This document shows, piece by piece, positions 1 through 64,000 of a stretch of 64,000 bases of DNA. This stretch comes from Pseudomonas fulva 12-X (GTDB lineage Bacteria > Pseudomonadota > Gammaproteobacteria > Pseudomonadales > Pseudomonadaceae). Position numbers and translations under genes: made by a program. The stretch lies in contig NC_015556.1 of NCBI RefSeq assembly GCF_000213805.1, positions 992,001 through 1,056,000 of the forward strand, written 5' to 3'. The notes below the pieces were generated by a model. It saw only the letters and a program-made list of their open reading frames with translations. It did not search any database and was not told the DNA's origin. Each line of letters starts with the position of its first letter. The first letter of the stretch is position 1.

Positions 1-1719
1 CAACTGCAGAATGCCGCCCTTGCCATGCACCCACAGGTCGCCGTCGCGGCCGGGCAGCAGTGCATAGATATTGTCGAACTGGCCGTTGGCCGGTAGTGGC
101 AGCATCTGCAAGCGATTACCATCGAAACGCGCCAGGCCGTGCTGGCCGCCAAACCAGGAAATCCCGTGGTGGTGCAGCTGCGCGGTCACGTGGCCGATCC
201 GCAGCCCATCCGCTTCGCCCCACTGACGCAGCCCATCGCTCTGGCGGCTGACCAGCAGGTTGTCGCGGTAGCCGAACCACAGCGTGCCCTGTTCGTCGCG
301 CCCGGCGCTGACCGGCATCACCTGGCTCTGCTGTTCGCTGACGCCAGCCACCGCCTGCCATTGTTCGCCGCGCAGCACGAACAGCCCGAGCCCGTTGATC
401 GACACCCACAGGCTGCCGTCGTCGGCATGGACTATTGCCCGTACCGAGGCATCCTCCGGCGCCTGCTCGGGCAGCCGGGCCTGCAACTCGACTCCGGCCG
501 ATGTGGCGTGCCAGATGCCATGGGGCCCGCCGGCCCAGACGTCGCTGTCGGTGCCAGCGAGCAGGGCGGTCACCGGCTCGGCGATGGGCCAGCGCTGCAG
601 CTCGCCGTTGTGCAGGCGCAGCAAGCCGCGGTTGCCGCTGGCTGCCCACAGCGCGCCATCGCTGGCCACCGCCAGTGCCGCATTCAGGGTGCCGGCCGGC
701 AGCGGCGCGGGACCAAGTTCGCGCAGCCGAAATCGGTCGAGCCCAGCATTGCTGCCGGCCCATACCGTGCCGTCGCGATCCTCCAGCAGCGGCCAGAGGT
801 AATCGGCGCTCAGGCCTTCATGGCGGGTCACCCGCTCGGCGTGGGCCATGTCCAGCGGCAACTGCGCCTTCTGGTAACGGCGCAGCCCGTTGCCCGGCGT
901 GCTGGTCCACAGCCCGCCGGCGTCATCGAACAGCAGGCCGTTGATCGGCGCATCTACCGGCTGGTTCTGCAGGTGCGACTGGTCGCCAGGCATCGCGCGG
1001 TGCAGGCGGTTGACGTAGCGCTCGGCGATCCAGATCGAGCCATCAGGCGCCTGGGCGATCTGGCTGGGCCAGTCGAGGGCGCCGTCCACTTCGCTGAAAT
1101 GCGACGCGCCGGCAGGGCGTTGATAGAGGTGATGACTACTGGCGGCCCACAGCGTGCCGTCGCGGTCGAGGAAGACCGCTCGCGCACTTCTGGCGTTGAA
1201 GCCCTGTTCGGCGCCCACAGTGGTCCAGCGTTCACCGTCGAAGCGGGCCAGCCCTTCATGGGCCGCCGCCCAGATAGTGCCGTCGCGATCCCGCGCCAGC
1301 CCGTACAGCGCACCACCCGGCAAGCCCTGGCCAGGAACAAAGCTGCGTGTGCTGCGCCCCTGAATCAGCCGGGCACCGCCGGCGCGCAGGCCAACCCACA
1401 GGCCATCGTCCACTGCCAGCAGGCTGGCGACCGTGCCCAGCGGCTGGCCGTCGTTCGGCTGGTAGGGCGTGAAGTCGAAACCATCGAAGCGCAGCAGGCC
1501 GCTGTCGGCGCCCAGCCACAGATAGCCGTCTCGGGTTTGCGCCAGGGCACCGACCTGATTGGGGCCGTCATCGTCGGCCATGGTCCAGCGGTGGTGTTCG
1601 CGCTGCTCCAGCGGTTCGGCTTGTACCGGCATGCCCAGCACACCTGCCAGCAGCCAGGCGCAACAGCCTCTTACCCACAAGGGCTGGCGGCGAAGGTAAG
1701 GGGAGGCGAGGGCAGTCAC
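1..1719 (-). CDS. Two-component-regulator propeller (Reg_prop) sensor protein, partial
   Basis: The gene runs off the left edge, so only the N-terminal 573 residues are present and the output domain is missing. Read on the minus strand it shows a signal peptide (hydrophobic run about residues 16-35, ending near PVQAEP), then many repeats of the type DGxLWxGxxxGLxRF, typical of the periplasmic beta-propeller sensors found in front of histidine kinases or GGDEF proteins. Examples are DGYLWLGADSGLLRFDG and DGTLWAASSHHLYQR. I chose the GTG at 1719 because it places a good signal peptide at the N-terminus. A GTG at 1785 is possible too, and neither has a convincing ribosome-binding site. The C-terminal half could be a diguanylate cyclase or a kinase; that cannot be decided here. 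Confidence 0.8.
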   Translation of the reverse strand, partial: MTALASPYLRRQPLWVRGCCAWLLAGVLGMPVQAEPLEQREHHRWTMADDDGPNQVGALAQTRDGYLWLGADSGLLRFDGFDFTPYQPNDGQPLGTVASLLAVDDGLWVGLRAGGARLIQGRSTRSFVPGQGLPGGALYGLARDRDGTIWAAAHEGLARFDGERWTTVGAEQGFNARSARAVFLDRDGTLWAASSHHLYQRPAGASHFSEVDGALDWPSQIAQAPDGSIWIAERYVNRLHRAMPGDQSHLQNQPVDAPINGLLFDDAGGLWTSTPGNGLRRYQKAQLPLDMAHAERVTRHEGLSADYLWPLLEDRDGTVWAGSNAGLDRFRLRELGPAPLPAGTLNAALAVASDGALWAASGNRGLLRLHNGELQRWPIAEPVTALLAGTDSDVWAGGPHGIWHATSAGVELQARLPEQAPEDASVRAIVHADDGSLWVSINGLGLFVLRGEQWQAVAGVSEQQSQVMPVSAGRDEQGTLWFGYRDNLLVSRQSDGLRQWGEADGLRIGHVTAQLHHHGISWFGGQHGLARFDGNRLQMLPLPANGQFDNIYALLPGRDGDLWVHGKGGILQL

Positions 1720-1912
1720 GGCAGAAGTTGGGCGCGCAGGGAAAAGCGGATTGTGCAACCGCGCCCGCCGGCGTGCCAGTGCCACCGCCGAATACCAACC
1801 GATTGACGGTGCCTATATCGCCCCACGCGAATCGGTTTACAGGCGTACACTGAACTTGCAGCTGCCGATGCAGCTCTGATGGATCAGATCACACCAGCCA
1901 GGAGGGCGCAGC

Positions 1913-2188
1913 ATGGGACCGGAAGACCGAGAGTGGTGGCGCGAAGGCCGCCGACAGCAGGGGCACAACGCCTCATGGGACAACTTCAGCGCCAAGCCCG
2001 ACCCCAAGGGCGGCAACGTCCTACGTATCCAGCGCCCGCTTAAACTCAGCAGCACACCGCCCTATCTGCCATTACCCAACCAGCCGCTGCTCGACAGCCA
2101 GGAAAACCCAGGCGCCCGCCGGATACTGCTAATCCTCGGTGTGGTGACCGTGGCGGCGTTGATCGTGGCGGGGTTTCTGGTGGCTTAG
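1913..2188 (+). CDS. Small protein with C-terminal membrane anchor, unknown function
   Basis: 91 residues. The start is supported by a strong ribosome-binding site (AGGAGG at 1900-1905, 7 bases before the ATG). The N-terminal 65 residues are polar and proline-rich with no motif I know; residues about 69-90 form one hydrophobic helix, so the protein is probably a tail-anchored or single-span inner-membrane protein with the polar part in the cytoplasm. It stands alone, oriented away from the propeller sensor gene, and is followed within 20 bases by a rho-independent terminator. Codon use is ordinary for the window. I do not recognise the family. Confidence 0.65.
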   Translation: MGPEDREWWREGRRQQGHNASWDNFSAKPDPKGGNVLRIQRPLKLSSTPPYLPLPNQPLLDSQENPGARRILLILGVVTVAALIVAGFLVA

Positions 2189-2207
2189 CGCCAACGCATT
2201 AGCAACG

Positions 2208-2235
2208 AAAAGGCTTATCCGGTGATAAGCCTTTT
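2208..2235 (+). terminator. Rho-independent terminator after the small membrane protein
   Basis: A perfect 12-bp stem (2208-2219 with 2224-2235), four-base loop CGGT, ending in a T run. It begins 20 bases after the stop codon. The flanking A and T runs make it usable on both strands. Confidence 0.85.
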
Positions 2236-2328
2236 TACGTTATGGCCTGATAGCGCGCATTTAACTAGGTGGCTGCAAGGTATGCTGCACTCCACCAGAC
2301 GACCGTCTGCGGGCAATGGAATGCAGCG

Positions 2329-2694
2329 ATGAAAAAACTGATAGTGATAGCGGCACTGGGCTTTGCCTTCTGGCACTTCTATCTCAAGCCTCCCGCCAGC
2401 CCGGTGATCACCAATATCGGCGCCGATGGCGCCGTACTCAGCAACCCTGTTATCGAACAACCGGCGCCGGCGTTCTCCCTCGAACGCTTTATCCCCTCGT
2501 TCGCCAGCAGCGAGACCTCCCCCCGGCCCGGCATCGCACCCAAGCCTACCGCCAGTTACCGATGCGATGGCCGCACCTATTGCTCGCAAATGCGCTCCTG
2601 CGAAGAAGCGACTTTCTTTCTGCGCAACTGCCCGGGCGTGAAGATGGACGGCAATAACGATGGGGTGCCCTGTGAGACGCAGTGGTGCCGCTAG
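2329..2694 (+). CDS. Excalibur calcium-binding domain protein
   Basis: 121 residues from the ATG at 2329. A longer reading from GTG 2269 is open but would put 20 polar residues before the hydrophobic N-terminus. Residues 1-20 form a membrane anchor or uncleaved signal. The C-terminal 45 residues carry four-plus cysteines and the loop DGNNDGVPCE, the calcium-binding signature of the Excalibur family (DxDxDGxxCE). Such domains are usually extracytoplasmic and often joined to nucleases; no nuclease domain is present here. It sits alone between a terminator and the YhfG-Fic pair. The role is unknown. Confidence 0.75.
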   Translation: MKKLIVIAALGFAFWHFYLKPPASPVITNIGADGAVLSNPVIEQPAPAFSLERFIPSFASSETSPRPGIAPKPTASYRCDGRTYCSQMRSCEEATFFLRNCPGVKMDGNNDGVPCETQWCR

Positions 2695-2847
2695 ACAAAG
2701 GCTCGGATTCATTCTCGACAGGGTCTGGCCGGGTGTTCAGTACATGCCATTGCGCTTTGCGCAAAGCCTGTGAGCGCACCTGACTCACATCTGGCGCCTG
2801 ATCAATTCGCCACTTGGGTTACTGAGCCAGAATGATGGGCAATCCGC

Positions 2848-2853
2848 TATAAT
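2848..2853 (+). promoter_or_regulatory. Candidate -10 box of the yhfG-fic operon
   Basis: A perfect TATAAT hexamer lies 31 bases before the yhfG start. No good -35 hexamer is seen at 16-18 bases, so only the -10 is called. Confidence 0.45.
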
Positions 2854-2883
2854 GATCTCTGGCGAAACGAATGAGGCAATCCT

Positions 2884-3054
2884 ATGACAGGTGTATCTTT
2901 GCAAGCCAAGAGGGCTTACTGCGCTAAGGCCCGCCGGTCGAACTACGCGGCTAGCCTGCGCCTTGAAGGGTTCAACACGACCCAGGCCGATGCCGAGCGT
3001 AAGCTCCCGACCCGTGAGGCTGCTCTGAACGCTGCGCGGTCTAGTCAGGCCTGA
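2884..3054 (+). CDS. yhfG: YhfG-family antitoxin of Fic
   Basis: 56 residues, very basic, starting at the ATG at 2884 after a GAGG-type ribosome-binding site. Residues 24-29 read SLRLEG, fitting the (S/T)xxxE(G/N) inhibitory motif by which class I Fic antitoxins put a glutamate into the Fic active site to block ATP binding. The stop codon overlaps the fic start by one base (TGATG), so the two are translationally coupled, as in other yhfG-fic pairs. It would keep the AMP-transferase inactive. Base composition of this pair looks lower in GC than its neighbours, which suggests transfer. Confidence 0.85.
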   Translation: MTGVSLQAKRAYCAKARRSNYAASLRLEGFNTTQADAERKLPTREAALNAARSSQA

Positions 3055-3650
3055 TGCTCGACAAGTACGGTGTCGGGCAGGATCCTTACTGTTATCCAGG
3101 CACCGGTGTTCTACGTAATCGTCTTGGCCTGACTGACGATAGTGCTCTGCATGAGGCTGAGCGCAACCTCTCTGAAATCGCTGCCAGCCAGCTGGACTTC
3201 GACCTCCCTCCCTACGATCTCGCTTACCTACAGCGTGTACACCGGCATCTGTTCGGTGACGTATACGACTGGGCAGGCGAATTGCGCACGGTCGATATCT
3301 CGAAGGGTGGAACGCATTTCTGCAACGTGACCCGCATCGAGGCTGAATCCACCAAGCGGCTCAAGCAAGTAGCTTCAGCTGGCTGGTTCGAGGAAATGGC
3401 TCGCCCGGATCTGGTCGTTGCGGCTGCAAAACTGTACGGCGATCTGAATATCATCCACCCATTTCGCGAGGGCAACGGCCGGGCTCAGCGGATTCTCTTC
3501 GAGCACCTGATCATCAACGCGGGTTATCAGGTCGACTGGTGGGGCGTAGGTGAGGCCGAGTGGATTCAGGCAAACATCGACTCGGTGGTTTGCGACTATC
3601 GCGCAATGACCGCCATTTTCGAACGCTGCATCGGTGAGCCCATCGCCTGA
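3054..3650 (+). CDS. fic: Fic family protein adenylyltransferase (toxin)
   Basis: 198 residues, the usual size of a stand-alone class I Fic protein. The catalytic motif HPFREGNGRAQR spans residues 135-146, matching HxFx(D/E)GNGRxxR with the catalytic histidine at 135 and glutamate at 139. The Fic family transfers AMP from ATP to hydroxyls of target proteins; enterobacterial and Pseudomonas members of this type are thought to modify GyrB and ParE and stop growth, but the target here is inferred. No inhibitory motif is seen inside Fic itself, in keeping with an external antitoxin (YhfG). It starts at ATG 3054, overlapping yhfG by one base. Confidence 0.92.
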   Translation: MLDKYGVGQDPYCYPGTGVLRNRLGLTDDSALHEAERNLSEIAASQLDFDLPPYDLAYLQRVHRHLFGDVYDWAGELRTVDISKGGTHFCNVTRIEAESTKRLKQVASAGWFEEMARPDLVVAAAKLYGDLNIIHPFREGNGRAQRILFEHLIINAGYQVDWWGVGEAEWIQANIDSVVCDYRAMTAIFERCIGEPIA

Positions 3651-3698
3651 TGATGGCGGGACAAGAAAGGGACAGTTTGGGGACACCCTAGAAACAAA

Positions 3699-3726
3699 AA
3701 AGGGCTTACCTTTCGGTAAACCCTTG
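3699..3726 (-). terminator. Rho-independent terminator of tRNA-Met
   Basis: On the minus strand an AAGGG-TTTACC / GGTAAG-CCCTT hairpin with GAAA loop is followed by a T6 run, just 3' of the tRNA. There is one internal mismatch. It also separates the tRNA from the convergent fic gene. Confidence 0.8.
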
Positions 3727-3733
3727 ATTTGTT

Positions 3734-3810
3734 TGGTGGCTACGCAGGGACTTGAACCCCGGACCCCAGCATTATGAATGCTATGCTCTAACCAGCTGAG
3801 CTACGTAGCC
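3734..3810 (-). tRNA. tRNA-Met (CAT), elongator type
   Basis: 77 nt on the minus strand with encoded CCA. The acceptor stem GGCTACG pairs with CGTAGCC, followed by discriminator A. The D arm, T arm (GGTTCAAGT) and a 5-bp anticodon stem around loop TTCATAA are all present, giving anticodon CAT. The full acceptor pairing at position 1 argues for the elongator rather than the initiator tRNA. It lies between the Fic pair and the diguanylate cyclase. A CAT anticodon could also be a lysidine-modified tRNA-Ile, which sequence alone cannot exclude. Confidence 0.93.
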
Positions 3811-3821
3811 GAGTGGCGCGC

Positions 3822-3850
3822 ATTTTCCTTATCTGCCGGGGGGGTGTCAA
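3822..3850 (-). promoter_or_regulatory. Promoter of tRNA-Met
   Basis: On the minus strand TTGACA (3845-3850, perfect -35) is followed after 17 bases by GAAAAT (3822-3827, -10, 4 of 6). The -10 ends 11 bases before the mature tRNA 5' end. Confidence 0.6.
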
Positions 3851-3926
3851 GCCCTGATGCAGAATAAATTTACGAACTTTCAACCGCTTAGGCGTCTGAC
3901 CTGGTTTTTCTCCTGCTGCGGCTCCC

Positions 3927-5666
3927 TCAATTGATCTCCACCCGATTGCGACCGTTCTGCTTGGCGCGGTAGAGCGCCTTGTCGGCGCGGCTGAGGGCGT
4001 TGTCCGGGGTGGCGTCCTGGGGGCTCAGTTGGGTGATGCCGATGCTCAGGGTCAGGTGGATTGCTTCGCTGTCGACGCGCAGCGGCTGGTTGGCCAGGGC
4101 GTGTTGCACGCGGCAGGCGAAGTCGCGGGCCGGGAAGCTGCCGGCGCCGCTGAGCAGCACGGCGAATTCTTCGCCGCCGATGCGTCCGGCCAGGTCGCTG
4201 GCGCGCAGCTGGCTGCGCAGGATGTTGCTGAAGTGGCGCAGGGCGCGGTCGCCGACACCGTGGCCCCAGCGGTCGTTGACCAGTTTGAAGTGGTCCAGGT
4301 CGCACATCAGAAGGCTCGAGGTGCTGAGGTCACGGCGCTGCACGCGTGCTTGTTCGGTTTCCAGATAGTCCATGAACACGCGGCGGTTGGAAAGCTGAGT
4401 GAGGGCGTCCATGGAGGCGAATTCGTGCAGCTCGCGCTCGAAGCGCTTGCGCTCGGTGATGTCTGTGACCATGCCGTGCCAGACCACGCTGCCGTCCGCC
4501 TTGCGCTGTGGCCGTGCTTCACCCAAGTGCCAGCGTAGACCTTGTACGGGTAGCTGCACGCGGTATTCGACGTGCCAGATGCAGACATCGTGCAAGGCTT
4601 GGGCGCGGGACTGGTTGAATACCTCCAGATCGTCCGGGTGCACGCAGCTGTCGAGCAGCCTCGGGTTCTGTAGCAGCTGTTCCTGGGTCACACCGAACAG
4701 GTCGCGCACGCCGGCGCTGAGGTAGGTGAAATAGCCGTTGCCATCGGTCTGACTGCAGAACTGAAACAGCACGCCCGGCACCTGGTCGGTCAGCTGGGTG
4801 ATCAGCTCGACGTTGTGTTGCAGGCGTTCGGACAGAGAGCGCAGCGTGCTGATATCGCTGGTGATGCCGAGCATGCGCAGGGCGTTGCCGCTTGCGTCAC
4901 GGCTGACCACCTTGCCGCGGCTGCATACCCATTTGTAACTGCCATCGCGGCAGCGCAGGCGATGCTCGACCTGATATTGCTCGGTCTGGCCGCTGATGTG
5001 CGCCTGCATCGTCTGCTTCACCTGTTCGAGTTCGTCCGGGTGAATGCGCGCGAAGGCATCTTCGATGCGGTTGCTCACCTCGTTGGCGGCATAGCCCAGC
5101 ATGGATTTCCAGGCGGCGGAGTAGTGAATCCTGCCGCTGCTCAGGTCGCGATCCCACACGCCGGTGCCGCTGCCCTGGATGGCCAGTGCCAGGAGCGTTT
5201 CCTCGGCCTTGGCATGAGCCAGGGTGAGTATCTGGGCGGCGCTGGAAGCGATGTCCTGCAGTGATTGGTGCAGGTCGACATCGATGCTTCGTGGCGTGGT
5301 GTCGGCTACGTAGAGCACCCCAAGGCAGTCGCCCGTCTCGCCGCGCAATGGGTAGCCGGCAAAGCAGCTCAGGGGCTCTGTTGCTTCCTGAATCAGCAGG
5401 GGTGAGTGGCTGAGCCGAGCCCGAGCGATCAGTAGCGACAGGGCACAGCGAATATCGCCGGGCTGGGCGGGTTCGAGCTTTATCGGCTCATCGCCGCTGC
5501 CAAAGGTGGCAACGCCGCAGAGACTGAAACCAGAGAAGCGCCTGACGAGGCGCAGCAGCGCATCGAGGCGCGACGATCCAGGGGCAGAACACGCATGGTC
5601 GGGTTTCACGGTACAGCGCCTGCAGAGGAGGGCAGGGCCAGTATACTGCTGCGCCGCGCGGTGCAT
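3927..5666 (-). CDS. GAF-PAS-PAS diguanylate cyclase
   Basis: 579 residues, cytoplasmic, no membrane segment. Order: a GAF-like domain (about 30-160), two PAS domains with PAC tails (about 165-280 and 290-410), then a GGDEF domain from about 415 to the end. The active-site motif is GGEEF near residue 490 and is intact, so it should make c-di-GMP from GTP. An RASD (RxxD) inhibitory site lies five residues upstream of it. There is no EAL domain. The signal sensed is unknown; a small ligand, redox or light cue through GAF/PAS is plausible. The start at ATG 5666 has a poor ribosome-binding site, and a GTG 19 codons later is an alternative. It is monocistronic. Confidence 0.9.
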   Translation of the reverse strand: MHRAAQQYTGPALLCRRCTVKPDHACSAPGSSRLDALLRLVRRFSGFSLCGVATFGSGDEPIKLEPAQPGDIRCALSLLIARARLSHSPLLIQEATEPLSCFAGYPLRGETGDCLGVLYVADTTPRSIDVDLHQSLQDIASSAAQILTLAHAKAEETLLALAIQGSGTGVWDRDLSSGRIHYSAAWKSMLGYAANEVSNRIEDAFARIHPDELEQVKQTMQAHISGQTEQYQVEHRLRCRDGSYKWVCSRGKVVSRDASGNALRMLGITSDISTLRSLSERLQHNVELITQLTDQVPGVLFQFCSQTDGNGYFTYLSAGVRDLFGVTQEQLLQNPRLLDSCVHPDDLEVFNQSRAQALHDVCIWHVEYRVQLPVQGLRWHLGEARPQRKADGSVVWHGMVTDITERKRFERELHEFASMDALTQLSNRRVFMDYLETEQARVQRRDLSTSSLLMCDLDHFKLVNDRWGHGVGDRALRHFSNILRSQLRASDLAGRIGGEEFAVLLSGAGSFPARDFACRVQHALANQPLRVDSEAIHLTLSIGITQLSPQDATPDNALSRADKALYRAKQNGRNRVEIN

Positions 5667-5728
5667 AGGGCGATGCTGGCAAAAAGCCGTACATCAGGTT
5701 GCTGTGCACAACTATTACCCTGCAGAAA

Positions 5729-5757
5729 CAACAAAGCCGCGTTATTCACGCGGCTTC
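5729..5757 (-). terminator. Terminator after ychF
   Basis: On the minus strand a GAAGCCGCG / CGCGGCTTT stem with 7-base loop is followed by a T-rich run, 25 bases after the ychF stop. Confidence 0.8.
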
Positions 5758-5781
5758 GTCAGTTACGGTTACGGCAGGGGC

Positions 5782-6882
5782 TCAGACGTTGAAGCGGAAG
5801 TGCATCACGTCGCCATCCTTGACGATGTATTCCTTGCCTTCCAGGCGCCATTTGCCGGCTTCCTTGGCACCTGCTTCACCCCTGTACTGGATGAAGTCGT
5901 CATAGGCGATGACTTCGGCGCGGATGAATCCTTTCTCGAAGTCGGTGTGGATCGCGGCCGCGGATTGCGGGGCGGTGGCGCCGACCTTGACGGTCCAGGC
6001 ACGCACTTCCTTGACGCCGGCGGTGAAGTAGGTCTGCAGGTTGAGCAGCGAGTAACCGGCGCGGATCACGCGGTTCAGGCCGGGCTCGGTCATGCCCATG
6101 GTCTCCAGGAACATCTGCATCTCTTCCAGATCGTCCAGTTCGGCGATCTCGGCCTCGATCTTGTTGCACACAGGCACCACGATGGCGCCTTCTTCCTCGG
6201 CGATGGCTTTCACCACATCCAGGTGCGGGTTGTTCTCGAAGCCGTCTTCGGCGACGTTGGCGATGTACATCACCGGCTTGGTGGTCAGCAGGTGGAAGGT
6301 CTTGGCCAGGCGCTTCTCGTCGTCACCCAGGTTCTTGAGCAGGCTGCGCGCCGGCTTGCCTTCGGTGAAGTGTGGGATGAGCTTTTCCAGCAGCGCTTTC
6401 TGCGCCACGGCTTCCTTGTCGCCGCCCTTGGCGGTACGGGCGACGCGCTGCAGTTGCTTCTCGCAGCTGTCGAGGTCGGCCATGATCAGCTCGAGGTCGA
6501 TGATCTCGATGTCGCGCTTGGGGTCGACGCTGTTGGCGACGTGAATGACGTTCTCGTCTTCGAAGCAGCGCACCACGTGGGCGATGGCGTCGGTCTCGCG
6601 GATGTTGGCGAGGAACTTGTTGCCCAGGCCTTCACCTTTCGAGGCGCCGGCGACGAGACCTGCGATGTCGACGAATTCCATGGTGGTGGGAATCACCCGC
6701 TCGGGCTTGACGATCTCGGCCAGGGCGTCGAGGCGTGGGTCGGGCATTGGCACCACGCCGCTGTTCGGCTCGATGGTGCAGAACGGGAAGTTCTCAGCGG
6801 CGATGCCGGACTTGGTGAGGGCATTGAACAGGGTGGACTTGCCGACGTTGGGCAGGCCGACGATGCCGCAATTGAATCCCAT
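5782..6882 (-). CDS. ychF: Redox-regulated ATPase/GTPase YchF
   Basis: 366 residues, the normal length. The Walker A motif GLPNVGKS is at residues 9-16, followed by the [10 protein letters not shown] switch region, a coiled-coil helical insert in the middle and the C-terminal TGS-like domain. YchF is a ribosome-associated Obg-family P-loop protein that prefers ATP and affects translation-initiation fidelity and the oxidative stress response. It lies directly downstream of pth, the usual gamma-proteobacterial pairing, with 34 bases between the genes. The start ATG at 6882 is unambiguous because it begins the conserved [11 protein letters not shown]. Confidence 0.97.
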
Positions 6883-6916
6883 GGTGTATCCCTCGCGCCA
6901 ATGGCGTTAGCTGAAA

Positions 6917-7507
6917 TTAGAGAGTGGCTTTCTGGCTGTGCAGCTTGCGCATCGCCACCGTCCAGTCACCGGCAAGGATCTCCGGGAGGACGCCCAAGGC
7001 GAAGTCGATGCTTGCGTCCAGCAGTTCCTGTTCGCCACGCGGCGCACGGCCGAGGACGAAGTTGGAAACCAGGCTGGCGTGCCCGGGGTGGCCGATGCCA
7101 AGCCGCAGGCGGTGGAAATTGTTCTGGTTGCCGAGCTGGGCAATGATGTCGCGCAGCCCGTTATGCCCGCCATGCCCGCCACCCTGTTTGAGTTTGGCGA
7201 CGCCGGGAGGCATGTCGAGTTCGTCGTGGGCCACCAGGATTTCTTCGGGTTTGAGCTTGAAGAAATTCGCCAATGCCGCCACGGACTGGCCGCTGCGGTT
7301 CATGTAGGTGGTGGGAATGAGCAGACGAACTTCGCGGCCCTGGTGGTTGAACTTGCCCACCAGGCCGAAATACTTGCGATCAACGCTGAGGTTAACGCGC
7401 TGGCTGTCCGCCAGGCGCTCAACGAAAAGGGCCCCTGCATTGTGCCGGGTCTGGTCGTATTCGGGGCCAGGGTTACCCAGGCCAACGATCAGTTGTACGG
7501 CAGTCAT
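6917..7507 (-). CDS. pth: Peptidyl-tRNA hydrolase
   Basis: 196 residues. It cleaves peptidyl-tRNAs that drop off ribosomes, recycling tRNA. The signature [10 protein letters not shown] (residues 8-17), catalytic His22 and the HDELDMPPG segment with the catalytic aspartate are present. The start is ATG 7507, giving [14 protein letters not shown], with AGAAGG 8 bases upstream; longer open reading upstream is not needed. It lies between rplY (55 bases upstream) and ychF, and these genes are probably cotranscribed. Confidence 0.97.
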
Positions 7508-7561
7508 ACAGGAGCCCTTCTCTAAAGCCAGGCCCACACCGGAGTGTGGAGCACCGCGAGA

Positions 7562-8182
7562 TTACTCGGCGGTGCTTTCGCCTTCAGCTGCGTCTTCTGC
7601 ACGAACGCGCGGCAGGTGAACGCTGGCAACCGGCAGATCGCTACCGTGGGCCAGAGCAACCAGCTCAACGCCTTTCGGCAGTTTGATGTCGGACAGGTGA
7701 ACGGTCTGGTCCAGGTCAACGTTGGCGAAGTCGACTTCGATGAACTCCGGCAGGTCTTTCGGCAGGCAGGAGACTTCAACTTCGTTCAGCGAGTGCAGAA
7801 CTTCACCGCCTTTCTGCTTCACGCCAACGGAGGTAGCTTCGTTGATGAAGTGCAGCGGAACGTGTGCGGTCAGTTTCTGGCCGGCAACCACGCGGATGAA
7901 GTCAGCGTGCAGAACGTAGCCTTTGGCCGGGTGGCGCTGCAGGGCCTTGATCAGAACGTTTTCTTTCTTGCCGTCAACGCTCAGGTTCAGCACGTGGCTG
8001 AAAGCGGCTTCGTTTTCCAGCAGCTTGGCGAAATCCTTGGCAACCAGGCTGATGGACAGAGGAGCCTTGTCGCCACCGTAGATCACGGCAGGAACTTGGC
8101 TGGCGTTACGACGCAGGCGGCGGCTCGCACCTTTCCCCAGGTCGGAACGCGCTTCGGCATTCAGGGTAAATTCAGCAGTCAT
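7562..8182 (-). CDS. rplY: 50S ribosomal protein L25/general stress protein Ctc
   Basis: 206 residues, the long CTC form: an N-terminal L25 domain (about 1-95) that binds 5S rRNA, then the C-terminal TL5-like beta domain (about 100-190) and an acidic tail. It follows prs by 112 bases in the same direction, the standard prs-rplY-pth order. ATG at 8182. Confidence 0.97.
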
Positions 8183-8250
8183 TTCACTTCTCCAGAATAA
8201 CCAAACCGCCCGTTACGCTTGCGACCAGCGGCGGGGCGGTTCGGTGAAAG

Positions 8251-8270
8251 GCCTGGCCAGGTGGCCAGGC
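8251..8270 (-). terminator. Hairpin between prs and rplY, weak terminator
   Basis: An 8-bp GC-rich stem (8251-8258 with 8263-8270) on a 4-base loop lies 25 bases after the prs stop. It has no real T run, so it may only attenuate transcription into rplY. Confidence 0.35.
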
Positions 8271-8294
8271 GTGTTTCGTCAGGGCTGTTCCGCT

Positions 8295-9236
8295 TTAGCG
8301 GAACATCGCACTGATCGATTCTTCATTGCTGATGCGGCGTACCGCTTCAGCGACAACCGGCGCGATGTCCAGTTGACGAATGCGCGAACAGGATTGCGCG
8401 GCAGCGGACAGCGGGATGGTGTTGGTCACCACCAGTTCGTCCAGTACCGAGTTCTCGATGTTCTCGATGGCACGACCCGACAGCACCGGGTGCGTGGCAT
8501 AGGCGTACACCTTGGCAGCGCCGTGTTCCTTCAGAGCCTTGGCCGCGTGGCACAGGGTGCCGGCGGTGTCGACCATGTCGTCGACCAGGATGCAGGTACG
8601 ACCTTCCACGTCACCGATGATGTGCATCACTTCGGAGTGGTTGGCCTTTTCACGACGCTTGTCGATGATCGCCAGATCGACGCCCAGGCTCTTGGCCACG
8701 GCGCGAGCACGCACCACACCGCCGATGTCCGGGGAAACGATCATGAGATTGTCGAAGCGCTGATCTTCGATGTCGTCGACCAGTACGGGCGAGCCGTAGA
8801 TGTTGTCGACCGGAATATCGAAGAAGCCTTGGATCTGATCCGCGTGCAGGTCGACGGTGAGAACCCGGTCGATTCCTACCACGGTGAGCATGTCGGCCAC
8901 GACTTTGGCGCTGATTGCCACGCGAGCGGAACGCGGACGGCGATCCTGGCGGGCATAGCCGAAGTAGGGAATGACTGCTGTGATTCGAGTCGCTGAGGAG
9001 CGGCGGAAGGCGTCGGCCATCACCACCAGTTCCATCAGGTTGTCATTGGTTGGCGCGCACGTCGGCTGAATCAGGAAAACGTCTTTACCGCGGACGTTCT
9101 CGTTGATTTCGATCATGATTTCGCCGTCGGAGAATTTACCGACCGAAGCATCACCGAGGGGGATGTGCAGCTGACGAACAATACGTCGCGCCAGATCGGG
9201 GTTAGCGTTCCCCGTAAAGACCATCATCTTGGACAC
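8295..9236 (-). CDS. prs: Ribose-phosphate pyrophosphokinase
   Basis: 313 residues. It makes PRPP from ribose-5-phosphate and ATP for purine, pyrimidine, histidine and NAD synthesis. The flexible-loop/ATP region (RQDRR) and the PRPP-binding loop [11 protein letters not shown] are intact. The start is GTG 9236 ([10 protein letters not shown]), giving the 313-residue length normal for Pseudomonas. The reading frame stays open upstream to 9446 only because it crosses the tRNA-Gln genes. Two downstream phosphoribosyl users (upp and hpt) lie 20 kb away in this window. Confidence 0.97.
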
Positions 9237-9280
9237 GCGCAGTACCTGCCGGCTGAGGGTAACCTGGATGAGTATAAAAA

Positions 9281-9355
9281 TGGCAGGGGCGGCTGGATTC
9301 GAACCAACGCATGCCAGGATCAAAACCTGGTGCCTTACCGCTTGGCGACGCCCCT
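9281..9355 (-). tRNA. tRNA-Gln (TTG), copy 2 (downstream)
   Basis: 75 nt with encoded CCA. The acceptor AGGGGCG/CGCCCCT, discriminator G, anticodon loop TTTTGAT in stem CCAGG/CCTGG and the T arm with GGTTCGAAT are all visible. It is identical in sequence to the copy 60 bases upstream. It lies between ispE and prs and probably shares one transcript with its twin. Confidence 0.96.
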
Positions 9356-9414
9356 GTATCGTGTGTGACGCAATGCTGCTCAATTCGGTAGTACGAGCCA
9401 CCCTTGGGTGGTTA

Positions 9415-9489
9415 TGGCAGGGGCGGCTGGATTCGAACCAACGCATGCCAGGATCAAAACCTGGTGCCTTACCGCTTGGCGACGCCCCT
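9415..9489 (-). tRNA. tRNA-Gln (TTG), copy 1 (upstream)
   Basis: 75 nt, same sequence and structure as the copy at 9281-9355: anticodon TTG, encoded CCA. It begins 25 bases after the ispE stop codon, so it may be read from the ispE operon or from its own weak promoter with a TTATAC -10-like box just upstream. Confidence 0.96.
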
Positions 9490-9514
9490 GTAACGTATAA
9501 CCGATGCTACGCAT

Positions 9515-10390
9515 TCACTTCCTGGCCAGTTCTTGCAGCTTGCGGTGCAACATCGAAACGTTGGCACCCTGCGCAACAAAACTTGGCAGTGTGGCTGGAA
9601 GTTGGCGGGCGACTTTATCAGCATCGTCCCGGTTTGGGAAGCTCCCAAACACACAAGCTCCAGTGCCGGTCAATCTTGTCGGAACAAATTTGTTCAGCAA
9701 GATCAGCGCGTTACGAACAGCTGGGTAACGCTTCTCGACGACCGGCTGGCAGTCATTACGACCACCCCCCTCAAGAAGGCTGCGAACTTTAATGGGCGGC
9801 GTATCGCGTGTCAACTCAGGGTCGGTGAAAACTTCTGCTGTGCTGACAAGCACTTGCGGCACAGCGACGAGAAACCAGCGCTCCGGCAGCTCGACCGGCG
9901 TGAGTTTTTCACCCACGCCTTCGGCAAAGGCCGCGCGGCCACGCACGAAGACCGGCACGTCGGCGCCCAGGCCGAGGCCCAGAGCGGCCAGGCGATCCTC
10001 GCTCCAGCTCAGTTGCCAGAGATGATCGAGACCGAGCAGGGTAGTGGCGGCATCCGAGCTGCCGCCGCCGATACCGCCGCCCATGGGCAGGCGCTTGTGC
10101 AGCCAGATGTCCGCGCCCAGGCGAGTGCCGCTCTGCTGCTGCAATTGTTTTGCGGCGCGCACGATCAGGTTGCTGTCGTGGGGCACGCCGTCGATTTCGG
10201 TGTGCAGGCGGATCACGCCGTCCTCGCGCCGCCTGAAGCCCAGCTCGTCGCCATGGTCGAGAAACTGAAACAGGGTCTGCAGCTCGTGATAGCCGTCGTC
10301 GCGGCGCCCGAGAATGTGCAGCATCAGGTTGAGCTTGGCAGGAGCCGGCAGAGTCAGCTCGGCGTCAGCGGGAATGGCGTGCGTGGTCAT
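9515..10390 (-). CDS. ispE: 4-diphosphocytidyl-2-C-methyl-D-erythritol kinase
   Basis: 291 residues. A GHMP-family kinase, it phosphorylates CDP-ME in the MEP isoprenoid pathway. The N-terminal [10 protein letters not shown] and the glycine-rich ATP loop [14 protein letters not shown] are typical. I chose ATG 10390 (MTTHAIPAD); a start nine codons upstream is open but adds residues not seen in relatives. It lies downstream of lolB with a terminator and a repeat element in the 190-base gap, so it may have its own promoter. Confidence 0.96.
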
Positions 10391-10443
10391 TGGGCAATGG
10401 CTGGCAAGAGGGAACAAGAGAGTCGCGCAGGCTAGCGCAGCCG

Positions 10444-10514
10444 GTAGCCCGGGTCGAGCACAGCGACACTCGGGAGTTCGATCCTGGGTATCGCTGCGCT
10501 CAACCGCAGGCTAC
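10444..10514. repeat. 71-bp imperfect palindrome (Pseudomonas-type intergenic repeat)
   Basis: The ends read GTAGCCCGGGTCGAGC... and, reverse-complemented, GTAGCCTGCGGTTGAGC..., continuing into matching CAGCGA blocks. It fills the lolB-ispE gap and resembles repeated intergenic palindromes scattered in Pseudomonas genomes. Confidence 0.6.
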
Positions 10515-10532
10515 GACGTGGAATTGCGGGCA

Positions 10533-10565
10533 TAAAAAACGCGCGATACGGAAAAGCATCGCGCG
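10533..10565 (-). terminator. Terminator after lolB
   Basis: On the minus strand an 8-bp CGCGCGAT/ATCGCGCG stem is followed by a T6 run, 17 bases after the lolB stop. Confidence 0.85.
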
Positions 10566-10581
10566 CTCAAGGCTGGAGCGA

Positions 10582-11202
10582 TTACTGGCCGAGGTGGCGC
10601 GGTTGCCAGTCCTTGATCACCAGGGTCACCTGGATATCGTGGCCTTCGAGGCGCAGGCGCTCGGGCAGCCAGTAGCCATCCTGCTCGGCGTAGCGGGTGT
10701 AGCTGACTTCCCAGCCATCCTGGCTGAGCTGCGCCAGGCGGCTGTCGGCGTCCAGGGTGATGCGGCTCTTGCTGTCTGGTGCGGGCAGGCCGCGAATCCA
10801 CCACAGCAGGTGGGAAACCGGCAGGTTAAGGCCCAGTTGCTGCTGCAGCAGTTCTTCCGGCGACTCGGCCTGGTAGCGGCCCTGGTTGGCGACTTCTAGC
10901 TCGACCTTGCCCGGGCGCCCGGTCAGGCGCGCTGCGCCGCGGCCAAGCGGGCCGGACAGGCGGATATCGGCGTAATCCTGGCGTTGCAGCCAGAACAGCG
11001 TGCCGCTGCCCGAGTCACGCGGGGCACGGATGCCGACCTTGCCGTTGATCTGCCAGCCATCGAGGGTGCCGATCTGCTGCTTGTGCGCCTGCCAGCGAGC
11101 CGGGTCGCCCAGGCCCTGTTCCACCGCTTCTCGGGTGGAGAGGCCGGAACAGCCGGCCAGCAAGGTGACCAGAGCGAGTACGAGAAGAGGGCGAAGCGAC
11201 AT
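10582..11202 (-). CDS. lolB: Outer-membrane lipoprotein insertase LolB
   Basis: 206 residues. The lipobox LAGC puts the lipidated cysteine at residue 18. The rest is the LolB beta-barrel fold that takes lipoproteins from LolA and puts them into the outer membrane, from the periplasmic side. The start ATG overlaps the stop of the upstream TPR gene (TGATG), so translation is coupled. The neighbours ispE and hemA are the usual ones in gamma-proteobacteria. Confidence 0.95.
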
Positions 11203-12932
11203 CAGGGGGTCTCCGATCCGGTCAGGCGCTGCACGGTGCTGCGCAGAATTTCACTCTCGGGTTGTTCTTTCAGGGCGTCGCGCCAGATCTTCCGGGCTTC
11301 GCGCTGCTTGCCTTGAGCCCACAGGGCTTCGCCCAGGTGGGCGGCGACTTCGTGATCCGGGAAGCGCTCGAAGGCCTGGCGCAGCCACTTCTCCGCGTCG
11401 GTCAGGTTGCCGAGGCGATAATTGGCCCAGCCGAGGCTGTCGAGAATGGCTGGATCCTCCGGGTTGAGGTCATGGGCTTTCTGGATCAGCTCCAGGCCTT
11501 CCTGGTGGCGGTCGGTGCGGTCCACCAGGGTGTAACCCAGGGCGTTGAGCGCCATGGCGTTGTCCGGCTCGCGCTCGAGGATCAGGCGCAGGTCGCGCTC
11601 CAGCTGTTTCAGGTCGCCGCGCGGCTCGGCGAGCATGGCGCGGGTATAGAGCAGGTTGATGTCGCCCGGGTATTGCTTGAGCGCCTTCTGGATCAGGTCC
11701 CAGGCCTGGTCGGGCTTGTTCTGCTTGGACAGCGACTCGGCCTCGATCAGGTACAGCTGCAGGGCGTACTCCGGATCGCTGTCGCGGGCTTCGGCCAGGT
11801 GCCTGGACGCTTCGGCGCCGCGACCGTTGGCGACCAGCAGGTCGGTCATGCGCGCCTGGGCGGGCAGGTAATCGGTGCCGGTGCCGACCATCGAGTAGGC
11901 CAGCAGGGCTTCGTCCACTTCACCGAGTGCCTCGTGGGCGCGGCCGAGGTTGTACTGCGCGGCGTCGACGTGGGCATCGCGCTGGATCAGCTCTTCCAGA
12001 TAGACGATGGCCTCGCGCCAGGCTTCGGCCTCCATGCACACCAGGGCCAGGGAGAAGCGCAGATCGTCGTCTTCCGGGAATTGCTGCAGCAGCGAAGAGA
12101 ACTCGCCGCGGGCTTCATCCATGCGGCCCAGCTCTACCAGCTGGCGGGCGTAAGTCAGGCGCAGGCGCTTGTCGCTCGGGTTGCGCTCCATGCCTTTCTT
12201 GAGCAACGGCAGCGCTTCCTCGCCACGACCCAGGCTCTGCAGCAGGCGCGCGCGCAGCAGCAGCGGGGCGGACTGGTCCTGTTTGGCTTCGCTGGTTTCC
12301 AACAACTTCAGGGCTTCTTCGGCGCGACCGTCCTGTTGCAGGAGCAGGGCTTTGCCGAACAGCAGTTGGCCGTCGTTCGGGTACTTCTTGAGCAGGCGGT
12401 CGAAGCTCTGCAACAGGCCCGCGCGGGTGTCCGGGTCGGTTTCCGCGGCAGCCAGGGCGAGGAAGTCGAAATGCGTGTTGCCCTGGCGCTGGCGTACGCG
12501 CTCCATGTAGTCCATGGCTTCGTCGTAGCGGCCGGCGCGGGCCAGCTGCACGGCGGCGGCGCGTTGGGCGTCGACGTCATCGGGGGCGTTCTTGGCCCAC
12601 ACCAGTGCGGTGTCCAGCGCTTCCTGATCGGCGCCCAGGTACTCGGCGATGCGGAAGCCACGCTCGGCGACGCCGGCATCCTGGGTCGCGTTGGCCTGCT
12701 GCACGTAATTGCTCAGGGCGATGTCGAAGCGGTTGCGCTGGCCGGCCAGTTCGGCGGTCAGCAGCGCCAGCAGGGTTTCCTGGCTGAACGAGCCGTAGTT
12801 CTCCGGCGCCTTGGCGGTGGCCTCGGTGCCCGGATCTTCCACGGGTACGTTGCCGTCCGGCGCGGACGGCGCAAAAGTCTGACAGCCACCCAGCAAGGCC
12901 AGGGCGGTGAACAACGCGATGGGTCTATTCAT
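11202..12932 (-). CDS. TPR-repeat lipoprotein
   Basis: 576 residues from ATG 12932. The N-terminus has a lipobox with LGGC (Cys17), so it is probably an outer-membrane lipoprotein. The rest is tetratricopeptide repeats, clearest at about residues 150-560 (for example [20 protein letters not shown] and [20 protein letters not shown]). It matches the conserved TPR protein found beside lolB in pseudomonads. The function is not established; a scaffold role in envelope assembly is likely. It is divergent from hemA with 275 bases between them. Confidence 0.9.
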
Positions 12933-13146
12933 AAGAGGGGATGCGACTAACCTGCGGTTTTGGCCATCATGACACAAGCCGTTGGGCAAGCCCATGGGGC
13001 AGCCCGCGTGTCCTGGCGATGTGGGGTTGGACTGCCGAAGCCCGGGCGGGTTGCATTCAATCCGGGAGCACACTTGTGGTGCTGGCGGAGTCATTCTCAT
13101 TGCCGCCGATCAGTCCTGGCTATCGTCGCCATGCATGGTGCAATGG

Positions 13147-13174
13147 TTGTCCTGCACCGGCCGAAGTAGGACAA
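13147..13174. repeat. Inverted repeat upstream of hemA
   Basis: A perfect 7-bp pair TTGTCCT / AGGACAA separated by 14 bases, 33 bases before the hemA start. It could be an operator or a leader hairpin. Confidence 0.35.
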
Positions 13175-13207
13175 TTACCGGCTTCCAACCCCCTGTCAGC
13201 GACGTGC

Positions 13208-14488
13208 ATGGCCTTTATCGCCCTCGGTATCAACCACAAGACCGCTTCGGTGGATGTTCGCGAGCGCGTGGCTTTTACTCCCGAGCAGCTCGTAGAGGCG
13301 TTGCAGCTGCTTTGCCGCGACACGCCGAGCCGCGAAGCGGCGATCCTGTCGACCTGCAACCGCAGCGAGCTGTACCTCGAACAGGACGGCCCGGGCGTCG
13401 ATGCGGTGCTGCGCTGGCTCGCCGATTACCACCATGTGAGCGTCGAAGAGCTGCGCGCCTGCGCTTATATTCATGAAGATGATGCGGCCGTTCGTCACAT
13501 GATGCGCGTGGCCTCCGGCCTCGATTCCATGGTGCTCGGCGAGCCGCAGATTCTCGGCCAGATGAAATCCGCCTTCGCCGTGGCTCGCGAGGCCGGCACC
13601 CTGGGCCCGCTGCTCGGGCGCCTGTTCCAGGCCACCTTCAGCACCGCCAAGACCGTGCGCACCGATACCGCCATCGGCGAGAACCCGGTGTCGGTGGCCT
13701 TTGCCGCGGTCAGCCTGGCCAAGCAGATCTTCGCCGACCTGCACCGCAGCCAGGCGCTGCTGATCGGCGCGGGCGAGACCATCAGCCTGGTGGCCCGCCA
13801 CCTGCACGACCAGGGCATCAAGCGCATCGTGGTCGCCAACCGCACCCTGGAACGCGCCAGCAGCCTGGCCGAGCAGTTCGGCGCCCATGCCGTGTTGCTG
13901 TCCGACATTCCCCAGGAACTGGTGCACAGCGACATCGTCATCAGCTCCACCGCCAGCCAGTTGCCGATACTCGGCAAGGGTGCGGTGGAAAGTGCCCTCA
14001 AACAACGCAAGCACAAGCCGATCTTCATGGTCGACATCGCCGTGCCGCGGGACATCGAGCCCCAGGTCGGCGAGCTGGACGACGTGTACCTCTATACCGT
14101 CGACGATCTGCACGAAGTCATCGCCGAGAACCTCAAGAGTCGCCAGGGCGCGGCTCAGGCCGCCGAGGAACTGGTCGCCGCCGGCACCGACGATTTCATG
14201 GCGCGCCTGCGCGAACTGGCCGCGGTGGATGTGCTGCGTGCCTACCGCCAGCAGGCCGAGCGCCTGCGCGACGACGAGCTGGCCCGGGCCCAGCGCATGC
14301 TCGCCAATGGCGCCGCCGCCGAAGACGTGCTGGCCCAGCTGGCCCGCGGCCTGACCAACAAATTGCTGCACGCGCCCAGCGTGCAACTGAAGAAATTCTC
14401 CGCCACCGGGCGCATCGATGCGCTGGGCGTGGCTCAGGAGCTGTTCGCCCTCGACGAAGGCGCGTCGTCCACTAAAGGCATGCAATGA
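13208..14488 (+). CDS. hemA: Glutamyl-tRNA reductase
   Basis: 426 residues. It reduces glutamyl-tRNA(Glu) to glutamate-1-semialdehyde, the first committed step of heme synthesis. The signature [13 protein letters not shown] is at residues 7-19, the catalytic cysteine in STCNRSE at residue 50, and the NADPH Rossmann motif LLIGAGE follows near 180. The start ATG 13208 gives [11 protein letters not shown]; the frame is open far upstream but without homology. The last four bases (ATGA) overlap the prfA start. It heads the operon hemA-prfA-prmC-moeB-murI. hemH lies 12 kb downstream. Confidence 0.97.
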
Positions 14489-15567
14489 AAGCTTCGCTGA
14501 TCAACAAACTCGACCTGCTGCAGGACCGCTTCGAAGAGGTCACGGCGCTGCTCGGCGACGCCGAGGTGATTTCCAACCAGACCCAGTTCCGCGCCTATTC
14601 CAAGGAATATGCCGAGATCGAACCGGTGATCGCCGCGTTTCGCGAGTTTCGCAAGGTGCAGGGCGACCTCGAGGGCGCACTGGCGCTGCTCAAGGACAGC
14701 GACCCGGACCTGCGCGAAATGGCCGAGGAAGAAGTCGACACCGCCCGCGCCCGCCTGGCCGAGCTGGAAGACAGCCTGCAGCGCATGCTGCTGCCCAAGG
14801 ACCCCAACGACGGCCGCAACGTGTTCCTCGAAGTGCGCGCCGGCACCGGCGGCGACGAGGCGGCGATCTTCGCTGGCGATCTGTTTCGCATGTACTCGCG
14901 TTACGCCGAGAAGCAGGGCTGGCGCGTGGAAGTGCTGTCGGCCAACGAAGGCGAGCATGGCGGCTTCAAGGAAGTGATCGCCCGGGTCGAGGGCGACAAC
15001 GTGTTCGGCAAGCTCAAGTTCGAATCCGGCGCCCACCGCGTGCAGCGCGTGCCGGAGACCGAGTCCCAGGGCCGCATCCATACTTCGGCCTGCACCGTCG
15101 CCGTGCTGCCCGAGCCGGACGAGCAGATGGCCATCGAGATCAACCCGGCCGACCTGCGCGTCGACACCTACCGCAGCTCCGGTGCCGGCGGTCAGCACGT
15201 CAACACCACCGACTCGGCGATCCGCATCACCCACATTCCCACCGGCACCGTGGTCGAGTGCCAGGAAGAGCGTTCTCAGCACAAGAATCGCGCCAAGGCC
15301 ATGGCCTGGTTGGCGGCCAAGCTCAAGGATCAGCAGGACGCGGCCGCCCACAAGGAAATTTCCGACACCCGCAAGCTGCTGGTCGGCTCGGGTGACCGCT
15401 CCGAGCGCATCCGCACCTACAACTTCCCGCAGGGCCGGGTGACCGATCACCGCATCAACCTGACCCTGTACTCCCTGGGCGAAGTGATCGCCGGTGGCGT
15501 CGATGCGGTGATCGAGCCGCTGCTTGCCGAGTACCAGGCCGATCAGTTGGCCGCGTTGAGCGACTGA
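14485..15567 (+). CDS. prfA: Peptide chain release factor 1
   Basis: 360 residues. RF1 recognises UAA and UAG stop codons. The GGQ catalytic tripeptide is in [12 protein letters not shown] (about residue 235), and the anticodon-like PxT motif reads PET within [10 protein letters not shown]. The ATGA overlap with hemA couples translation. prmC, whose product methylates the GGQ glutamine, follows 75 bases later, a functional pairing. Confidence 0.98.
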
Positions 15568-15642
15568 ACCGAAAGCAGGATGGAGCGGGGGCTTCTCATC
15601 CACTCAAGATGCCAGCGCCCCGATCCGCCCAGGAAGCCCGCC

Positions 15643-16476
15643 ATGGCCACTATCGAATCCCTGCTCAACAGCATTGCGCTGCCCGACTCACCGACGCCAC
15701 GTCTGGACGCCGAGCTGCTGCTGGCCCATGCATTGGGCAAGCCGCGCAGTTACCTGCGCACTTGGGCTGACCGTGAAGTCGAGCCAGCAGCTGCCGAAGC
15801 CTTCGCCGCCAATTTGGCGCGTCGGCGCAACGGCGAGCCGGTCGCCTATATCCTCGGTCGTCAGGGTTTCTGGAGCCTGGATCTGGACGTCGCGCCCCAC
15901 ACCCTGATCCCGCGCCCGGACACCGAGCTGCTGGTGGAAACCTCCCTGGCGCTGCTGCCTGGCGGTCCAGCGCGGGTGCTGGATCTCGGCACCGGCACTG
16001 GCGCCATCGCCCTGGCATTGGCCAGCGAGCGGCCGGCCTGGCAGGTCACCGGTGTCGACCGGGTGGACGAGGCCGTGGCGCTGGCCGAGGGCAATCGCGC
16101 GCGCCTGGGCCTGGCTAATGCGTCTTTTCGCGCCAGTCACTGGTTCTCGGCATTGGCGAGCGAGCGCTACGGGCTGATCGTCAGCAATCCGCCCTATATC
16201 GCCAGTGACGATCATCACTTGGGCGAAGGCGATGTGCGTTTCGAGCCGAGCAGCGCGCTGGTCTCGGGCGCCGACGGGCTGGACGATATCCGCCTGATCA
16301 TCGATCAGGCGCCGGCCTATCTGGCCTCGCCCGGCTGGCTGCTGCTCGAACACGGTTTCGATCAGGCCGAGTCGGTGCGCGAATTGTTGAGCCGGCGCGG
16401 CTTCGTCGAGGTTCACAGCCGCCGTGATCTCGCCGATCATGAGCGCATCAGCCTGGGGCGGTGGCCACATGAATGA
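15643..16476 (+). CDS. prmC: Peptide chain release factor N5-glutamine methyltransferase
   Basis: 277 residues. It methylates the glutamine of the GGQ motif in RF1 and RF2 with SAM. The SAM-binding DLGTGTG is at residues 114-120 and the catalytic NPPY at 182-185. The start ATG 15643 has AGGAAG six bases upstream; an upstream in-frame ATG at 15580 lacks homology. It overlaps moeB by 8 bases. Confidence 0.97.
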   Translation: MATIESLLNSIALPDSPTPRLDAELLLAHALGKPRSYLRTWADREVEPAAAEAFAANLARRRNGEPVAYILGRQGFWSLDLDVAPHTLIPRPDTELLVETSLALLPGGPARVLDLGTGTGAIALALASERPAWQVTGVDRVDEAVALAEGNRARLGLANASFRASHWFSALASERYGLIVSNPPYIASDDHHLGEGDVRFEPSSALVSGADGLDDIRLIIDQAPAYLASPGWLLLEHGFDQAESVRELLSRRGFVEVHSRRDLADHERISLGRWPHE

Positions 16477-17236
16477 ACACCTGAGCGACGAGGAGCTGCT
16501 GCGCTACAGCCGGCAGATTCTGCTCTCGCAGATCGATGTAGACGGCCAGCTGCGCCTTAAACGTAGCCGCGTGCTGATCGTTGGCCTGGGCGGCCTCGGC
16601 TCGCCAGTGGCCCTGTACCTGGCGGCGGCCGGGGTGGGCGAGCTGCATCTGGCGGACTTCGACAGCGTCGATCTCAGCAACCTGCAGCGCCAGGTCGCCC
16701 ACGACACCGCGAGCATCGGCCAGAGCAAGGTCGACTCGGCCCTGGCGCGGCTGGCGGCGCTCAATCCGCAAATTAGCCTGCAGGCCCATCGCCAGGCGCT
16801 GGATGCCGATTCGCTGGCCGCGGCCGTGACAGCGGTGGATCTGGTGCTCGATTGCTCCGACAACTTCTCCACCCGCGAAGCCGTCAATGCCGCTTGCGTG
16901 GCGGCACGCCGGCCGCTGGTCAGTGGTGCGGCGATCCGCTTGGAAGGGCAGCTGTCGGTGTTCGATCCGCGCCGCGAAGACAGCCCCTGTTACCACTGCC
17001 TATACGGCCACGGCAGCGAAGCCGAGCTGACCTGCAGCGAGGCCGGCGTGGTCGGGCCGCTGGTCGGCCTGGTCGGCAGCCTGCAGGCGCTGGAGGCCTT
17101 GAAGCTGCTCGCTGGTTTTGGCGAACCGATGATCGGTCGTCTGCTGCTGATCGATGCCTTCGGCTCGCGCTTTCGCGAGCTGCGGGTCAAGCGCGATCCG
17201 GGTTGCGCTGTATGCGGAAGTGCCGCCGGTGCGTGA
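16469..17236 (+). CDS. moeB: Molybdopterin-synthase adenylyltransferase (MoeB/ThiF family)
   Basis: 255 residues. It adenylates the C-terminus of MoaD for molybdopterin synthesis. The nucleotide loop [10 protein letters not shown] is at residues 39-48, the [11 protein letters not shown] arginine-finger motif follows, and two CxxC zinc pairs are present (CYHC near 173 and CAVC near the C-terminus). It has no rhodanese domain. ThiF or HesA roles are possible from sequence alone, but the place between prmC and murI matches moeB of pseudomonads. It overlaps prmC and murI by 8 bases each. Confidence 0.93.
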
Positions 17237-18023
17237 CGCGCCGATCGGGGTATTCGATTCCGGCGTGGGCGGCCTCACGGTATTGCGGGAAATCCGCACC
17301 TTGCTGCCTCAAGAAACCCTGTTCTACGTGGCCGACAGCGGCCACGTGCCTTACGGCGAAAAGAGCCCCGAGTACATTCGCGAGCGCTGCCGATTCATCG
17401 CCTCGTTTCTGCTCGAGCGCGGCGCCAAGGCCCTGGTGCTGGCCTGCAACACCGCGACGGTCGCTGGGGTGGGCGAGCTGCGCACTCTGTATCCGCAGTT
17501 GCCGATCGTGGCCATGGAGCCGGCGGTAAAGCCTGCCGCCGCCGCGACGCGCTCCGGTGTGGTCGGTGTGCTGGCCACCACCGGCACGCTGAAAAGCGCG
17601 CGCTTCGCTGCCTTGCTCGACCAGTTCGCCAATGATGTGCGGGTGGTCACGCAGCCTTGCCCAGGGTTGGTCGAGCTGATCGAGGCGGGCGATCTGAACG
17701 ACCCGGCCCTGCATGGCCTGCTGCGTGGTTACGTCGAGCCGCTGTTGGCCGAGGGCTGTGACACGCTGATTCTGGGCTGCACTCACTATCCCTTCCTGCG
17801 CCCGTTGCTCGAACAGTGGCTGGATCCGTCGATCAGCCTGATCGACACCGGCGCTGCGGTGGCCCGGCAACTGCAACGGTTGCTGGCCAGCCGCGACCTG
17901 CTGGCCAACGGGCCGCGCGACGTGGACCGCTTCTGGTGCAGCGGCGAGCCGGCGGCCATGCAGCGCGTGCTGCCGCAGCTGTGGGGTAGCGCTGAGCCGG
18001 TGGCTGCGTTGCCCGAAAATTAA
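17229..18023 (+). CDS. murI: Glutamate racemase
   Basis: 264 residues from GTG 17229, which begins the conserved [10 protein letters not shown] (Asp10, Ser11). The two catalytic cysteines are in ACNTAT (Cys73) and GCTHYPF (Cys183). It makes D-glutamate for peptidoglycan. It overlaps moeB by 8 bases, so it is translated by coupling despite the GTG start. Last gene of the hemA operon. Confidence 0.96.
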
Positions 18024-18143
18024 TTGGCTGTTAGGACAGTAAATATTTCTAGAACGAAAGGAACTTGTCTAAAGTCTGTAGCTGTAGCTTTCACCCTGCC
18101 TCACTTAAAAGACTAAAAAAGTCCCTCCAATAAGGATGCTCCA

Positions 18144-18662
18144 ATGAAGAAGCTGGTTGGCTTGGCCGCTGCAGTTGCGTTGTCTCTTGGGTCCGTTACA
18201 GCCGTTCAGGCCGCAGGCCTGAGCGTTTCCGTCGGCCAGACGGGCGACTCCACCATGGTTTACCGCCTGGGCGCGCAGTTCGATTTCAACAGCCGCTGGT
18301 TCGAAAGCAGTGTTGGTCATCTAGGTGGCTACTGGGATGCCGGTTACACCTACTGGCAGGGCGACGATACCGCCACCAACCACAGCATTTCCTTCGCACC
18401 GGTATTCGTTTACGAGTTCGCCGGGCAGAACGTCAAACCTTATCTGGAAGCCGGTATCGGGGTGGCAGCATTCTCCAGCACGCGTCTGGAGTCCAACGAT
18501 CTGGGTTCGTCGTTCCAGTTCGAAGACCGCATCGGTGCGGGCCTGCGTTTCGCCGGTGGTCATGAAGTGGGCATCCGCGCGATGCATTACTCCAACGCCG
18601 GCATCAAGCAGCCGAACGATGGGGTAGAGGCGTATTCGCTGCACTATCGCTTCAACTATTAA
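18144..18662 (+). CDS. pagL: Lipid A 3-O-deacylase PagL
   Basis: 172 residues with a cleavable signal peptide (about 1-23, VQAAG). It forms an 8-strand outer-membrane barrel ending in an aromatic residue pattern (YRFNY). The catalytic residues match PagL: His148 and Ser150 in HYSN, Asn151, and Glu162 in DGVEAY. It removes the 3-O acyl chain of lipid A. It lies after murI with 120 AT-rich bases between, enough for its own promoter, and ends in a strong terminator. PhoP/PmrA-type control is known for other pagL genes but I do not see a clear box. Confidence 0.92.
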   Translation: MKKLVGLAAAVALSLGSVTAVQAAGLSVSVGQTGDSTMVYRLGAQFDFNSRWFESSVGHLGGYWDAGYTYWQGDDTATNHSISFAPVFVYEFAGQNVKPYLEAGIGVAAFSSTRLESNDLGSSFQFEDRIGAGLRFAGGHEVGIRAMHYSNAGIKQPNDGVEAYSLHYRFNY

Positions 18663-18676
18663 TCTGTAGCTGATGC

Positions 18677-18706
18677 AAAAAAACCGGGCCTTGGCCCGGT
18701 TTTTTT
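18677..18706 (+). terminator. Bidirectional terminator after pagL
   Basis: A stem of 7 GC-rich pairs (CCGGGCC/GGCCCGG) on a TT loop, extended by A7/T7. It serves both pagL (plus) and the YkgJ gene (minus). Confidence 0.93.
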
Positions 18707-18731
18707 ATGCGCGGCTTTATTCAGCGCCAGG

Positions 18732-19043
18732 TCAGCGATAGATGCTGCCTATACCGCGGCGTTCTTCCAGGCACTCCGGCGCGCCCATTTCGAACTCGCG
18801 GCAGATCAGCGGGCGTACTTCATAGATGGTGCAGCGCATGGTGTCGCGGTCCAGGGCCGCGCACCAGCCGTCGTCCAGGCGGCGCATCACTTCACCGCCC
18901 CATTCGTCATTGTCGATAAAACGCTCGGGCACGCCGGTATCGGTGATCAGCATCACTTCCAGCTGGCAGCAGCAGGCCGCGCAGGTGCTGCAGCTGACCT
19001 GTTCGTCGATCTGGGTGTGGGGAATCTGTGGGGCATCGCTCAT
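18732..19043 (-). CDS. YkgJ-family cysteine-cluster protein
   Basis: 103 residues. It carries the CxxCxxCCC cluster (Cys18, 21, 24-26) and later cysteines (CTIYEVRPLICREF) of the zinc- or iron-chelating CxxCxxCC family. Function is unknown; a metal-binding role is inferred. ATG at 19043; 39 bases downstream of the DUF2878 gene in the same direction. Confidence 0.85.
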   Translation of the reverse strand: MSDAPQIPHTQIDEQVSCSTCAACCCQLEVMLITDTGVPERFIDNDEWGGEVMRRLDDGWCAALDRDTMRCTIYEVRPLICREFEMGAPECLEERRGIGSIYR

Positions 19044-19082
19044 CGGCCTAGTCTACGCGAGCTGCGGCGGCGCCGACGGATT

Positions 19083-19577
19083 TCACGCCGGGCGGGCGGT
19101 ATACAGTCGGGCGAAGCCATGCAGCAGCGGCAGCATGGCCGCCCAGATCACCGCCAGCAGCGCCAGGGTCACGGCAGTGCCGTAGGGCAGATGAACCAGG
19201 CCGAGTCCCAGGCTGGCGCCGTGGGTGAGCAGTGCGAGAACGGCGCCAACCAGGCTGGCGCGCCACCAGGGCTTGGCTGTCCAGGCCAGGCCGTGGCACA
19301 GCGTGGTGCCGATCAGCAGCCAGACCAGCGCGTGCGACAGCGGAATCAGTTGGCGCGGTGCGCCGAAGTCCAGCACCCCGAGCTGCAGCAGAAAACTTTC
19401 CACCGCACTGCCGAACAGAAACGCACTTATCAGCAGCTTGCCTTCACGTTGCCAGTTGCCCACCCGGATCAGATGCACCAGCAGTACCACAGCAACCACC
19501 CATAGCCAGTCGCCGCCAAGCAGGCAGGCGATCCAGCCGATTAAGAACAGCAGGGCGTTGAGCAGGTTTTTAGACAC
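19083..19577 (-). CDS. DUF2878 integral membrane protein
   Basis: 164 residues from a GTG start at 19577, with about six predicted membrane helices and almost no loops. It fits the DUF2878 family, often found near photolyase, cyclopropane-fatty-acid synthase and DUF1365 genes in gamma-proteobacteria. That matches the photolyase operon just upstream. The function is unknown. It is 78 bases after the SDR gene and may be the end of the same transcript. Confidence 0.75.
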   Translation of the reverse strand: MSKNLLNALLFLIGWIACLLGGDWLWVVAVVLLVHLIRVGNWQREGKLLISAFLFGSAVESFLLQLGVLDFGAPRQLIPLSHALVWLLIGTTLCHGLAWTAKPWWRASLVGAVLALLTHGASLGLGLVHLPYGTAVTLALLAVIWAAMLPLLHGFARLYTARPA

Positions 19578-19655
19578 TGAACGTCATCCGGTCGCGGAAC
19601 ACAAAGGGCGCCGATGGTGCCTGGGCGAGCGAGGCAGGTGCAAGCGCTGGGCGTG

Positions 19656-20426
19656 TCAGGAGATGTCCCGTTCGCCTCGGATCAGGCGGCGACCCAGAGC
19701 CAGGCGCAGGCGCGCGGGGAGCCGACCAAGCAGGCCCAGCGCGGCGATGAACGGGCCGGGAAAGGCAATTTCCAGCGGGCGCGCGTGCAGGCGCTTGGCG
19801 ATATGCCGGGCGGCCTTGTCCGCTGACCAGCGCATCGGTGTTGAGTAGCCGCTGTTTTCCGAGTGCGCCGTGTCGACGAAACCGGGTGTGACCACGGTAA
19901 CGGCGATGCCCTCTTGGGCCAGGTCCACACGCAGGGACTCGAGCAGATAGCGTACCGCGGCCTTGGCGGCCCCGAAGGCGCCGGCGCCCGGCAGCGGCAG
20001 ATAGGTAACCGCGCTGGCGACACCGACCAGGTGCGGCGCCTGGCCGCGACGCAGCAGCGGCAGGGCTGCGACGATGCAGTGGCTGGCGGAGAACAGGTTG
20101 CCGCGCATCACCCGCGCCAGGGCATCGGCCTCGAAGTTGCTGGCGTCCACATGTTCATAGACCCCGGCATTGAGGATCGCGCAGTCCAGTGCGCCCCAGT
20201 GTTCGGTGAGCTTGGCGGCAATGGCATCCACGTCGTCCGGCTCGCCCAGGTCGCCCGGCAGCACCAGCACCCGACCCGGAAAACGCTCGGCCAGCGCTTG
20301 CAGGGGTTCCTCTCGGCGTGCGCTCAGAGCCAGCAGATGCCCTTCTTTCAGCAGGCGCTTGGCCAGGGCATGGCCGATGCCACTGCTGGCACCGGTCAGC
20401 CAGATGCGCCGGCTGAACGCGCTCAT
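19656..20426 (-). CDS. Short-chain dehydrogenase/reductase with altered catalytic Tyr
   Basis: 256 residues. The cofactor motif TGASSGIG is at residues 11-18, NAG follows near 87, and SAVTY near 139 carries the family serine. In the active-site YxxxK the tyrosine is phenylalanine (FGAAK near residue 152; codon TTC read directly), while the lysine stays. A normal SDR needs that tyrosine, so the enzyme may be inactive, use another residue, or act as a binding protein. It overlaps the photolyase stop by ATGA and belongs to that operon. A C-terminal basic hydrophobic tail may touch the membrane. Confidence 0.88.
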   Translation of the reverse strand: MSAFSRRIWLTGASSGIGHALAKRLLKEGHLLALSARREEPLQALAERFPGRVLVLPGDLGEPDDVDAIAAKLTEHWGALDCAILNAGVYEHVDASNFEADALARVMRGNLFSASHCIVAALPLLRRGQAPHLVGVASAVTYLPLPGAGAFGAAKAAVRYLLESLRVDLAQEGIAVTVVTPGFVDTAHSENSGYSTPMRWSADKAARHIAKRLHARPLEIAFPGPFIAALGLLGRLPARLRLALGRRLIRGERDIS

Positions 20427-21874
20427 GACGCCTCGCTGGCCGAAGGCAGGTTCTTGAAGGCGTCCAGCGCGCGCTGGCGGCTGGCGCGCAGGTCGACGAT
20501 GGGCTTGGGGTAATCCACACCGCCACCGAACAGGCTGGCTTGGCCCTTGCTGCCGGCATGCGGGTCGTGAATCGTCTTATCGCTGAGCGAGGCCAGTTCG
20601 GGCAGCCATTGGCGGATGAAGCGGCCGTCCGGGTCGAAACGCTGTGACTGGCTGATCGGGTTGAAGATGCGGAAGTAGGGCACCGAGTCGGTACCGGTCG
20701 AGGCGCTCCACTGCCAGCCACCGTTGTTGGCAGCCAGGTCGCCGTCGATCAGGTGGCGCATGAAGAAGCGCTCGCCCTCGCGCCAGTCGATCAGCAGGTT
20801 CTTGGTCAGGAACATCGCCACCACCATGCGCAGGCGGTTGTGCATCCAGCCGGTTTCCAAGAGCTGACGCATGGCTGCGTCGATGATCGGGATGCCGGTG
20901 CGGCCTTCCTGCCAGGCCTGCAGATCCTTGGCAGCGTTGCGCCAGGGCAGCGCTTCGGTTTCCGGGCGGAAGGCGCGGGCCATGGAAACGTGCGGGTAGC
21001 CGACCAGAATATGGGCGTAGAACTCGCGCCAGATCAGCTCGTTGATCCAGGTAACGGCGCCCTGGTTGCCGTTTTCGAACTCACCGCCGTTGGCATTCAG
21101 CGCCGCGTGCAGGCACTGGCGCGGCGACAGCACGCCGGCGGCGAGATAGGCCGAGAGCTGGCTGGTGCCGGGGCGAATCGGGAAGTCGCGATTGTCGTGG
21201 TAGTCCTCGATCCACTCGTCGGCGAAGCGCTGCAGGCGTTCGCGGGCCGCATCTTCGCCGGCGGGCCAGGCATCGCGCAGCGCCTGGCTGGGCGTATCGA
21301 AACCGGCCACTTGCTCAGGGATCGGGTCGGCGGCCATCTCCAGCTTGGCCTGCGCCTTGGGCGGCGCTACCAGTTTCGGCAGGGCGGTGTGCAGACGCTG
21401 ATAGCAGACGCCGCGGAACTGACTGTAGACCTTGAAGTAGGTACCGGTGCGGGTCAGCACGCTGCCTGGCTTGAATAGCAGGCGATCGAGATGGCTGTGG
21501 AAATTCACGCCCAGCTCGTCCAACGCCGCGCTCACGGCTTCATCACGGCGGCTTTCGTTGACGCCATATTCCTCGTTCACGTGCACGGCGCTTGCCTGCA
21601 GCTCCTGTGCGAGAGTGCCGATCACCTTTGGCGCGGCGCTCCACTGGTCGGCTTCGCGAATCAGCAGCGGCACGTTGAGGCGCTTCAGCTCGCGGCTCAG
21701 CTCGACCAGGTTGCGCAGCCAGAAATCCACTTTGCAGGGCGCATCGTCATGCTGCTGCCATTGGCCGGGGCTGAGCAGAAACACCGCGACCGTCGGCCCG
21801 GCCTGCATGGCGGCGGCCAGAGCGCTGTTGTCGGTGACACGCAGGTCAGTTCGAAACCACATCAGTTGCAGCAT
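20423..21874 (-). CDS. phrB: Deoxyribodipyrimidine photolyase
   Basis: 483 residues. A class I CPD photolyase that uses blue light, FADH and an antenna cofactor to repair pyrimidine dimers. The N-terminal antenna domain begins MLQLMWFRTDLRVTDN; the C-terminal FAD domain has WINELIWREFY, TGWMHNRLRM and NNGGWQWSASTGTDSVPYFR, all conserved. The start ATG 21874 is fixed by the family N-terminus. It sits 8 bases after the MerR-type regulator and overlaps the SDR gene by ATGA. Confidence 0.97.
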   Translation of the reverse strand: MLQLMWFRTDLRVTDNSALAAAMQAGPTVAVFLLSPGQWQQHDDAPCKVDFWLRNLVELSRELKRLNVPLLIREADQWSAAPKVIGTLAQELQASAVHVNEEYGVNESRRDEAVSAALDELGVNFHSHLDRLLFKPGSVLTRTGTYFKVYSQFRGVCYQRLHTALPKLVAPPKAQAKLEMAADPIPEQVAGFDTPSQALRDAWPAGEDAARERLQRFADEWIEDYHDNRDFPIRPGTSQLSAYLAAGVLSPRQCLHAALNANGGEFENGNQGAVTWINELIWREFYAHILVGYPHVSMARAFRPETEALPWRNAAKDLQAWQEGRTGIPIIDAAMRQLLETGWMHNRLRMVVAMFLTKNLLIDWREGERFFMRHLIDGDLAANNGGWQWSASTGTDSVPYFRIFNPISQSQRFDPDGRFIRQWLPELASLSDKTIHDPHAGSKGQASLFGGGVDYPKPIVDLRASRQRALDAFKNLPSASEAS

Positions 21875-21882
21875 GGGGTGTC

Positions 21883-22821
21883 CTATTCGAGCAGATGGCG
21901 ATCTGCGAGGTTTTGCAGCGCCGCCAGCGGGTCGGCGACCACGGTGACATCCGCCGAGGCAGGGGCGCGAGCGACCAGTTGTTCGGCTTCCTGCTGGTTC
22001 TCGATACCGATCAGCAGGCAGGGAATGCCGTGGTCGCCCAGCCACTGTTGCAGCGTCGACTGGGCATCGGTGTTGGAGTCGGCTTCGCAGAACAGCAGCA
22101 GTGCGCGTGGGCGGCGGCGGCTGATGGCCAGCGGCAGTTCGGCAAGCGGCATCGGCCCGTCGAAGGCATCCACCGGGCAACCGGCGGTGCCGATCAGCCA
22201 GGCGCACAGCCACAGCTGGGGCGACATCGGCGACTGGCACAGATTGATCAGCATCAGCGGTTGGCCCGGGTGCTGACGGTTGTCGTGATAGACCCGGGCG
22301 CCGAGCTTGCTGCGCAGCCAGCTGTGCAGGAATAGCCGTTCGGTGGCCGCGCCGGGCAGTTGTGGCCAGCGCGCTTCGAGGGTCACCAGCAATGGCAGCA
22401 GCAGGTGCTGGCAGAGGATCTGCACCGGATAGAGCGCGAGCTCGGCGTTGAAGCGCTCATCCAGCTGGCGCTCGTCCAGGGCGTGGATGGCATCGCACAG
22501 GCGCTCGCGCTTCTCCTGCCACTGCGAAGCCTGCTCGGCAGGCAGCGGCTGGTCGGCGCGCAGCAGGCTCTTCACCTGGCCGACGGAAACGCCGCGGTTC
22601 AGCCAGCCGAGCACGGTCTGGATGGTCTGCACCTGCTCGGGGGAGTACAGGCGGTGACCCTTGGCGGTGCGGTGCGGCACGATCAGGCCGTAGCGGCGCT
22701 CCCAGGCGCGCAGGGTCACCGGGTTGACGCCAGTGATGCTGGCCACGTCGCGAATCGGCAGGTAACCGGCGGCGACCAGGTCCTGCGGGGTGCCTGGCTC
22801 GTTGGAAGTTGGCCGGCTCAT
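21883..22821 (-). CDS. MerR-family transcriptional regulator, LitR/CarH-like
   Basis: 312 residues. An N-terminal MerR helix-turn-helix (about 18-88: YLPIRDVASITGVNPVTLRAWERRYG) is followed by a helical segment and a B12-binding-like Rossmann domain at about 175-310. The ExH and DxHxxG motifs needed to hold cobalamin in CarH/LitR class I are not visible, so it looks like class II LitR, which in P. putida controls light-induced genes with a LOV photosensor. It overlaps the upstream DUF523 gene by ATGA and stands just before phrB, so it probably regulates its own operon. No LOV gene is in this window. Confidence 0.88.
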   Translation of the reverse strand: MSRPTSNEPGTPQDLVAAGYLPIRDVASITGVNPVTLRAWERRYGLIVPHRTAKGHRLYSPEQVQTIQTVLGWLNRGVSVGQVKSLLRADQPLPAEQASQWQEKRERLCDAIHALDERQLDERFNAELALYPVQILCQHLLLPLLVTLEARWPQLPGAATERLFLHSWLRSKLGARVYHDNRQHPGQPLMLINLCQSPMSPQLWLCAWLIGTAGCPVDAFDGPMPLAELPLAISRRRPRALLLFCEADSNTDAQSTLQQWLGDHGIPCLLIGIENQQEAEQLVARAPASADVTVVADPLAALQNLADRHLLE

Positions 22822-23786
22822 ATCGCGTTTCGCAGGCTGAGGTTTTCCGGGTGCGGCTGCAGGTAGACCTGCTGGGCGATGTAGCGATCCGGGTGCTGAC
22901 GGAAATGGTGCTTGAGCAGGGTCAGCGGCACCACCAGCGGGATGATGCCCTTGCGGTACTGGGTGATCAGCTGCTGCATTTCCTGCTTTTCCTCGGCGCT
23001 GAGGGCGCCCTTGAGGTAGCCGCTCAAATGCTGCAACACGTTGCTGTGGGTGCCGCGGGTGGCGCAGCGCTTGAGGGCGGTCATCAGTTCGGCGATATAG
23101 CGGACGGCCAGCTCGTCCAGATCCTGCGCGGAGAGGTCGCTGAGCATGCGGCCCAGGCGCTTGTAGCGCAGCGGGTCGGTGGCCATCAGCAGGTACTTGT
23201 GGCGGGCGTGGAATTCGATCAGCTTGCCGCGGGTCAGGCCCGATTCGCAGAGTGTCTGCCACTGCGAGTAAGTGAATACGCGGGTCAGGAAGTTCTCGCG
23301 CAGCACCGGGTCGTTGAGGCGGCCTTCTTCCTCGATAGGCAGGTTCGGGTGTCGCTCGCAGAGCACGCGGGTGAAGATGCCGCGGCCCTTGGGCTCGCTC
23401 GGGTGGCCGTTGTCCTGGTAGACCTTGACCCGTTCCAGGCCACAGGACGGCGACTGTTGCATGACGATGTAGCCGCTGATCGATGGCAGTTCGGCGGCGA
23501 CCTGTTCACCGTAGGCGGCCAGCGCATCGGTATGATCCTGGTCCGGATGCACGGTGCCTACCACGCGCGGCGCGGCCGGGTCGCCGACCAGACGAATGGG
23601 CTCGCGCGGCGTACCCAGGCCGATGGCCACTTCAGGGCAGTAGGGCACGAAATCGAAGTACTCGCTGAGCTGTTCCAGGCACAACCTCGACGCCTTGTGC
23701 CCACCGTTGTAGCGGACTTCGGCGCCCAGCAGGCAGGCGCTGACGCCAAGTGTGGGTTTTCTGCGGTACTGCGGGCTGACGGACAT
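22818..23786 (-). CDS. DUF523 and DUF1722 (YbbK-YbgA) fusion protein
   Basis: 322 residues. The N-terminal DUF523 domain (about 10-155) has GVSACLLG and SPSCG cysteines; the C-terminal DUF1722 domain (about 185-310) is the YbgA type. Such fusions occur next to photolyase genes in many gamma-proteobacteria, but the function is not established. First gene of the operon DUF523/DUF1722 - merR - phrB - SDR, transcribed from the repeat-rich promoter region upstream. Confidence 0.9.
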   Translation of the reverse strand: MSVSPQYRRKPTLGVSACLLGAEVRYNGGHKASRLCLEQLSEYFDFVPYCPEVAIGLGTPREPIRLVGDPAAPRVVGTVHPDQDHTDALAAYGEQVAAELPSISGYIVMQQSPSCGLERVKVYQDNGHPSEPKGRGIFTRVLCERHPNLPIEEEGRLNDPVLRENFLTRVFTYSQWQTLCESGLTRGKLIEFHARHKYLLMATDPLRYKRLGRMLSDLSAQDLDELAVRYIAELMTALKRCATRGTHSNVLQHLSGYLKGALSAEEKQEMQQLITQYRKGIIPLVVPLTLLKHHFRQHPDRYIAQQVYLQPHPENLSLRNAI

Positions 23787-23806
23787 GGCACACCTTCGAA
23801 AATGAC

Positions 23807-23884
23807 CTTGTACAAGGCTTTGTTTCTGTACAGGGTTATTTCATCTTAAGCCTGATCTTGTACAAGTCAAATTTCGTGTACAGG
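23807..23884 (-). promoter_or_regulatory. Duplicated TGTACA operator region of the phrB operon
   Basis: On the minus strand the pattern CCTGTACA - 10 bases - CTTGTACAAG occurs twice: half-sites 23877-23884 and 23857-23866, then 23827-23834 and 23807-23816. Equivalent sites are exactly 50 bases apart, about five helical turns. A -35 TTGACT (23865-23870) and -10 TAAGAT (23843-23848), 16 bases apart, overlap the upstream unit, so one palindrome lies at the -35/spacer, where MerR-type regulators bind. The 28-bp unit is a strong candidate for binding by the operon's own LitR-like protein (inference). Confidence 0.75.
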
Positions 23885-23918
23885 GCTATAGTCATAGAGC
23901 CGGCCAGCCCAGCCAGGT

Positions 23919-25402
<1,484 letters not shown>

Positions 25403-25404
25403 TC

Positions 25405-26304
25405 ATGCATATCCTGATCACCGGCGGCACCGGCCTGATCGGCCAGGCGCTCTGCCACCAGTGGGCCGCCCAGGGCCACCAGCTGACCGTATGGAGCCGG
25501 CGCCCCGAGCAGGTGCCGGTGCTGTGCGGCACATCCGTGCGGGGCGTCGGGTGCCTCGAGGATATCGGCGACGAGCCCCTCGATGCGGTGGTCAACCTGG
25601 CCGGTGCGCCCATCGCCGACCGGCCCTGGAGCAAAGCGCGCAAGCAGCTGTTGTGGGAAAGCCGCATCGGCCTCACCGAGCGCCTGGTGACCTGGCTGCA
25701 GGGCCGCGAGCAGAAACCGGCGGTGCTGCTGTCCGGCTCGGCGGTCGGCTGGTACGGCGACGCTGGCGAGCACATCGTCGACGAGCAGGCCAAGCCCGGC
25801 GCCGATTTCGCCGCGCAGCTGTGCATCGCCTGGGAGGAAACCGCCCAGCAGGCCGAGGCGCTGGGCATCCGCGTGGTGCTGCTGCGTACCGGCCTGGTGC
25901 TGGCCAAGGAAGGCGGCATGCTCAAGCGCATGGCCACGCCATTTCGTTTCGGCCTTGGCGGGCGCATCGGCAGTGGACGTCAGTGGATGCCGTGGATTCA
26001 TATTGCCGACCAAATCGCCCTGATTGATTTTCTCTTGCAGCATGAGCAGGCACGCGGTCCCTATAATGCGTGCGCGCCACACCCGGTGCGCAACGCTGAG
26101 TTCGTCAAGGAGCTTGGCCATGCGGTACACCGGCCCACGCTGATGCTGCTGCCAGGCTTTGCCCTGCGCGCGGCTTTGGGCGAGATGTCGCTGTTGTTGC
26201 TCGGCGGCCAGCACGCGTTGCCGGTCAGGGCGCAGGAGGCAGGCTTCGAGTTTCGCTTCACCCGCCTGGATGTGGCGCTGGTCGACCTGCTAAGCCTTCA
26301 CTAA
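25405..26304 (+). CDS. TIGR01777-family NAD-dependent epimerase/dehydratase
   Basis: 299 residues from ATG 25405, with GAGGAG 7 bases upstream. The Rossmann motif ILITGGTGLIGQAL starts at residue 3, the family LSGSAVGWYGD follows near 112, and the C-terminal DUF1731 domain is present (GEMSLLLLGGQ). It belongs to the SulA/YfcH type of extended SDR-like proteins of unknown substrate. Usually seen near photolyase-linked genes; here it stands before hemH, 54 bases away, probably in one transcript. Confidence 0.92.
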   Translation: MHILITGGTGLIGQALCHQWAAQGHQLTVWSRRPEQVPVLCGTSVRGVGCLEDIGDEPLDAVVNLAGAPIADRPWSKARKQLLWESRIGLTERLVTWLQGREQKPAVLLSGSAVGWYGDAGEHIVDEQAKPGADFAAQLCIAWEETAQQAEALGIRVVLLRTGLVLAKEGGMLKRMATPFRFGLGGRIGSGRQWMPWIHIADQIALIDFLLQHEQARGPYNACAPHPVRNAEFVKELGHAVHRPTLMLLPGFALRAALGEMSLLLLGGQHALPVRAQEAGFEFRFTRLDVALVDLLSLH

Positions 26305-26358
26305 CACCCGTTCGCGATCCGGCAGGGCCCTGATCGCGACGCCTTCTAGGGATATTGC

Positions 26359-27381
26359 ATGACCGATCACGCCTTACTGCTGGTCAACCTCGGCTCGCCG
26401 GCGTCCACCGAAGTCGCCGATGTACGCAGTTATCTCAATCAGTTCCTGATGGACCCCTATGTGGTCGACCTGCCCTGGCCACTGCGGCGCTTGCTGGTTT
26501 CGCTGATCCTGATCCGCCGCCCGGTACAGTCGGCCCACGCCTACGCCTCGATCTGGTGGCCGGAGGGCTCGCCACTGATCGTGCTCAGCAAACGCCTGCA
26601 GGAAGCGATGAAAGGCCAGTGGACCCAGGGCCCGGTGGAGCTGGCCATGCGCTACGGCGAGCCGTCGCTGGATACCGTACTGACCCGCCTGGCCGGACAG
26701 GGCATCACCCAGGTCACTCTGGCGCCGCTGTACCCGCAGTTCGCCGACAGCACCACTACCACGGTGATCGAAGAAGCCAAGCGTGTGGTGCGCGAGCGCA
26801 AGCTGCCGATCCGCTTCTCGATTCTGCCGCCGTTCTTCCAGGACCCGGATTACATCGAGGCCCTGGCCGACAGCGCCCGACCGTATCTGGAAAAGGACTT
26901 CGATCACCTGCTGCTGAGCTTTCACGGTTTGCCGGAGCGCCACCTGCGTAAGCTCGATGCGACCAATCACTGTCTGCGCGGGCCGGACTGCTGCCGCACG
27001 GCGTCGCCCGAGGTGCTCGCCACCTGCTACCGCGCCCAGTGCATGCGCAGCGCCGAAGCCTTCGCCACGCGCATGGGCCTGCGTCCGGAGCAGTGGTCGG
27101 TGTCGTTCCAGTCGCGCCTGGGCCGGGACAAGTGGATCGAGCCCTACACCGAGGCGCGTCTCGACGAACTGGCCGCGCAAGGGGTGAAAAAGCTCTTGGT
27201 GATGTGCCCGGCGTTCGTGGCTGACTGCATCGAAACTCTAGAGGAAATCGGCGACCGTGGCCGCGAGCAGTTCGTCGAGGCCGGCGGTGAAAGCCTGGAG
27301 CTGGTGCCCTGCCTGAACGATCATCCGAGCTGGGTGGCGGCACTCAAAAGGCTTTGCGAGCGAGCCCCGCAGAGCGTGTAG
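26359..27381 (+). CDS. hemH: Ferrochelatase
   Basis: 340 residues. It inserts Fe2+ into protoporphyrin IX, the last step of heme synthesis. The catalytic His189 is in [11 protein letters not shown], and the metal-side motif [11 protein letters not shown] and cysteines of a possible C-terminal cluster region ([14 protein letters not shown]) are present. Start ATG 26359; end followed by a terminator. Neighbouring TIGR01777 epimerase, photolyase and hemH often share a locus in Pseudomonas. Confidence 0.97.
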
Positions 27382-27411
27382 AAAAATGCCCGGTCATAAC
27401 CGGGCATTTTT
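27382..27411 (+). terminator. Bidirectional terminator between hemH and uraA
   Basis: A 12-bp stem AAAAATGCCCGG/CCGGGCATTTTT with a 6-base loop, directly after the hemH stop and 10 bases before the uraA end. It serves both convergent genes. Confidence 0.93.
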
Positions 27412-27420
27412 CTTTGCTTC

Positions 27421-28698
27421 TCAGATGTCGGGCGCCTCGTCGGCACTCTTCTTCTTCCAGCCATCATTGCCGGGCAGGATCAGATTCAGCGCGATGGCGA
27501 CGATGGCGCAAAGGGCGATGCCCTTGAGGCCGAAGTCGTCCGGGCCGTCGCCGGTGCCGATCAGCACTCCGCCGATGCCGAATACCAGGGTCACCGAGAC
27601 GATCACCAGGTTGCGCGCTTCGCTGAGGTCGACGCTGTGGCGGATCAGGGTGTTCATGCCCACCGCGGCGATGGAGCCGAACAGCAGGCACAGGATGCCG
27701 CCCATTACCGGCACCGGAATGCTCTGCAGGATGGCGCCGAACTTGCCGATGAACGCCAGGGCGATGGCGAAGATCGCCGCCCAGGTCATGATCTTCGGGT
27801 TGTAGGCCTTGGTCAGCATCACCGCGCCGGTGACTTCGGCGTAGGTGGTGTTGGGCGGGCCGCCGAACAAGCCGGCAGCCGAAGTGGCCAGGCCGTCGCC
27901 GAACAGGGTGCGGTGCAGGCCCGGCGTTTTCAGGTAGTTCTTGCCGGTCACGCTGCCCACGGCGATCACCCCACCGATATGTTCGATGGCTGGCGCCAGG
28001 GCGACCGGCACGATGAACAGGATCGCCTGCCAGTTGAACGCCGGCGCGGTGAAAGCCGGTACCGCCAGCCAGGGCGCGTCGGCCACGTGGCTCAGGTCCA
28101 GGGCGCCGAAATAGATCGACAGGGCGAAGCCCACCAGGATGCCGGAGATGATCGGTACCAGGCGGAAGATGCCACGGCCGAACACGGCGACGATCAGCGT
28201 GGTCAGCAGGGTCGGCATGGAGATCCACATCGCCGTGCTGTAAGGCAGCAGCACGCTGCCGTCACCGGCCTTGCCCATGGCCATGTTGGCGGCGATCGGC
28301 GCCATGGCCAGGCCGATGGAAATGATCACCGGGCCGATCACCACCGGCGGCAGCAGGCGGTCGATGAAACCGGTGCCCTTGATCTTCACGGCCAGGCCGA
28401 GAAAGGTGTAGACGAAGCCCGCCGCGACCACGCCGCCCATGGTTTCCGCCAGGCCGAACTGGCCCTTGGCGAGAATGATCGGGGTGATGAAGGCGAAGCT
28501 CGAGGCCAGGAACACCGGTACCTGGCGACCGGTGACGATCTGGAACAGGATGGTGCCCAGGCCCGCGGTGAACAGCGCCACGTTGGGATCCAGGCCGGTG
28601 ATCAGCGGCATCAGCACCAGCGCGCCAAAGGCTACGAAGAGCATCTGCGCGCCGGACAGCACCTGCCGCCACAGCGGATCGTTGAATTCGTCGCGCAT
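27421..28698 (-). CDS. uraA: Uracil permease (NCS2 family)
   Basis: 425 residues with about 14 membrane helices. NCS2 transporters bring uracil (or xanthine) in with protons. The pairing with upp, three bases upstream, points to uracil. Helix motif ...FGGPPNTTYAE and the glutamate-rich segment LAPAIEHIGG are typical of UraA. Last gene of upp-uraA. Confidence 0.94.
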   Translation of the reverse strand: MRDEFNDPLWRQVLSGAQMLFVAFGALVLMPLITGLDPNVALFTAGLGTILFQIVTGRQVPVFLASSFAFITPIILAKGQFGLAETMGGVVAAGFVYTFLGLAVKIKGTGFIDRLLPPVVIGPVIISIGLAMAPIAANMAMGKAGDGSVLLPYSTAMWISMPTLLTTLIVAVFGRGIFRLVPIISGILVGFALSIYFGALDLSHVADAPWLAVPAFTAPAFNWQAILFIVPVALAPAIEHIGGVIAVGSVTGKNYLKTPGLHRTLFGDGLATSAAGLFGGPPNTTYAEVTGAVMLTKAYNPKIMTWAAIFAIALAFIGKFGAILQSIPVPVMGGILCLLFGSIAAVGMNTLIRHSVDLSEARNLVIVSVTLVFGIGGVLIGTGDGPDDFGLKGIALCAIVAIALNLILPGNDGWKKKSADEAPDI

Positions 28699-28701
28699 CG
28701 A

Positions 28702-29340
28702 TCAGGCGTCCTTCTGCTTGGTGCCGAAGATCTTGTCGCCGGCATCGCCGAGGCCCGGGATGATGTAGCCGTGCTCGTTGAGGCGCTGGTCGATGGACGC
28801 GGTGTAGATCTGCACGTCCGGGTGCGCCTCGTTCACCGCTTTGATGCCTTCAGGCGCGGCGACCAGCACCATGGCGCGGATTTCCTTGCAGCCTGCTTTC
28901 TTCAGCAGGTCGATGGTGGCGACCATGGAGCTGCCGGTGGCGAGCATCGGGTCGATGATCATCGCCAGGCGCTCGTTGATTTCCGGTACCAGTTTTTCCA
29001 GGTAGGTGTGGGCCTGCAGGGTTTCTTCGTTGCGGGCCACGCCGACGGCGCTGACCTTGGCGCCCGGGATCAGGCTGAGCACGCCGTCGAGCATGCCGAT
29101 GCCGGCACGCAGGATCGGCACCACGGTGATCTTCTTGCCGGAGATCTTCTCGACCTGCACGGGACCCGCCCAGCCTTCGATTTCATAGGTTTCCAGGCGC
29201 AGGTCCTTGGTCGCCTCATAAGTGAGCAGGGCGCCCACTTCCTGGGCCAGCTCGCGGAAGTTCTTGGTACTGATATCCGCGCGGCGCATGAGGCCGATCT
29301 TGTGGCGAATCAGCGGGTGGCGGATCTCGAGGACGGGCAT
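28702..29340 (-). CDS. upp: Uracil phosphoribosyltransferase
   Basis: 212 residues. It makes UMP from uracil and PRPP. The PRPP site reads [10 protein letters not shown]. The start ATG 29340 begins [19 protein letters not shown]. It leads the salvage pair with uraA. The 250-base region toward hpt holds divergent promoters that I cannot place. Confidence 0.97.
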
Positions 29341-29590
29341 TGCGGGGTCTCCGGCAAAAATGGGCAAAAAACACGCTAGATTAAAGCATTGCATCGCAAC
29401 TTGGCGCAGCGGATATGGAACTTTTTGCATTCGCCGAGCAACGGCTGTGCCATCTGTCGCGTGTTGATGCCGGCGCTTGCGCCTTGCCGAGCGGATGCGT
29501 AACGTTGCCGGCTTTTTTCTGACCCGGTGATCAACTCCTGCGCCGGGGCCACCCATGCGGTGCATGCCAGCCCGCCTACGAGGACACGAT

Positions 29591-30148
29591 ATGTCTGCCG
29601 ATCTCGCTCACATCCGCCAGGTAATGGCCGAAGCCGACTGCCTGTACAGCGAAGCCGACGTGGAAGCCGCCATCACCCGCGTCGCCGCCGCCATCAACGC
29701 CGACCTGGCCGAGCGCAACCCGGTGGTGTTCTGCGTGATGAACGGCGGGCTGATCTTCTCCGGCAAGCTGCTCACCCAGCTCGACTTCCCCCTGGAAGCC
29801 AGTTACCTGCACGCCAGCCGCTACCGCAACCAGACCAGCGGCGGCGAGCTGTTCTGGAAGGCCAAGCCGGAGGTGTCGTTCATCGACCGCGACGTGCTGA
29901 TCATCGATGACATCCTCGACGAGGGGCATACCCTGGGCGCGATCATCGATTTCTGTCACCACGCCGGTGCCGCCAACGTGCACACCGCGGTGCTGATCGA
30001 CAAGGACCACGACCGAAAGGCGCGCCCGGACCTGAAAGCCGATTACGTCGGCCTGCCGTGCATCGACCGCTACATCTTCGGTTATGGCATGGACTACAAG
30101 GGCTACTGGCGCAACGCGCCGGGCATCTACGCGGTCAAGGGGCTCTGA
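29591..30148 (+). CDS. hpt: Hypoxanthine-guanine phosphoribosyltransferase
   Basis: 185 residues from ATG 29591, with the PRPP loop [15 protein letters not shown] near residue 100. It converts hypoxanthine and guanine to IMP and GMP with PRPP. An upstream in-frame GTG/ATG (29555) is less likely because the family N-terminus is [10 protein letters not shown]. Divergent from upp, so purine and pyrimidine salvage lie side by side. Confidence 0.93.
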
Positions 30149-30167
30149 GAGCCCGCTCCCACAGTTC

Positions 30168-30257
30168 GTAGGGTGGATGACGCTCTTTTCATCCACCATT
30201 GCGATCGCAGAGCGGTGGACGGGGCGGGCCGCGTAGGTGAAGCGTCGTCCACCCTAC
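30168..30257. repeat. 90-bp palindromic element after hpt
   Basis: The ends are GTAGGGTGGATGACGCT and its inverted copy (one mismatch), enclosing a second GTGGATGA/TTCATCCAC inner stem. It is the widespread GTAGGGTGGA-type Pseudomonas intergenic repeat and may fold into a long hairpin that also ends the hpt transcript. Confidence 0.65.
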
Positions 30258-30350
30258 AAAAGCCGCTAACGCCACTTTGCAGGCAAAGCGCTGAAATCGC
30301 CCCTTAGATTGTGAATGGCTTCCAAGCCCCTCGGCTGGTTGGCGTGCGGT

Positions 30351-32057
30351 TCAGGCGTCGCTTGGCCAGCTCTCGCAGATTGCTCGCGCCTGGAGCAGAT
30401 CACGAGCGTAACTGAGCCGCCCATGGGCCCGCTGCAGGCCCGCCCGGCGCAGCTTCAGGCGCAATGACGGTGACGCGCCGCTGACGATCAGGGCGATGCC
30501 CTGCTTGCGGTACTCCAGCACGGTGCTGTGCAAGGCGGCGAGTGCGGTCATGTCGAGCATCGGCACCGCGCTGACATCCAGAATCACCACGCGGATATGT
30601 GGGTCGAGGCGGCGCAGCGCTTCCAGCGTGCGCTGCGCCGCGCCAAAGAACAGCGGCCCGCGAATGGCCAACGCCAGCCCGTGCTCGGGCAGGTCGCTCA
30701 GGGCCTGATGACCGTCGCGCGGCAGGCGCCTGGCATCGGTCAGCTCGCTCATGCGCTTGATGAACAGCCCGGCGGCCAGCAACAGGCCGACGCCCACCGC
30801 CAGCACCATGTCGAACAGCACCGTCAGCGAGAGGCAGGTGAGCAGCACCAGCACGTCGCTGCGCGGCGCGATGCGCAGGGTGTGGGCCACGTGGTGGGCC
30901 TCGCTCATGTTCCACGCCACCATCAGCAGCAGAGCGGCCAAGGCGGCCATCGGCAGATAGCTGAACAGCGGGGCGAGAAACAGGATCGCCGCCAGCACCA
31001 CACCGGCATGGATGATCGCAGCCAGCGGCGAGCGTGCACCGGCCCTCACGTTGGTGGCGCTGCGGGCGATGGCGGCGGTAGCCGTGATGCCACCAAACAG
31101 CGGAGCGACCAGATTGCCGATGCCCTGGCCGAGCAGTTCGGCATTTGGGTCGTGCTTGCTGCCGGTCATGCCATCGGCCACCACCGCACAGAGCAGTGAC
31201 TCGATGGCGCCGAGCATGGCGATGGCAAAGGCCGGCGCCAGTAACTGGCGGATCAGTTCGAATGACAGCACCAGCGGCTGGCCATCGGCCCCCGGCAGTT
31301 GCCAGGGCCAGGCGAAGCTCGGCAGAAACGGCGGAATGCCTGGGTAGCTAATGCCATCGACGCTGTAGCTAAAGCGCTCGCCCAGCGTTGCCACCGGCAA
31401 ACCGCTGCGTTCCAGCGCCAGGCCCAGCAGCGCACCGACCGTCAGCGCCACCAGGTGGCCGGGCACCCGCGGCACCAGCCGCGGCCACACCAGCAACACG
31501 CCGAGGCAGGCCAGTGCCACCAGGGTGTCGCCAGGCTGGATGCCGGGCAGGGCCTGCCAGAGCATCTGGATCTGCTGCACGTAGTGGCTCGGCTGCCCGG
31601 CCAGTTGCAGGCCGAGCAGATCCTTGAGTTGCAGGGTAGCGATGACAATGCCGATGCCGGCGGTAAAACCCAGGGTGACCGGGTAGGGCACGAACTCGAT
31701 CAGCCTTCCGGCTTTGAGCAGGCCCAGGGCGATCAGGATCAATCCGGCCATGACCGTGCACAGCAACAGCCCGCCGATGCCGAACTGCTGGGTGATCGGC
31801 AGCAGAATCACCACGAAAGCCGCCGTGGGGCCGGAAATGTTGAAACGCGAGCCGCCGCACAGGGCAATCAGCGGGGCGGCGACCAATACCGTGTAGAGGC
31901 CGTGTTGCGGCGCCACGCCAACGGCGATGGCCAGCGCCATGGCCAGGGGAATGGCGATGATGCCCACCGTGAGACCGGCGGCCAGGTCGCCACGCAGGCT
32001 GGCCCAGGAGTAGCCACTACGCAGGCTCTGGCGGCAGGCGGCGAACAGGGTGGGCAT
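30351..32057 (-). CDS. SulP-family anion transporter with STAS domain
   Basis: 568 residues: about 12-14 membrane helices in the SulP fold (residues 15-420) and a C-terminal STAS domain (about 430-560). The family moves sulfate, bicarbonate or C4-dicarboxylates (DauA); the substrate is not clear from sequence. I start it at ATG 32057 (MPTLFAACRQS). The longer open frame upstream has no family match. Monocistronic. Confidence 0.93.
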   Translation of the reverse strand: MPTLFAACRQSLRSGYSWASLRGDLAAGLTVGIIAIPLAMALAIAVGVAPQHGLYTVLVAAPLIALCGGSRFNISGPTAAFVVILLPITQQFGIGGLLLCTVMAGLILIALGLLKAGRLIEFVPYPVTLGFTAGIGIVIATLQLKDLLGLQLAGQPSHYVQQIQMLWQALPGIQPGDTLVALACLGVLLVWPRLVPRVPGHLVALTVGALLGLALERSGLPVATLGERFSYSVDGISYPGIPPFLPSFAWPWQLPGADGQPLVLSFELIRQLLAPAFAIAMLGAIESLLCAVVADGMTGSKHDPNAELLGQGIGNLVAPLFGGITATAAIARSATNVRAGARSPLAAIIHAGVVLAAILFLAPLFSYLPMAALAALLLMVAWNMSEAHHVAHTLRIAPRSDVLVLLTCLSLTVLFDMVLAVGVGLLLAAGLFIKRMSELTDARRLPRDGHQALSDLPEHGLALAIRGPLFFGAAQRTLEALRRLDPHIRVVILDVSAVPMLDMTALAALHSTVLEYRKQGIALIVSGASPSLRLKLRRAGLQRAHGRLSYARDLLQARAICESWPSDA

Positions 32058-32239
32058 GGCGGCGCTTCCTGAAAGGAATGCCGGCAGTATAGAGCGGCGC
32101 CGGGCGCCCGGTTGTTGACTTAGGTCGCGTACCGCCTTGCCTGTGGCGATGATAAGAGCGCCGGATGCGCGGTGCGTTGAGCGCTCGCCACGCCAGGGGT
32201 ACACTGCCGGCCCCGTGTTCTGGTTGGCTGGAGTGAGCG

Positions 32240-32527
32240 ATGCGTAAAGACAAGAAGCAGGTGATTGGTGACGACATCAGCGATGAGCAGATCAAGCTGT
32301 TTCTCGCCGTGGAACCGGCCGACGCTACACCGCCTTCGCTGCACAAACTGGTCAAGGCATACCGCGGCCTGCGCGACCATGACTTCGAGCGTTTCGTAGG
32401 CTTCTTCGTCGAGGCCGGTTACGACCTGGATGCCAAGGACGCCGACGGTAATGACTTCATCGCCCTGATCCAGGATCAGCGCAATGCTGAGGCTTATATC
32501 GCGGCAGTCAACGCTGCTCGCGGTTAA
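32240..32527 (+). CDS. PA4642-family protein
   Basis: 95 residues, acidic and soluble, starting at ATG 32240 after GGAGTGA. It matches the small conserved Pseudomonas family named after PA4642; its role is unknown. The middle carries an ankyrin-like stretch (AGYDLDAKDADGNDFI). It is the last gene before the IS110 element. Confidence 0.85.
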   Translation: MRKDKKQVIGDDISDEQIKLFLAVEPADATPPSLHKLVKAYRGLRDHDFERFVGFFVEAGYDLDAKDADGNDFIALIQDQRNAEAYIAAVNAARG

Positions 32528-32621
32528 GAAGCTGTCCACGAGCTTTTAGGCAACGTGAAAGAGGCTGTTGCAAAAGCGGCCGGTGAGTACGTAGGAGATT
32601 CTATGGTTTAGGGCAATACGT

Positions 32622-33563
32622 TTATGCCCTTCTGCTGACGTATTCGCCTTGAGTTTTCATCAAGGCGAATGCGACTCTGGCGAGCTTTCTAGCCAGGATG
32701 ACCAAGACCTGAGTGGTTGCTTTGCCTTTGCTGCGGTAGTACTCGTATAGCTCTTTCCAGGCCGCAGATTTGCTGGCGGCCATAGCGGCGTTATGCAGCA
32801 GTCTGCGCACTTCCGAACACCCTCGTTTGGTCAAACGGCGACGCCCAGACTTTTGGCCTGAATCTGCGACTTTCAGATCCATGCCCAAAAACGCGATGTA
32901 TGCATCACTGCTTCTGAATTCGCCACGGATGAACGCAGTGACTAAAGCGACAGCAGTCAGAAAACCAATGCCTTCGACTTTCTGGCATCGAACTACCTGC
33001 TCTGTCAGTCCGGCCTCTCTCACCACCGTTTTCAATTGCTTCTGGATCAGAAGATCAAGAGACTCGAAGTGCTTGATGAAACTGTTGAAGGCTTCTTTGA
33101 GAACCCCCTCGTTGCTCCAGCTCTGGACCAGGCTAGTACGAGCCGAAACCAGTGCTGCCCGGCGTCGCAGGAGGCTCTGGAGCTTTCGATAAACGGGGGG
33201 CGGCGGTACCCAGGGGCGAAGGGCGCTGCCTTCACGATCCAGAAAACGGGCAAGTAAGCAGGCGTCAGAGGCATCGGTTTTAACTCGCCCGCCAATGCCC
33301 TTGCGATAGTTACTCAACTGGTAGCCGTCAACGACATAGACGGCAAACCCTTTCTCGTAAGCCATCTCAACCAAATCCAGGTGATAGATGTTGGTGGCCT
33401 CAACACAAATAGCCGTATTGGCCGGTTGAAGTGCCAACCACTTGCGAATCTCTGGCTGAGTGTTTCGAAACGACTGATGTTGACCGGCCTGCTCGCAATA
33501 ACTAACCAGTTCAACTTTGGCGACATCGATACCGATGATGAATTGCTTCGCTGGCATTGCCAT
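32622..33563 (-). CDS. IS110-family transposase
   Basis: 313 residues, full length and intact. The N-terminal RuvC-like DEDD domain shows Asp13 (IGIDVAK), Glu55 (ICVEAT) and Asp97/Asp100 (VKTDASDA). The C-terminal Tnp20 domain carries the conserved serine in AAMAASKSAAW. IS110 enzymes are guided by a structured RNA from the element's non-coding end. Two starts are close (33563 and 33557). The gene lies between the PA4642-family gene and the DUF2845 pair and disturbs no open frame. Confidence 0.93.
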   Translation of the reverse strand: MAMPAKQFIIGIDVAKVELVSYCEQAGQHQSFRNTQPEIRKWLALQPANTAICVEATNIYHLDLVEMAYEKGFAVYVVDGYQLSNYRKGIGGRVKTDASDACLLARFLDREGSALRPWVPPPPVYRKLQSLLRRRAALVSARTSLVQSWSNEGVLKEAFNSFIKHFESLDLLIQKQLKTVVREAGLTEQVVRCQKVEGIGFLTAVALVTAFIRGEFRSSDAYIAFLGMDLKVADSGQKSGRRRLTKRGCSEVRRLLHNAAMAASKSAAWKELYEYYRSKGKATTQVLVILARKLARVAFALMKTQGEYVSRRA

Positions 33564-33765
33564 CAGTTGAGCTCCCACGCTATGGTTTTTAGGCTCGGAG
33601 GGGTTCACCAAGAGGCGCTGACTTGCTCCTATCGTCGCTTGCAAACGATGCATTCTTTATCGGCGCTTTGGTGAAGGGGTGGGGCGAGGTCTCCTACCGT
33701 CTGTACTGCTGCGAACAGTCAGAATTGGCTTTGTCGTCCCACCACCCCTTCGAGTATCACCATAC

Positions 33766-33826
33766 AAGGGGCTTTAGCCCCGAGCTTTGTTGGGTCACAA
33801 AGAGCTCGCGGCTAAAGCCGCTCCTA
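33766..33826. repeat. REP pair (inverted)
   Basis: Two inverted copies of a GGCTTTAGCC.CGAGCT.TTTG unit: one at 33766-33790, the other reversed at 33799-33826 (GCTCGCGGCTAAAGCC). This is the classical Pseudomonas REP doublet and lies beside the IS110 element. Confidence 0.7.
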
Positions 33827-33953
33827 CAAAATCGTGACCGATCGCTCCCGCCACTTAGCTTTCAAAATCGACGAGCCTGGGCTTCAAGGCGTGGAATAGG
33901 CTCTACCAGCTCTTCGGCGGACGACCTACTGCCATGCTGATTAGTACGGCAGA

Positions 33954-34262
33954 CTAATCACCGCGCTTGCTGTCGATCCGCTCCAGGCGATTGCCCTCGA
34001 AACGCAGAAAGTAGTTCATGCCGTTGCGCGGGCCGTAGCTCCATTCCTCGATCTGCACCTCATGGGTGAAGCCGTAGCGGTCGGTCTGATCCTTGTAGCC
34101 GATGAACGAACGGTTGTTCGGTTCGCCGCATTTGGCCTGTACTTCGGCCGTGGTGTCGCCGGTGCTGGCGATCGCTCTGTCGCAGCGCCAGGTCGAGGCA
34201 TTGGCGGTGCCGGCCAGCAGCACCAGCAGGGCACAGGGGATTAATGTCTTGATCATGGTCAT
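33954..34262 (-). CDS. DUF2845 protein, second copy
   Basis: 102 residues with a signal peptide (about 1-22, ending NAS). The mature part has two cysteines and KCGEPNNRSFIG...IEEWSYGPRNGMNYFLRFEGNRLERI, as in DUF2845. It is a paralog of the gene directly upstream and overlaps it by ATGA. ATG 34262 chosen for that overlap; ATG 34256 is also possible. Periplasmic, function unknown. Confidence 0.85.
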   Translation of the reverse strand: MTMIKTLIPCALLVLLAGTANASTWRCDRAIASTGDTTAEVQAKCGEPNNRSFIGYKDQTDRYGFTHEVQIEEWSYGPRNGMNYFLRFEGNRLERIDSKRGD

Positions 34263-34549
34263 TGCCGGCGTTTGCGCTCGATGCGCGTCAGCCGATTGCC
34301 CTCGAAGGTCAGGATGGTGAACATGCCGTTGCTGGGCTCGTAGGCCCATTCCTCGATACTGGTTTCGCGCCGGTTGTAGGGGCCGACCGTGTAACCCACC
34401 GGGTCGCGGAACTCCGGTTCGCCGCATTTCTGCATCACTTCGAAGGTGCGATCCCCCAGGTTCACCAGCTTGCTGCCGCAGCGCAGTGTATCGGCGTGGC
34501 TCAGCAGTGGGCTGGCGCATAGCACCAGCAGCAGACTCAGTCGTTTCAT
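34259..34549 (-). CDS. DUF2845 protein, first copy
   Basis: 96 residues with a signal peptide (about 1-19, LLSHA). The mature part matches its neighbour: KCGEP...SIEEWAYEPSNGMFTILTFEGNRLTRIE. The tandem arrangement suggests a duplication. The start is ATG 34549; a GTG at 34558 overlaps the stop of the DUF748 gene by GTGA and is an alternative. Translation is probably coupled with the upstream DUF748 gene. Confidence 0.85.
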   Translation of the reverse strand: MKRLSLLLVLCASPLLSHADTLRCGSKLVNLGDRTFEVMQKCGEPEFRDPVGYTVGPYNRRETSIEEWAYEPSNGMFTILTFEGNRLTRIERKRRQ

Positions 34550-34554
34550 GCTTG

Positions 34555-37497
34555 TCACTCGCTGCCCAGATGAAGGGAAGTGGCCACATGGCCATCGGGC
34601 TCAGCCTGGCCCAGATTGACGTCGAGCAGGTAGATGCGCTCGTCCGCCAGTTTGTCGCGGTCCACCAGGTAGTCCTTGATCGCCGCCGCGCGTTGCTGCG
34701 CGAGCTGGCGCTGCAGACCGCGACTGTCACTCCAAGAGGCGAGCACCGCTGCGTGCAGCTTGGCGGTACGTTCTTCACCGCTCAGTTTGGACCATTCGGC
34801 CGGAGGCTGCTGCTTGAGGCGCGCACGGTAGATGCCTTCGAGCAGCGGCGCCTTTTCGTCCTCGGGCACCACCAGCTCCTCGGCGTCGGCAGGCACCTTG
34901 TCACCGCGGCGCTGCATGATGCGGTACAGGTAGTCCTGGTACTCACGCTCCAGCCGCCGCTCGGCAAGCAGCGGGCCGTCGGCGCTCTGGGCGGCTGCGC
35001 CTTCGATTTCCAGGCGCAGGGTGGGGCGCTCCTGCAGGGCGTCGGCCAGGGTGTCCAGGGTTTTCTGTGCCTGCTCATCAAGCTCGGCGCTGCCCGGCGC
35101 GAAGGCCACGGTGCTCAGGTCCATGTCGCTGCCGCCCCTGACCAGCCCGCCGATGAACTTGAACGGCGCCTGGGCGGTGCGCAGCACCAGGTTGCGCAGG
35201 GTCTGCCAGACGATGGGCATGACGCTGAACTGCGGGTCGTTGAGGTTGCCCTGCACCGGCAACTCTAGGGAAATGCGCCCCTGGGTGTCCTTGAGCAGGG
35301 CCACGGCCAGGCGGATCGGCAGGTCGACGGCGTCCGGGCTGTCGACCTTCTCGCCCAACTGCAACTGCTCGATCAATACCTTGTTTTCGGCGTTGAGCTT
35401 GCCCTCGTTGATGCGGTAATGCAGGTCCAGATTCAGGCGGCCCTTGCGGATGCGGTAGCCGGCGAATTTGCCGGAGTAGGGCGTCAGGGTGGTCAGCTCG
35501 ACCTGTTTGAACTGGGTGGCGATATCCAGGCTCTGCATCGGGTCGAAAGGTGTCAGGCTGCCCTTGATGCTGACTGGCGCGTAGCGATCCACCTTGCCGG
35601 TGATGTTCACCGGTGCGGCCTTGTTGGCGGCGCTGTCGAGGGTACCGATGCGGCCGTTGAGCTGCTGCACGGCAGTGGCGAAGTTGGGCCGCAGGCTGAA
35701 GTCGGCGAAGTTGGCCGAGCCATCTTTCAGACTGACCTCGCCGATGCGGATCGCCATGGGTTTGCTCGCCGACGCATCAGCCGACGACTTCGCCTGCGCG
35801 GCGTTGCCGGCCGGCTGCTTGATGATCAGCTCGTTGACGTTGGTGGTCAGGTCTTCGTTGATGATGAAGCGGGCGTAGGGCTGTTCCAGGTCCACCCGCT
35901 CGATGTCCAGGCGCTCGCCGTGGCGGTAGTCGATGCCGCCCAGGTCGAGCTGCTTCCAGCGCAGCAGGTCGCGGTCCTTGATGGTGTCCAGGGTGTGCAG
36001 CTGGGTCACCTGCGCCTTGCCCTGCACGCGCAACGCCAGCGGCTCGGTGCTGGTCAGGGCGACGTCGAGATCACTGTTCAGCAGGCCGCTGCGCAGTTCC
36101 AGGTGGATGAAGGGGCTGATGTAGGCCTGGGCTACCCGCATATCGAGGTTGCGGGTGGCAACCTTCAGGCTGGCGGTAGTCGGGCTGAGCTGCACCTGGC
36201 CTTCAGCCTGCAGCTTGCCCTGCTTGCCGACGCCGGTATCCAGCTTGAGGTTGAAAGGCGAGGTACCCAGGCTGTCGAAGTTCTGCATGTCCAGATTCAG
36301 CGGGCCGAGCTCGACGGCGACTTCCTCGGCCGGCACGCGGTCGACCAGGTGCGCGTGGTAGTCGCGCAATTGCACGTCCTTGACCTGTACCTGCCAGGGC
36401 TTGGCCGATTCTTTCGCCGGCGCATTTTCTGCCTTGGCGGTTGTTTCAGATTTGGCGGGCTCAGGGCTGTCTGCCTTGGCTGCTGGAGCGGGTTTCGCGT
36501 CACCAGCAAACAGCTTCTGCCAGTCCAGCTGGCCATCCTTTTCACGGCTCGCCCAGGCTTCGAGCTGCTGCCCGCGCACCTTGCCGATCACCACCTGCTG
36601 CTTGGCCAGATCCAGCGAGGTTTCGCTGACTTCAAGAGATTGCAGCTTGATCAGCGGCTTGCCGTCCGGCGTTTTCATGGCGAACGGTGCGGCTTTGATG
36701 CGTGCGTTGCTGAGGGTCAGCTCGGTGCCCTTGCGCAGGTCCAGCCGATAGTCGGTGGCGAGGTTGACCACGCCCTGTTCGAGCACCAGCGGCACGGCGT
36801 CGCGCACGTAGGGCCAGAACGCCTGCATGGGTTCGTCTGTGATCTTCAGGGTGCCGCTGGAGCTGAACGGGCTGAGGCTCAGCTCGCCGCTCCAGTCGAT
36901 ACGCCCGCCCGCCGGGCCGGTGGCCACCAGGGTCATGTCGGCGTTGTCGTCGGGCAGGGTGCTGAGGTTGTGCAGCTCGAGGTTCAGGTCGTCGTAGTGG
37001 ATGTCGATCGGATCCTGCGGGCGCAGGTCCTGAAAGCGCAGATTGCCGCCGGCCAGTTCGATACGGTCGATGCGCAGCGGGAACGGCTCGCTCGGCTCAT
37101 CGGGCTTGGGCTCGCTGGGCGGCAGCTTGAACAGCTGCGCCAGGTTCAAGGTGCCGTCCTTGCTGAAGCGCACCTCGGTGTGCGGCTTGACCAGGGTGAC
37201 GTCCGCCAGGTGCAGGGCGCCGCTCCACAGACTGTCCAGCTCGAGATCGACCGCCAGATGTTCGAACGCCACCTGTTCCTTGCCGGGCTCGCCCAGGCGC
37301 AGGCCCCAGAGTTTCAGTTCCAGGGTGAAGGGATTGAGCTGCAAACGATCCAGCCGCGCCGGCTGGGTCGCGTAGTTTTCCAGTTGCTGATTGGCGATAC
37401 GCAGGGCAATGCCCGGCAGAATCAGGAAGCCGATCAGGCTGTACAAGCCCAGGGCGATCAACAGGGCAGTGGCGGCGCGGCGCAATCCTTTGGGCAT
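34555..37497 (-). CDS. DUF748-family AsmA-like envelope protein
   Basis: 980 residues. One N-terminal membrane helix (about 9-30) is followed by a long periplasmic beta-rich chain, DUF748, with homology to the AsmA/TamB lipid-bridge proteins. A low-complexity Ala/Pro/Lys/Glu insert lies near residues 340-370. The C-terminal 150 residues have an OmpA-like pattern (VAFAPGSAELDEQAQKTLDTLADAL) that may bind peptidoglycan. It leads the operon with the two DUF2845 genes. An outer-membrane lipid or LPS assembly role is inferred from the family only. Confidence 0.9.
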   Translation of the reverse strand: MPKGLRRAATALLIALGLYSLIGFLILPGIALRIANQQLENYATQPARLDRLQLNPFTLELKLWGLRLGEPGKEQVAFEHLAVDLELDSLWSGALHLADVTLVKPHTEVRFSKDGTLNLAQLFKLPPSEPKPDEPSEPFPLRIDRIELAGGNLRFQDLRPQDPIDIHYDDLNLELHNLSTLPDDNADMTLVATGPAGGRIDWSGELSLSPFSSSGTLKITDEPMQAFWPYVRDAVPLVLEQGVVNLATDYRLDLRKGTELTLSNARIKAAPFAMKTPDGKPLIKLQSLEVSETSLDLAKQQVVIGKVRGQQLEAWASREKDGQLDWQKLFAGDAKPAPAAKADSPEPAKSETTAKAENAPAKESAKPWQVQVKDVQLRDYHAHLVDRVPAEEVAVELGPLNLDMQNFDSLGTSPFNLKLDTGVGKQGKLQAEGQVQLSPTTASLKVATRNLDMRVAQAYISPFIHLELRSGLLNSDLDVALTSTEPLALRVQGKAQVTQLHTLDTIKDRDLLRWKQLDLGGIDYRHGERLDIERVDLEQPYARFIINEDLTTNVNELIIKQPAGNAAQAKSSADASASKPMAIRIGEVSLKDGSANFADFSLRPNFATAVQQLNGRIGTLDSAANKAAPVNITGKVDRYAPVSIKGSLTPFDPMQSLDIATQFKQVELTTLTPYSGKFAGYRIRKGRLNLDLHYRINEGKLNAENKVLIEQLQLGEKVDSPDAVDLPIRLAVALLKDTQGRISLELPVQGNLNDPQFSVMPIVWQTLRNLVLRTAQAPFKFIGGLVRGGSDMDLSTVAFAPGSAELDEQAQKTLDTLADALQERPTLRLEIEGAAAQSADGPLLAERRLEREYQDYLYRIMQRRGDKVPADAEELVVPEDEKAPLLEGIYRARLKQQPPAEWSKLSGEERTAKLHAAVLASWSDSRGLQRQLAQQRAAAIKDYLVDRDKLADERIYLLDVNLGQAEPDGHVATSLHLGSE

Positions 37498-37574
37498 GGT
37501 TTCGCTTCATCTTCCTGGCGGGAATGCCTTGGATTATGGCATGGGGGCAGGGTTCCACGGAAAGCGACCCGCTC

Positions 37575-38591
37575 CTAGAAATGCAGCACCAGGATCTTCA
37601 GTGGCGGATTGCCATCGGTCGAAGGGAAGTCCGCGGCCGGTGATAACTGCTCGTGCTCGCGTACCGGGCGGCCGAGTTTGCTGGCGCAGCGCAGCACTTG
37701 TTCACGCCATTCATTCATGGGCACTTTCGCCAGGTTGTTGCAGCACACCAGGGTGCCGTCTTCGGCGGTGGCGAGGATCGCCGGCTTGAGCAGGCTCTGG
37801 TAGTCGCGCAGCAGATCGACGGTGCCGAAGGCACTCTTGGCCCAGGCCGGCGGATCGAGAAACACCAGGTCGAACTGGCGCTGTTCCAGGCGCGGGTAGC
37901 TCGGCAACTTCTGGCCACGGCGCGCAGCGATGGGCAGCCCGGCCCACTGGCGGATCGCTGGAAAGTAATCCGACTGCACGAACTGCATGGTTGGCAGATC
38001 CGGGTTGAGCGCGCCATTCTCGCGGCCCACCGCCAGGTTGCCCTCGGCAAAGTCGAGGTTTACCACGTCGCTCGCGCCGCCGGCGGCGGCATTCAGGCCC
38101 ACGCCGCAGGTGTAGGCGAACAGGTTGAGCACGCTTTTGCCGGCGCTGTGGCGTTGCACCCAGCCGCGGGCGTTGCGCAGATCGAGAAACAGCAGCGGGT
38201 CCTGCCCGGCGTGGCGGCCGCGCACCCGATAGTTGAGGCACCATTCCCGGCCCACCAGATCGACCAATGCGCTTTCATCGGCGACGTGTACCGTATCGCT
38301 GCGGTCGATGCGCGAGTTGCCTTTGGAGCGGTCGTTGTAGACCAGCAGCGTCTGCAGGCCAAGGGTTTCGTCGACGAGCGCATGCAGGGCCAGCAGCTCG
38401 TCGCGGCCGAGCGTCTGGTGAAAGCTCTGCACCATGAGTTGCGGGCCGTAGCGGTCGACGGTCAGGCCGCCGGCGCCTTCCTGGCTGCCGTGGAACAGTC
38501 GATAGCAATCGGTGCCCTGGGTGTGCAGATCGTGGAGCAGCTTTTTGCGGGCAGCGAGGGCGGCGCGCAGCGCCTGGTCAAGAGAGGGCAC
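37575..38591 (-). CDS. Class I SAM-dependent RNA methyltransferase, RlmI-like
   Basis: 338 residues from GTG 38591. The first 150 residues resemble the RlmI/RlmK-type EEHEE or PUA-like N-terminal part. The SAM domain shows LNLFAYTCGVGLNAAAGG and the catalytic-site LDPPAWAKS. It likely makes m5C or m7G in 23S rRNA, but the target is unknown. It stands 77 bases upstream of the DUF748 gene. Confidence 0.87.
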   Translation of the reverse strand: MPSLDQALRAALAARKKLLHDLHTQGTDCYRLFHGSQEGAGGLTVDRYGPQLMVQSFHQTLGRDELLALHALVDETLGLQTLLVYNDRSKGNSRIDRSDTVHVADESALVDLVGREWCLNYRVRGRHAGQDPLLFLDLRNARGWVQRHSAGKSVLNLFAYTCGVGLNAAAGGASDVVNLDFAEGNLAVGRENGALNPDLPTMQFVQSDYFPAIRQWAGLPIAARRGQKLPSYPRLEQRQFDLVFLDPPAWAKSAFGTVDLLRDYQSLLKPAILATAEDGTLVCCNNLAKVPMNEWREQVLRCASKLGRPVREHEQLSPAADFPSTDGNPPLKILVLHF

Positions 38592-38668
38592 GCGCGGCGT
38601 CTCGGAAAAGGGAAGGCCGGCAGTTTAGCAAAAAGCTCCGTCTGCCGGGTTACGGCCAATGCCAGAGG

Positions 38669-39535
38669 TCAGGTTGCCACGCGCCGGGCGGCTCGCTGCG
38701 CCGCGCTGTTGACCACCGCCCAGCGCAGCAGCTTGGCGGTGCGTCTGACGCTGGCGCGGATCACCGGGCGGCGCCAGGCAGCCTGGTGTTCGCCGAGCAG
38801 CTCGCTGGCCCAGTCCGGCAGCAGATCGACGCCGGCCTGCATCATCAGGCTGCCAAAGGGCTTGGCCAGAATGTTGGGCACCGGCGCGGCATACAGCAGC
38901 CGGACCACTTCGCGAGTGCGCTCATCGCACAGCAGCTGCGGGCGCATGCGCTGCAGATAATCGTCAATGTCCTGGCTGGACTTGGGTACGTTCTGGGCGC
39001 CCAGGCGCTCGGCGATCAGCGCCACCTCGCGGTAGTAGCGATCCTGCTCGGCGACCGGTAGCTGCGGGTCCACATAGCGCAGGTAGCCGGCCAGAAACTG
39101 GCTGACTTCGGAAACGTGCACCCAGGTCAGCAGATCGGGATCGTACGCGGCATAGGGCCGACCATCCGGCGCCTGGCCAACCACCTGCAGGTGGATGCGC
39201 CGCACCTTGTCGATCAGTTGCTCGGCGTCGTGCCGGCCGCCGTAGGTAGTGCCGGCAACGAACAGGCTGGTGCGGCGCAGCCGGCCGATCATGTCCTGGC
39301 GGAAGGTGGAGTGGTCCCACACACCGGCTAGGGCCAGCGGGTGGAGCATCTGCAGGAGCAGGGCGGAGATGCCGCCGACCATCATCGAGGTGAAGTCGGC
39401 ATGAACCCTCCAGACCATCGATTCGGGGCCGAACAGGCCGGCATCGAAGCGCGGCTGATCGAGGTCGAGCACGCCCAAGGACGCGCCGGTAAGGCTGTGC
39501 ACCTGTTTTTCGATCTGACGACGTAGGCTTTCCAT
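38669..39535 (-). CDS. Oxygenase MpaB-family (DUF2236) protein
   Basis: 288 residues from ATG 39535. It shows the conserved WRVHADFTSMMVGGISALLLQMLHPLALAGVWDHS, DPDLLTWVHVSEV motifs of DUF2236, a heme-linked or non-heme oxygenase-like family (MpaB, Lcp relatives). The substrate is unknown. Downstream genes follow in the same direction. Confidence 0.88.
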   Translation of the reverse strand: MESLRRQIEKQVHSLTGASLGVLDLDQPRFDAGLFGPESMVWRVHADFTSMMVGGISALLLQMLHPLALAGVWDHSTFRQDMIGRLRRTSLFVAGTTYGGRHDAEQLIDKVRRIHLQVVGQAPDGRPYAAYDPDLLTWVHVSEVSQFLAGYLRYVDPQLPVAEQDRYYREVALIAERLGAQNVPKSSQDIDDYLQRMRPQLLCDERTREVVRLLYAAPVPNILAKPFGSLMMQAGVDLLPDWASELLGEHQAAWRRPVIRASVRRTAKLLRWAVVNSAAQRAARRVAT

Positions 39536-39582
39536 GCCGCGCAGTTTCGGCGCTTGCCCGGCCCAAGGCAAGAGACCCCATA

Positions 39583-39600
39583 GCCCCGCCCGTGCGGGGC
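39583..39600 (-). terminator. GC hairpin after acs, weak
   Basis: A 7-bp stem GCCCCGC/GCGGGGC on a CCGT loop lies 13 bases past the acs stop on the minus strand, with no clear T run. Confidence 0.4.
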
Positions 39601-39612
39601 CATGGGTAGGCG

Positions 39613-41550
<1,938 letters not shown>

Positions 41551-41558
41551 GGCGGGTA

Positions 41559-41571
41559 CCTTTGTTTTTAT
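41559..41571 (-). promoter_or_regulatory. A-rich Hfq/Crc-type motif overlapping the acs ribosome-binding site
   Basis: On the minus strand ATAAAAACAAAGG sits 8 bases before the acs start. Hfq with Crc binds A-rich motifs at translation starts of catabolic genes; this site fits that pattern. Confidence 0.5.
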
Positions 41572-41580
41572 GTCCGCGTG

Positions 41581-41719
41581 GGCAACTCTAAAAACTGTCT
41601 GCGTTGTCAGCGCGGCGTTAAAAACAGGCTCAAAATGCTCATTTACAACAAGTAAACTCCGCTTTTTCGCCTGTTTTTGCCTTGCGCTGACTGCCTCGCC
41701 GACGTTTTTAGAGCTACCC
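41581..41719. repeat. 139-bp long palindromic element (MITE-like)
   Basis: Two 65-base arms match in inverted orientation, with blocks CTCTAAAAAC, GTCAGCGC, AAAAACAGGC and TTTAC pairing to their inverted copies around a loop at about 41646-41650. It lies between acs and pgi. No transposase is present and it has no coding sense. Confidence 0.8.
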
Positions 41720-41814
41720 AGTAGACATCAAGGGTAGCAGCCAAGTTTTGAGGTGCTGTCGCTGAGTGACGCAAAGTGTTGCAGGCGCCCATTGCCGGGC
41801 GCCTGCAACAGGGA

Positions 41815-43479
41815 TCAACCGCGATGGCGGCCGCGGAAGTAGTTGATCAGCCCCTGGGTGGAGCCGTCTTCGGCCGCGCTCTGCTCGCTGCCGACCATGC
41901 GCGAATAGACTCCCTTGCCCAGCTCCTTGCCGAGCTCCACGCCCCACTGGTCGAAGGCGTTGATGCCCCATATGGCGCTCTGGGCGAACACCTTGTGCTC
42001 GTACAGCGCCACCAGCGCGCCGAGGCGACGCGGGCTGATGCGCTCCAGAACCAGGGTGTTGCTCGGCCGGTTACCGGGAATCACCTTGTGCGGCGCCAGG
42101 CGCTGCACGTCGTCTTCGTTCATGCCTTTGGCGCGCAGTTCGGCCTCGGCTTCCTCGCGGGATTTGCCGAGCATCAGCGCCTGGCTCTGCGACAGGCAGT
42201 TGGCGTACAGCCACTGATGGTGATCGGAAACCGGGTTGAAGCTCACCACCGGCACGATGAAGTCCGCCGGAATCAGTTGGGTGCCCTGGTGCAGCAACTG
42301 GTGGTAGGCGTGCTGGCCGTTGCAGCCCACGCCGCCCCAGATCACCGGGCCGGTGGCGCCGCTAACCGGGCTGCCATCCTGGCGCACGCTCTTTCCGTTG
42401 GACTCCATGTCCAGCTGTTGCAGGTGCTTGGTGATGTTGCGCAGGTAGTGGTCGTACGGCAGGATCGCCTGGCTCTGGGCATCCCAGAAATTGCCGTACC
42501 AGATGCCCAGCAGGGCCAGCAGCACCGGCATGTTCTGCTCGAAGGGCGCGGTCTTGAAGTGCATGTCCATGCTGTAGGCGCCGGCCAGCAGCTCCTTGAA
42601 GTTGGACATACCGATGGACAGGGCAATCGGCAGGCCGATGGCCGACCACAGTGAGTAACGACCGCCCACCCAGTCCCACATCGGGAAGATGTTCTCTTCG
42701 CGGATGCCGAAGCTCACCGCCGCCTCGCGGTTGCTCGATACGGCGATGAAGTGGCGGTACAGCTCGGCTTCCGAGCCGCCCTGGGCCAGGTACCAGCCCC
42801 GCGCCGCCTGGGCGTTCTTCAGCGTCTCCAGGGTGCCGAAGGATTTCGACGAAACGATGAACAGGGTGGTTTCCGCCTGCAGCTTGGCCGACAGCTCATG
42901 GAATTCGCTGCCGTCGATATTGGCCAGGTAGTGGCAGCGCACGCCGCGCTGGGCGAACGGCAGCAGCGCCTCGGACACCAGCTGCGGGCCGAGGAAGGAG
43001 CCGCCGATGCCGATGTTCACCACGTCGGTGATCGGTTTTTCGGTGAAGCCGCGCCACAGGCCGCTGTGGATGCGCCCGACCAGTTCGGTCATCTGCTGCA
43101 GTACGCGCTGCACCTGGGGCATCACATCCACGCCGTCGACCAGTACCTTGTCGCCCAGCGGCCGGCGCAGGGCGGTGTGCAGCGCCGGGCGGCCTTCGGA
43201 TGAATTGAGTTTCTCGCCGTCGAACATCGCGCGGATCGACTGCTCCAGGCCCACTTCACGGGCCAGGGCCATCAGCAGGGCCATGGTTTCGTCGCTGGCC
43301 AGGTTCTTCGAATAGTCGAGAAACAGCCCGCAACTGCTCAGGGAGAACTGCTCGAAACGTCGTGGGTTGGCGGCGAAGGCATCGCGCATGCTGAAGCGCT
43401 GCATGGCCTGGCGGTGCTGTTGCAGAGCCTGCCAGGTGGGAAGGGCAAGAACATCGAGCGGCTGACGGTGATACGCCAT
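41815..43479 (-). CDS. pgi: Glucose-6-phosphate isomerase
   Basis: 554 residues. It interconverts glucose-6-phosphate and fructose-6-phosphate. The two signature blocks, [13 protein letters not shown] and the [21 protein letters not shown] segment with the catalytic histidine, are present. Start ATG 43479 with CAAGGAAG upstream. The gap to panC is only 106 bases, with a terminator; panD, which lies here in P. aeruginosa, is absent. Confidence 0.96.
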
Positions 43480-43537
43480 GGGGCTTCCTTGTTGGGGCTT
43501 GGGTTGGGGCAGGCTTCAATGAGGGCTGTGGATACTA

Positions 43538-43564
43538 AAAAGCCCGGATAAGTCTCCGGGCTTT
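43538..43564 (-). terminator. Terminator after panC
   Basis: A 9-bp stem AAAGCCCGG/CCGGGCTTT on an 8-base loop is followed by a T run on the minus strand, 21 bases past the panC stop. Confidence 0.88.
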
Positions 43565-43585
43565 CAGTGTAGGCGATGCGGTCGG

Positions 43586-44446
43586 TCAGTAGCCCTGATC
43601 CAGGCTGAAACTCAGGTTGTCGATCAGCCGGGTGTTACCCAGGTAGGCTGCCACCAGCACCACCAGCTCGCGGTCGCCGGGTTTGACCGCACGCAGGCTC
43701 TGGGCTTCGCGCACTTCCAGATAGTCGGCGCGCAAACCGGCGGCGGCGTGCTCCTGCTGCGCTGCAACGAGCAGCTTGGCCAGGTCGCGCTCACCGCTCT
43801 GGATGGCCTGGGCGATTTGCTGCAGCGAGCGATAAAGCACGCTGGCGGTCTCGCGCTGCTCGTCGCTCAGGTAGCCGTTGCGCGAGGACAGTGCCAGGCC
43901 GCTTTCGGCACGCACCGTCGGCTCGCCGATGATCTGGATCGGCATGTTCAGGTCGCGCACCATGGTGCGGATCACCGCCAGCTGCTGGAAGTCCTTCTGG
44001 CCGAACACGGCGATATCCGGCTGCACCATGTTGAACAGCTTGGTGACCACGGTAGCCACGCCTTCGAAATGCCCAGGACGGCTGGCGCCACACAGGCCTT
44101 CGGAGACGCCGGGTACGCTGACGCGCGTCTGCTCGCCCATGCCGCCCGGGTACATTTCCTCGACATCCGGATGGAACAGCAGATGGCAGCCCGCTTCGGT
44201 CAGGCGCTGCTGGTCGGCCTGCAGGGTGCGCGGGTACTTGTCGAGATCTTCGGTCGGGCCGAACTGCATCGGGTTGACGAAGATGCTGGCGACCACGAAG
44301 TCGGCGCACTGCGCGGCTTTTTCCACCAGCGCGGCGTGGCCGGCGTGCAGGTTGCCCATGGTCGGCACCAGGGCGATCTGTTTGCCTTGCTTGCGAGCCT
44401 CGGCGACGGCAGCGCGCAGCTCGCGCACGGTCTTGACGGTGTTCAT
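43586..44446 (-). CDS. panC: Pantoate-beta-alanine ligase
   Basis: 286 residues. It joins pantoate and beta-alanine with ATP to give pantothenate. The motifs [10 protein letters not shown] and QKDFQQL are present. Start ATG 44446 overlaps the panB stop by ATGA. It needs beta-alanine from PanD, whose gene is not beside it here. Confidence 0.96.
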
Positions 44447-45243
44447 GCGGAGAATCCGTGCTCGGCGGCGGGGAAGCTGACTGCCTTCACTTCTTTCACG
44501 TAGGCGGCGAGGGCACCCTGGATGCTCGGCTGACCGTGCATGAAGTTCTTCACGAATTTGGCCACGCGGCCGCTCAGCGACAGGCCGAGCATGTCGTGCA
44601 GCACCAGCACCTGGCCGTCGGTATCCGGGCCTGCGCCGATGCCGATCACCGGCACTTTCACTGCGCGGCTGATTTCGCCAGCGAGATCGCTCGGCACACA
44701 TTCGAGCAGCAGCATGGCCGCGCCGGCCTGCTCCAGGGCGATGGCGTCGGCGACCATTTGGCGCGCCTGATTGTGCTCGCGGCCCTGCACCTTATAACCG
44801 CCGAGGATGTTCACCGCCTGGGGCGTCAGACCCATGTGCGCGCACACCGGCACGCCACGTTCGGCCAGTTTGGTGATGGATTCGGCCAGCCAGGCGGCGC
44901 CTTCGACCTTGATCACATGGGCACCGGCCTGCATCAGCAGCCCGGCGTTGTGCAGCGTCTGCTCGACAGTGGCGTTGGCCATGAACGGCAGGTCGGCGAC
45001 GATCAGCGCGCCGGCATTGCCACGCTTGACGCTGGCGGTGTGGTAGACGGTATCGGCCATGCTCACCGGCAGGGTGCTGTCATGCCCCTGCAACACCATG
45101 CCCAGCGAGTCGCCGATCAGCAGCACTTCGACGCCGGCCTTGCAGCAGGCGTCGGCGAAGGTGGCGTCGTAACAGGTCAGCATGGTGATTTTCTCACCCT
45201 TCTGCTTGAGCGCGCGCAGGGTGGTCAGGGTTACATCAGGCAT
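44443..45243 (-). CDS. panB: 3-methyl-2-oxobutanoate hydroxymethyltransferase
   Basis: 266 residues. It makes ketopantoate, the first step of pantothenate synthesis. Conserved [22 protein letters not shown], and catalytic ...LLLECVPS are visible. Start ATG 45243 with GAGG ten bases upstream. It is 208 bases from folK and may have its own promoter. Confidence 0.96.
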
Positions 45244-45451
45244 GAAGGTATCCTCACTCGGAACCTGTGCGGGCCTGTTGGGCAGGCTCTCGTGGAGCAG
45301 GTTCACGTTGGCATCGAAGGGGCAGCGACGCTGCTTCAATGTGGCCCCGGTGGGGGCAATGGGTGGCTATAGTCCCGATGGCAGGGGCGCAAGTCAATCG
45401 AATGTGTTACCGCGCTGTTACGTCGTTACCGCTGGTGCTGTGCCCGGCGTA

Positions 45452-45934
45452 TCAGGGCTGCAAGCGCTCCAGGCCCTCGAACGGGCAGGCCGCCAGCAGC
45501 TCGCCGAGGGGGCGACCGTCGGGTAGTTGCAGATCGTCTGTGGCGATCTCCGCCAGCGGGTAGAGCACGAAGGGACGGGCGTGCATGTGATAGTGCGGCA
45601 CGCGCAGGCGCGGCTCGTCGATCAGCCGCTGGCCGAACAGCAGGATGTCCAGATCCAGGGTGCGCGGCCCCCAGCGCTCATGGCGTTCGCGGCCCTGATC
45701 CAGCTCGATGGCCTGCAGGGCGTCGAGCAGCTGCAGTGGCTCCAGCCCGGTATCCAGCGCGGCGACGGCATTGGTGTAGCGGGGCTGACCGGGCAGCAGC
45801 GAGTCGCTGACATAGAAAGAGGACGTTGCGGCCAGGCGCGTGTGCGGCAATTGCTCAAGTGCCGCCAGTGCCTGGCGCAGTTGTTCGGCGGGGTCGGCCA
45901 GGTTGCTGCCCAGGCCGATATAGACGCGTTCCAT
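45452..45934 (-). CDS. folK: 2-amino-4-hydroxy-6-hydroxymethyldihydropteridine pyrophosphokinase
   Basis: 160 residues. HPPK moves pyrophosphate from ATP to the pterin in folate synthesis. YIGLGSNL at the start and the GPRTLDLDILLFG motif with the catalytic aspartates are intact. ATG 45934 comes three bases after the pcnB stop. Confidence 0.95.
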   Translation of the reverse strand: MERVYIGLGSNLADPAEQLRQALAALEQLPHTRLAATSSFYVSDSLLPGQPRYTNAVAALDTGLEPLQLLDALQAIELDQGRERHERWGPRTLDLDILLFGQRLIDEPRLRVPHYHMHARPFVLYPLAEIATDDLQLPDGRPLGELLAACPFEGLERLQP

Positions 45935-45937
45935 CGC

Positions 45938-47335
45938 TTACTCGCCGGCGCCGCCGCTCTGAGGCGCGCGCTTGCGCTTGCCGCCACCGCTGCGGCGCCG
46001 CTTGCGCGGCGCGCTGCCGGGCTCGTCCTTGCTCGACAGGTTGCGGATCATCACACGGCGATCACTGTCGCTGGCGTCCTGATACTCGGTCCACCAGTCG
46101 CCTAGGCCGCCGGTTTCCTCGCCGGCGCTCTCGCGCAGCAGCAGGAAGTCGTAACCGGCTCGAAAGCGCGGGTTTTCCAGCAGCAGGTCGGCGCGCTTGC
46201 CGCTGCGCCGTGGCAGGCGCTCCTGCATGTCCCAGATCTCGCGGATCGGCATGGTGAAACGCTTGGGAACGGCGATGCGCTGGCACTGCTCGGCGATCAG
46301 CTCGTGGGCGGCTTCCTGCATGGCAGGAATGGCCGGCATGCCGCGCTCCTGCAGGCGAATCACCCGGGCCGGCAGAGCGGGCCAGAGCAGAGCGGCGAAC
46401 AGGAAGGCCGGGGTGACCGGTTTGCCCTGATGGATGCGCAGGTCGGTGTTGTCCAGCGCATTGCGGATCAGGGTGTCGGTGTATTCCGGGTTCTGCCGCA
46501 GCGCCGCGGCGCTGGCCGGGAACAGCTGGCCGAACAGGCCGTAATCGACCAGCAGGTCGTAGGTGTAGATGGCGTAACCACTGAGAAACAGCTTGAGCAC
46601 TTCGTCGAACAGGCGCGCCGCCGGGATGCCGGCCAGCAGTTGCGCCAGGTCGTGGATCGGGTCGGCGCTGTGTTTCTCGATGTCGAAATCCAGCTTGGCG
46701 GCGAAACGCACGGCACGCAGCATGCGCACCGGGTCTTCCTGGTAACGCTGGGTGGGGTTGCCGATCAGCCGTACCAGATTGTTGCGGATGTCGTGCATGC
46801 CGTTGGCGTAGTCGAGAATCCGCTCGGAAACCGGATCGTAGTACAGCGCGTTGATGGTGAAGTCACGGCGCTGGGCGTCGTCTTCCAGGGTGCCGTACAC
46901 GTTGTCGCGCAGAATGCGGCCGCTCTCGTTGCGCGAGGACTGGTTGCTGTTCTCTTGCTCGTCGCCTTCCGGGTGGTTGGCACGGAAGGTCGCGGTTTCG
47001 ATGATTTCGCGGCCGAAGTGCACATGCACGAGCTTGAAACGACGGCCGATCACCCGCGCATTGCGAAATTCGGCTCGCACCTGCTCCGGTGTGGCGCTGG
47101 TGGCGACGTCGAAATCCTTGGGCTCGATGCCCAGCAGCAGGTCGCGCACGCAACCGCCAACCAGATAGGCCTCGTAGCCGGCGTTCTGCAGACGCTCGAC
47201 CACGCTGATGGCGTGGCGGCTGATCTGCCCGCGCTGGATCGGGTGCTGGTTGTTGTTCAGCACGTGCGGCGTGCTGTGAGGCTGGTGCGCACGGCGCAGC
47301 GGCGAGCGGAAGGACTTGAACAGCTTTTTCAGCAT
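45938..47335 (-). CDS. pcnB: Poly(A) polymerase I
   Basis: 465 residues. It adds 3' A tails to RNA, aiding decay. The nucleotidyltransferase motif YLVGGCVRDLLLG...DFDVAT (about 55-82) carries the DxD metal site. A very basic C-terminal tail (KRRRSGGGKRKR) probably binds RNA. Start ATG 47335 follows the family N-terminus MLKKLFKSF. The CrcZ gene lies directly upstream, the known Pseudomonas order. Confidence 0.95.
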   Translation of the reverse strand: MLKKLFKSFRSPLRRAHQPHSTPHVLNNNQHPIQRGQISRHAISVVERLQNAGYEAYLVGGCVRDLLLGIEPKDFDVATSATPEQVRAEFRNARVIGRRFKLVHVHFGREIIETATFRANHPEGDEQENSNQSSRNESGRILRDNVYGTLEDDAQRRDFTINALYYDPVSERILDYANGMHDIRNNLVRLIGNPTQRYQEDPVRMLRAVRFAAKLDFDIEKHSADPIHDLAQLLAGIPAARLFDEVLKLFLSGYAIYTYDLLVDYGLFGQLFPASAAALRQNPEYTDTLIRNALDNTDLRIHQGKPVTPAFLFAALLWPALPARVIRLQERGMPAIPAMQEAAHELIAEQCQRIAVPKRFTMPIREIWDMQERLPRRSGKRADLLLENPRFRAGYDFLLLRESAGEETGGLGDWWTEYQDASDSDRRVMIRNLSSKDEPGSAPRKRRRSGGGKRKRAPQSGGAGE

Positions 47336-47457
47336 GGAGGGCACTGTATGGCGAATTGAGCGGCCAGAATAATGTAAAGGCGCAGAAATAGCGCGGATTC
47401 TAGCATCAGGTGACTGAGGGCGTAAGCGGGGTGGCGGGCAGGCCGGGGCGGGAAACG

Positions 47458-47804
47458 ACAAGGGGAGCCGAAGCTCCCCTTAAGTAGTGCATTACGTCGT
47501 TCTTGTTATGCAGGCTGTTGTTCTTGTTGGGGTGCCTGTTCCGGATCAGGTCCGGAGTACCTCCCGAGTGGGAGCAAGAGCGAACGGATTATTTTGGATG
47601 CTGACGCTACCTCAGGCCCTGATCTTCACCCGTGGGTGCTGACCGTCGACATTTATTGTTGTTGTCTGTCTGGCTGTGGTGCCGAGAGGCGATCCTCTCC
47701 AAAATAATCAGTTAGCTGCGCCTTCTGCGATCTTGTTCTTATTGTGCTGAAGCCGTTACGTCTTATTTTTATTATCGTGGGTCATGCTTGTTATTGTTGT
47801 TGTG
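47458..47804 (-). ncRNA. crcZ: CrcZ small regulatory RNA
   Basis: About 345 nt on the minus strand, between cbrB and pcnB, the place of crcZ in pseudomonads. It has a sigma-54 promoter 12 bases upstream (47816-47830), and starts near GCACAACAACAATAACAAG. Six to seven A-rich motifs of the AAnAAnAA type are spread along it (for example AATAATAAAAATAAG, ACAATAAGAACAAG, AACAACAATAAA and ACAAGAACAACAG), which titrate Hfq-Crc away from target mRNAs. It ends in a GGGGAGC-TTCG-GCTCCCC hairpin (47461-47480). Both ends are estimates. No ORF of note is inside. Confidence 0.9.
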
Positions 47805-47815
47805 CCAGAGATAAA

Positions 47816-47830
47816 GCATTCGGCGTGCCA
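47816..47830 (-). promoter_or_regulatory. Sigma-54 promoter of crcZ
   Basis: The minus strand reads TGGCACGCCGAATGC, matching the -24/-12 consensus TGGCAC-N5-TTGC with GG and GC exactly ten bases apart. The transcription start would be near 47804. CbrB, encoded next door, is the expected activator. Confidence 0.9.
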
Positions 47831-47890
47831 GTTTTTATTTTTCCTTTAAAAACAATGGTTTGAGATTTTTTATTGTTTGCCGGGCAAAAA

Positions 47891-47925
47891 AAAGCCGGGA
47901 TTCCGTTACCGTAAACCCCGGCTTT
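47891..47925 (-). terminator. Terminator of cbrB with a GTTAC/GTAAC palindrome in the loop
   Basis: A 9-bp stem AAAGCCGGG/CCCGGCTTT is followed by a run of seven or eight T on the minus strand, about 55 bases past the cbrB stop. The loop holds GTTTACGGTAAC, the same type of palindrome as the CbrB sites next to it. Confidence 0.9.
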
Positions 47926-47954
47926 GTTACGTGTTGTCATGATCGGCGGTAACA
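47905..47954 (-). promoter_or_regulatory. Candidate CbrB binding sites upstream of crcZ
   Basis: GTTACCGTAAAC at 47905-47916 and the pair TGTTAC (47925-47930) with GTAACA (47949-47954) lie about 80-150 bases upstream of the sigma-54 promoter, the normal place for enhancer sites. The match to CbrB is inferred from position and the repeated GTTAC/GTAAC half-sites. Confidence 0.55.
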
Positions 47955-47979
47955 CCCGCCCTAGAGCGTGCGCGGCGCT

Positions 47980-49401
<1,422 letters not shown>

Positions 49402-49495
49402 GTAAACGAATTCTCTCGACGGTCTCCGAACCTGCTTCCTGGTGCTACAGCCAAACTGGGCCGCGCGCATGCCCGGGAATGCGGTTCTTCGGAAT

Positions 49496-52444
49496 TTAGT
49501 TCGCCAGTGGCATGGCCTCGATGTGCCGCGGCAGCGTCACCCGGATACGGGTGCCACGTTGCTGCTCGGGGTCGATCGGGCTGTCGATTGTTATCTGGCC
49601 ATAATGCTCTTCCACGATGGAATAGACCAGCGCGAGGCCGAGTCCGGTTCCTTTTCCGGGGTCCTTGGTGGTGAAGAACGGCTCGAACAGCCGGTCCATC
49701 ACGCCCTTGGGAATCCCGCTGCCTTCGTCCTCGACGATCAGGTCGACGGTGTGTTCCGAAGCCTCGCTGCGTACGCGGATCGCGCCGCCGGCAGGCGAGG
49801 CGTCGCGGGCGTTGCTGAGCAGGTTGATCAGCACCTGGGCCAGGCGCTGGGGGTCGCCCTCGGCACGGTGCGCGGGGTCGCACAGGTTGAAGAACTGCAC
49901 ATCGACGCTGCGCCGGTTGAGGGCCAGGAGACCGATGGCTTCCTGGGCCACTTCGGCCAGGCACACCGGCTCGTCGGCCTGCTGGTGATTGCCGGAGTGG
50001 GCGAAGTTCATCAGCGAGTGGACGATGCGCGTGACCCGCTTGGTCTGTTCGAGAATCTGCCCGCTGATTTCGGTCAGCTCCGGATCGCTTTCCCGTTCCT
50101 CGCGCAGGTTTTGCGCCAGGCAGGCGATGCCGGTGATCGGGTTGCCGATCTCGTGGGCCACCCCGGCAGCCAGGCGGCCGATGCTGGCCAGGCGTTCGGA
50201 GTGCACCAGCTTGTCTTCGAGCATCTGCGTATCGGTCAGGTCCTCGACCAGCAGCACCAGGCCGCTGTTACCGGGCGCCAGGGGCTCGTCGATGGCTGCC
50301 TTGTGCAGGTTCAGCCAGCGGGTCTGGCCGTCGAGGGCCAGGCGCTGTTTGTGCAGGTGTTCGTCCGGGTTCTCGATGAAGCTCTGCAGCAGTTCGCGCC
50401 AGGGCTCGGCGAGGGTCGACAGCCGCGAGCCGACGATGCGCTGGGCGGGAATCTCGGTGAGTTCTTCCATGGCCTTGTTCCACATCAGGATCTCGTGATC
50501 CTTGGCCAGCGAGCAGACGCCCATGGGCAGTTCCTGCAGGGTCTGGCGATGGTAGCGGCGCAAGGCATCGAGTTCGGCGGCCAGGCCCGTGAGGCGCGAG
50601 TGGTAGTCCTCCAGGCGGCTCTCGATGAAGTGGATGTCCTCGGTCACGTAGCCTTCGCTGCCGGACTTGTAGGGCAGGAAGGATTCGATGATGTCCTGGG
50701 CGACGCTGGGGCCCATCAGGCCGGACAGGTTGGCCTCCAGGCGGTCACGCAGGCGGCGCAGGGCATAGGGGCGGCTTTCGTCGAAGGGCAGGTGCAGGTC
50801 GCGCAGGGCCTGTTCGACCTCGCGCTGGGCGGTCTTGGCACCCAGCGGCTTGGCCAGCTGAGCGGCGAATTCCTGCGGCGACAGGGCCAACAGCTCGCGG
50901 CGCTGCGGGCGGCGCACGTTGTCCACGGCGCAGGCTTCGGCGGCGCTGTCTTCCTCGGGGCTGGAGTCGGTGAACACCGAGACCAGGGTGAACACCAGCA
51001 CGTTGATGGCCAGCGAGGCGATGGCCGCCATGTGCCAGCTGCTGTCGTCGAGCACGTAGACCAGGTCCAATACCGGCACGTAGAGGCCGGGCAGGGTGCC
51101 GATCAGCGGCAGCAGCATGCTCACCGACCACACCGCGACGCCGGCCAGGAGGCCTGCGATGAAGCCGCGGCGGTTGGCGGTCGGCCAGTACAGCACCGAC
51201 AGCACACCGGGCAGGAACTGCAGGGTGGCGACGAAGGAGACGATGCCCAGGTTGGCCAGGTCTTGCTGGGCGTCGAGCAGGTTGTAGAAGGCGTAGCTGG
51301 CCAGAATGATGGCGACGATCAGCGCCCGGCGCGTCCACTTCAGCCAGCGGTAGATGTTGCCTTCGGCCGGCGGCTGGTAGAGCGGCAGCACCACGTGGTT
51401 GAGCAGCATGCCGGACAGTGCCAGGGTGGTGACGATGATCAGCCCGCTGGAGGCCGACAGGCCGCCGATGTAGGCGATCAGCGCGAGCGCGGGGCTGTCC
51501 ACGGCGATGCCCAGGCCGAGGGTGAAATACTCCGGGTTGGTGGTCGAGCCCAGTCTCAACCCGGCCCACAGCACCAGGGGTACCGCCAGGCTCATCAACA
51601 GCAGGAACAGCGGCAGGCCCCAGCTGGCGCTGACCAGGGCGCGCGGATTGAGGTTCTCGGTAAAGGTCATGTGGTACATGTGCGGCATGACGATCGCCGA
51701 AGCGAAGAACACCAGCAGCAGGGTGCGCCACGGGCCTTCCTGCAGGGGCGTGTGCAGGCTGGACAGCGCGGTCTGGTTGAGCACCAGCCATTGTTCCAGC
51801 TCCCGCGGACCGTCGAACACCGCATACAGCGCGTACAGGCCGATGGCGCCCATGGCCGCCAGCTTGACCACCGATTCGAAGGCGATGGCGAACACCAGGC
51901 CCTCGTGCTTTTCCCGGGTGGCCAGGTGGCGGGCGCCGAACAGGATGGTCACCAGAATGAACAGCCCGCAGAACGCCAGGGCGATCTGCGGCTGCACCGC
52001 CTCGCGGGTGAGGATGCCGATGGCGTCGGTCACCGCCTGGATCTGCAGGGCCAGCAGCGGCAGCACGGCGATCAGCATGCACAGGGTGCTCAGCGCCCCG
52101 GCCCAGGTGCTACGAAAACGGAAGGCGAACAGGTCGGCCAGCGACGACAGCTGATAGGTGCGGGTGATGCGCAGAATGGGATAGAGCAGCACCGGAGCGA
52201 GCAGAAAGGCGCCGGTCACGCCCAGGTAGCTGGCCAGAAAGCCGTAACCGTACTGATAGGCCAGGCCGACGCTGCCATAGAAGGCCCAGGCGCTGGCGTA
52301 CACGCCCAGCGACAGGGTGTAGGTCAGCGGGTGGCGAATGAAGCGGCGCGGGATCAGGCCACGGTCGGCGCACCAGGCGACGGCGAAGAGGACCAGCAGG
52401 TAGGCGGCGCTGATCAGCATCAGCCCGCTGAGGCTAAAACTCAT
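49496..52444 (-). CDS. cbrA: Sensor histidine kinase CbrA with solute:sodium symporter domain
   Basis: 982 residues. The first 500 residues are a 12-13 helix SSS transporter-like domain, then a STAC linker, a PAS domain (about 620-720), HisKA with the phosphorylated histidine in GVAHEIGNP and a HATPase with the N and G boxes ([26 protein letters not shown]). It autophosphorylates and passes phosphate to CbrB; the domain shape suggests it senses histidine or C/N balance while transporting. Start ATG 52444. Confidence 0.97.
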
Positions 52445-52495
52445 CGGTATTCTCGGCTTGGCGCATCAGGGGAGGCGGCGGGTTGGCGCATGGGT

Positions 52496-52672
52496 TCAGA
52501 GCTCGTCGGCATCGCGCTGGCTCTGCAGGACGAAGGTCACCACGATGAGGATCAGCCACAGCATGTAGGGGCGATACCAGGCACCGTTGGGGTCGATCCA
52601 CCAGTCCATGATGGCAGGCGAGAACAGGTAGATGCCGACTACCAGAATCAGAACCAATCGATAGATATACAT
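52496..52672 (-). CDS. cbrX: Small membrane protein upstream of cbrA (CbrX-like)
   Basis: 58 residues from ATG 52672: two hydrophobic segments (about 4-18 and 34-50) joined by a polar WWIDPNGAWYRPY loop. A short gene at this place, with this layout, is described as cbrX in other Pseudomonas and affects cbrA expression; the identity is by position. The frame is open upstream of 52672 but adds only polar, non-homologous residues. It is 51 bases before cbrA in the same direction. Confidence 0.7.
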   Translation of the reverse strand: MYIYRLVLILVVGIYLFSPAIMDWWIDPNGAWYRPYMLWLILIVVTFVLQSQRDADEL

Positions 52673-52845
52673 GCCGCGTCTCGCTACTGAGTGTGGCGAT
52701 GGTAACGGAAGCGCGGGGCGCTGGCGAAGGGGCATCGCTCTGCCGGCGCATGGCGCATATCTTGCTGGCTGATCGACGCCCATAGCGGCTACGCTTTCAC
52801 CGCGCGTGGCGTTGCCGCGCATCGACGCACTGTACTGGACTCTTC

Positions 52846-55308
52846 ATGCCTGATCTGCTTGCCGGTTACCTGCCTGACGAGGCGGCCTACGACGAACTGC
52901 TCGACCGCCACGGGCAGGTGCGCGCGCACTGGCGGCCCGTGCTCAGCCAATTGCGCCGCAACACACCCGCGCAGTTGCAGCAGCGCCAGGCCATGGTTAC
53001 CCGGCAGATCCAGGCCAACGGCGTTACTTACAACGTCTATGCCGATCCCGATGGCGCCGATCGCCCTTGGGAGCTGGATCTATTACCCAATCTGATTCCG
53101 GCCGCCGAATGGCAGACCATCGCTGCTGGCGTGGCGCAGCGCGCCGGCCTGCTCGACAAGGTGCTGGCCGACCTCTACGGCCCGCAGCAACTGCTGGCTG
53201 AAGGGCTGCTGCCGCCGGAGCTGGTGTTCGGGCATGAGAGCTTTCTGTGGCCGTGCCAGGGCGTGCAGCCGCCTGGCAGCACCTTTCTGCATCTGTATGC
53301 GGTGGACCTGGCCCGCACGGCGGACGGCCGCTGGCAGGTGGTCGCCGATCGCACCCAGGCGCCGGCCGGTGCCGGCTTCGCGCTGGAGAACCGGCAGATC
53401 ATTTCCCGCGCCTTTCCCGAGCTGTATCGTGACCTTGGCGTGCAGCACTTGGCAGGCTTTTTTCGCACCCTGCAGGACACCCTGACCAGCCAGGCGCCAG
53501 CCGGCAGTGACACGCCGCTGGTGGTGGTGCTGAGCGCCGGGCGCTTCAACGAGAGCTACTTCGAGCACCTGTACCTGGCGCGCCAGCTCGGCTACCCACT
53601 GGTGGAAGGCAGCGACCTGACGGTGCGCGACGCCACGCTTTACCTCAAGACCCTTGCCGGGCTGCAGCGCGTGCACGCCGTGCTGCGCCGCCTGGATGAC
53701 GATTTCTGCGATCCCTTGGAGCTGCGCAGCGATTCGGCGCTTGGCGTGCCCGGGCTGCTGGAGGTGGTGCGCCAGGGGCGGGTGCTTATGGCCAATGCCC
53801 TGGGTTCCGGTCTGCTGGAGTCGCCCGGGTTGAGCGGCTTTCTGCCGGCGATCAGCGAGCGTTTGCTCGGCGAGCCTCTGCTGTTGCCGAGTATCGACAG
53901 CGCCTGGTGCGGCGAGCCGCCGGTGCTGGCCAAGGTGCTGGAAGACCGGCCGAACTGGCTGATCCGCCCCTGCTCGGCGGCCCAGCGGTTGGCGCCGGGC
54001 GGCAACACCGATGCCGAGCGCCTGCGCCAGCAGCCCGAGGCCTACGTGGCCCAGGCGCCTGTGCAACTTTCCCGGGCGCCGGTGTGGCAGGGCGAGACCG
54101 GTGTGCAGCCGCACACCATCGGCATGCGCGTGTTCGCCGTGGCCAGTGGCGACGGTTACCGGGTAATGCCCGGCGGCCTGACCCGGGTGGCAGTGGCCGG
54201 CGCTACCGAGGTGATATCCATGCAAAGCGGCGGTGTCAGCAAGGACACCTGGGTACTGGGCGAGCGCCAGGCGCCGGGTGAGCAATGGCAGGGCACGCGG
54301 ACCCTGGGCGCTGCCGATCTGGTGCGCAGCGACCCCTATCTGCCCTCGCGGGTGGTGGAAAACCTGTTCTGGTTCGGGCGCTATAGCGAGCGCTGCGAAG
54401 ACAATGCGCGGCTGTTGCGCATCATGCTGGCCCGCTATGTCGATGACGATGATGACCCGCGGGCGCTGCAGGCCATGTTCGCCCTCGCCGAGACGCTCGG
54501 CACCTTGCCTGGCGAAGCCCACGGCAGCCTGGAAGCGCGTCTGCGCGAGGCGCTGCTCGGTAGCGAGTGGCCGGCCAGCGTGCGCGTCAACCTGCAGCGC
54601 CTGCAGTGGACCGCCGGCAGCGTGCGCGGCAAGCTGTCCCAGGCCAACTGGCAGGCCATGGTCGAGCTGCAGCGCGACCTGCAGCAACTGGAAGGCCGTG
54701 ATGGCGACCTCGGCCAACTGCTGGATGTGCTCAACCGGCTGATGATTTCTCTGGCCGCGCTGTCGGGTTTCGCCCTCGACGACATGACCCGCGACGAGGG
54801 CTGGCGCTTTCTGATGATCGGCCGCTGCATCGAGCGCCTGCAGTTTCTCTGCGACAGCATCGGCGGCTTCCTGCGCATCGGTGCCAGCGACGACGCCGCG
54901 GCGCTGGATTGGCTGCTGGAGCTGGGCAACAGCTCGATCACCTACCGCACCCGCTATATGGCCAGCGCCCAGCTGATTCCGGTGCTCGACCTGCTGCTGC
55001 TCGATGAGCGCAACCCCCATGCCGTGCTGTACCAGCTGCGCCTGCTGCTGCGCGCCTTGAAACGCCTGGCCGAACGCTTCGAGATGGACGCCAATCCCGA
55101 TCTGGCCCGACTCGAACGCCGCCTGAGCGCCTTCGATCTGCACAGCCTGGAAGATCCATTGTTCGGTGCTGGCGGCATTCGCGCGGTGCTCGACGGCCTG
55201 GCCGGGCTGCTCGCGGATATCGGTCAGGGCGCTGGCGCGGTCTCCGAGCAACTGAGCCTGCGTTTCTTCGCCCACGTGGCGGCCAGCCAGGGAACCCAGT
55301 CGTCATGA
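52846..55308 (+). CDS. Fused circularly permuted ATP-grasp type 2 and alpha-E domain protein
   Basis: 820 residues. Residues 1-480 are the circularly permuted ATP-grasp domain (DUF404/DUF407, with DLLPNLIPAAEWQ, GHESFLWPCQG and FNESYFEHLYLARQLGYPLVEGSDL), and residues about 495-800 the alpha-E (DUF403) helical domain (FWFGRYSERCEDNARLLRIML, LLGNSSITYRTRY). In most genomes these are two genes; here they are one. With the downstream transglutaminase they form the conserved ATP-grasp/alpha-E/transglutaminase cluster, predicted to modify or link peptides. Start ATG 52846. Confidence 0.93.
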   Translation: MPDLLAGYLPDEAAYDELLDRHGQVRAHWRPVLSQLRRNTPAQLQQRQAMVTRQIQANGVTYNVYADPDGADRPWELDLLPNLIPAAEWQTIAAGVAQRAGLLDKVLADLYGPQQLLAEGLLPPELVFGHESFLWPCQGVQPPGSTFLHLYAVDLARTADGRWQVVADRTQAPAGAGFALENRQIISRAFPELYRDLGVQHLAGFFRTLQDTLTSQAPAGSDTPLVVVLSAGRFNESYFEHLYLARQLGYPLVEGSDLTVRDATLYLKTLAGLQRVHAVLRRLDDDFCDPLELRSDSALGVPGLLEVVRQGRVLMANALGSGLLESPGLSGFLPAISERLLGEPLLLPSIDSAWCGEPPVLAKVLEDRPNWLIRPCSAAQRLAPGGNTDAERLRQQPEAYVAQAPVQLSRAPVWQGETGVQPHTIGMRVFAVASGDGYRVMPGGLTRVAVAGATEVISMQSGGVSKDTWVLGERQAPGEQWQGTRTLGAADLVRSDPYLPSRVVENLFWFGRYSERCEDNARLLRIMLARYVDDDDDPRALQAMFALAETLGTLPGEAHGSLEARLREALLGSEWPASVRVNLQRLQWTAGSVRGKLSQANWQAMVELQRDLQQLEGRDGDLGQLLDVLNRLMISLAALSGFALDDMTRDEGWRFLMIGRCIERLQFLCDSIGGFLRIGASDDAAALDWLLELGNSSITYRTRYMASAQLIPVLDLLLLDERNPHAVLYQLRLLLRALKRLAERFEMDANPDLARLERRLSAFDLHSLEDPLFGAGGIRAVLDGLAGLLADIGQGAGAVSEQLSLRFFAHVAASQGTQSS

Positions 55309-56192
55309 GCCGCCGTTACCAGGTGCTGCACGACACCCATTACCGTTACGCGGCGCCAGTTTCCCTGGCCCAGCAATTGGCCCATCTGTGGCCGCGGGAC
55401 TGCGCCTGGCAGCGCTGCGATGCGCAGCAACTGCTGGTCAATCCCGAGCCCTGTCAGCGCCGCGATAGCGTCGACGTGTTCGGCAATCCGCTGACTCGCC
55501 TGGCCTTCGAACGGCCCCACGATGCGTTGCACGTGCGGGCCCAGCTGAGCGTCGAGGTGTTGCCGCGCCGCCCGGTTGACCTGCAGGGCTCACCTTCATG
55601 GGAATCCGTGCGCCAGGCGCTGTGCTACCAGCGCCGCGCCTTGTCCGTTGGAGAACTGGACGCGGTGCGCTATCGATTCGCCTCGCCCTATGTGGGGCTG
55701 GATGCTGCCTTCGACGCTTTCGCGGCCGACTGCTTCGCGCCCGAGCGCCCGCTGCTCGAAGCGGTGCAGGCGCTGATGCACAAGATCCATGGCGAGTTCG
55801 CCTTCGACGCCAGCGCCACCCTAGTGGCGACGCCGCTGCTGACGGTACTCGAGCAGCGGCGCGGGGTCTGTCAGGACTTCGCCCACCTGATGCTCGCCTG
55901 CCTGCGCTCGCGGGGGCTCGCCGCGCGCTACGTCAGCGGCTACCTGCTGACCCAGCCGCCACCCGGGCAAGCGCGGCTGATCGGCGCCGATGCGTCCCAC
56001 GCTTGGGTATCGGTGTATTGCCCGCATAACGGTTGGGTGGACTTCGATCCGACCAACAACCTGTTGCCGGCGCTGGAGCACATCACCCTGGCCTGGGGGC
56101 GCGATTTCGGCGACGTGTCACCCCTGCGCGGGGTGATACTTGGCGGCGGCCATCATGATCCAGTCGTGCAGGTGACGGTCACGCCGCTGTAG
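55305..56192 (+). CDS. Transglutaminase-family protein
   Basis: 295 residues. The N-terminal bacterial transglutaminase-like domain starts YQVLHDTHYRYAAPVSLAQQ; the papain-fold triad is visible as Cys189 (RRGVCQDFAHL), His232 (DASHAW) and Asp248 (VDFDPT). It overlaps the ATP-grasp/alpha-E gene by ATGA. It may act as a protease or cross-linking enzyme on the product of the ATP-grasp partner. Confidence 0.94.
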   Translation: MSRRYQVLHDTHYRYAAPVSLAQQLAHLWPRDCAWQRCDAQQLLVNPEPCQRRDSVDVFGNPLTRLAFERPHDALHVRAQLSVEVLPRRPVDLQGSPSWESVRQALCYQRRALSVGELDAVRYRFASPYVGLDAAFDAFAADCFAPERPLLEAVQALMHKIHGEFAFDASATLVATPLLTVLEQRRGVCQDFAHLMLACLRSRGLAARYVSGYLLTQPPPGQARLIGADASHAWVSVYCPHNGWVDFDPTNNLLPALEHITLAWGRDFGDVSPLRGVILGGGHHDPVVQVTVTPL

Positions 56193-56201
56193 GGCAGGGG
56201 G

Positions 56202-56495
56202 TCAGGCCGCGATCACGCGGATCACGGCGATCAGCTGGAAGGCGCAGAAGAAGCCTAGGGCGATACGCAGCGGGGTGGACAGGTTGGCGCCGAGGCTATC
56301 GCGCAGCGGCTTGAGCATGAAGTTCGGGGTCAGGGCCAGGCCGATGACCAGCGAGACCACGGCGAACATCGAAAAGAACTCGCTGCTCATCGGCGGCACG
56401 CCCGAGGCGAAACCGTACAGCAGGCAACCAACGGCCACGGCGAAGAAGGCCGCGGAAATCAGGCGCTCCTTGGGTGTCCAGGACGAAAAGTTCAC
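56202..56495 (-). CDS. Small inner-membrane protein, unknown function
   Basis: 97 residues from GTG 56495, preceded by GGAG at 7 bases. Two to three hydrophobic segments (about 12-27, 40-55, 75-95) and a short polar start. It resembles no family I can name. It is convergent with the transglutaminase gene. A longer open frame upstream to 56687 has no better start. Confidence 0.6.
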   Translation of the reverse strand: MNFSSWTPKERLISAAFFAVAVGCLLYGFASGVPPMSSEFFSMFAVVSLVIGLALTPNFMLKPLRDSLGANLSTPLRIALGFFCAFQLIAVIRVIAA

Positions 56496-56635
56496 AGGCA
56501 GGCTCCACAGGCGAAAACGTTGGGGCGCAGTATAAGGAATGGCGTCTGCCTGGGCAGCCGTCGGTAACAAAGTAGCGGCAGCGGGACTCCAGCGTTTTGA
56601 CTGCGACGTGGTGGGAGCGGACATCGGCGGGGTAT

Positions 56636-56689
56636 TTGTGGGAGCGGGCCATGCCCGCGAAAAATCACGGGCATGGCCCGTTCCCACAA
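56636..56689. repeat. REP doublet (GTGGGAGCGGGCCATGCCCG type)
   Basis: Two inverted copies, 56636-56657 and 56668-56689, of the Pseudomonas REP unit TGGGAGCGGGCC, forming a strong hairpin. A degenerate further copy lies just upstream (56610-56635). Confidence 0.85.
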
Positions 56690-56760
56690 GTAAAGCAACG
56701 ATGTCTGCTTCTGCCTTTTTGCAGCCGCTTTATGTCGCCTAAAAAGACCGTGAGCAGGCT

Positions 56761-58092
56761 CTAGAGAACGCCCGCCTTTTTCCAGGCCAGATAACGGTTG
56801 ACCAGCTCCGGCCCCAACTCGCCGGGGCGGGCATCGAGCACCGGCACGTTATGGGCCGCCAGGCGTTCGTGCAGGGTGTTGCGGGCGTTGAGGTAATCCA
56901 CCGCGCCGCAGTAGTTAAGCGCCGACTCGTAGTCCTGCACCTGGGTATGGCGCAGGGTGTCGAGCACGTCCTCGCGCAGGCTGGCGATCAGCACGCGGTG
57001 GCGCCGTTCCAGGCGTTTGACTGCCGCCAGCAGATCCTCGTCGTCCTCGTCGCGCAGGTTGGTGATCAGTACCACCAGGGCGCGGCGGCTCTGACGCTTG
57101 AGCAGGGCGTCCACCGCGTCGCTGTAGTCGGCCGGGCGCTGGGTGCTCTGCAGGTCATACACGGCGTTGAGCAGCACATTGACCTGGGCCTGGCCCTTGA
57201 CTGGCGGCAGGTAGCGGCGTTGCTCGCTGGCGAAGGTCATCAGCCCCACCGCGTCGCCCTGGCGCAGGGCCACGTAACTGAGCAGCAGGCTGGCGTTGAG
57301 TGCGTGATCGAAGTGCGACAGCTCGTCGTCCTGGCTGCGCATGCGGCGCCCACAGTCGAGCAGGAAAAGAATCTGCTGGTCGCGCTCGTCCTGGTATTCG
57401 CGGGCGATCGGCGTGCGCTTGCGGGCAGTGGCCTTCCAGTCGATCTGCCGCAGCGTGTCGCCTTCACGGAATTCACGCAGCTGGTGAAATTCCTGACCCA
57501 GGCCGCGACGCTGGCGCTGGCGCACGCCCAGCTGGCTGATCCAATCGTCCACGGCCATCAGCTGGGCGCCGTACAGGCGGGCGAAGTCCGGATAGACACG
57601 GGTTTCGTCGCGCATCTCCAGGTGGCGGCGCGATTGCCACAGGCGCAGCGGGCTCGGCAGGCTGACTTCACAACGTGGCAGCACGAAGTGGCCGCGCACC
57701 AGCGGGCGCACGCGGTAGCTGAAGCTGGTGTGCTCGCCTGAACGCAGCTCGACCTGCTGGGGCATGTGCTCGACGGCCATGTCCTGGGGTGTGTGGTCGA
57801 ATACCTCGATGTACAGGCCGCTCTTGTAACTGTGCTCGGCGCTCAGGCGCACGTCGCTCCAGCGGCCCAGCGGCAGATTGCCCGGCAACTGGCGGGACAG
57901 GCGCGGCGAGGGCAGGCGGGACAGGCGCAGGGCGTCGACCAGCGCCACGCTGGCGAGCAGCAGCAATGCGCCCCACCACAGGGTGGTGAGTCGCTCGGGC
58001 ACGGCCACCGACAGCGCGTCCAGGGCGCCGAGCACGATGGCGACCACGAGCAGCCCGGCCAGCAGGCGCAGCAGGGTGGAGGAGGGCTTCAT
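56761..58092 (-). CDS. DUF58-domain protein
   Basis: 443 residues. Two membrane helices at the N-terminus (about 8-25, 35-52), then a cytoplasmic DUF58/VWA-like domain with the signature QIDWKATARKRTPIAREYQDE and a later VWA-type LVVLITNL. These proteins work with MoxR ATPases as chaperone-like partners. Last gene of the six-gene operon. Confidence 0.93.
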   Translation of the reverse strand: MKPSSTLLRLLAGLLVVAIVLGALDALSVAVPERLTTLWWGALLLLASVALVDALRLSRLPSPRLSRQLPGNLPLGRWSDVRLSAEHSYKSGLYIEVFDHTPQDMAVEHMPQQVELRSGEHTSFSYRVRPLVRGHFVLPRCEVSLPSPLRLWQSRRHLEMRDETRVYPDFARLYGAQLMAVDDWISQLGVRQRQRRGLGQEFHQLREFREGDTLRQIDWKATARKRTPIAREYQDERDQQILFLLDCGRRMRSQDDELSHFDHALNASLLLSYVALRQGDAVGLMTFASEQRRYLPPVKGQAQVNVLLNAVYDLQSTQRPADYSDAVDALLKRQSRRALVVLITNLRDEDDEDLLAAVKRLERRHRVLIASLREDVLDTLRHTQVQDYESALNYCGAVDYLNARNTLHERLAAHNVPVLDARPGELGPELVNRYLAWKKAGVL

Positions 58093-58117
58093 GCCGCTTT
58101 ATCCCGGTTCGAGTCGG

Positions 58118-59167
58118 TCATAGACGGGGCGCAGGTACCTGGTCGAGCAGTTGCAGCAGAACCTGATCGACCGACAGCCCTTCGATGTCCAGCTCCGGTG
58201 ACAGGCGCACGCGGTGGCGCAGCACGGCCAGGGCGCAGCCCTTGATGTCGTCGGGCAGCACGAAGTCGCCGCCGCGCAGCAGGGCGCGGGCACGGGCGCC
58301 GCGCACCAGGGCGATGGATGCCCGCGGGCCGGCGCCGATGGCCAGGCCCGGCCAGCTGCGGGTGGCGCGGGCCAGGCGTACGGCATAGTCGAGCACCTGG
58401 TCGTCGAGCGGCAGGTCGCTGGCGATCTTCTGCATGATCAGCACGTCCTTGGCCTGCAGCAGGGTGCGCAGCGGCGTGACCTCGAGCATGTCGGCCTTCG
58501 CCGAGCGGGTGACCTGGCGCACCATGTTCAGCTCTTCGTCCTGCTCGGGGTAATCCATGTGCAGCTTGAGCATGAAGCGGTCGAGTTCGGCTTCGGGCAG
58601 CGGGTAGGTGCCCTCCTGCTCGATGGGGTTCTGGGTGGCCAGCACCATGAATGGCAGCGGCACTGCCAGCGGACGACCTTCCAGGGTCACCTGGCGCTCC
58701 TGCATGACTTCCAGCAACGCGGCCTGGGTCTTGGCCGGCGCGCGGTTGATCTCGTCGGCGAGCAGCAGGTTGGTGAAGATCGGGCCCTTGCGCAGCTTGA
58801 ACTGCTCGCTCTGCAGGTCGTACACCGCGTGGCCGGTGATGTCGCTGGGCATCAGGTCCGGGGTGAACTGGATGCGCGCGAACTCGCCACCGAAGCAGCG
58901 CGCCAGGGCGCGCACCAGCAGGGTCTTGCCAAGGCCGGGCACGCCTTCGAGCAGCACATGGCCGCCGGCAATCAGCGCGGTAAGTACGTCGTCGATCACT
59001 GCCGTCTGGCCGATCACCGCCTTCTGCAGTTCCTGGCGCAGGCCCTGGGCCAGCTGGCTGGCACGCTGGCGCTGCTGGGCGATGTTGCTGGCCGAGGGCG
59101 CGGCGGCCGGCGCCGCGGTGGATTCGCTGATCGGGCTGCTCGGCTGGTCAGGCGTATTTTCGCTCAT
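58118..59167 (-). CDS. MoxR-family AAA+ ATPase
   Basis: 349 residues. Walker A GVPGLGKT at 75-82, Walker B LLLADEI followed by NRAPAKTQAALLEVMQE, and sensor motifs ATQNPIEQEGTYPLPEAELDRF. It probably helps assembly or maturation of complexes together with the DUF58 product. Start ATG 59167 overlaps the DUF4350 stop by ATGA. A Pro/Ala-rich 30-residue N-terminus precedes the AAA domain. Confidence 0.95.
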   Translation of the reverse strand: MSENTPDQPSSPISESTAAPAAAPSASNIAQQRQRASQLAQGLRQELQKAVIGQTAVIDDVLTALIAGGHVLLEGVPGLGKTLLVRALARCFGGEFARIQFTPDLMPSDITGHAVYDLQSEQFKLRKGPIFTNLLLADEINRAPAKTQAALLEVMQERQVTLEGRPLAVPLPFMVLATQNPIEQEGTYPLPEAELDRFMLKLHMDYPEQDEELNMVRQVTRSAKADMLEVTPLRTLLQAKDVLIMQKIASDLPLDDQVLDYAVRLARATRSWPGLAIGAGPRASIALVRGARARALLRGGDFVLPDDIKGCALAVLRHRVRLSPELDIEGLSVDQVLLQLLDQVPAPRL

Positions 59168-60384
59168 AGGGCATTCCTGAGTGTTTGCAGGTGGGCGACC
59201 TGGCGGGTGAAGTCGCTGGCGGACAGGCGTTTCTCGCCCAGGGGGCGCATGGCCTGGCTGATGATGGTGGAAGGCTGGCGGCTGAGGCGACCGAGTATCT
59301 GCCACTGGTCTGCCACGGCCAGGCGTTCGAAACCGGGATGGCGACGGCGGGCGCGACGCAGGATGTCCTGCTGCAGGTTGCTCAGCAGACGCTGCTGGCC
59401 GCCCTGGCGCAGCAGGAAGTCGGCGGCGGCGCGCAGGTGTTCCTGCAACTGCCGGCGGCTGACTGGTTGCGGCTGCAGCAGTGGCCCGCGGCGCTGGCCG
59501 ACGTGCCACAGCACCAGGACGATCAGCAGGCCGAGGACCAGCAGGGCCGGGGCGAAGTGGCGTTGCAGCAGGGTCAGCAGATTGTCGCGGTCGGCGTTGT
59601 AGACCAGGGTCACGGCGCTGTCCTGGCTGAGGTACCAGAGCAGCCAGGCGTTGTCGTAGTTGCCGAGGTTTTCGTTCTGCCAGACCCAGGCATCGCTGAC
59701 GATGCTGATCAGTCCGTCGCCGTGATAGATCTGCAGCAGGTGCGTGGCTTCGCCGCTGTTGGCCCAGACGTGGGCCAGGTTGTTGGCGTCATAGAGGTGG
59801 AAGTCGGTATCGAAGTCGACATAGGCCGGTGCCTGCTCGTTTTCCAGGTACAGCTTGGTCAGGTACGGATAAGCGTCCTTCGGCTGCTCCTCGCCGTCTT
59901 CGCTCGCTGGCTCCTGTTCGTCGGCGGCTTCGTCGCTTGCCTGCTCGGCTTCTTCCTCGTCGAGTTTCTCGACCGGGTATTGCTGCACGTTCAGCTTGTC
60001 GAGGAGCCCGTCGCCGCTCTTGCCCTGTTCCTCGTCCCACATGCGCTCGGCGACGAACAGCAGGTGGCCGCCGCGGGCCGTCCATTCCAGCAGGCGCTCG
60101 TTCTGGCGTGGCGTCAGGTTGCTGCGGTTGGCGAGCAGCAGCAGGGTGTGGCCGCGGCTCGGCAGGCTGTCGAGACCGGCCAGGTTGTCGGCGCGGGTGA
60201 CCTCGATGCCCTGCTTGCGCAGGAACTGCTCGGCGGCCAGGTAGGGATTGGCGCGTGCCTCGGGTGACGGGCCGTGGGTGACCACTTCCTCGTAGGATTC
60301 GGCGCGTTGCAGCAGGTAGTTGCCGAGCAGGCCAAGAATCAGCACCAGCAGAACGAGCAGGCCGATACGCAGGGTGCGGCTCAT
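59164..60384 (-). CDS. DUF4350-domain membrane protein
   Basis: 406 residues. Membrane helix at 5-25, periplasmic DUF4350 domain (GIEVTRADNLAGLDSLPSRGHTLLLLANR), an acidic low-complexity stretch near 145-175, and a second membrane helix near 285. The family is linked to MoxR-DUF58 clusters. Overlaps neighbours by ATGA at both ends. Confidence 0.88.
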   Translation of the reverse strand: MSRTLRIGLLVLLVLILGLLGNYLLQRAESYEEVVTHGPSPEARANPYLAAEQFLRKQGIEVTRADNLAGLDSLPSRGHTLLLLANRSNLTPRQNERLLEWTARGGHLLFVAERMWDEEQGKSGDGLLDKLNVQQYPVEKLDEEEAEQASDEAADEQEPASEDGEEQPKDAYPYLTKLYLENEQAPAYVDFDTDFHLYDANNLAHVWANSGEATHLLQIYHGDGLISIVSDAWVWQNENLGNYDNAWLLWYLSQDSAVTLVYNADRDNLLTLLQRHFAPALLVLGLLIVLVLWHVGQRRGPLLQPQPVSRRQLQEHLRAAADFLLRQGGQQRLLSNLQQDILRRARRRHPGFERLAVADQWQILGRLSRQPSTIISQAMRPLGEKRLSASDFTRQVAHLQTLRNAL

Positions 60385-61949
60385 GGGCGGCCTCCCTGTT
60401 CGACCAGGCGGCGCCAGTCATTGCACAACACCGGGCACAGCGCGGCTGGCGGCAGGCGATGGCCGTAAGCGAGGTTCTGCCAATGGTGCGTCAGGGTATG
60501 GCTGAAGTTGCTCAGTTCCGGGTCGTCGAGGCCATCGACCAGCGGCAGCACCTCGGCTTCGGTGTGGGAGCTCTTGAGCGGCAGCTTGTGGTCGTGAATC
60601 AGCCGGCTGAGCAGGGCGCGGTAGAGCAGGCCCAGAGCAGCGCGCGGGTCTTCGGACCAGAGCCGTTCGGCGCTGCTGGCCACATCGTCCGGCAGGCTTT
60701 GCGGCACTACGTCCAGGCCGAACAGCTGGTCCGGCGATTCGCTCTTCTTCGCACGTTTTACCCGCGTGCGGCCGACGAAGGTGCCGAGCCACTCGCGGTA
60801 GCGCCACAGCAGCATGGCGATCAGGCCGATCACCAGCGCCCACAGAGCTGCCTCGAAGAAGCGGGCCAGGTTTTTAAACCCTTCCCAGCCTTCGAGCATC
60901 TCGAAGAATTTCTCCATCTTCTCGCTGGACTCGGGCTCTGCCTTGTCCTGCTTGGTTTCGTCGCCGAAGCGCCAGCGGGTCACGGTTTCACGGTTCTCGA
61001 AGGGCGGCGAGTCGAGAATCTGCAGCGCCGCTTCCCGGGAGGCCTGGCTGGTCAGCGGCTGGGCCAGCATGCGCGGCGCTTCCGGGCCGTTGGGGTCTTC
61101 GCTGGGGAGCGGGCAACTGGCGAGCGGTTCGGCAAAGGCCGGCGTCGGCGCCTGCAACGCCAGCACGCCGATGCCGAGCAGCAACGCATAGGCCACGCCG
61201 GTCAGGCGCTGGCGCAGGCGACGGAAGGTCAACTCGATGTCCCAGCCTTCCAGGGCGGTGCGGCGATTGAGGTACAGGCTGAAACCGCCAGCGACATAGA
61301 TCGGCCCCCAGAGAACCAGCAGCAGCGCATAGCTCAGGTTGGACAGGTGCTCCAGCCACAGCCACTCACTGGTATCGCCGTTGATCAGGCTCTGCCAGTC
61401 CCATTCGGTGGAAACCTGGGTGGGAATGAGCAGGTAGACCAGGCTGCCGAGGCCGATCCACAAGGCGGTTTCCAGGTGCACGCCGACCAGGGTCAGCCAG
61501 GTGGCTGCGCCAGAGTTGCGCTGCGCCAGTACGTTGAGGCGCTGGGTACGCGCCTTGCCCTTGAGACCTTCGAGCTGCAGCACCGGCAGGTCGAAGCTGC
61601 GCGTCGGGCTCAGGCGGCGCCAGGTCAGGCTGGCCAGCAGCTGCGGTTTCAGCAGGGCGGGGAAGGCCTTGAGTGCCTGTTTGAGTGTCGGCGTGTCGCC
61701 AAACAGCGAGCGCGAGAGGATGTACAGCGGCAGCCGCTCGTAAGCTGGCTTCAGCCACCAGAACACGAACATCGCCCAGGACGGGTACTGCCACAGCAGT
61801 GCGCAGAGCACGGCGAAGATCGGCAAAGTCACCGCGGCCCAGCTGGCCATCAGCAGGCGGCGGTGCTGGCGGGCCATCAGTACGCCGAGGTCGATGGCTT
61901 CCCAGGGCGTGCGCGGGCGAATCGCCACGCTGGCATCAGTCAGGCGCAT
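60381..61949 (-). CDS. DUF4129-domain membrane protein
   Basis: 522 residues. About five helices in the N-terminal half, a signal-like region near AFA at 275, a periplasmic stretch, one helix (about 375-395) and a C-terminal DUF4129 domain (SAERLWSEDPRAALGLLYRALLSRL). Member of the same operon. Overlaps the upstream SpoIIM gene by 14 bases. Confidence 0.88.
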   Translation of the reverse strand: MRLTDASVAIRPRTPWEAIDLGVLMARQHRRLLMASWAAVTLPIFAVLCALLWQYPSWAMFVFWWLKPAYERLPLYILSRSLFGDTPTLKQALKAFPALLKPQLLASLTWRRLSPTRSFDLPVLQLEGLKGKARTQRLNVLAQRNSGAATWLTLVGVHLETALWIGLGSLVYLLIPTQVSTEWDWQSLINGDTSEWLWLEHLSNLSYALLLVLWGPIYVAGGFSLYLNRRTALEGWDIELTFRRLRQRLTGVAYALLLGIGVLALQAPTPAFAEPLASCPLPSEDPNGPEAPRMLAQPLTSQASREAALQILDSPPFENRETVTRWRFGDETKQDKAEPESSEKMEKFFEMLEGWEGFKNLARFFEAALWALVIGLIAMLLWRYREWLGTFVGRTRVKRAKKSESPDQLFGLDVVPQSLPDDVASSAERLWSEDPRAALGLLYRALLSRLIHDHKLPLKSSHTEAEVLPLVDGLDDPELSNFSHTLTHHWQNLAYGHRLPPAALCPVLCNDWRRLVEQGGRP

Positions 61950-62916
61950 GCTGCCTCCGGCCTGCCAGGCCCAGGTAAGCCAGCACCAAAGCCCAGAGGC
62001 CGGCGCCCACCCAGTATTTCACCGTGGGTGTGGAGAAGGTCATGGACGACCAGTAGGCCTCGATAAAGGCGGCGATCAGCAGAAACAGCGCAGCGCCGCC
62101 GAGCAGCCGGATGGCGCGGATCGCCGCCAGGCGCAGCGCTTCGCCACGGGGCAGGCGACCGGGTGCCAGCAGCGCCCAGCCGAGCTTGAGGCCGGCAGCG
62201 CCGGCCAGGGCAATGGCGGTCAGTTCGAAGGCACCGTGACCGATCACGAACGACCAGAAGGTTTCGCTGTAACCCAGCTGCGTCAGGTAGCCGGCCACCG
62301 CGCCGATCATCAGGCCGTTGAACAGCAGAAAGAACAGGCTGCCGACGCCAAACAGCAGGCCGCTGGCGAAGGTTTGGAAGGCGATGCCGATGTTGTTCAT
62401 GATGTAGAAGCCGAACATCATCCAGTCATCGCCTGCATCACGCTCGCCGAAGCGGCCCAGGCGCGTGGTGTCCGGGTCGTACATGCTCTCCATCTCGCTG
62501 ACGCGGGCTGGATCCATGACGCTGTAGACCAGGTCCGGAAACAGGTAAACGAGGGTGCCCATCAGCGCCAGGCTGCCGAAGAACAGCAGGCTGGCGATGC
62601 TCACCAGGCGCCACTCCTCGCGCACCAGGCGCGGAAAACCGGCCAGCACGAAGCCGATCAGCTGCGGGCCGATGGCGCTGCGATGGCGGTAGAACTGCTG
62701 GTGACCACGCAGCGCCAGGTGCTGCAGCCCCTCGATCAGGTGGTTGCTGTAGCCGCGGGCCCGGGCCAGTGCCAGGTGCTGGCAGAGGCGGCGGTACTCG
62801 GCAGCGAAGCTGCGGCTCTTTTGCGCATCGCGGTCACCGCTTTCCAGCCGCGTGAGCTGCTCGGCGAAGGCCTGCCACTGGGGCTGGTGACGGGTTTCGA
62901 ACAGGCTCTGCTTCAT
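61936..62916 (-). CDS. Stage II sporulation protein M-like (SpoIIM) membrane protein
   Basis: 326 residues with about six helices in the C-terminal two thirds. The NNIGIAFQTFASGLLFG and IGHGAFELTAI motifs are those of the SpoIIM family. This non-sporulating version always travels with RDD, MoxR and DUF58 genes. Overlaps RDD by ATGA. Confidence 0.92.
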   Translation of the reverse strand: MKQSLFETRHQPQWQAFAEQLTRLESGDRDAQKSRSFAAEYRRLCQHLALARARGYSNHLIEGLQHLALRGHQQFYRHRSAIGPQLIGFVLAGFPRLVREEWRLVSIASLLFFGSLALMGTLVYLFPDLVYSVMDPARVSEMESMYDPDTTRLGRFGERDAGDDWMMFGFYIMNNIGIAFQTFASGLLFGVGSLFFLLFNGLMIGAVAGYLTQLGYSETFWSFVIGHGAFELTAIALAGAAGLKLGWALLAPGRLPRGEALRLAAIRAIRLLGGAALFLLIAAFIEAYWSSMTFSTPTVKYWVGAGLWALVLAYLGLAGRRQHAPD

Positions 62917-63638
62917 GTCGGGCCCAACAAGCCGCGGGCGATGCCATTGATGCGGCCTTCGGCCTGGCTGGCATCGACCTGCAGTGGCTCGGCGAGAATG
63001 CCCGCCAGCTCGGCGCGGCGCGCGGTCGACAGGCCCTCACCACGTTCGGCGAAAGCCAGCACGGCGCGCTGCTCGGCAAAATCCAGCGCGAAGGGCGCCG
63101 GCTGCGCCTCGGCCTCGGGCAGATTCGGCCGCTCGATGGCCTGCTCGCGATAAACCACCAGGGTGCCGGCGGCGATATCGCCCAGGCGCTTGAAGGCGCG
63201 GGTGCTCAGGCAACTGATGATGCCCAGGGTGTAGGCGAATGGCAGCAGGTCGACGAAGCGCAGCAGGTTGCGGGTCAGCGAGGCCGGCCAGCCGATCGGC
63301 GTGCCGTCGTCATGCACCACGCGCAGACCGAGCAGTTGCTTGCCCGGCGAGCGGCCCTGGTTGAGCACCTCGAACAGCACCATGTACCACCAGGTCACCA
63401 GAAACAGAATGATGGTCGCCAGGCCCATGCCCAGTTGGCCGAACAGGCCCAGTATCAGATAAACGACGGCGAGGATGGCGCCGCGGATCAGCAGGTCGAT
63501 GGTGAACGCCAGAGCGCGCGGCACCAGCCCGGCGGGACGCAGCGCGAGGTCGATCCCTTCCGGGGTTTCCACCTGATAGCGCGTGTCCAGCACGGCCTGC
63601 TGGGGTCGAGAAGAAGGGATGGCTGAGGAAGGTGGCAT
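62913..63638 (-). CDS. RDD-family membrane protein
   Basis: 241 residues from ATG 63638 (a GTG two codons upstream is possible). The RDD domain (RALAFTIDLLIRG, GRSPGKQLLGLRV) has three to four helices. The C-terminal 80 residues are soluble. First gene of the RDD-SpoIIM-DUF4129-DUF4350-MoxR-DUF58 operon. Confidence 0.9.
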   Translation of the reverse strand: MPPSSAIPSSRPQQAVLDTRYQVETPEGIDLALRPAGLVPRALAFTIDLLIRGAILAVVYLILGLFGQLGMGLATIILFLVTWWYMVLFEVLNQGRSPGKQLLGLRVVHDDGTPIGWPASLTRNLLRFVDLLPFAYTLGIISCLSTRAFKRLGDIAAGTLVVYREQAIERPNLPEAEAQPAPFALDFAEQRAVLAFAERGEGLSTARRAELAGILAEPLQVDASQAEGRINGIARGLLGPT

Positions 63639-63728
63639 CGTCACGTCGTAGGGAGCAAAGCCCGATGCTAGCCAGCAGCGGAGCGGGAAGCAACCTGGCC
63701 GCGCGAACGCGGCCAGGGCTGCACATGC

Positions 63729-64000
63729 TTAACGTGCGACGGGCAGGACGCCGAAGATGGTGCGGTACAGCACGCCCATGACCATGACGAACAGCGGGAT
63801 GGTCCAGATCAGGCCGATGCCCAGCGGGATGGCGCTGATGGACACGATCAGGCCGAGCAGCAGGAACAGGCCGAAGACCTTGAACCAGTGCTGGGTGATG
63901 GCCTTGCGCGAGGCTTCCATGGCCTGCCACGGCGACAGGCCGCGCTCGACGATCAGCGGAATGGCCAGCATATAGGCCACGGCCAGGTAGATGCCGGGGA
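63729..64000 (-). CDS. Integral membrane protein, partial at window edge
   Basis: Only the C-terminal 90 residues are inside the window; the frame is open through the right edge. Two to three helices and the motif SPWQAMEASRKAI fit the DUF975/BPSS1780-like group of membrane proteins. Function unknown. Ends 84 bases before the RDD gene on the same strand. Confidence 0.7.
   Translation of the reverse strand, partial: PGIYLAVAYMLAIPLIVERGLSPWQAMEASRKAITQHWFKVFGLFLLLGLIVSISAIPLGIGLIWTIPLFVMVMGVLYRTIFGVLPVAR

Follow-up and report, generated by a model that had tools for sequence, protein, structure and literature searches.

A probable two-site class II LitR operator at the rudS-litR-phrB promoter of Pseudomonas fulva 12-X and its spacing across the genus

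The PplR1 sites of Pseudomonas putida KT2440 were reportedly described by Sumi et al. in 2020 (J Bacteriol). In Pseudomonas mendocina NBRC 14162, the promoter P6650 was mapped and footprinted with DNase I in 2022; as given in the text of that study, it consists of TTGACT and TATGAT separated by 16 bp, with a transcription start 48 bp before the ATG (PMC9758184). Two sites of the form TGTACA-N12-TGTACA are described there, Site 1 over the -35 hexamer and Site 2 between +1 and the ATG, and one broad footprint extends across both, from +32 to -45 on one strand and from +37 to -54 on the other (PMC9758184). In vitro, the class II LitR protein PmlR2 acted as a repressor of transcription, an effect relieved by illuminated PmSB-LOV; PmlR2, the footprinted protein, is a paralogue of the operon-encoded PmlR1, and the LOV sensor is encoded elsewhere (PMC9758184). 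In surface plasmon resonance, binding of PmlR2 was seen with Site 2 by itself. One gel shift in the light gave a stable LitR-LOV-DNA complex, contrary to the surface plasmon resonance result, which the authors prefer (PMC9758184). P6650 drives a predicted nine-gene light-induced operon whose members include pmlR1, phrB and ufaM (PMC9758184). In three named P. mendocina loci rudS precedes litR1 and phrB, and from these we infer that the P6650 operon also begins with rudS. RudS itself has been assigned to a phrB-litR operon under light control and has been tied to the removal of 4-thiouridine from tRNA (PMC11417400).

For P. putida, the same 2022 text quotes a PplR1 consensus of T(G/A)TACA-N12-TGTA(C/T)A, lists phrB and pplR1 among the light-induced genes of KT2440, and states that B12 was reported to be unnecessary (PMC9758184). 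The PplR1 sites resemble those of the window, by which we mean the whole 64-kb stretch of P. fulva DNA analysed here, in carrying this consensus at light-induced genes. Loci named as P. putida differ from the window in a degenerate upstream site (TATACA...TGCATA), although the 50-bp spacing is retained in two of them (L082 and L089); no site pair was found within the set limits at a third (L097). The CarH and CarA proteins of Thermus and Myxococcus share with this system membership of the MerR-type repressor superfamily, an operator over the -35 hexamer and repression in the dark, and CarA is further like class II LitR in being relieved by an antirepressor protein (PMC8156234). CarH, however, binds 11-bp direct repeats and senses light through B12 (PMC8156234), whereas the half-sites of the window recur at a distance of 18 bp and a separate LOV protein is the presumed sensor.

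The probable double operator and its operon in the window

An earlier note on this DNA had pointed to a 28-bp unit, CCTGTACA-N10-CTTGTACAAG, occurring twice at a distance of 50 bp, with a -35/-10 pair (TTGACT, 16-bp spacer, TAAGAT) overlapping the upstream copy. Both copies are present on the minus strand (23834-23807 and 23884-23857) with identical fixed letters and unlike N10 parts, and the promoter pair was found at 23870..23843. The true unit is TGTACA-N12-TGTACA, the conserved core of the 28-bp unit being a pair of TGTACA hexamers separated by 12 bp. The resulting features are as follows, where frequencies refer to the 52 perfect rudS-type double sites described below:

23859..23882, minus strand: operator Site 1, TGTACA-N12-TGTACA with 0 mismatches; overlaps the -35 hexamer and is placed relative to the promoter like Site 1 of P. 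mendocina P6650
23809..23832, minus strand: operator Site 2, TGTACA-N12-TGTACA with 0 mismatches; between the predicted transcription start and the rudS ATG, as Site 2 of P6650
23865..23870, minus strand: -35 hexamer TTGACT, inside Site 1; TTGACT in 49/52
23843..23848, minus strand: -10 hexamer TAAGAT, 16 bp from the -35 hexamer; TATGAT or TAAGAT in 46/52

Taken by itself, the decamer CTTGTACAAG is unremarkable: allowing one mismatch, it has two matches in the window, both exact, where 0.59 are expected, and 15 of 100 shuffles of the window reach two. The full TGTACA-N12-TGTACA pattern with up to two mismatches occurs six times against 0.55 expected, a number that none of 100 shuffles reached. 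The whole genome (4,920,769 bases) holds no exact copies besides Site 1 and Site 2, and copies with one mismatch occur at four more places. The sigma-70-like arrangement TTGACT-16-TAAGAT on the minus strand is found once (0.1 expected), and Site 2 starts 10 bp past its -10 hexamer. Counting 48 bp upstream of the ATG at 23786, the distance described for P6650, would place the transcription start at about 23834, between the -10 hexamer and Site 2. Equivalent bases of the two sites lie 50 bp apart; the earlier description of this distance as about five turns was loose, as 50 bp corresponds to a non-integer 4.76 helical turns at 10.5 bp per turn.

Compared with the text description of P6650, the window has the same TTGACT hexamer, 16-bp spacer, two TGTACA-N12-TGTACA sites and placement of Site 1 and Site 2, and differs in its -10 hexamer (TAAGAT versus TATGAT) (PMC9758184). 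The spacing is 50 bp in the window and in three other P. mendocina loci (with 0, 1 and 2 mismatches), and the exact value for NBRC 14162 is absent from the text of PMC9758184. Both window sites conform to the class II LitR (PplR/PmlR type) consensus T(G/A)TACA-N12-TGTA(C/T)A, and their layout, with one site over the -35 hexamer and one between the predicted +1 and the ATG of a litR-phrB operon, is that of class II LitR promoters. From the described gene order and the three P. mendocina rudS-litR-phrB loci with the pair at 50 bp, we regard the window promoter as the counterpart of P6650, which is known here by its text description. The light-switch reading of the earlier note, with a class II LitR as the regulator, fits and was right in outline. 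The accompanying remark that no published consensus was known for the arrangement did not hold, because TGTACA-N12-TGTACA, present twice at P6650, and the earlier PplR1 consensus are both in print (PMC9758184).

The operon had been read as encoding its own MerR/LitR-like regulator together with phrB. Both genes are present, but the first gene is rudS, and the order is rudS, litR1, phrB, a short-chain dehydrogenase gene and perhaps a DUF2878 gene:

22818..23786, minus strand: rudS, TudS desulfidase (PF04463) fused to DUF1722 (PF08349), from domain matches; first gene of the operon
21883..22821, minus strand: litR1, class II LitR-like MerR regulator of 312 aa, from family and structure matches
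20423..21874, minus strand: phrB, deoxyribodipyrimidine photolyase of 483 aa, NF007955 above cut-off
19656..20426, minus strand: short-chain dehydrogenase (SDR), from a family match
19083..19577, minus strand: DUF2878 protein, possible last gene at the predicted end of the operon

The fusion of a TudS desulfidase domain to DUF1722, which identifies RudS, is seen in the first gene, whose closest named relative found is from Pseudomonas straminea (98% identity). LitR1 carries a MerR DNA-binding domain (PF13411, 4.6e-17). Its middle part matches B12-binding_2 (PF02607) at 21.9 bits, below the cut-off of 23, and no B12-binding domain of Pfam was matched at E <= 0.001; against the CarH equivalog model it scores 59.1 bits, where the cut-off is 400. 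This domain make-up and the low CarH score fit what is expected of a class II LitR. The ufaM gene was not found in the window operon and seems to be missing from the genome, in which CMAS has one partial match elsewhere (39.1 bits, over cut-off) covering positions 56-173 of 273 (118 positions).

A second litR (litR2) lies elsewhere in the genome and is 38% identical to litR1 over the aligned part. About 0.7 kb from it, with one ORF between, is a gene for a 151-aa short LOV protein, and a folM-like gene and folE are nearby. The 151-aa protein has only PAS-type matches, without an effector domain, and contains DCRFLQ, which we take to be the LOV motif with the photoactive cysteine. Among solved structures, those of 'sensory box' proteins are matched at 5e-57 to 1e-68, and they presumably include Pseudomonas short LOVs such as 3sw1. 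The region is like the pmlR2 / pmSB-LOV region described for P. mendocina, so that both genomes have an operon with litR and phrB, and a litR2 with a short LOV elsewhere (PMC9758184).

Conservation and spacing across Pseudomonas

Perfect double sites at a spacing of 40-60 bp were found in 66 of 199 Pseudomonas genomes (46 at 50 bp, 8 at 49, 11 at 51 and 1 at 46), which puts 65 of the 66 at 49-51 bp; these counts are of non-independent events, as the species are related and kinship was ignored. A control with the reversed pattern gave 0/199 genomes. No perfect pairs at 24-39 bp were found in the 199 genomes, and the range of 61-90 bp gave a single genome (G037, at 85 bp). A rudS match is present in 193/199 genomes and the perfect double site is absent from 133/199, in which the sites may be degenerate or absent. 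When 80 named rudS loci were analysed, 55 had a pair at 49-51 bp (47 of them at 50 bp) and 27 were perfect; one of the remainder has a pair at 33 bp and 24 have none within the set limits, while 50 shuffles per region produced no pairs across the 80 loci. Conservation of the unit and its 50-bp period upstream of orthologous operons, the check that the earlier note proposed, is thus widespread but not universal. Loci without a 49-51 bp pair include those of P. indica and P. oryzihabitans, some P. putida-like loci and the non-Pseudomonas loci L108-L113.

The perfect rudS-type set consists of 52 sites (27 at named and 25 at other loci) with 50 distinct sequences, and the gap from the -10 hexamer to Site 2 is only ever 9, 10 or 11 bp. 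Because the -35 and -10 hexamers keep fixed offsets from Site 1, the variation in length falls between the -10 hexamer and Site 2. Thirty of the 66 were read as loci, including that of the window; the double site precedes rudS in 25, phrB in one (L013, from a genome in which rudS has no match at 1e-70) and an SDR operon in four (L017, L018, L025 and L031). In these four the spacing is 51 bp and the -35 hexamer is in the equal position, so the layout is not bound to one operon. At L031 the double site of the SDR operon has a short LOV gene paired with a litR beside it, and the leading gene of the operon is, we assume from its appearance, NTF2-like.

The perfect double site showed no association with a short LOV (E <= 1e-30), being carried by 60/179 genomes with a short LOV and by 6/20 without one; LOV candidates are part-scored in many genomes, so this result neither supports nor undermines the model. 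Some perfect pairs depart from the usual setting. The only one at 46 bp (G028, C3:21936-22005) lacks the usual TTGACT beside the second hexamer. A further genome (G014) has a perfect double site at 50 bp and no rudS match at 1e-70. The pair at 85 bp (L122, from G037) likewise belongs to a genome that lacks a rudS match at 1e-70. Of the two listed ORFs of at least 90 aa at this 3.1-kb locus, read without a family search, neither could be linked to light.

No comment on site spacing was found in the text of PMC9758184. What this analysis adds is the genus-wide count of this spacing and not a new type of system: together with its two-site geometry, the light switch published for P. mendocina recurs across the genus. 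A spacing kept within one bp in 65 of the 66 genomes with the perfect double site makes its role testable with simple reporters.

Proposed regulation and alternative readings

The double site is best explained as the two-site operator and promoter of a rudS-litR-phrB light-response operon, a counterpart of P6650 that would be repressed by LitR in the dark and released by a short LOV in blue light, and we assign this reading a probability of about 0.92. In the dark, a class II LitR would bind Site 1 on the -35 hexamer and Site 2 just past the start, excluding RNA polymerase. In blue light, the short-LOV photoreceptor would form its flavin adduct, bind LitR and remove it from the DNA, allowing expression of RudS, more LitR and photolyase. 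RudS would then strip photosensitive 4-thiouridine from tRNA, and the extra LitR from litR1 could provide negative feedback. The binding, repression and anti-repression steps have been demonstrated in P. mendocina (PMC9758184), and from the matching anatomy we infer that this mechanism carries over to the window genome. The transfer is supported because the sites, the N12 spacer, TTGACT with its 16-bp spacer and the promoter-relative positions match the text description of P6650 (PMC9758184). The litR2 and short-LOV genes of the same genome, conservation in the genus, and reversed-pattern and shuffle controls at zero also point this way. Several observations count against it: the footprinted protein was PmlR2, and a LitR-LOV-DNA complex was seen by gel shift in the light (PMC9758184); 25 of the 80 named loci lack a 49-51 bp pair, 133/199 genomes lack a perfect double site though 193/199 have rudS, and the double site does not track short LOV presence. 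The window element is real, very probably functional and of a kind already known; the reading accounts for the operon and leads us to expect that blue light induces rudS, litR and phrB.

The spacing could carry a further meaning, added to this explanation; the earlier note had considered cooperation or looping. A phased, stereospecific LitR assembly might bridge both sites or wrap the promoter, with the 50-bp period as its geometry, and we consider this possible but less likely than not. The concentration of perfect pairs at 49-51 bp, their scarcity at 24-39 and 61-90 bp and the narrow -10 to Site 2 gap favour such an assembly, as do the single broad footprint over both P6650 sites (PMC9758184) and the related CarA, two dimers of which cooperatively cover about 55 bp (PMC8156234). 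However, the promoter alone fixes both sites, one on the -35 hexamer and one past the start, common descent alone would retain the spacing, Site 2 of P6650 was bound by PmlR2 on its own (PMC9758184), and 50 bp is not a whole number of turns. Near-fixed spacing and a single broad footprint fit joint assembly, but promoter geometry and descent explain the spacing equally well. In a stronger form, the period of about 49-51 bp, found genus-wide and at a second promoter, would be the footprint of a phased LitR assembly that clamps the promoter along its full length (about -54 to +37 in P. mendocina) until the short LOV takes it apart as a single unit; this is speculative and rather unlikely, and if true would make for a sharp light switch.

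Alternatively, LitR1 could act alone as a plain autorepressor that senses light directly through bound B12, in the manner of class I CarH. The position of litR1 in the operon and its match to CarH structures (5c8d, 5.2e-16) lend themselves to this, but the family scores disfavour it: at 59.1 bits LitR1 falls far short of the CarH cut-off of 400, and its B12-binding_2 match stays below threshold. B12 was moreover reported unnecessary in P. putida (PMC9758184). With a litR2 and short-LOV pair also present in the genome, we consider B12 sensing by LitR1 very improbable. A chance origin of the repeats, or an unrelated palindrome such as another regulator's site, might be entertained on the palindromic nature of TGTACA and the weak decamer count, but shuffle controls at zero, conservation in the genus and the footprint at the corresponding promoter (PMC9758184) leave this reading almost no likelihood.

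Further sites

Besides the double site under LitR control as proposed above, a possible third site lies between an FAD oxidoreductase gene and a divergent TIGR01777 gene:

25205..25228, minus strand: possible third, weaker single operator with 2 mismatches, preceding the genes for the FAD oxidoreductase and the TIGR02450 protein
24143..25135, minus strand: FAD-dependent oxidoreductase; may be under the control of the third site
23922..24146, minus strand: TIGR02450 Trp-rich protein, from a family match

In the corresponding stretch, about -1425 to -1545 from rudS, a site with up to two mismatches, often TATACA-N12-TGTATA, is present in 29 of the 32 evaluable loci of L037-L069. The three loci that lack it are L042, L043 and L037, the last being the closest relative, with L047 too short and L070-L116 outside this scope. 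Around the one-mismatch copy at 1372063 of the own genome, the one of the four whose genes were read, nothing ties the genes to light; we take its neighbours to be an oxidoreductase-like gene on one side and two ArsR-like genes on the other. A scan of 4.5 kb around a cryB-like gene of the same genome gave no site with up to two mismatches, and the best full sites upstream of the folM-like gene, where TGTACA half-sites are present, have three mismatches. At a further locus (L120, 6179-6195), two TGTACA hexamers lie 11 bp apart upstream of litR2, perhaps representing another type of regulatory site.
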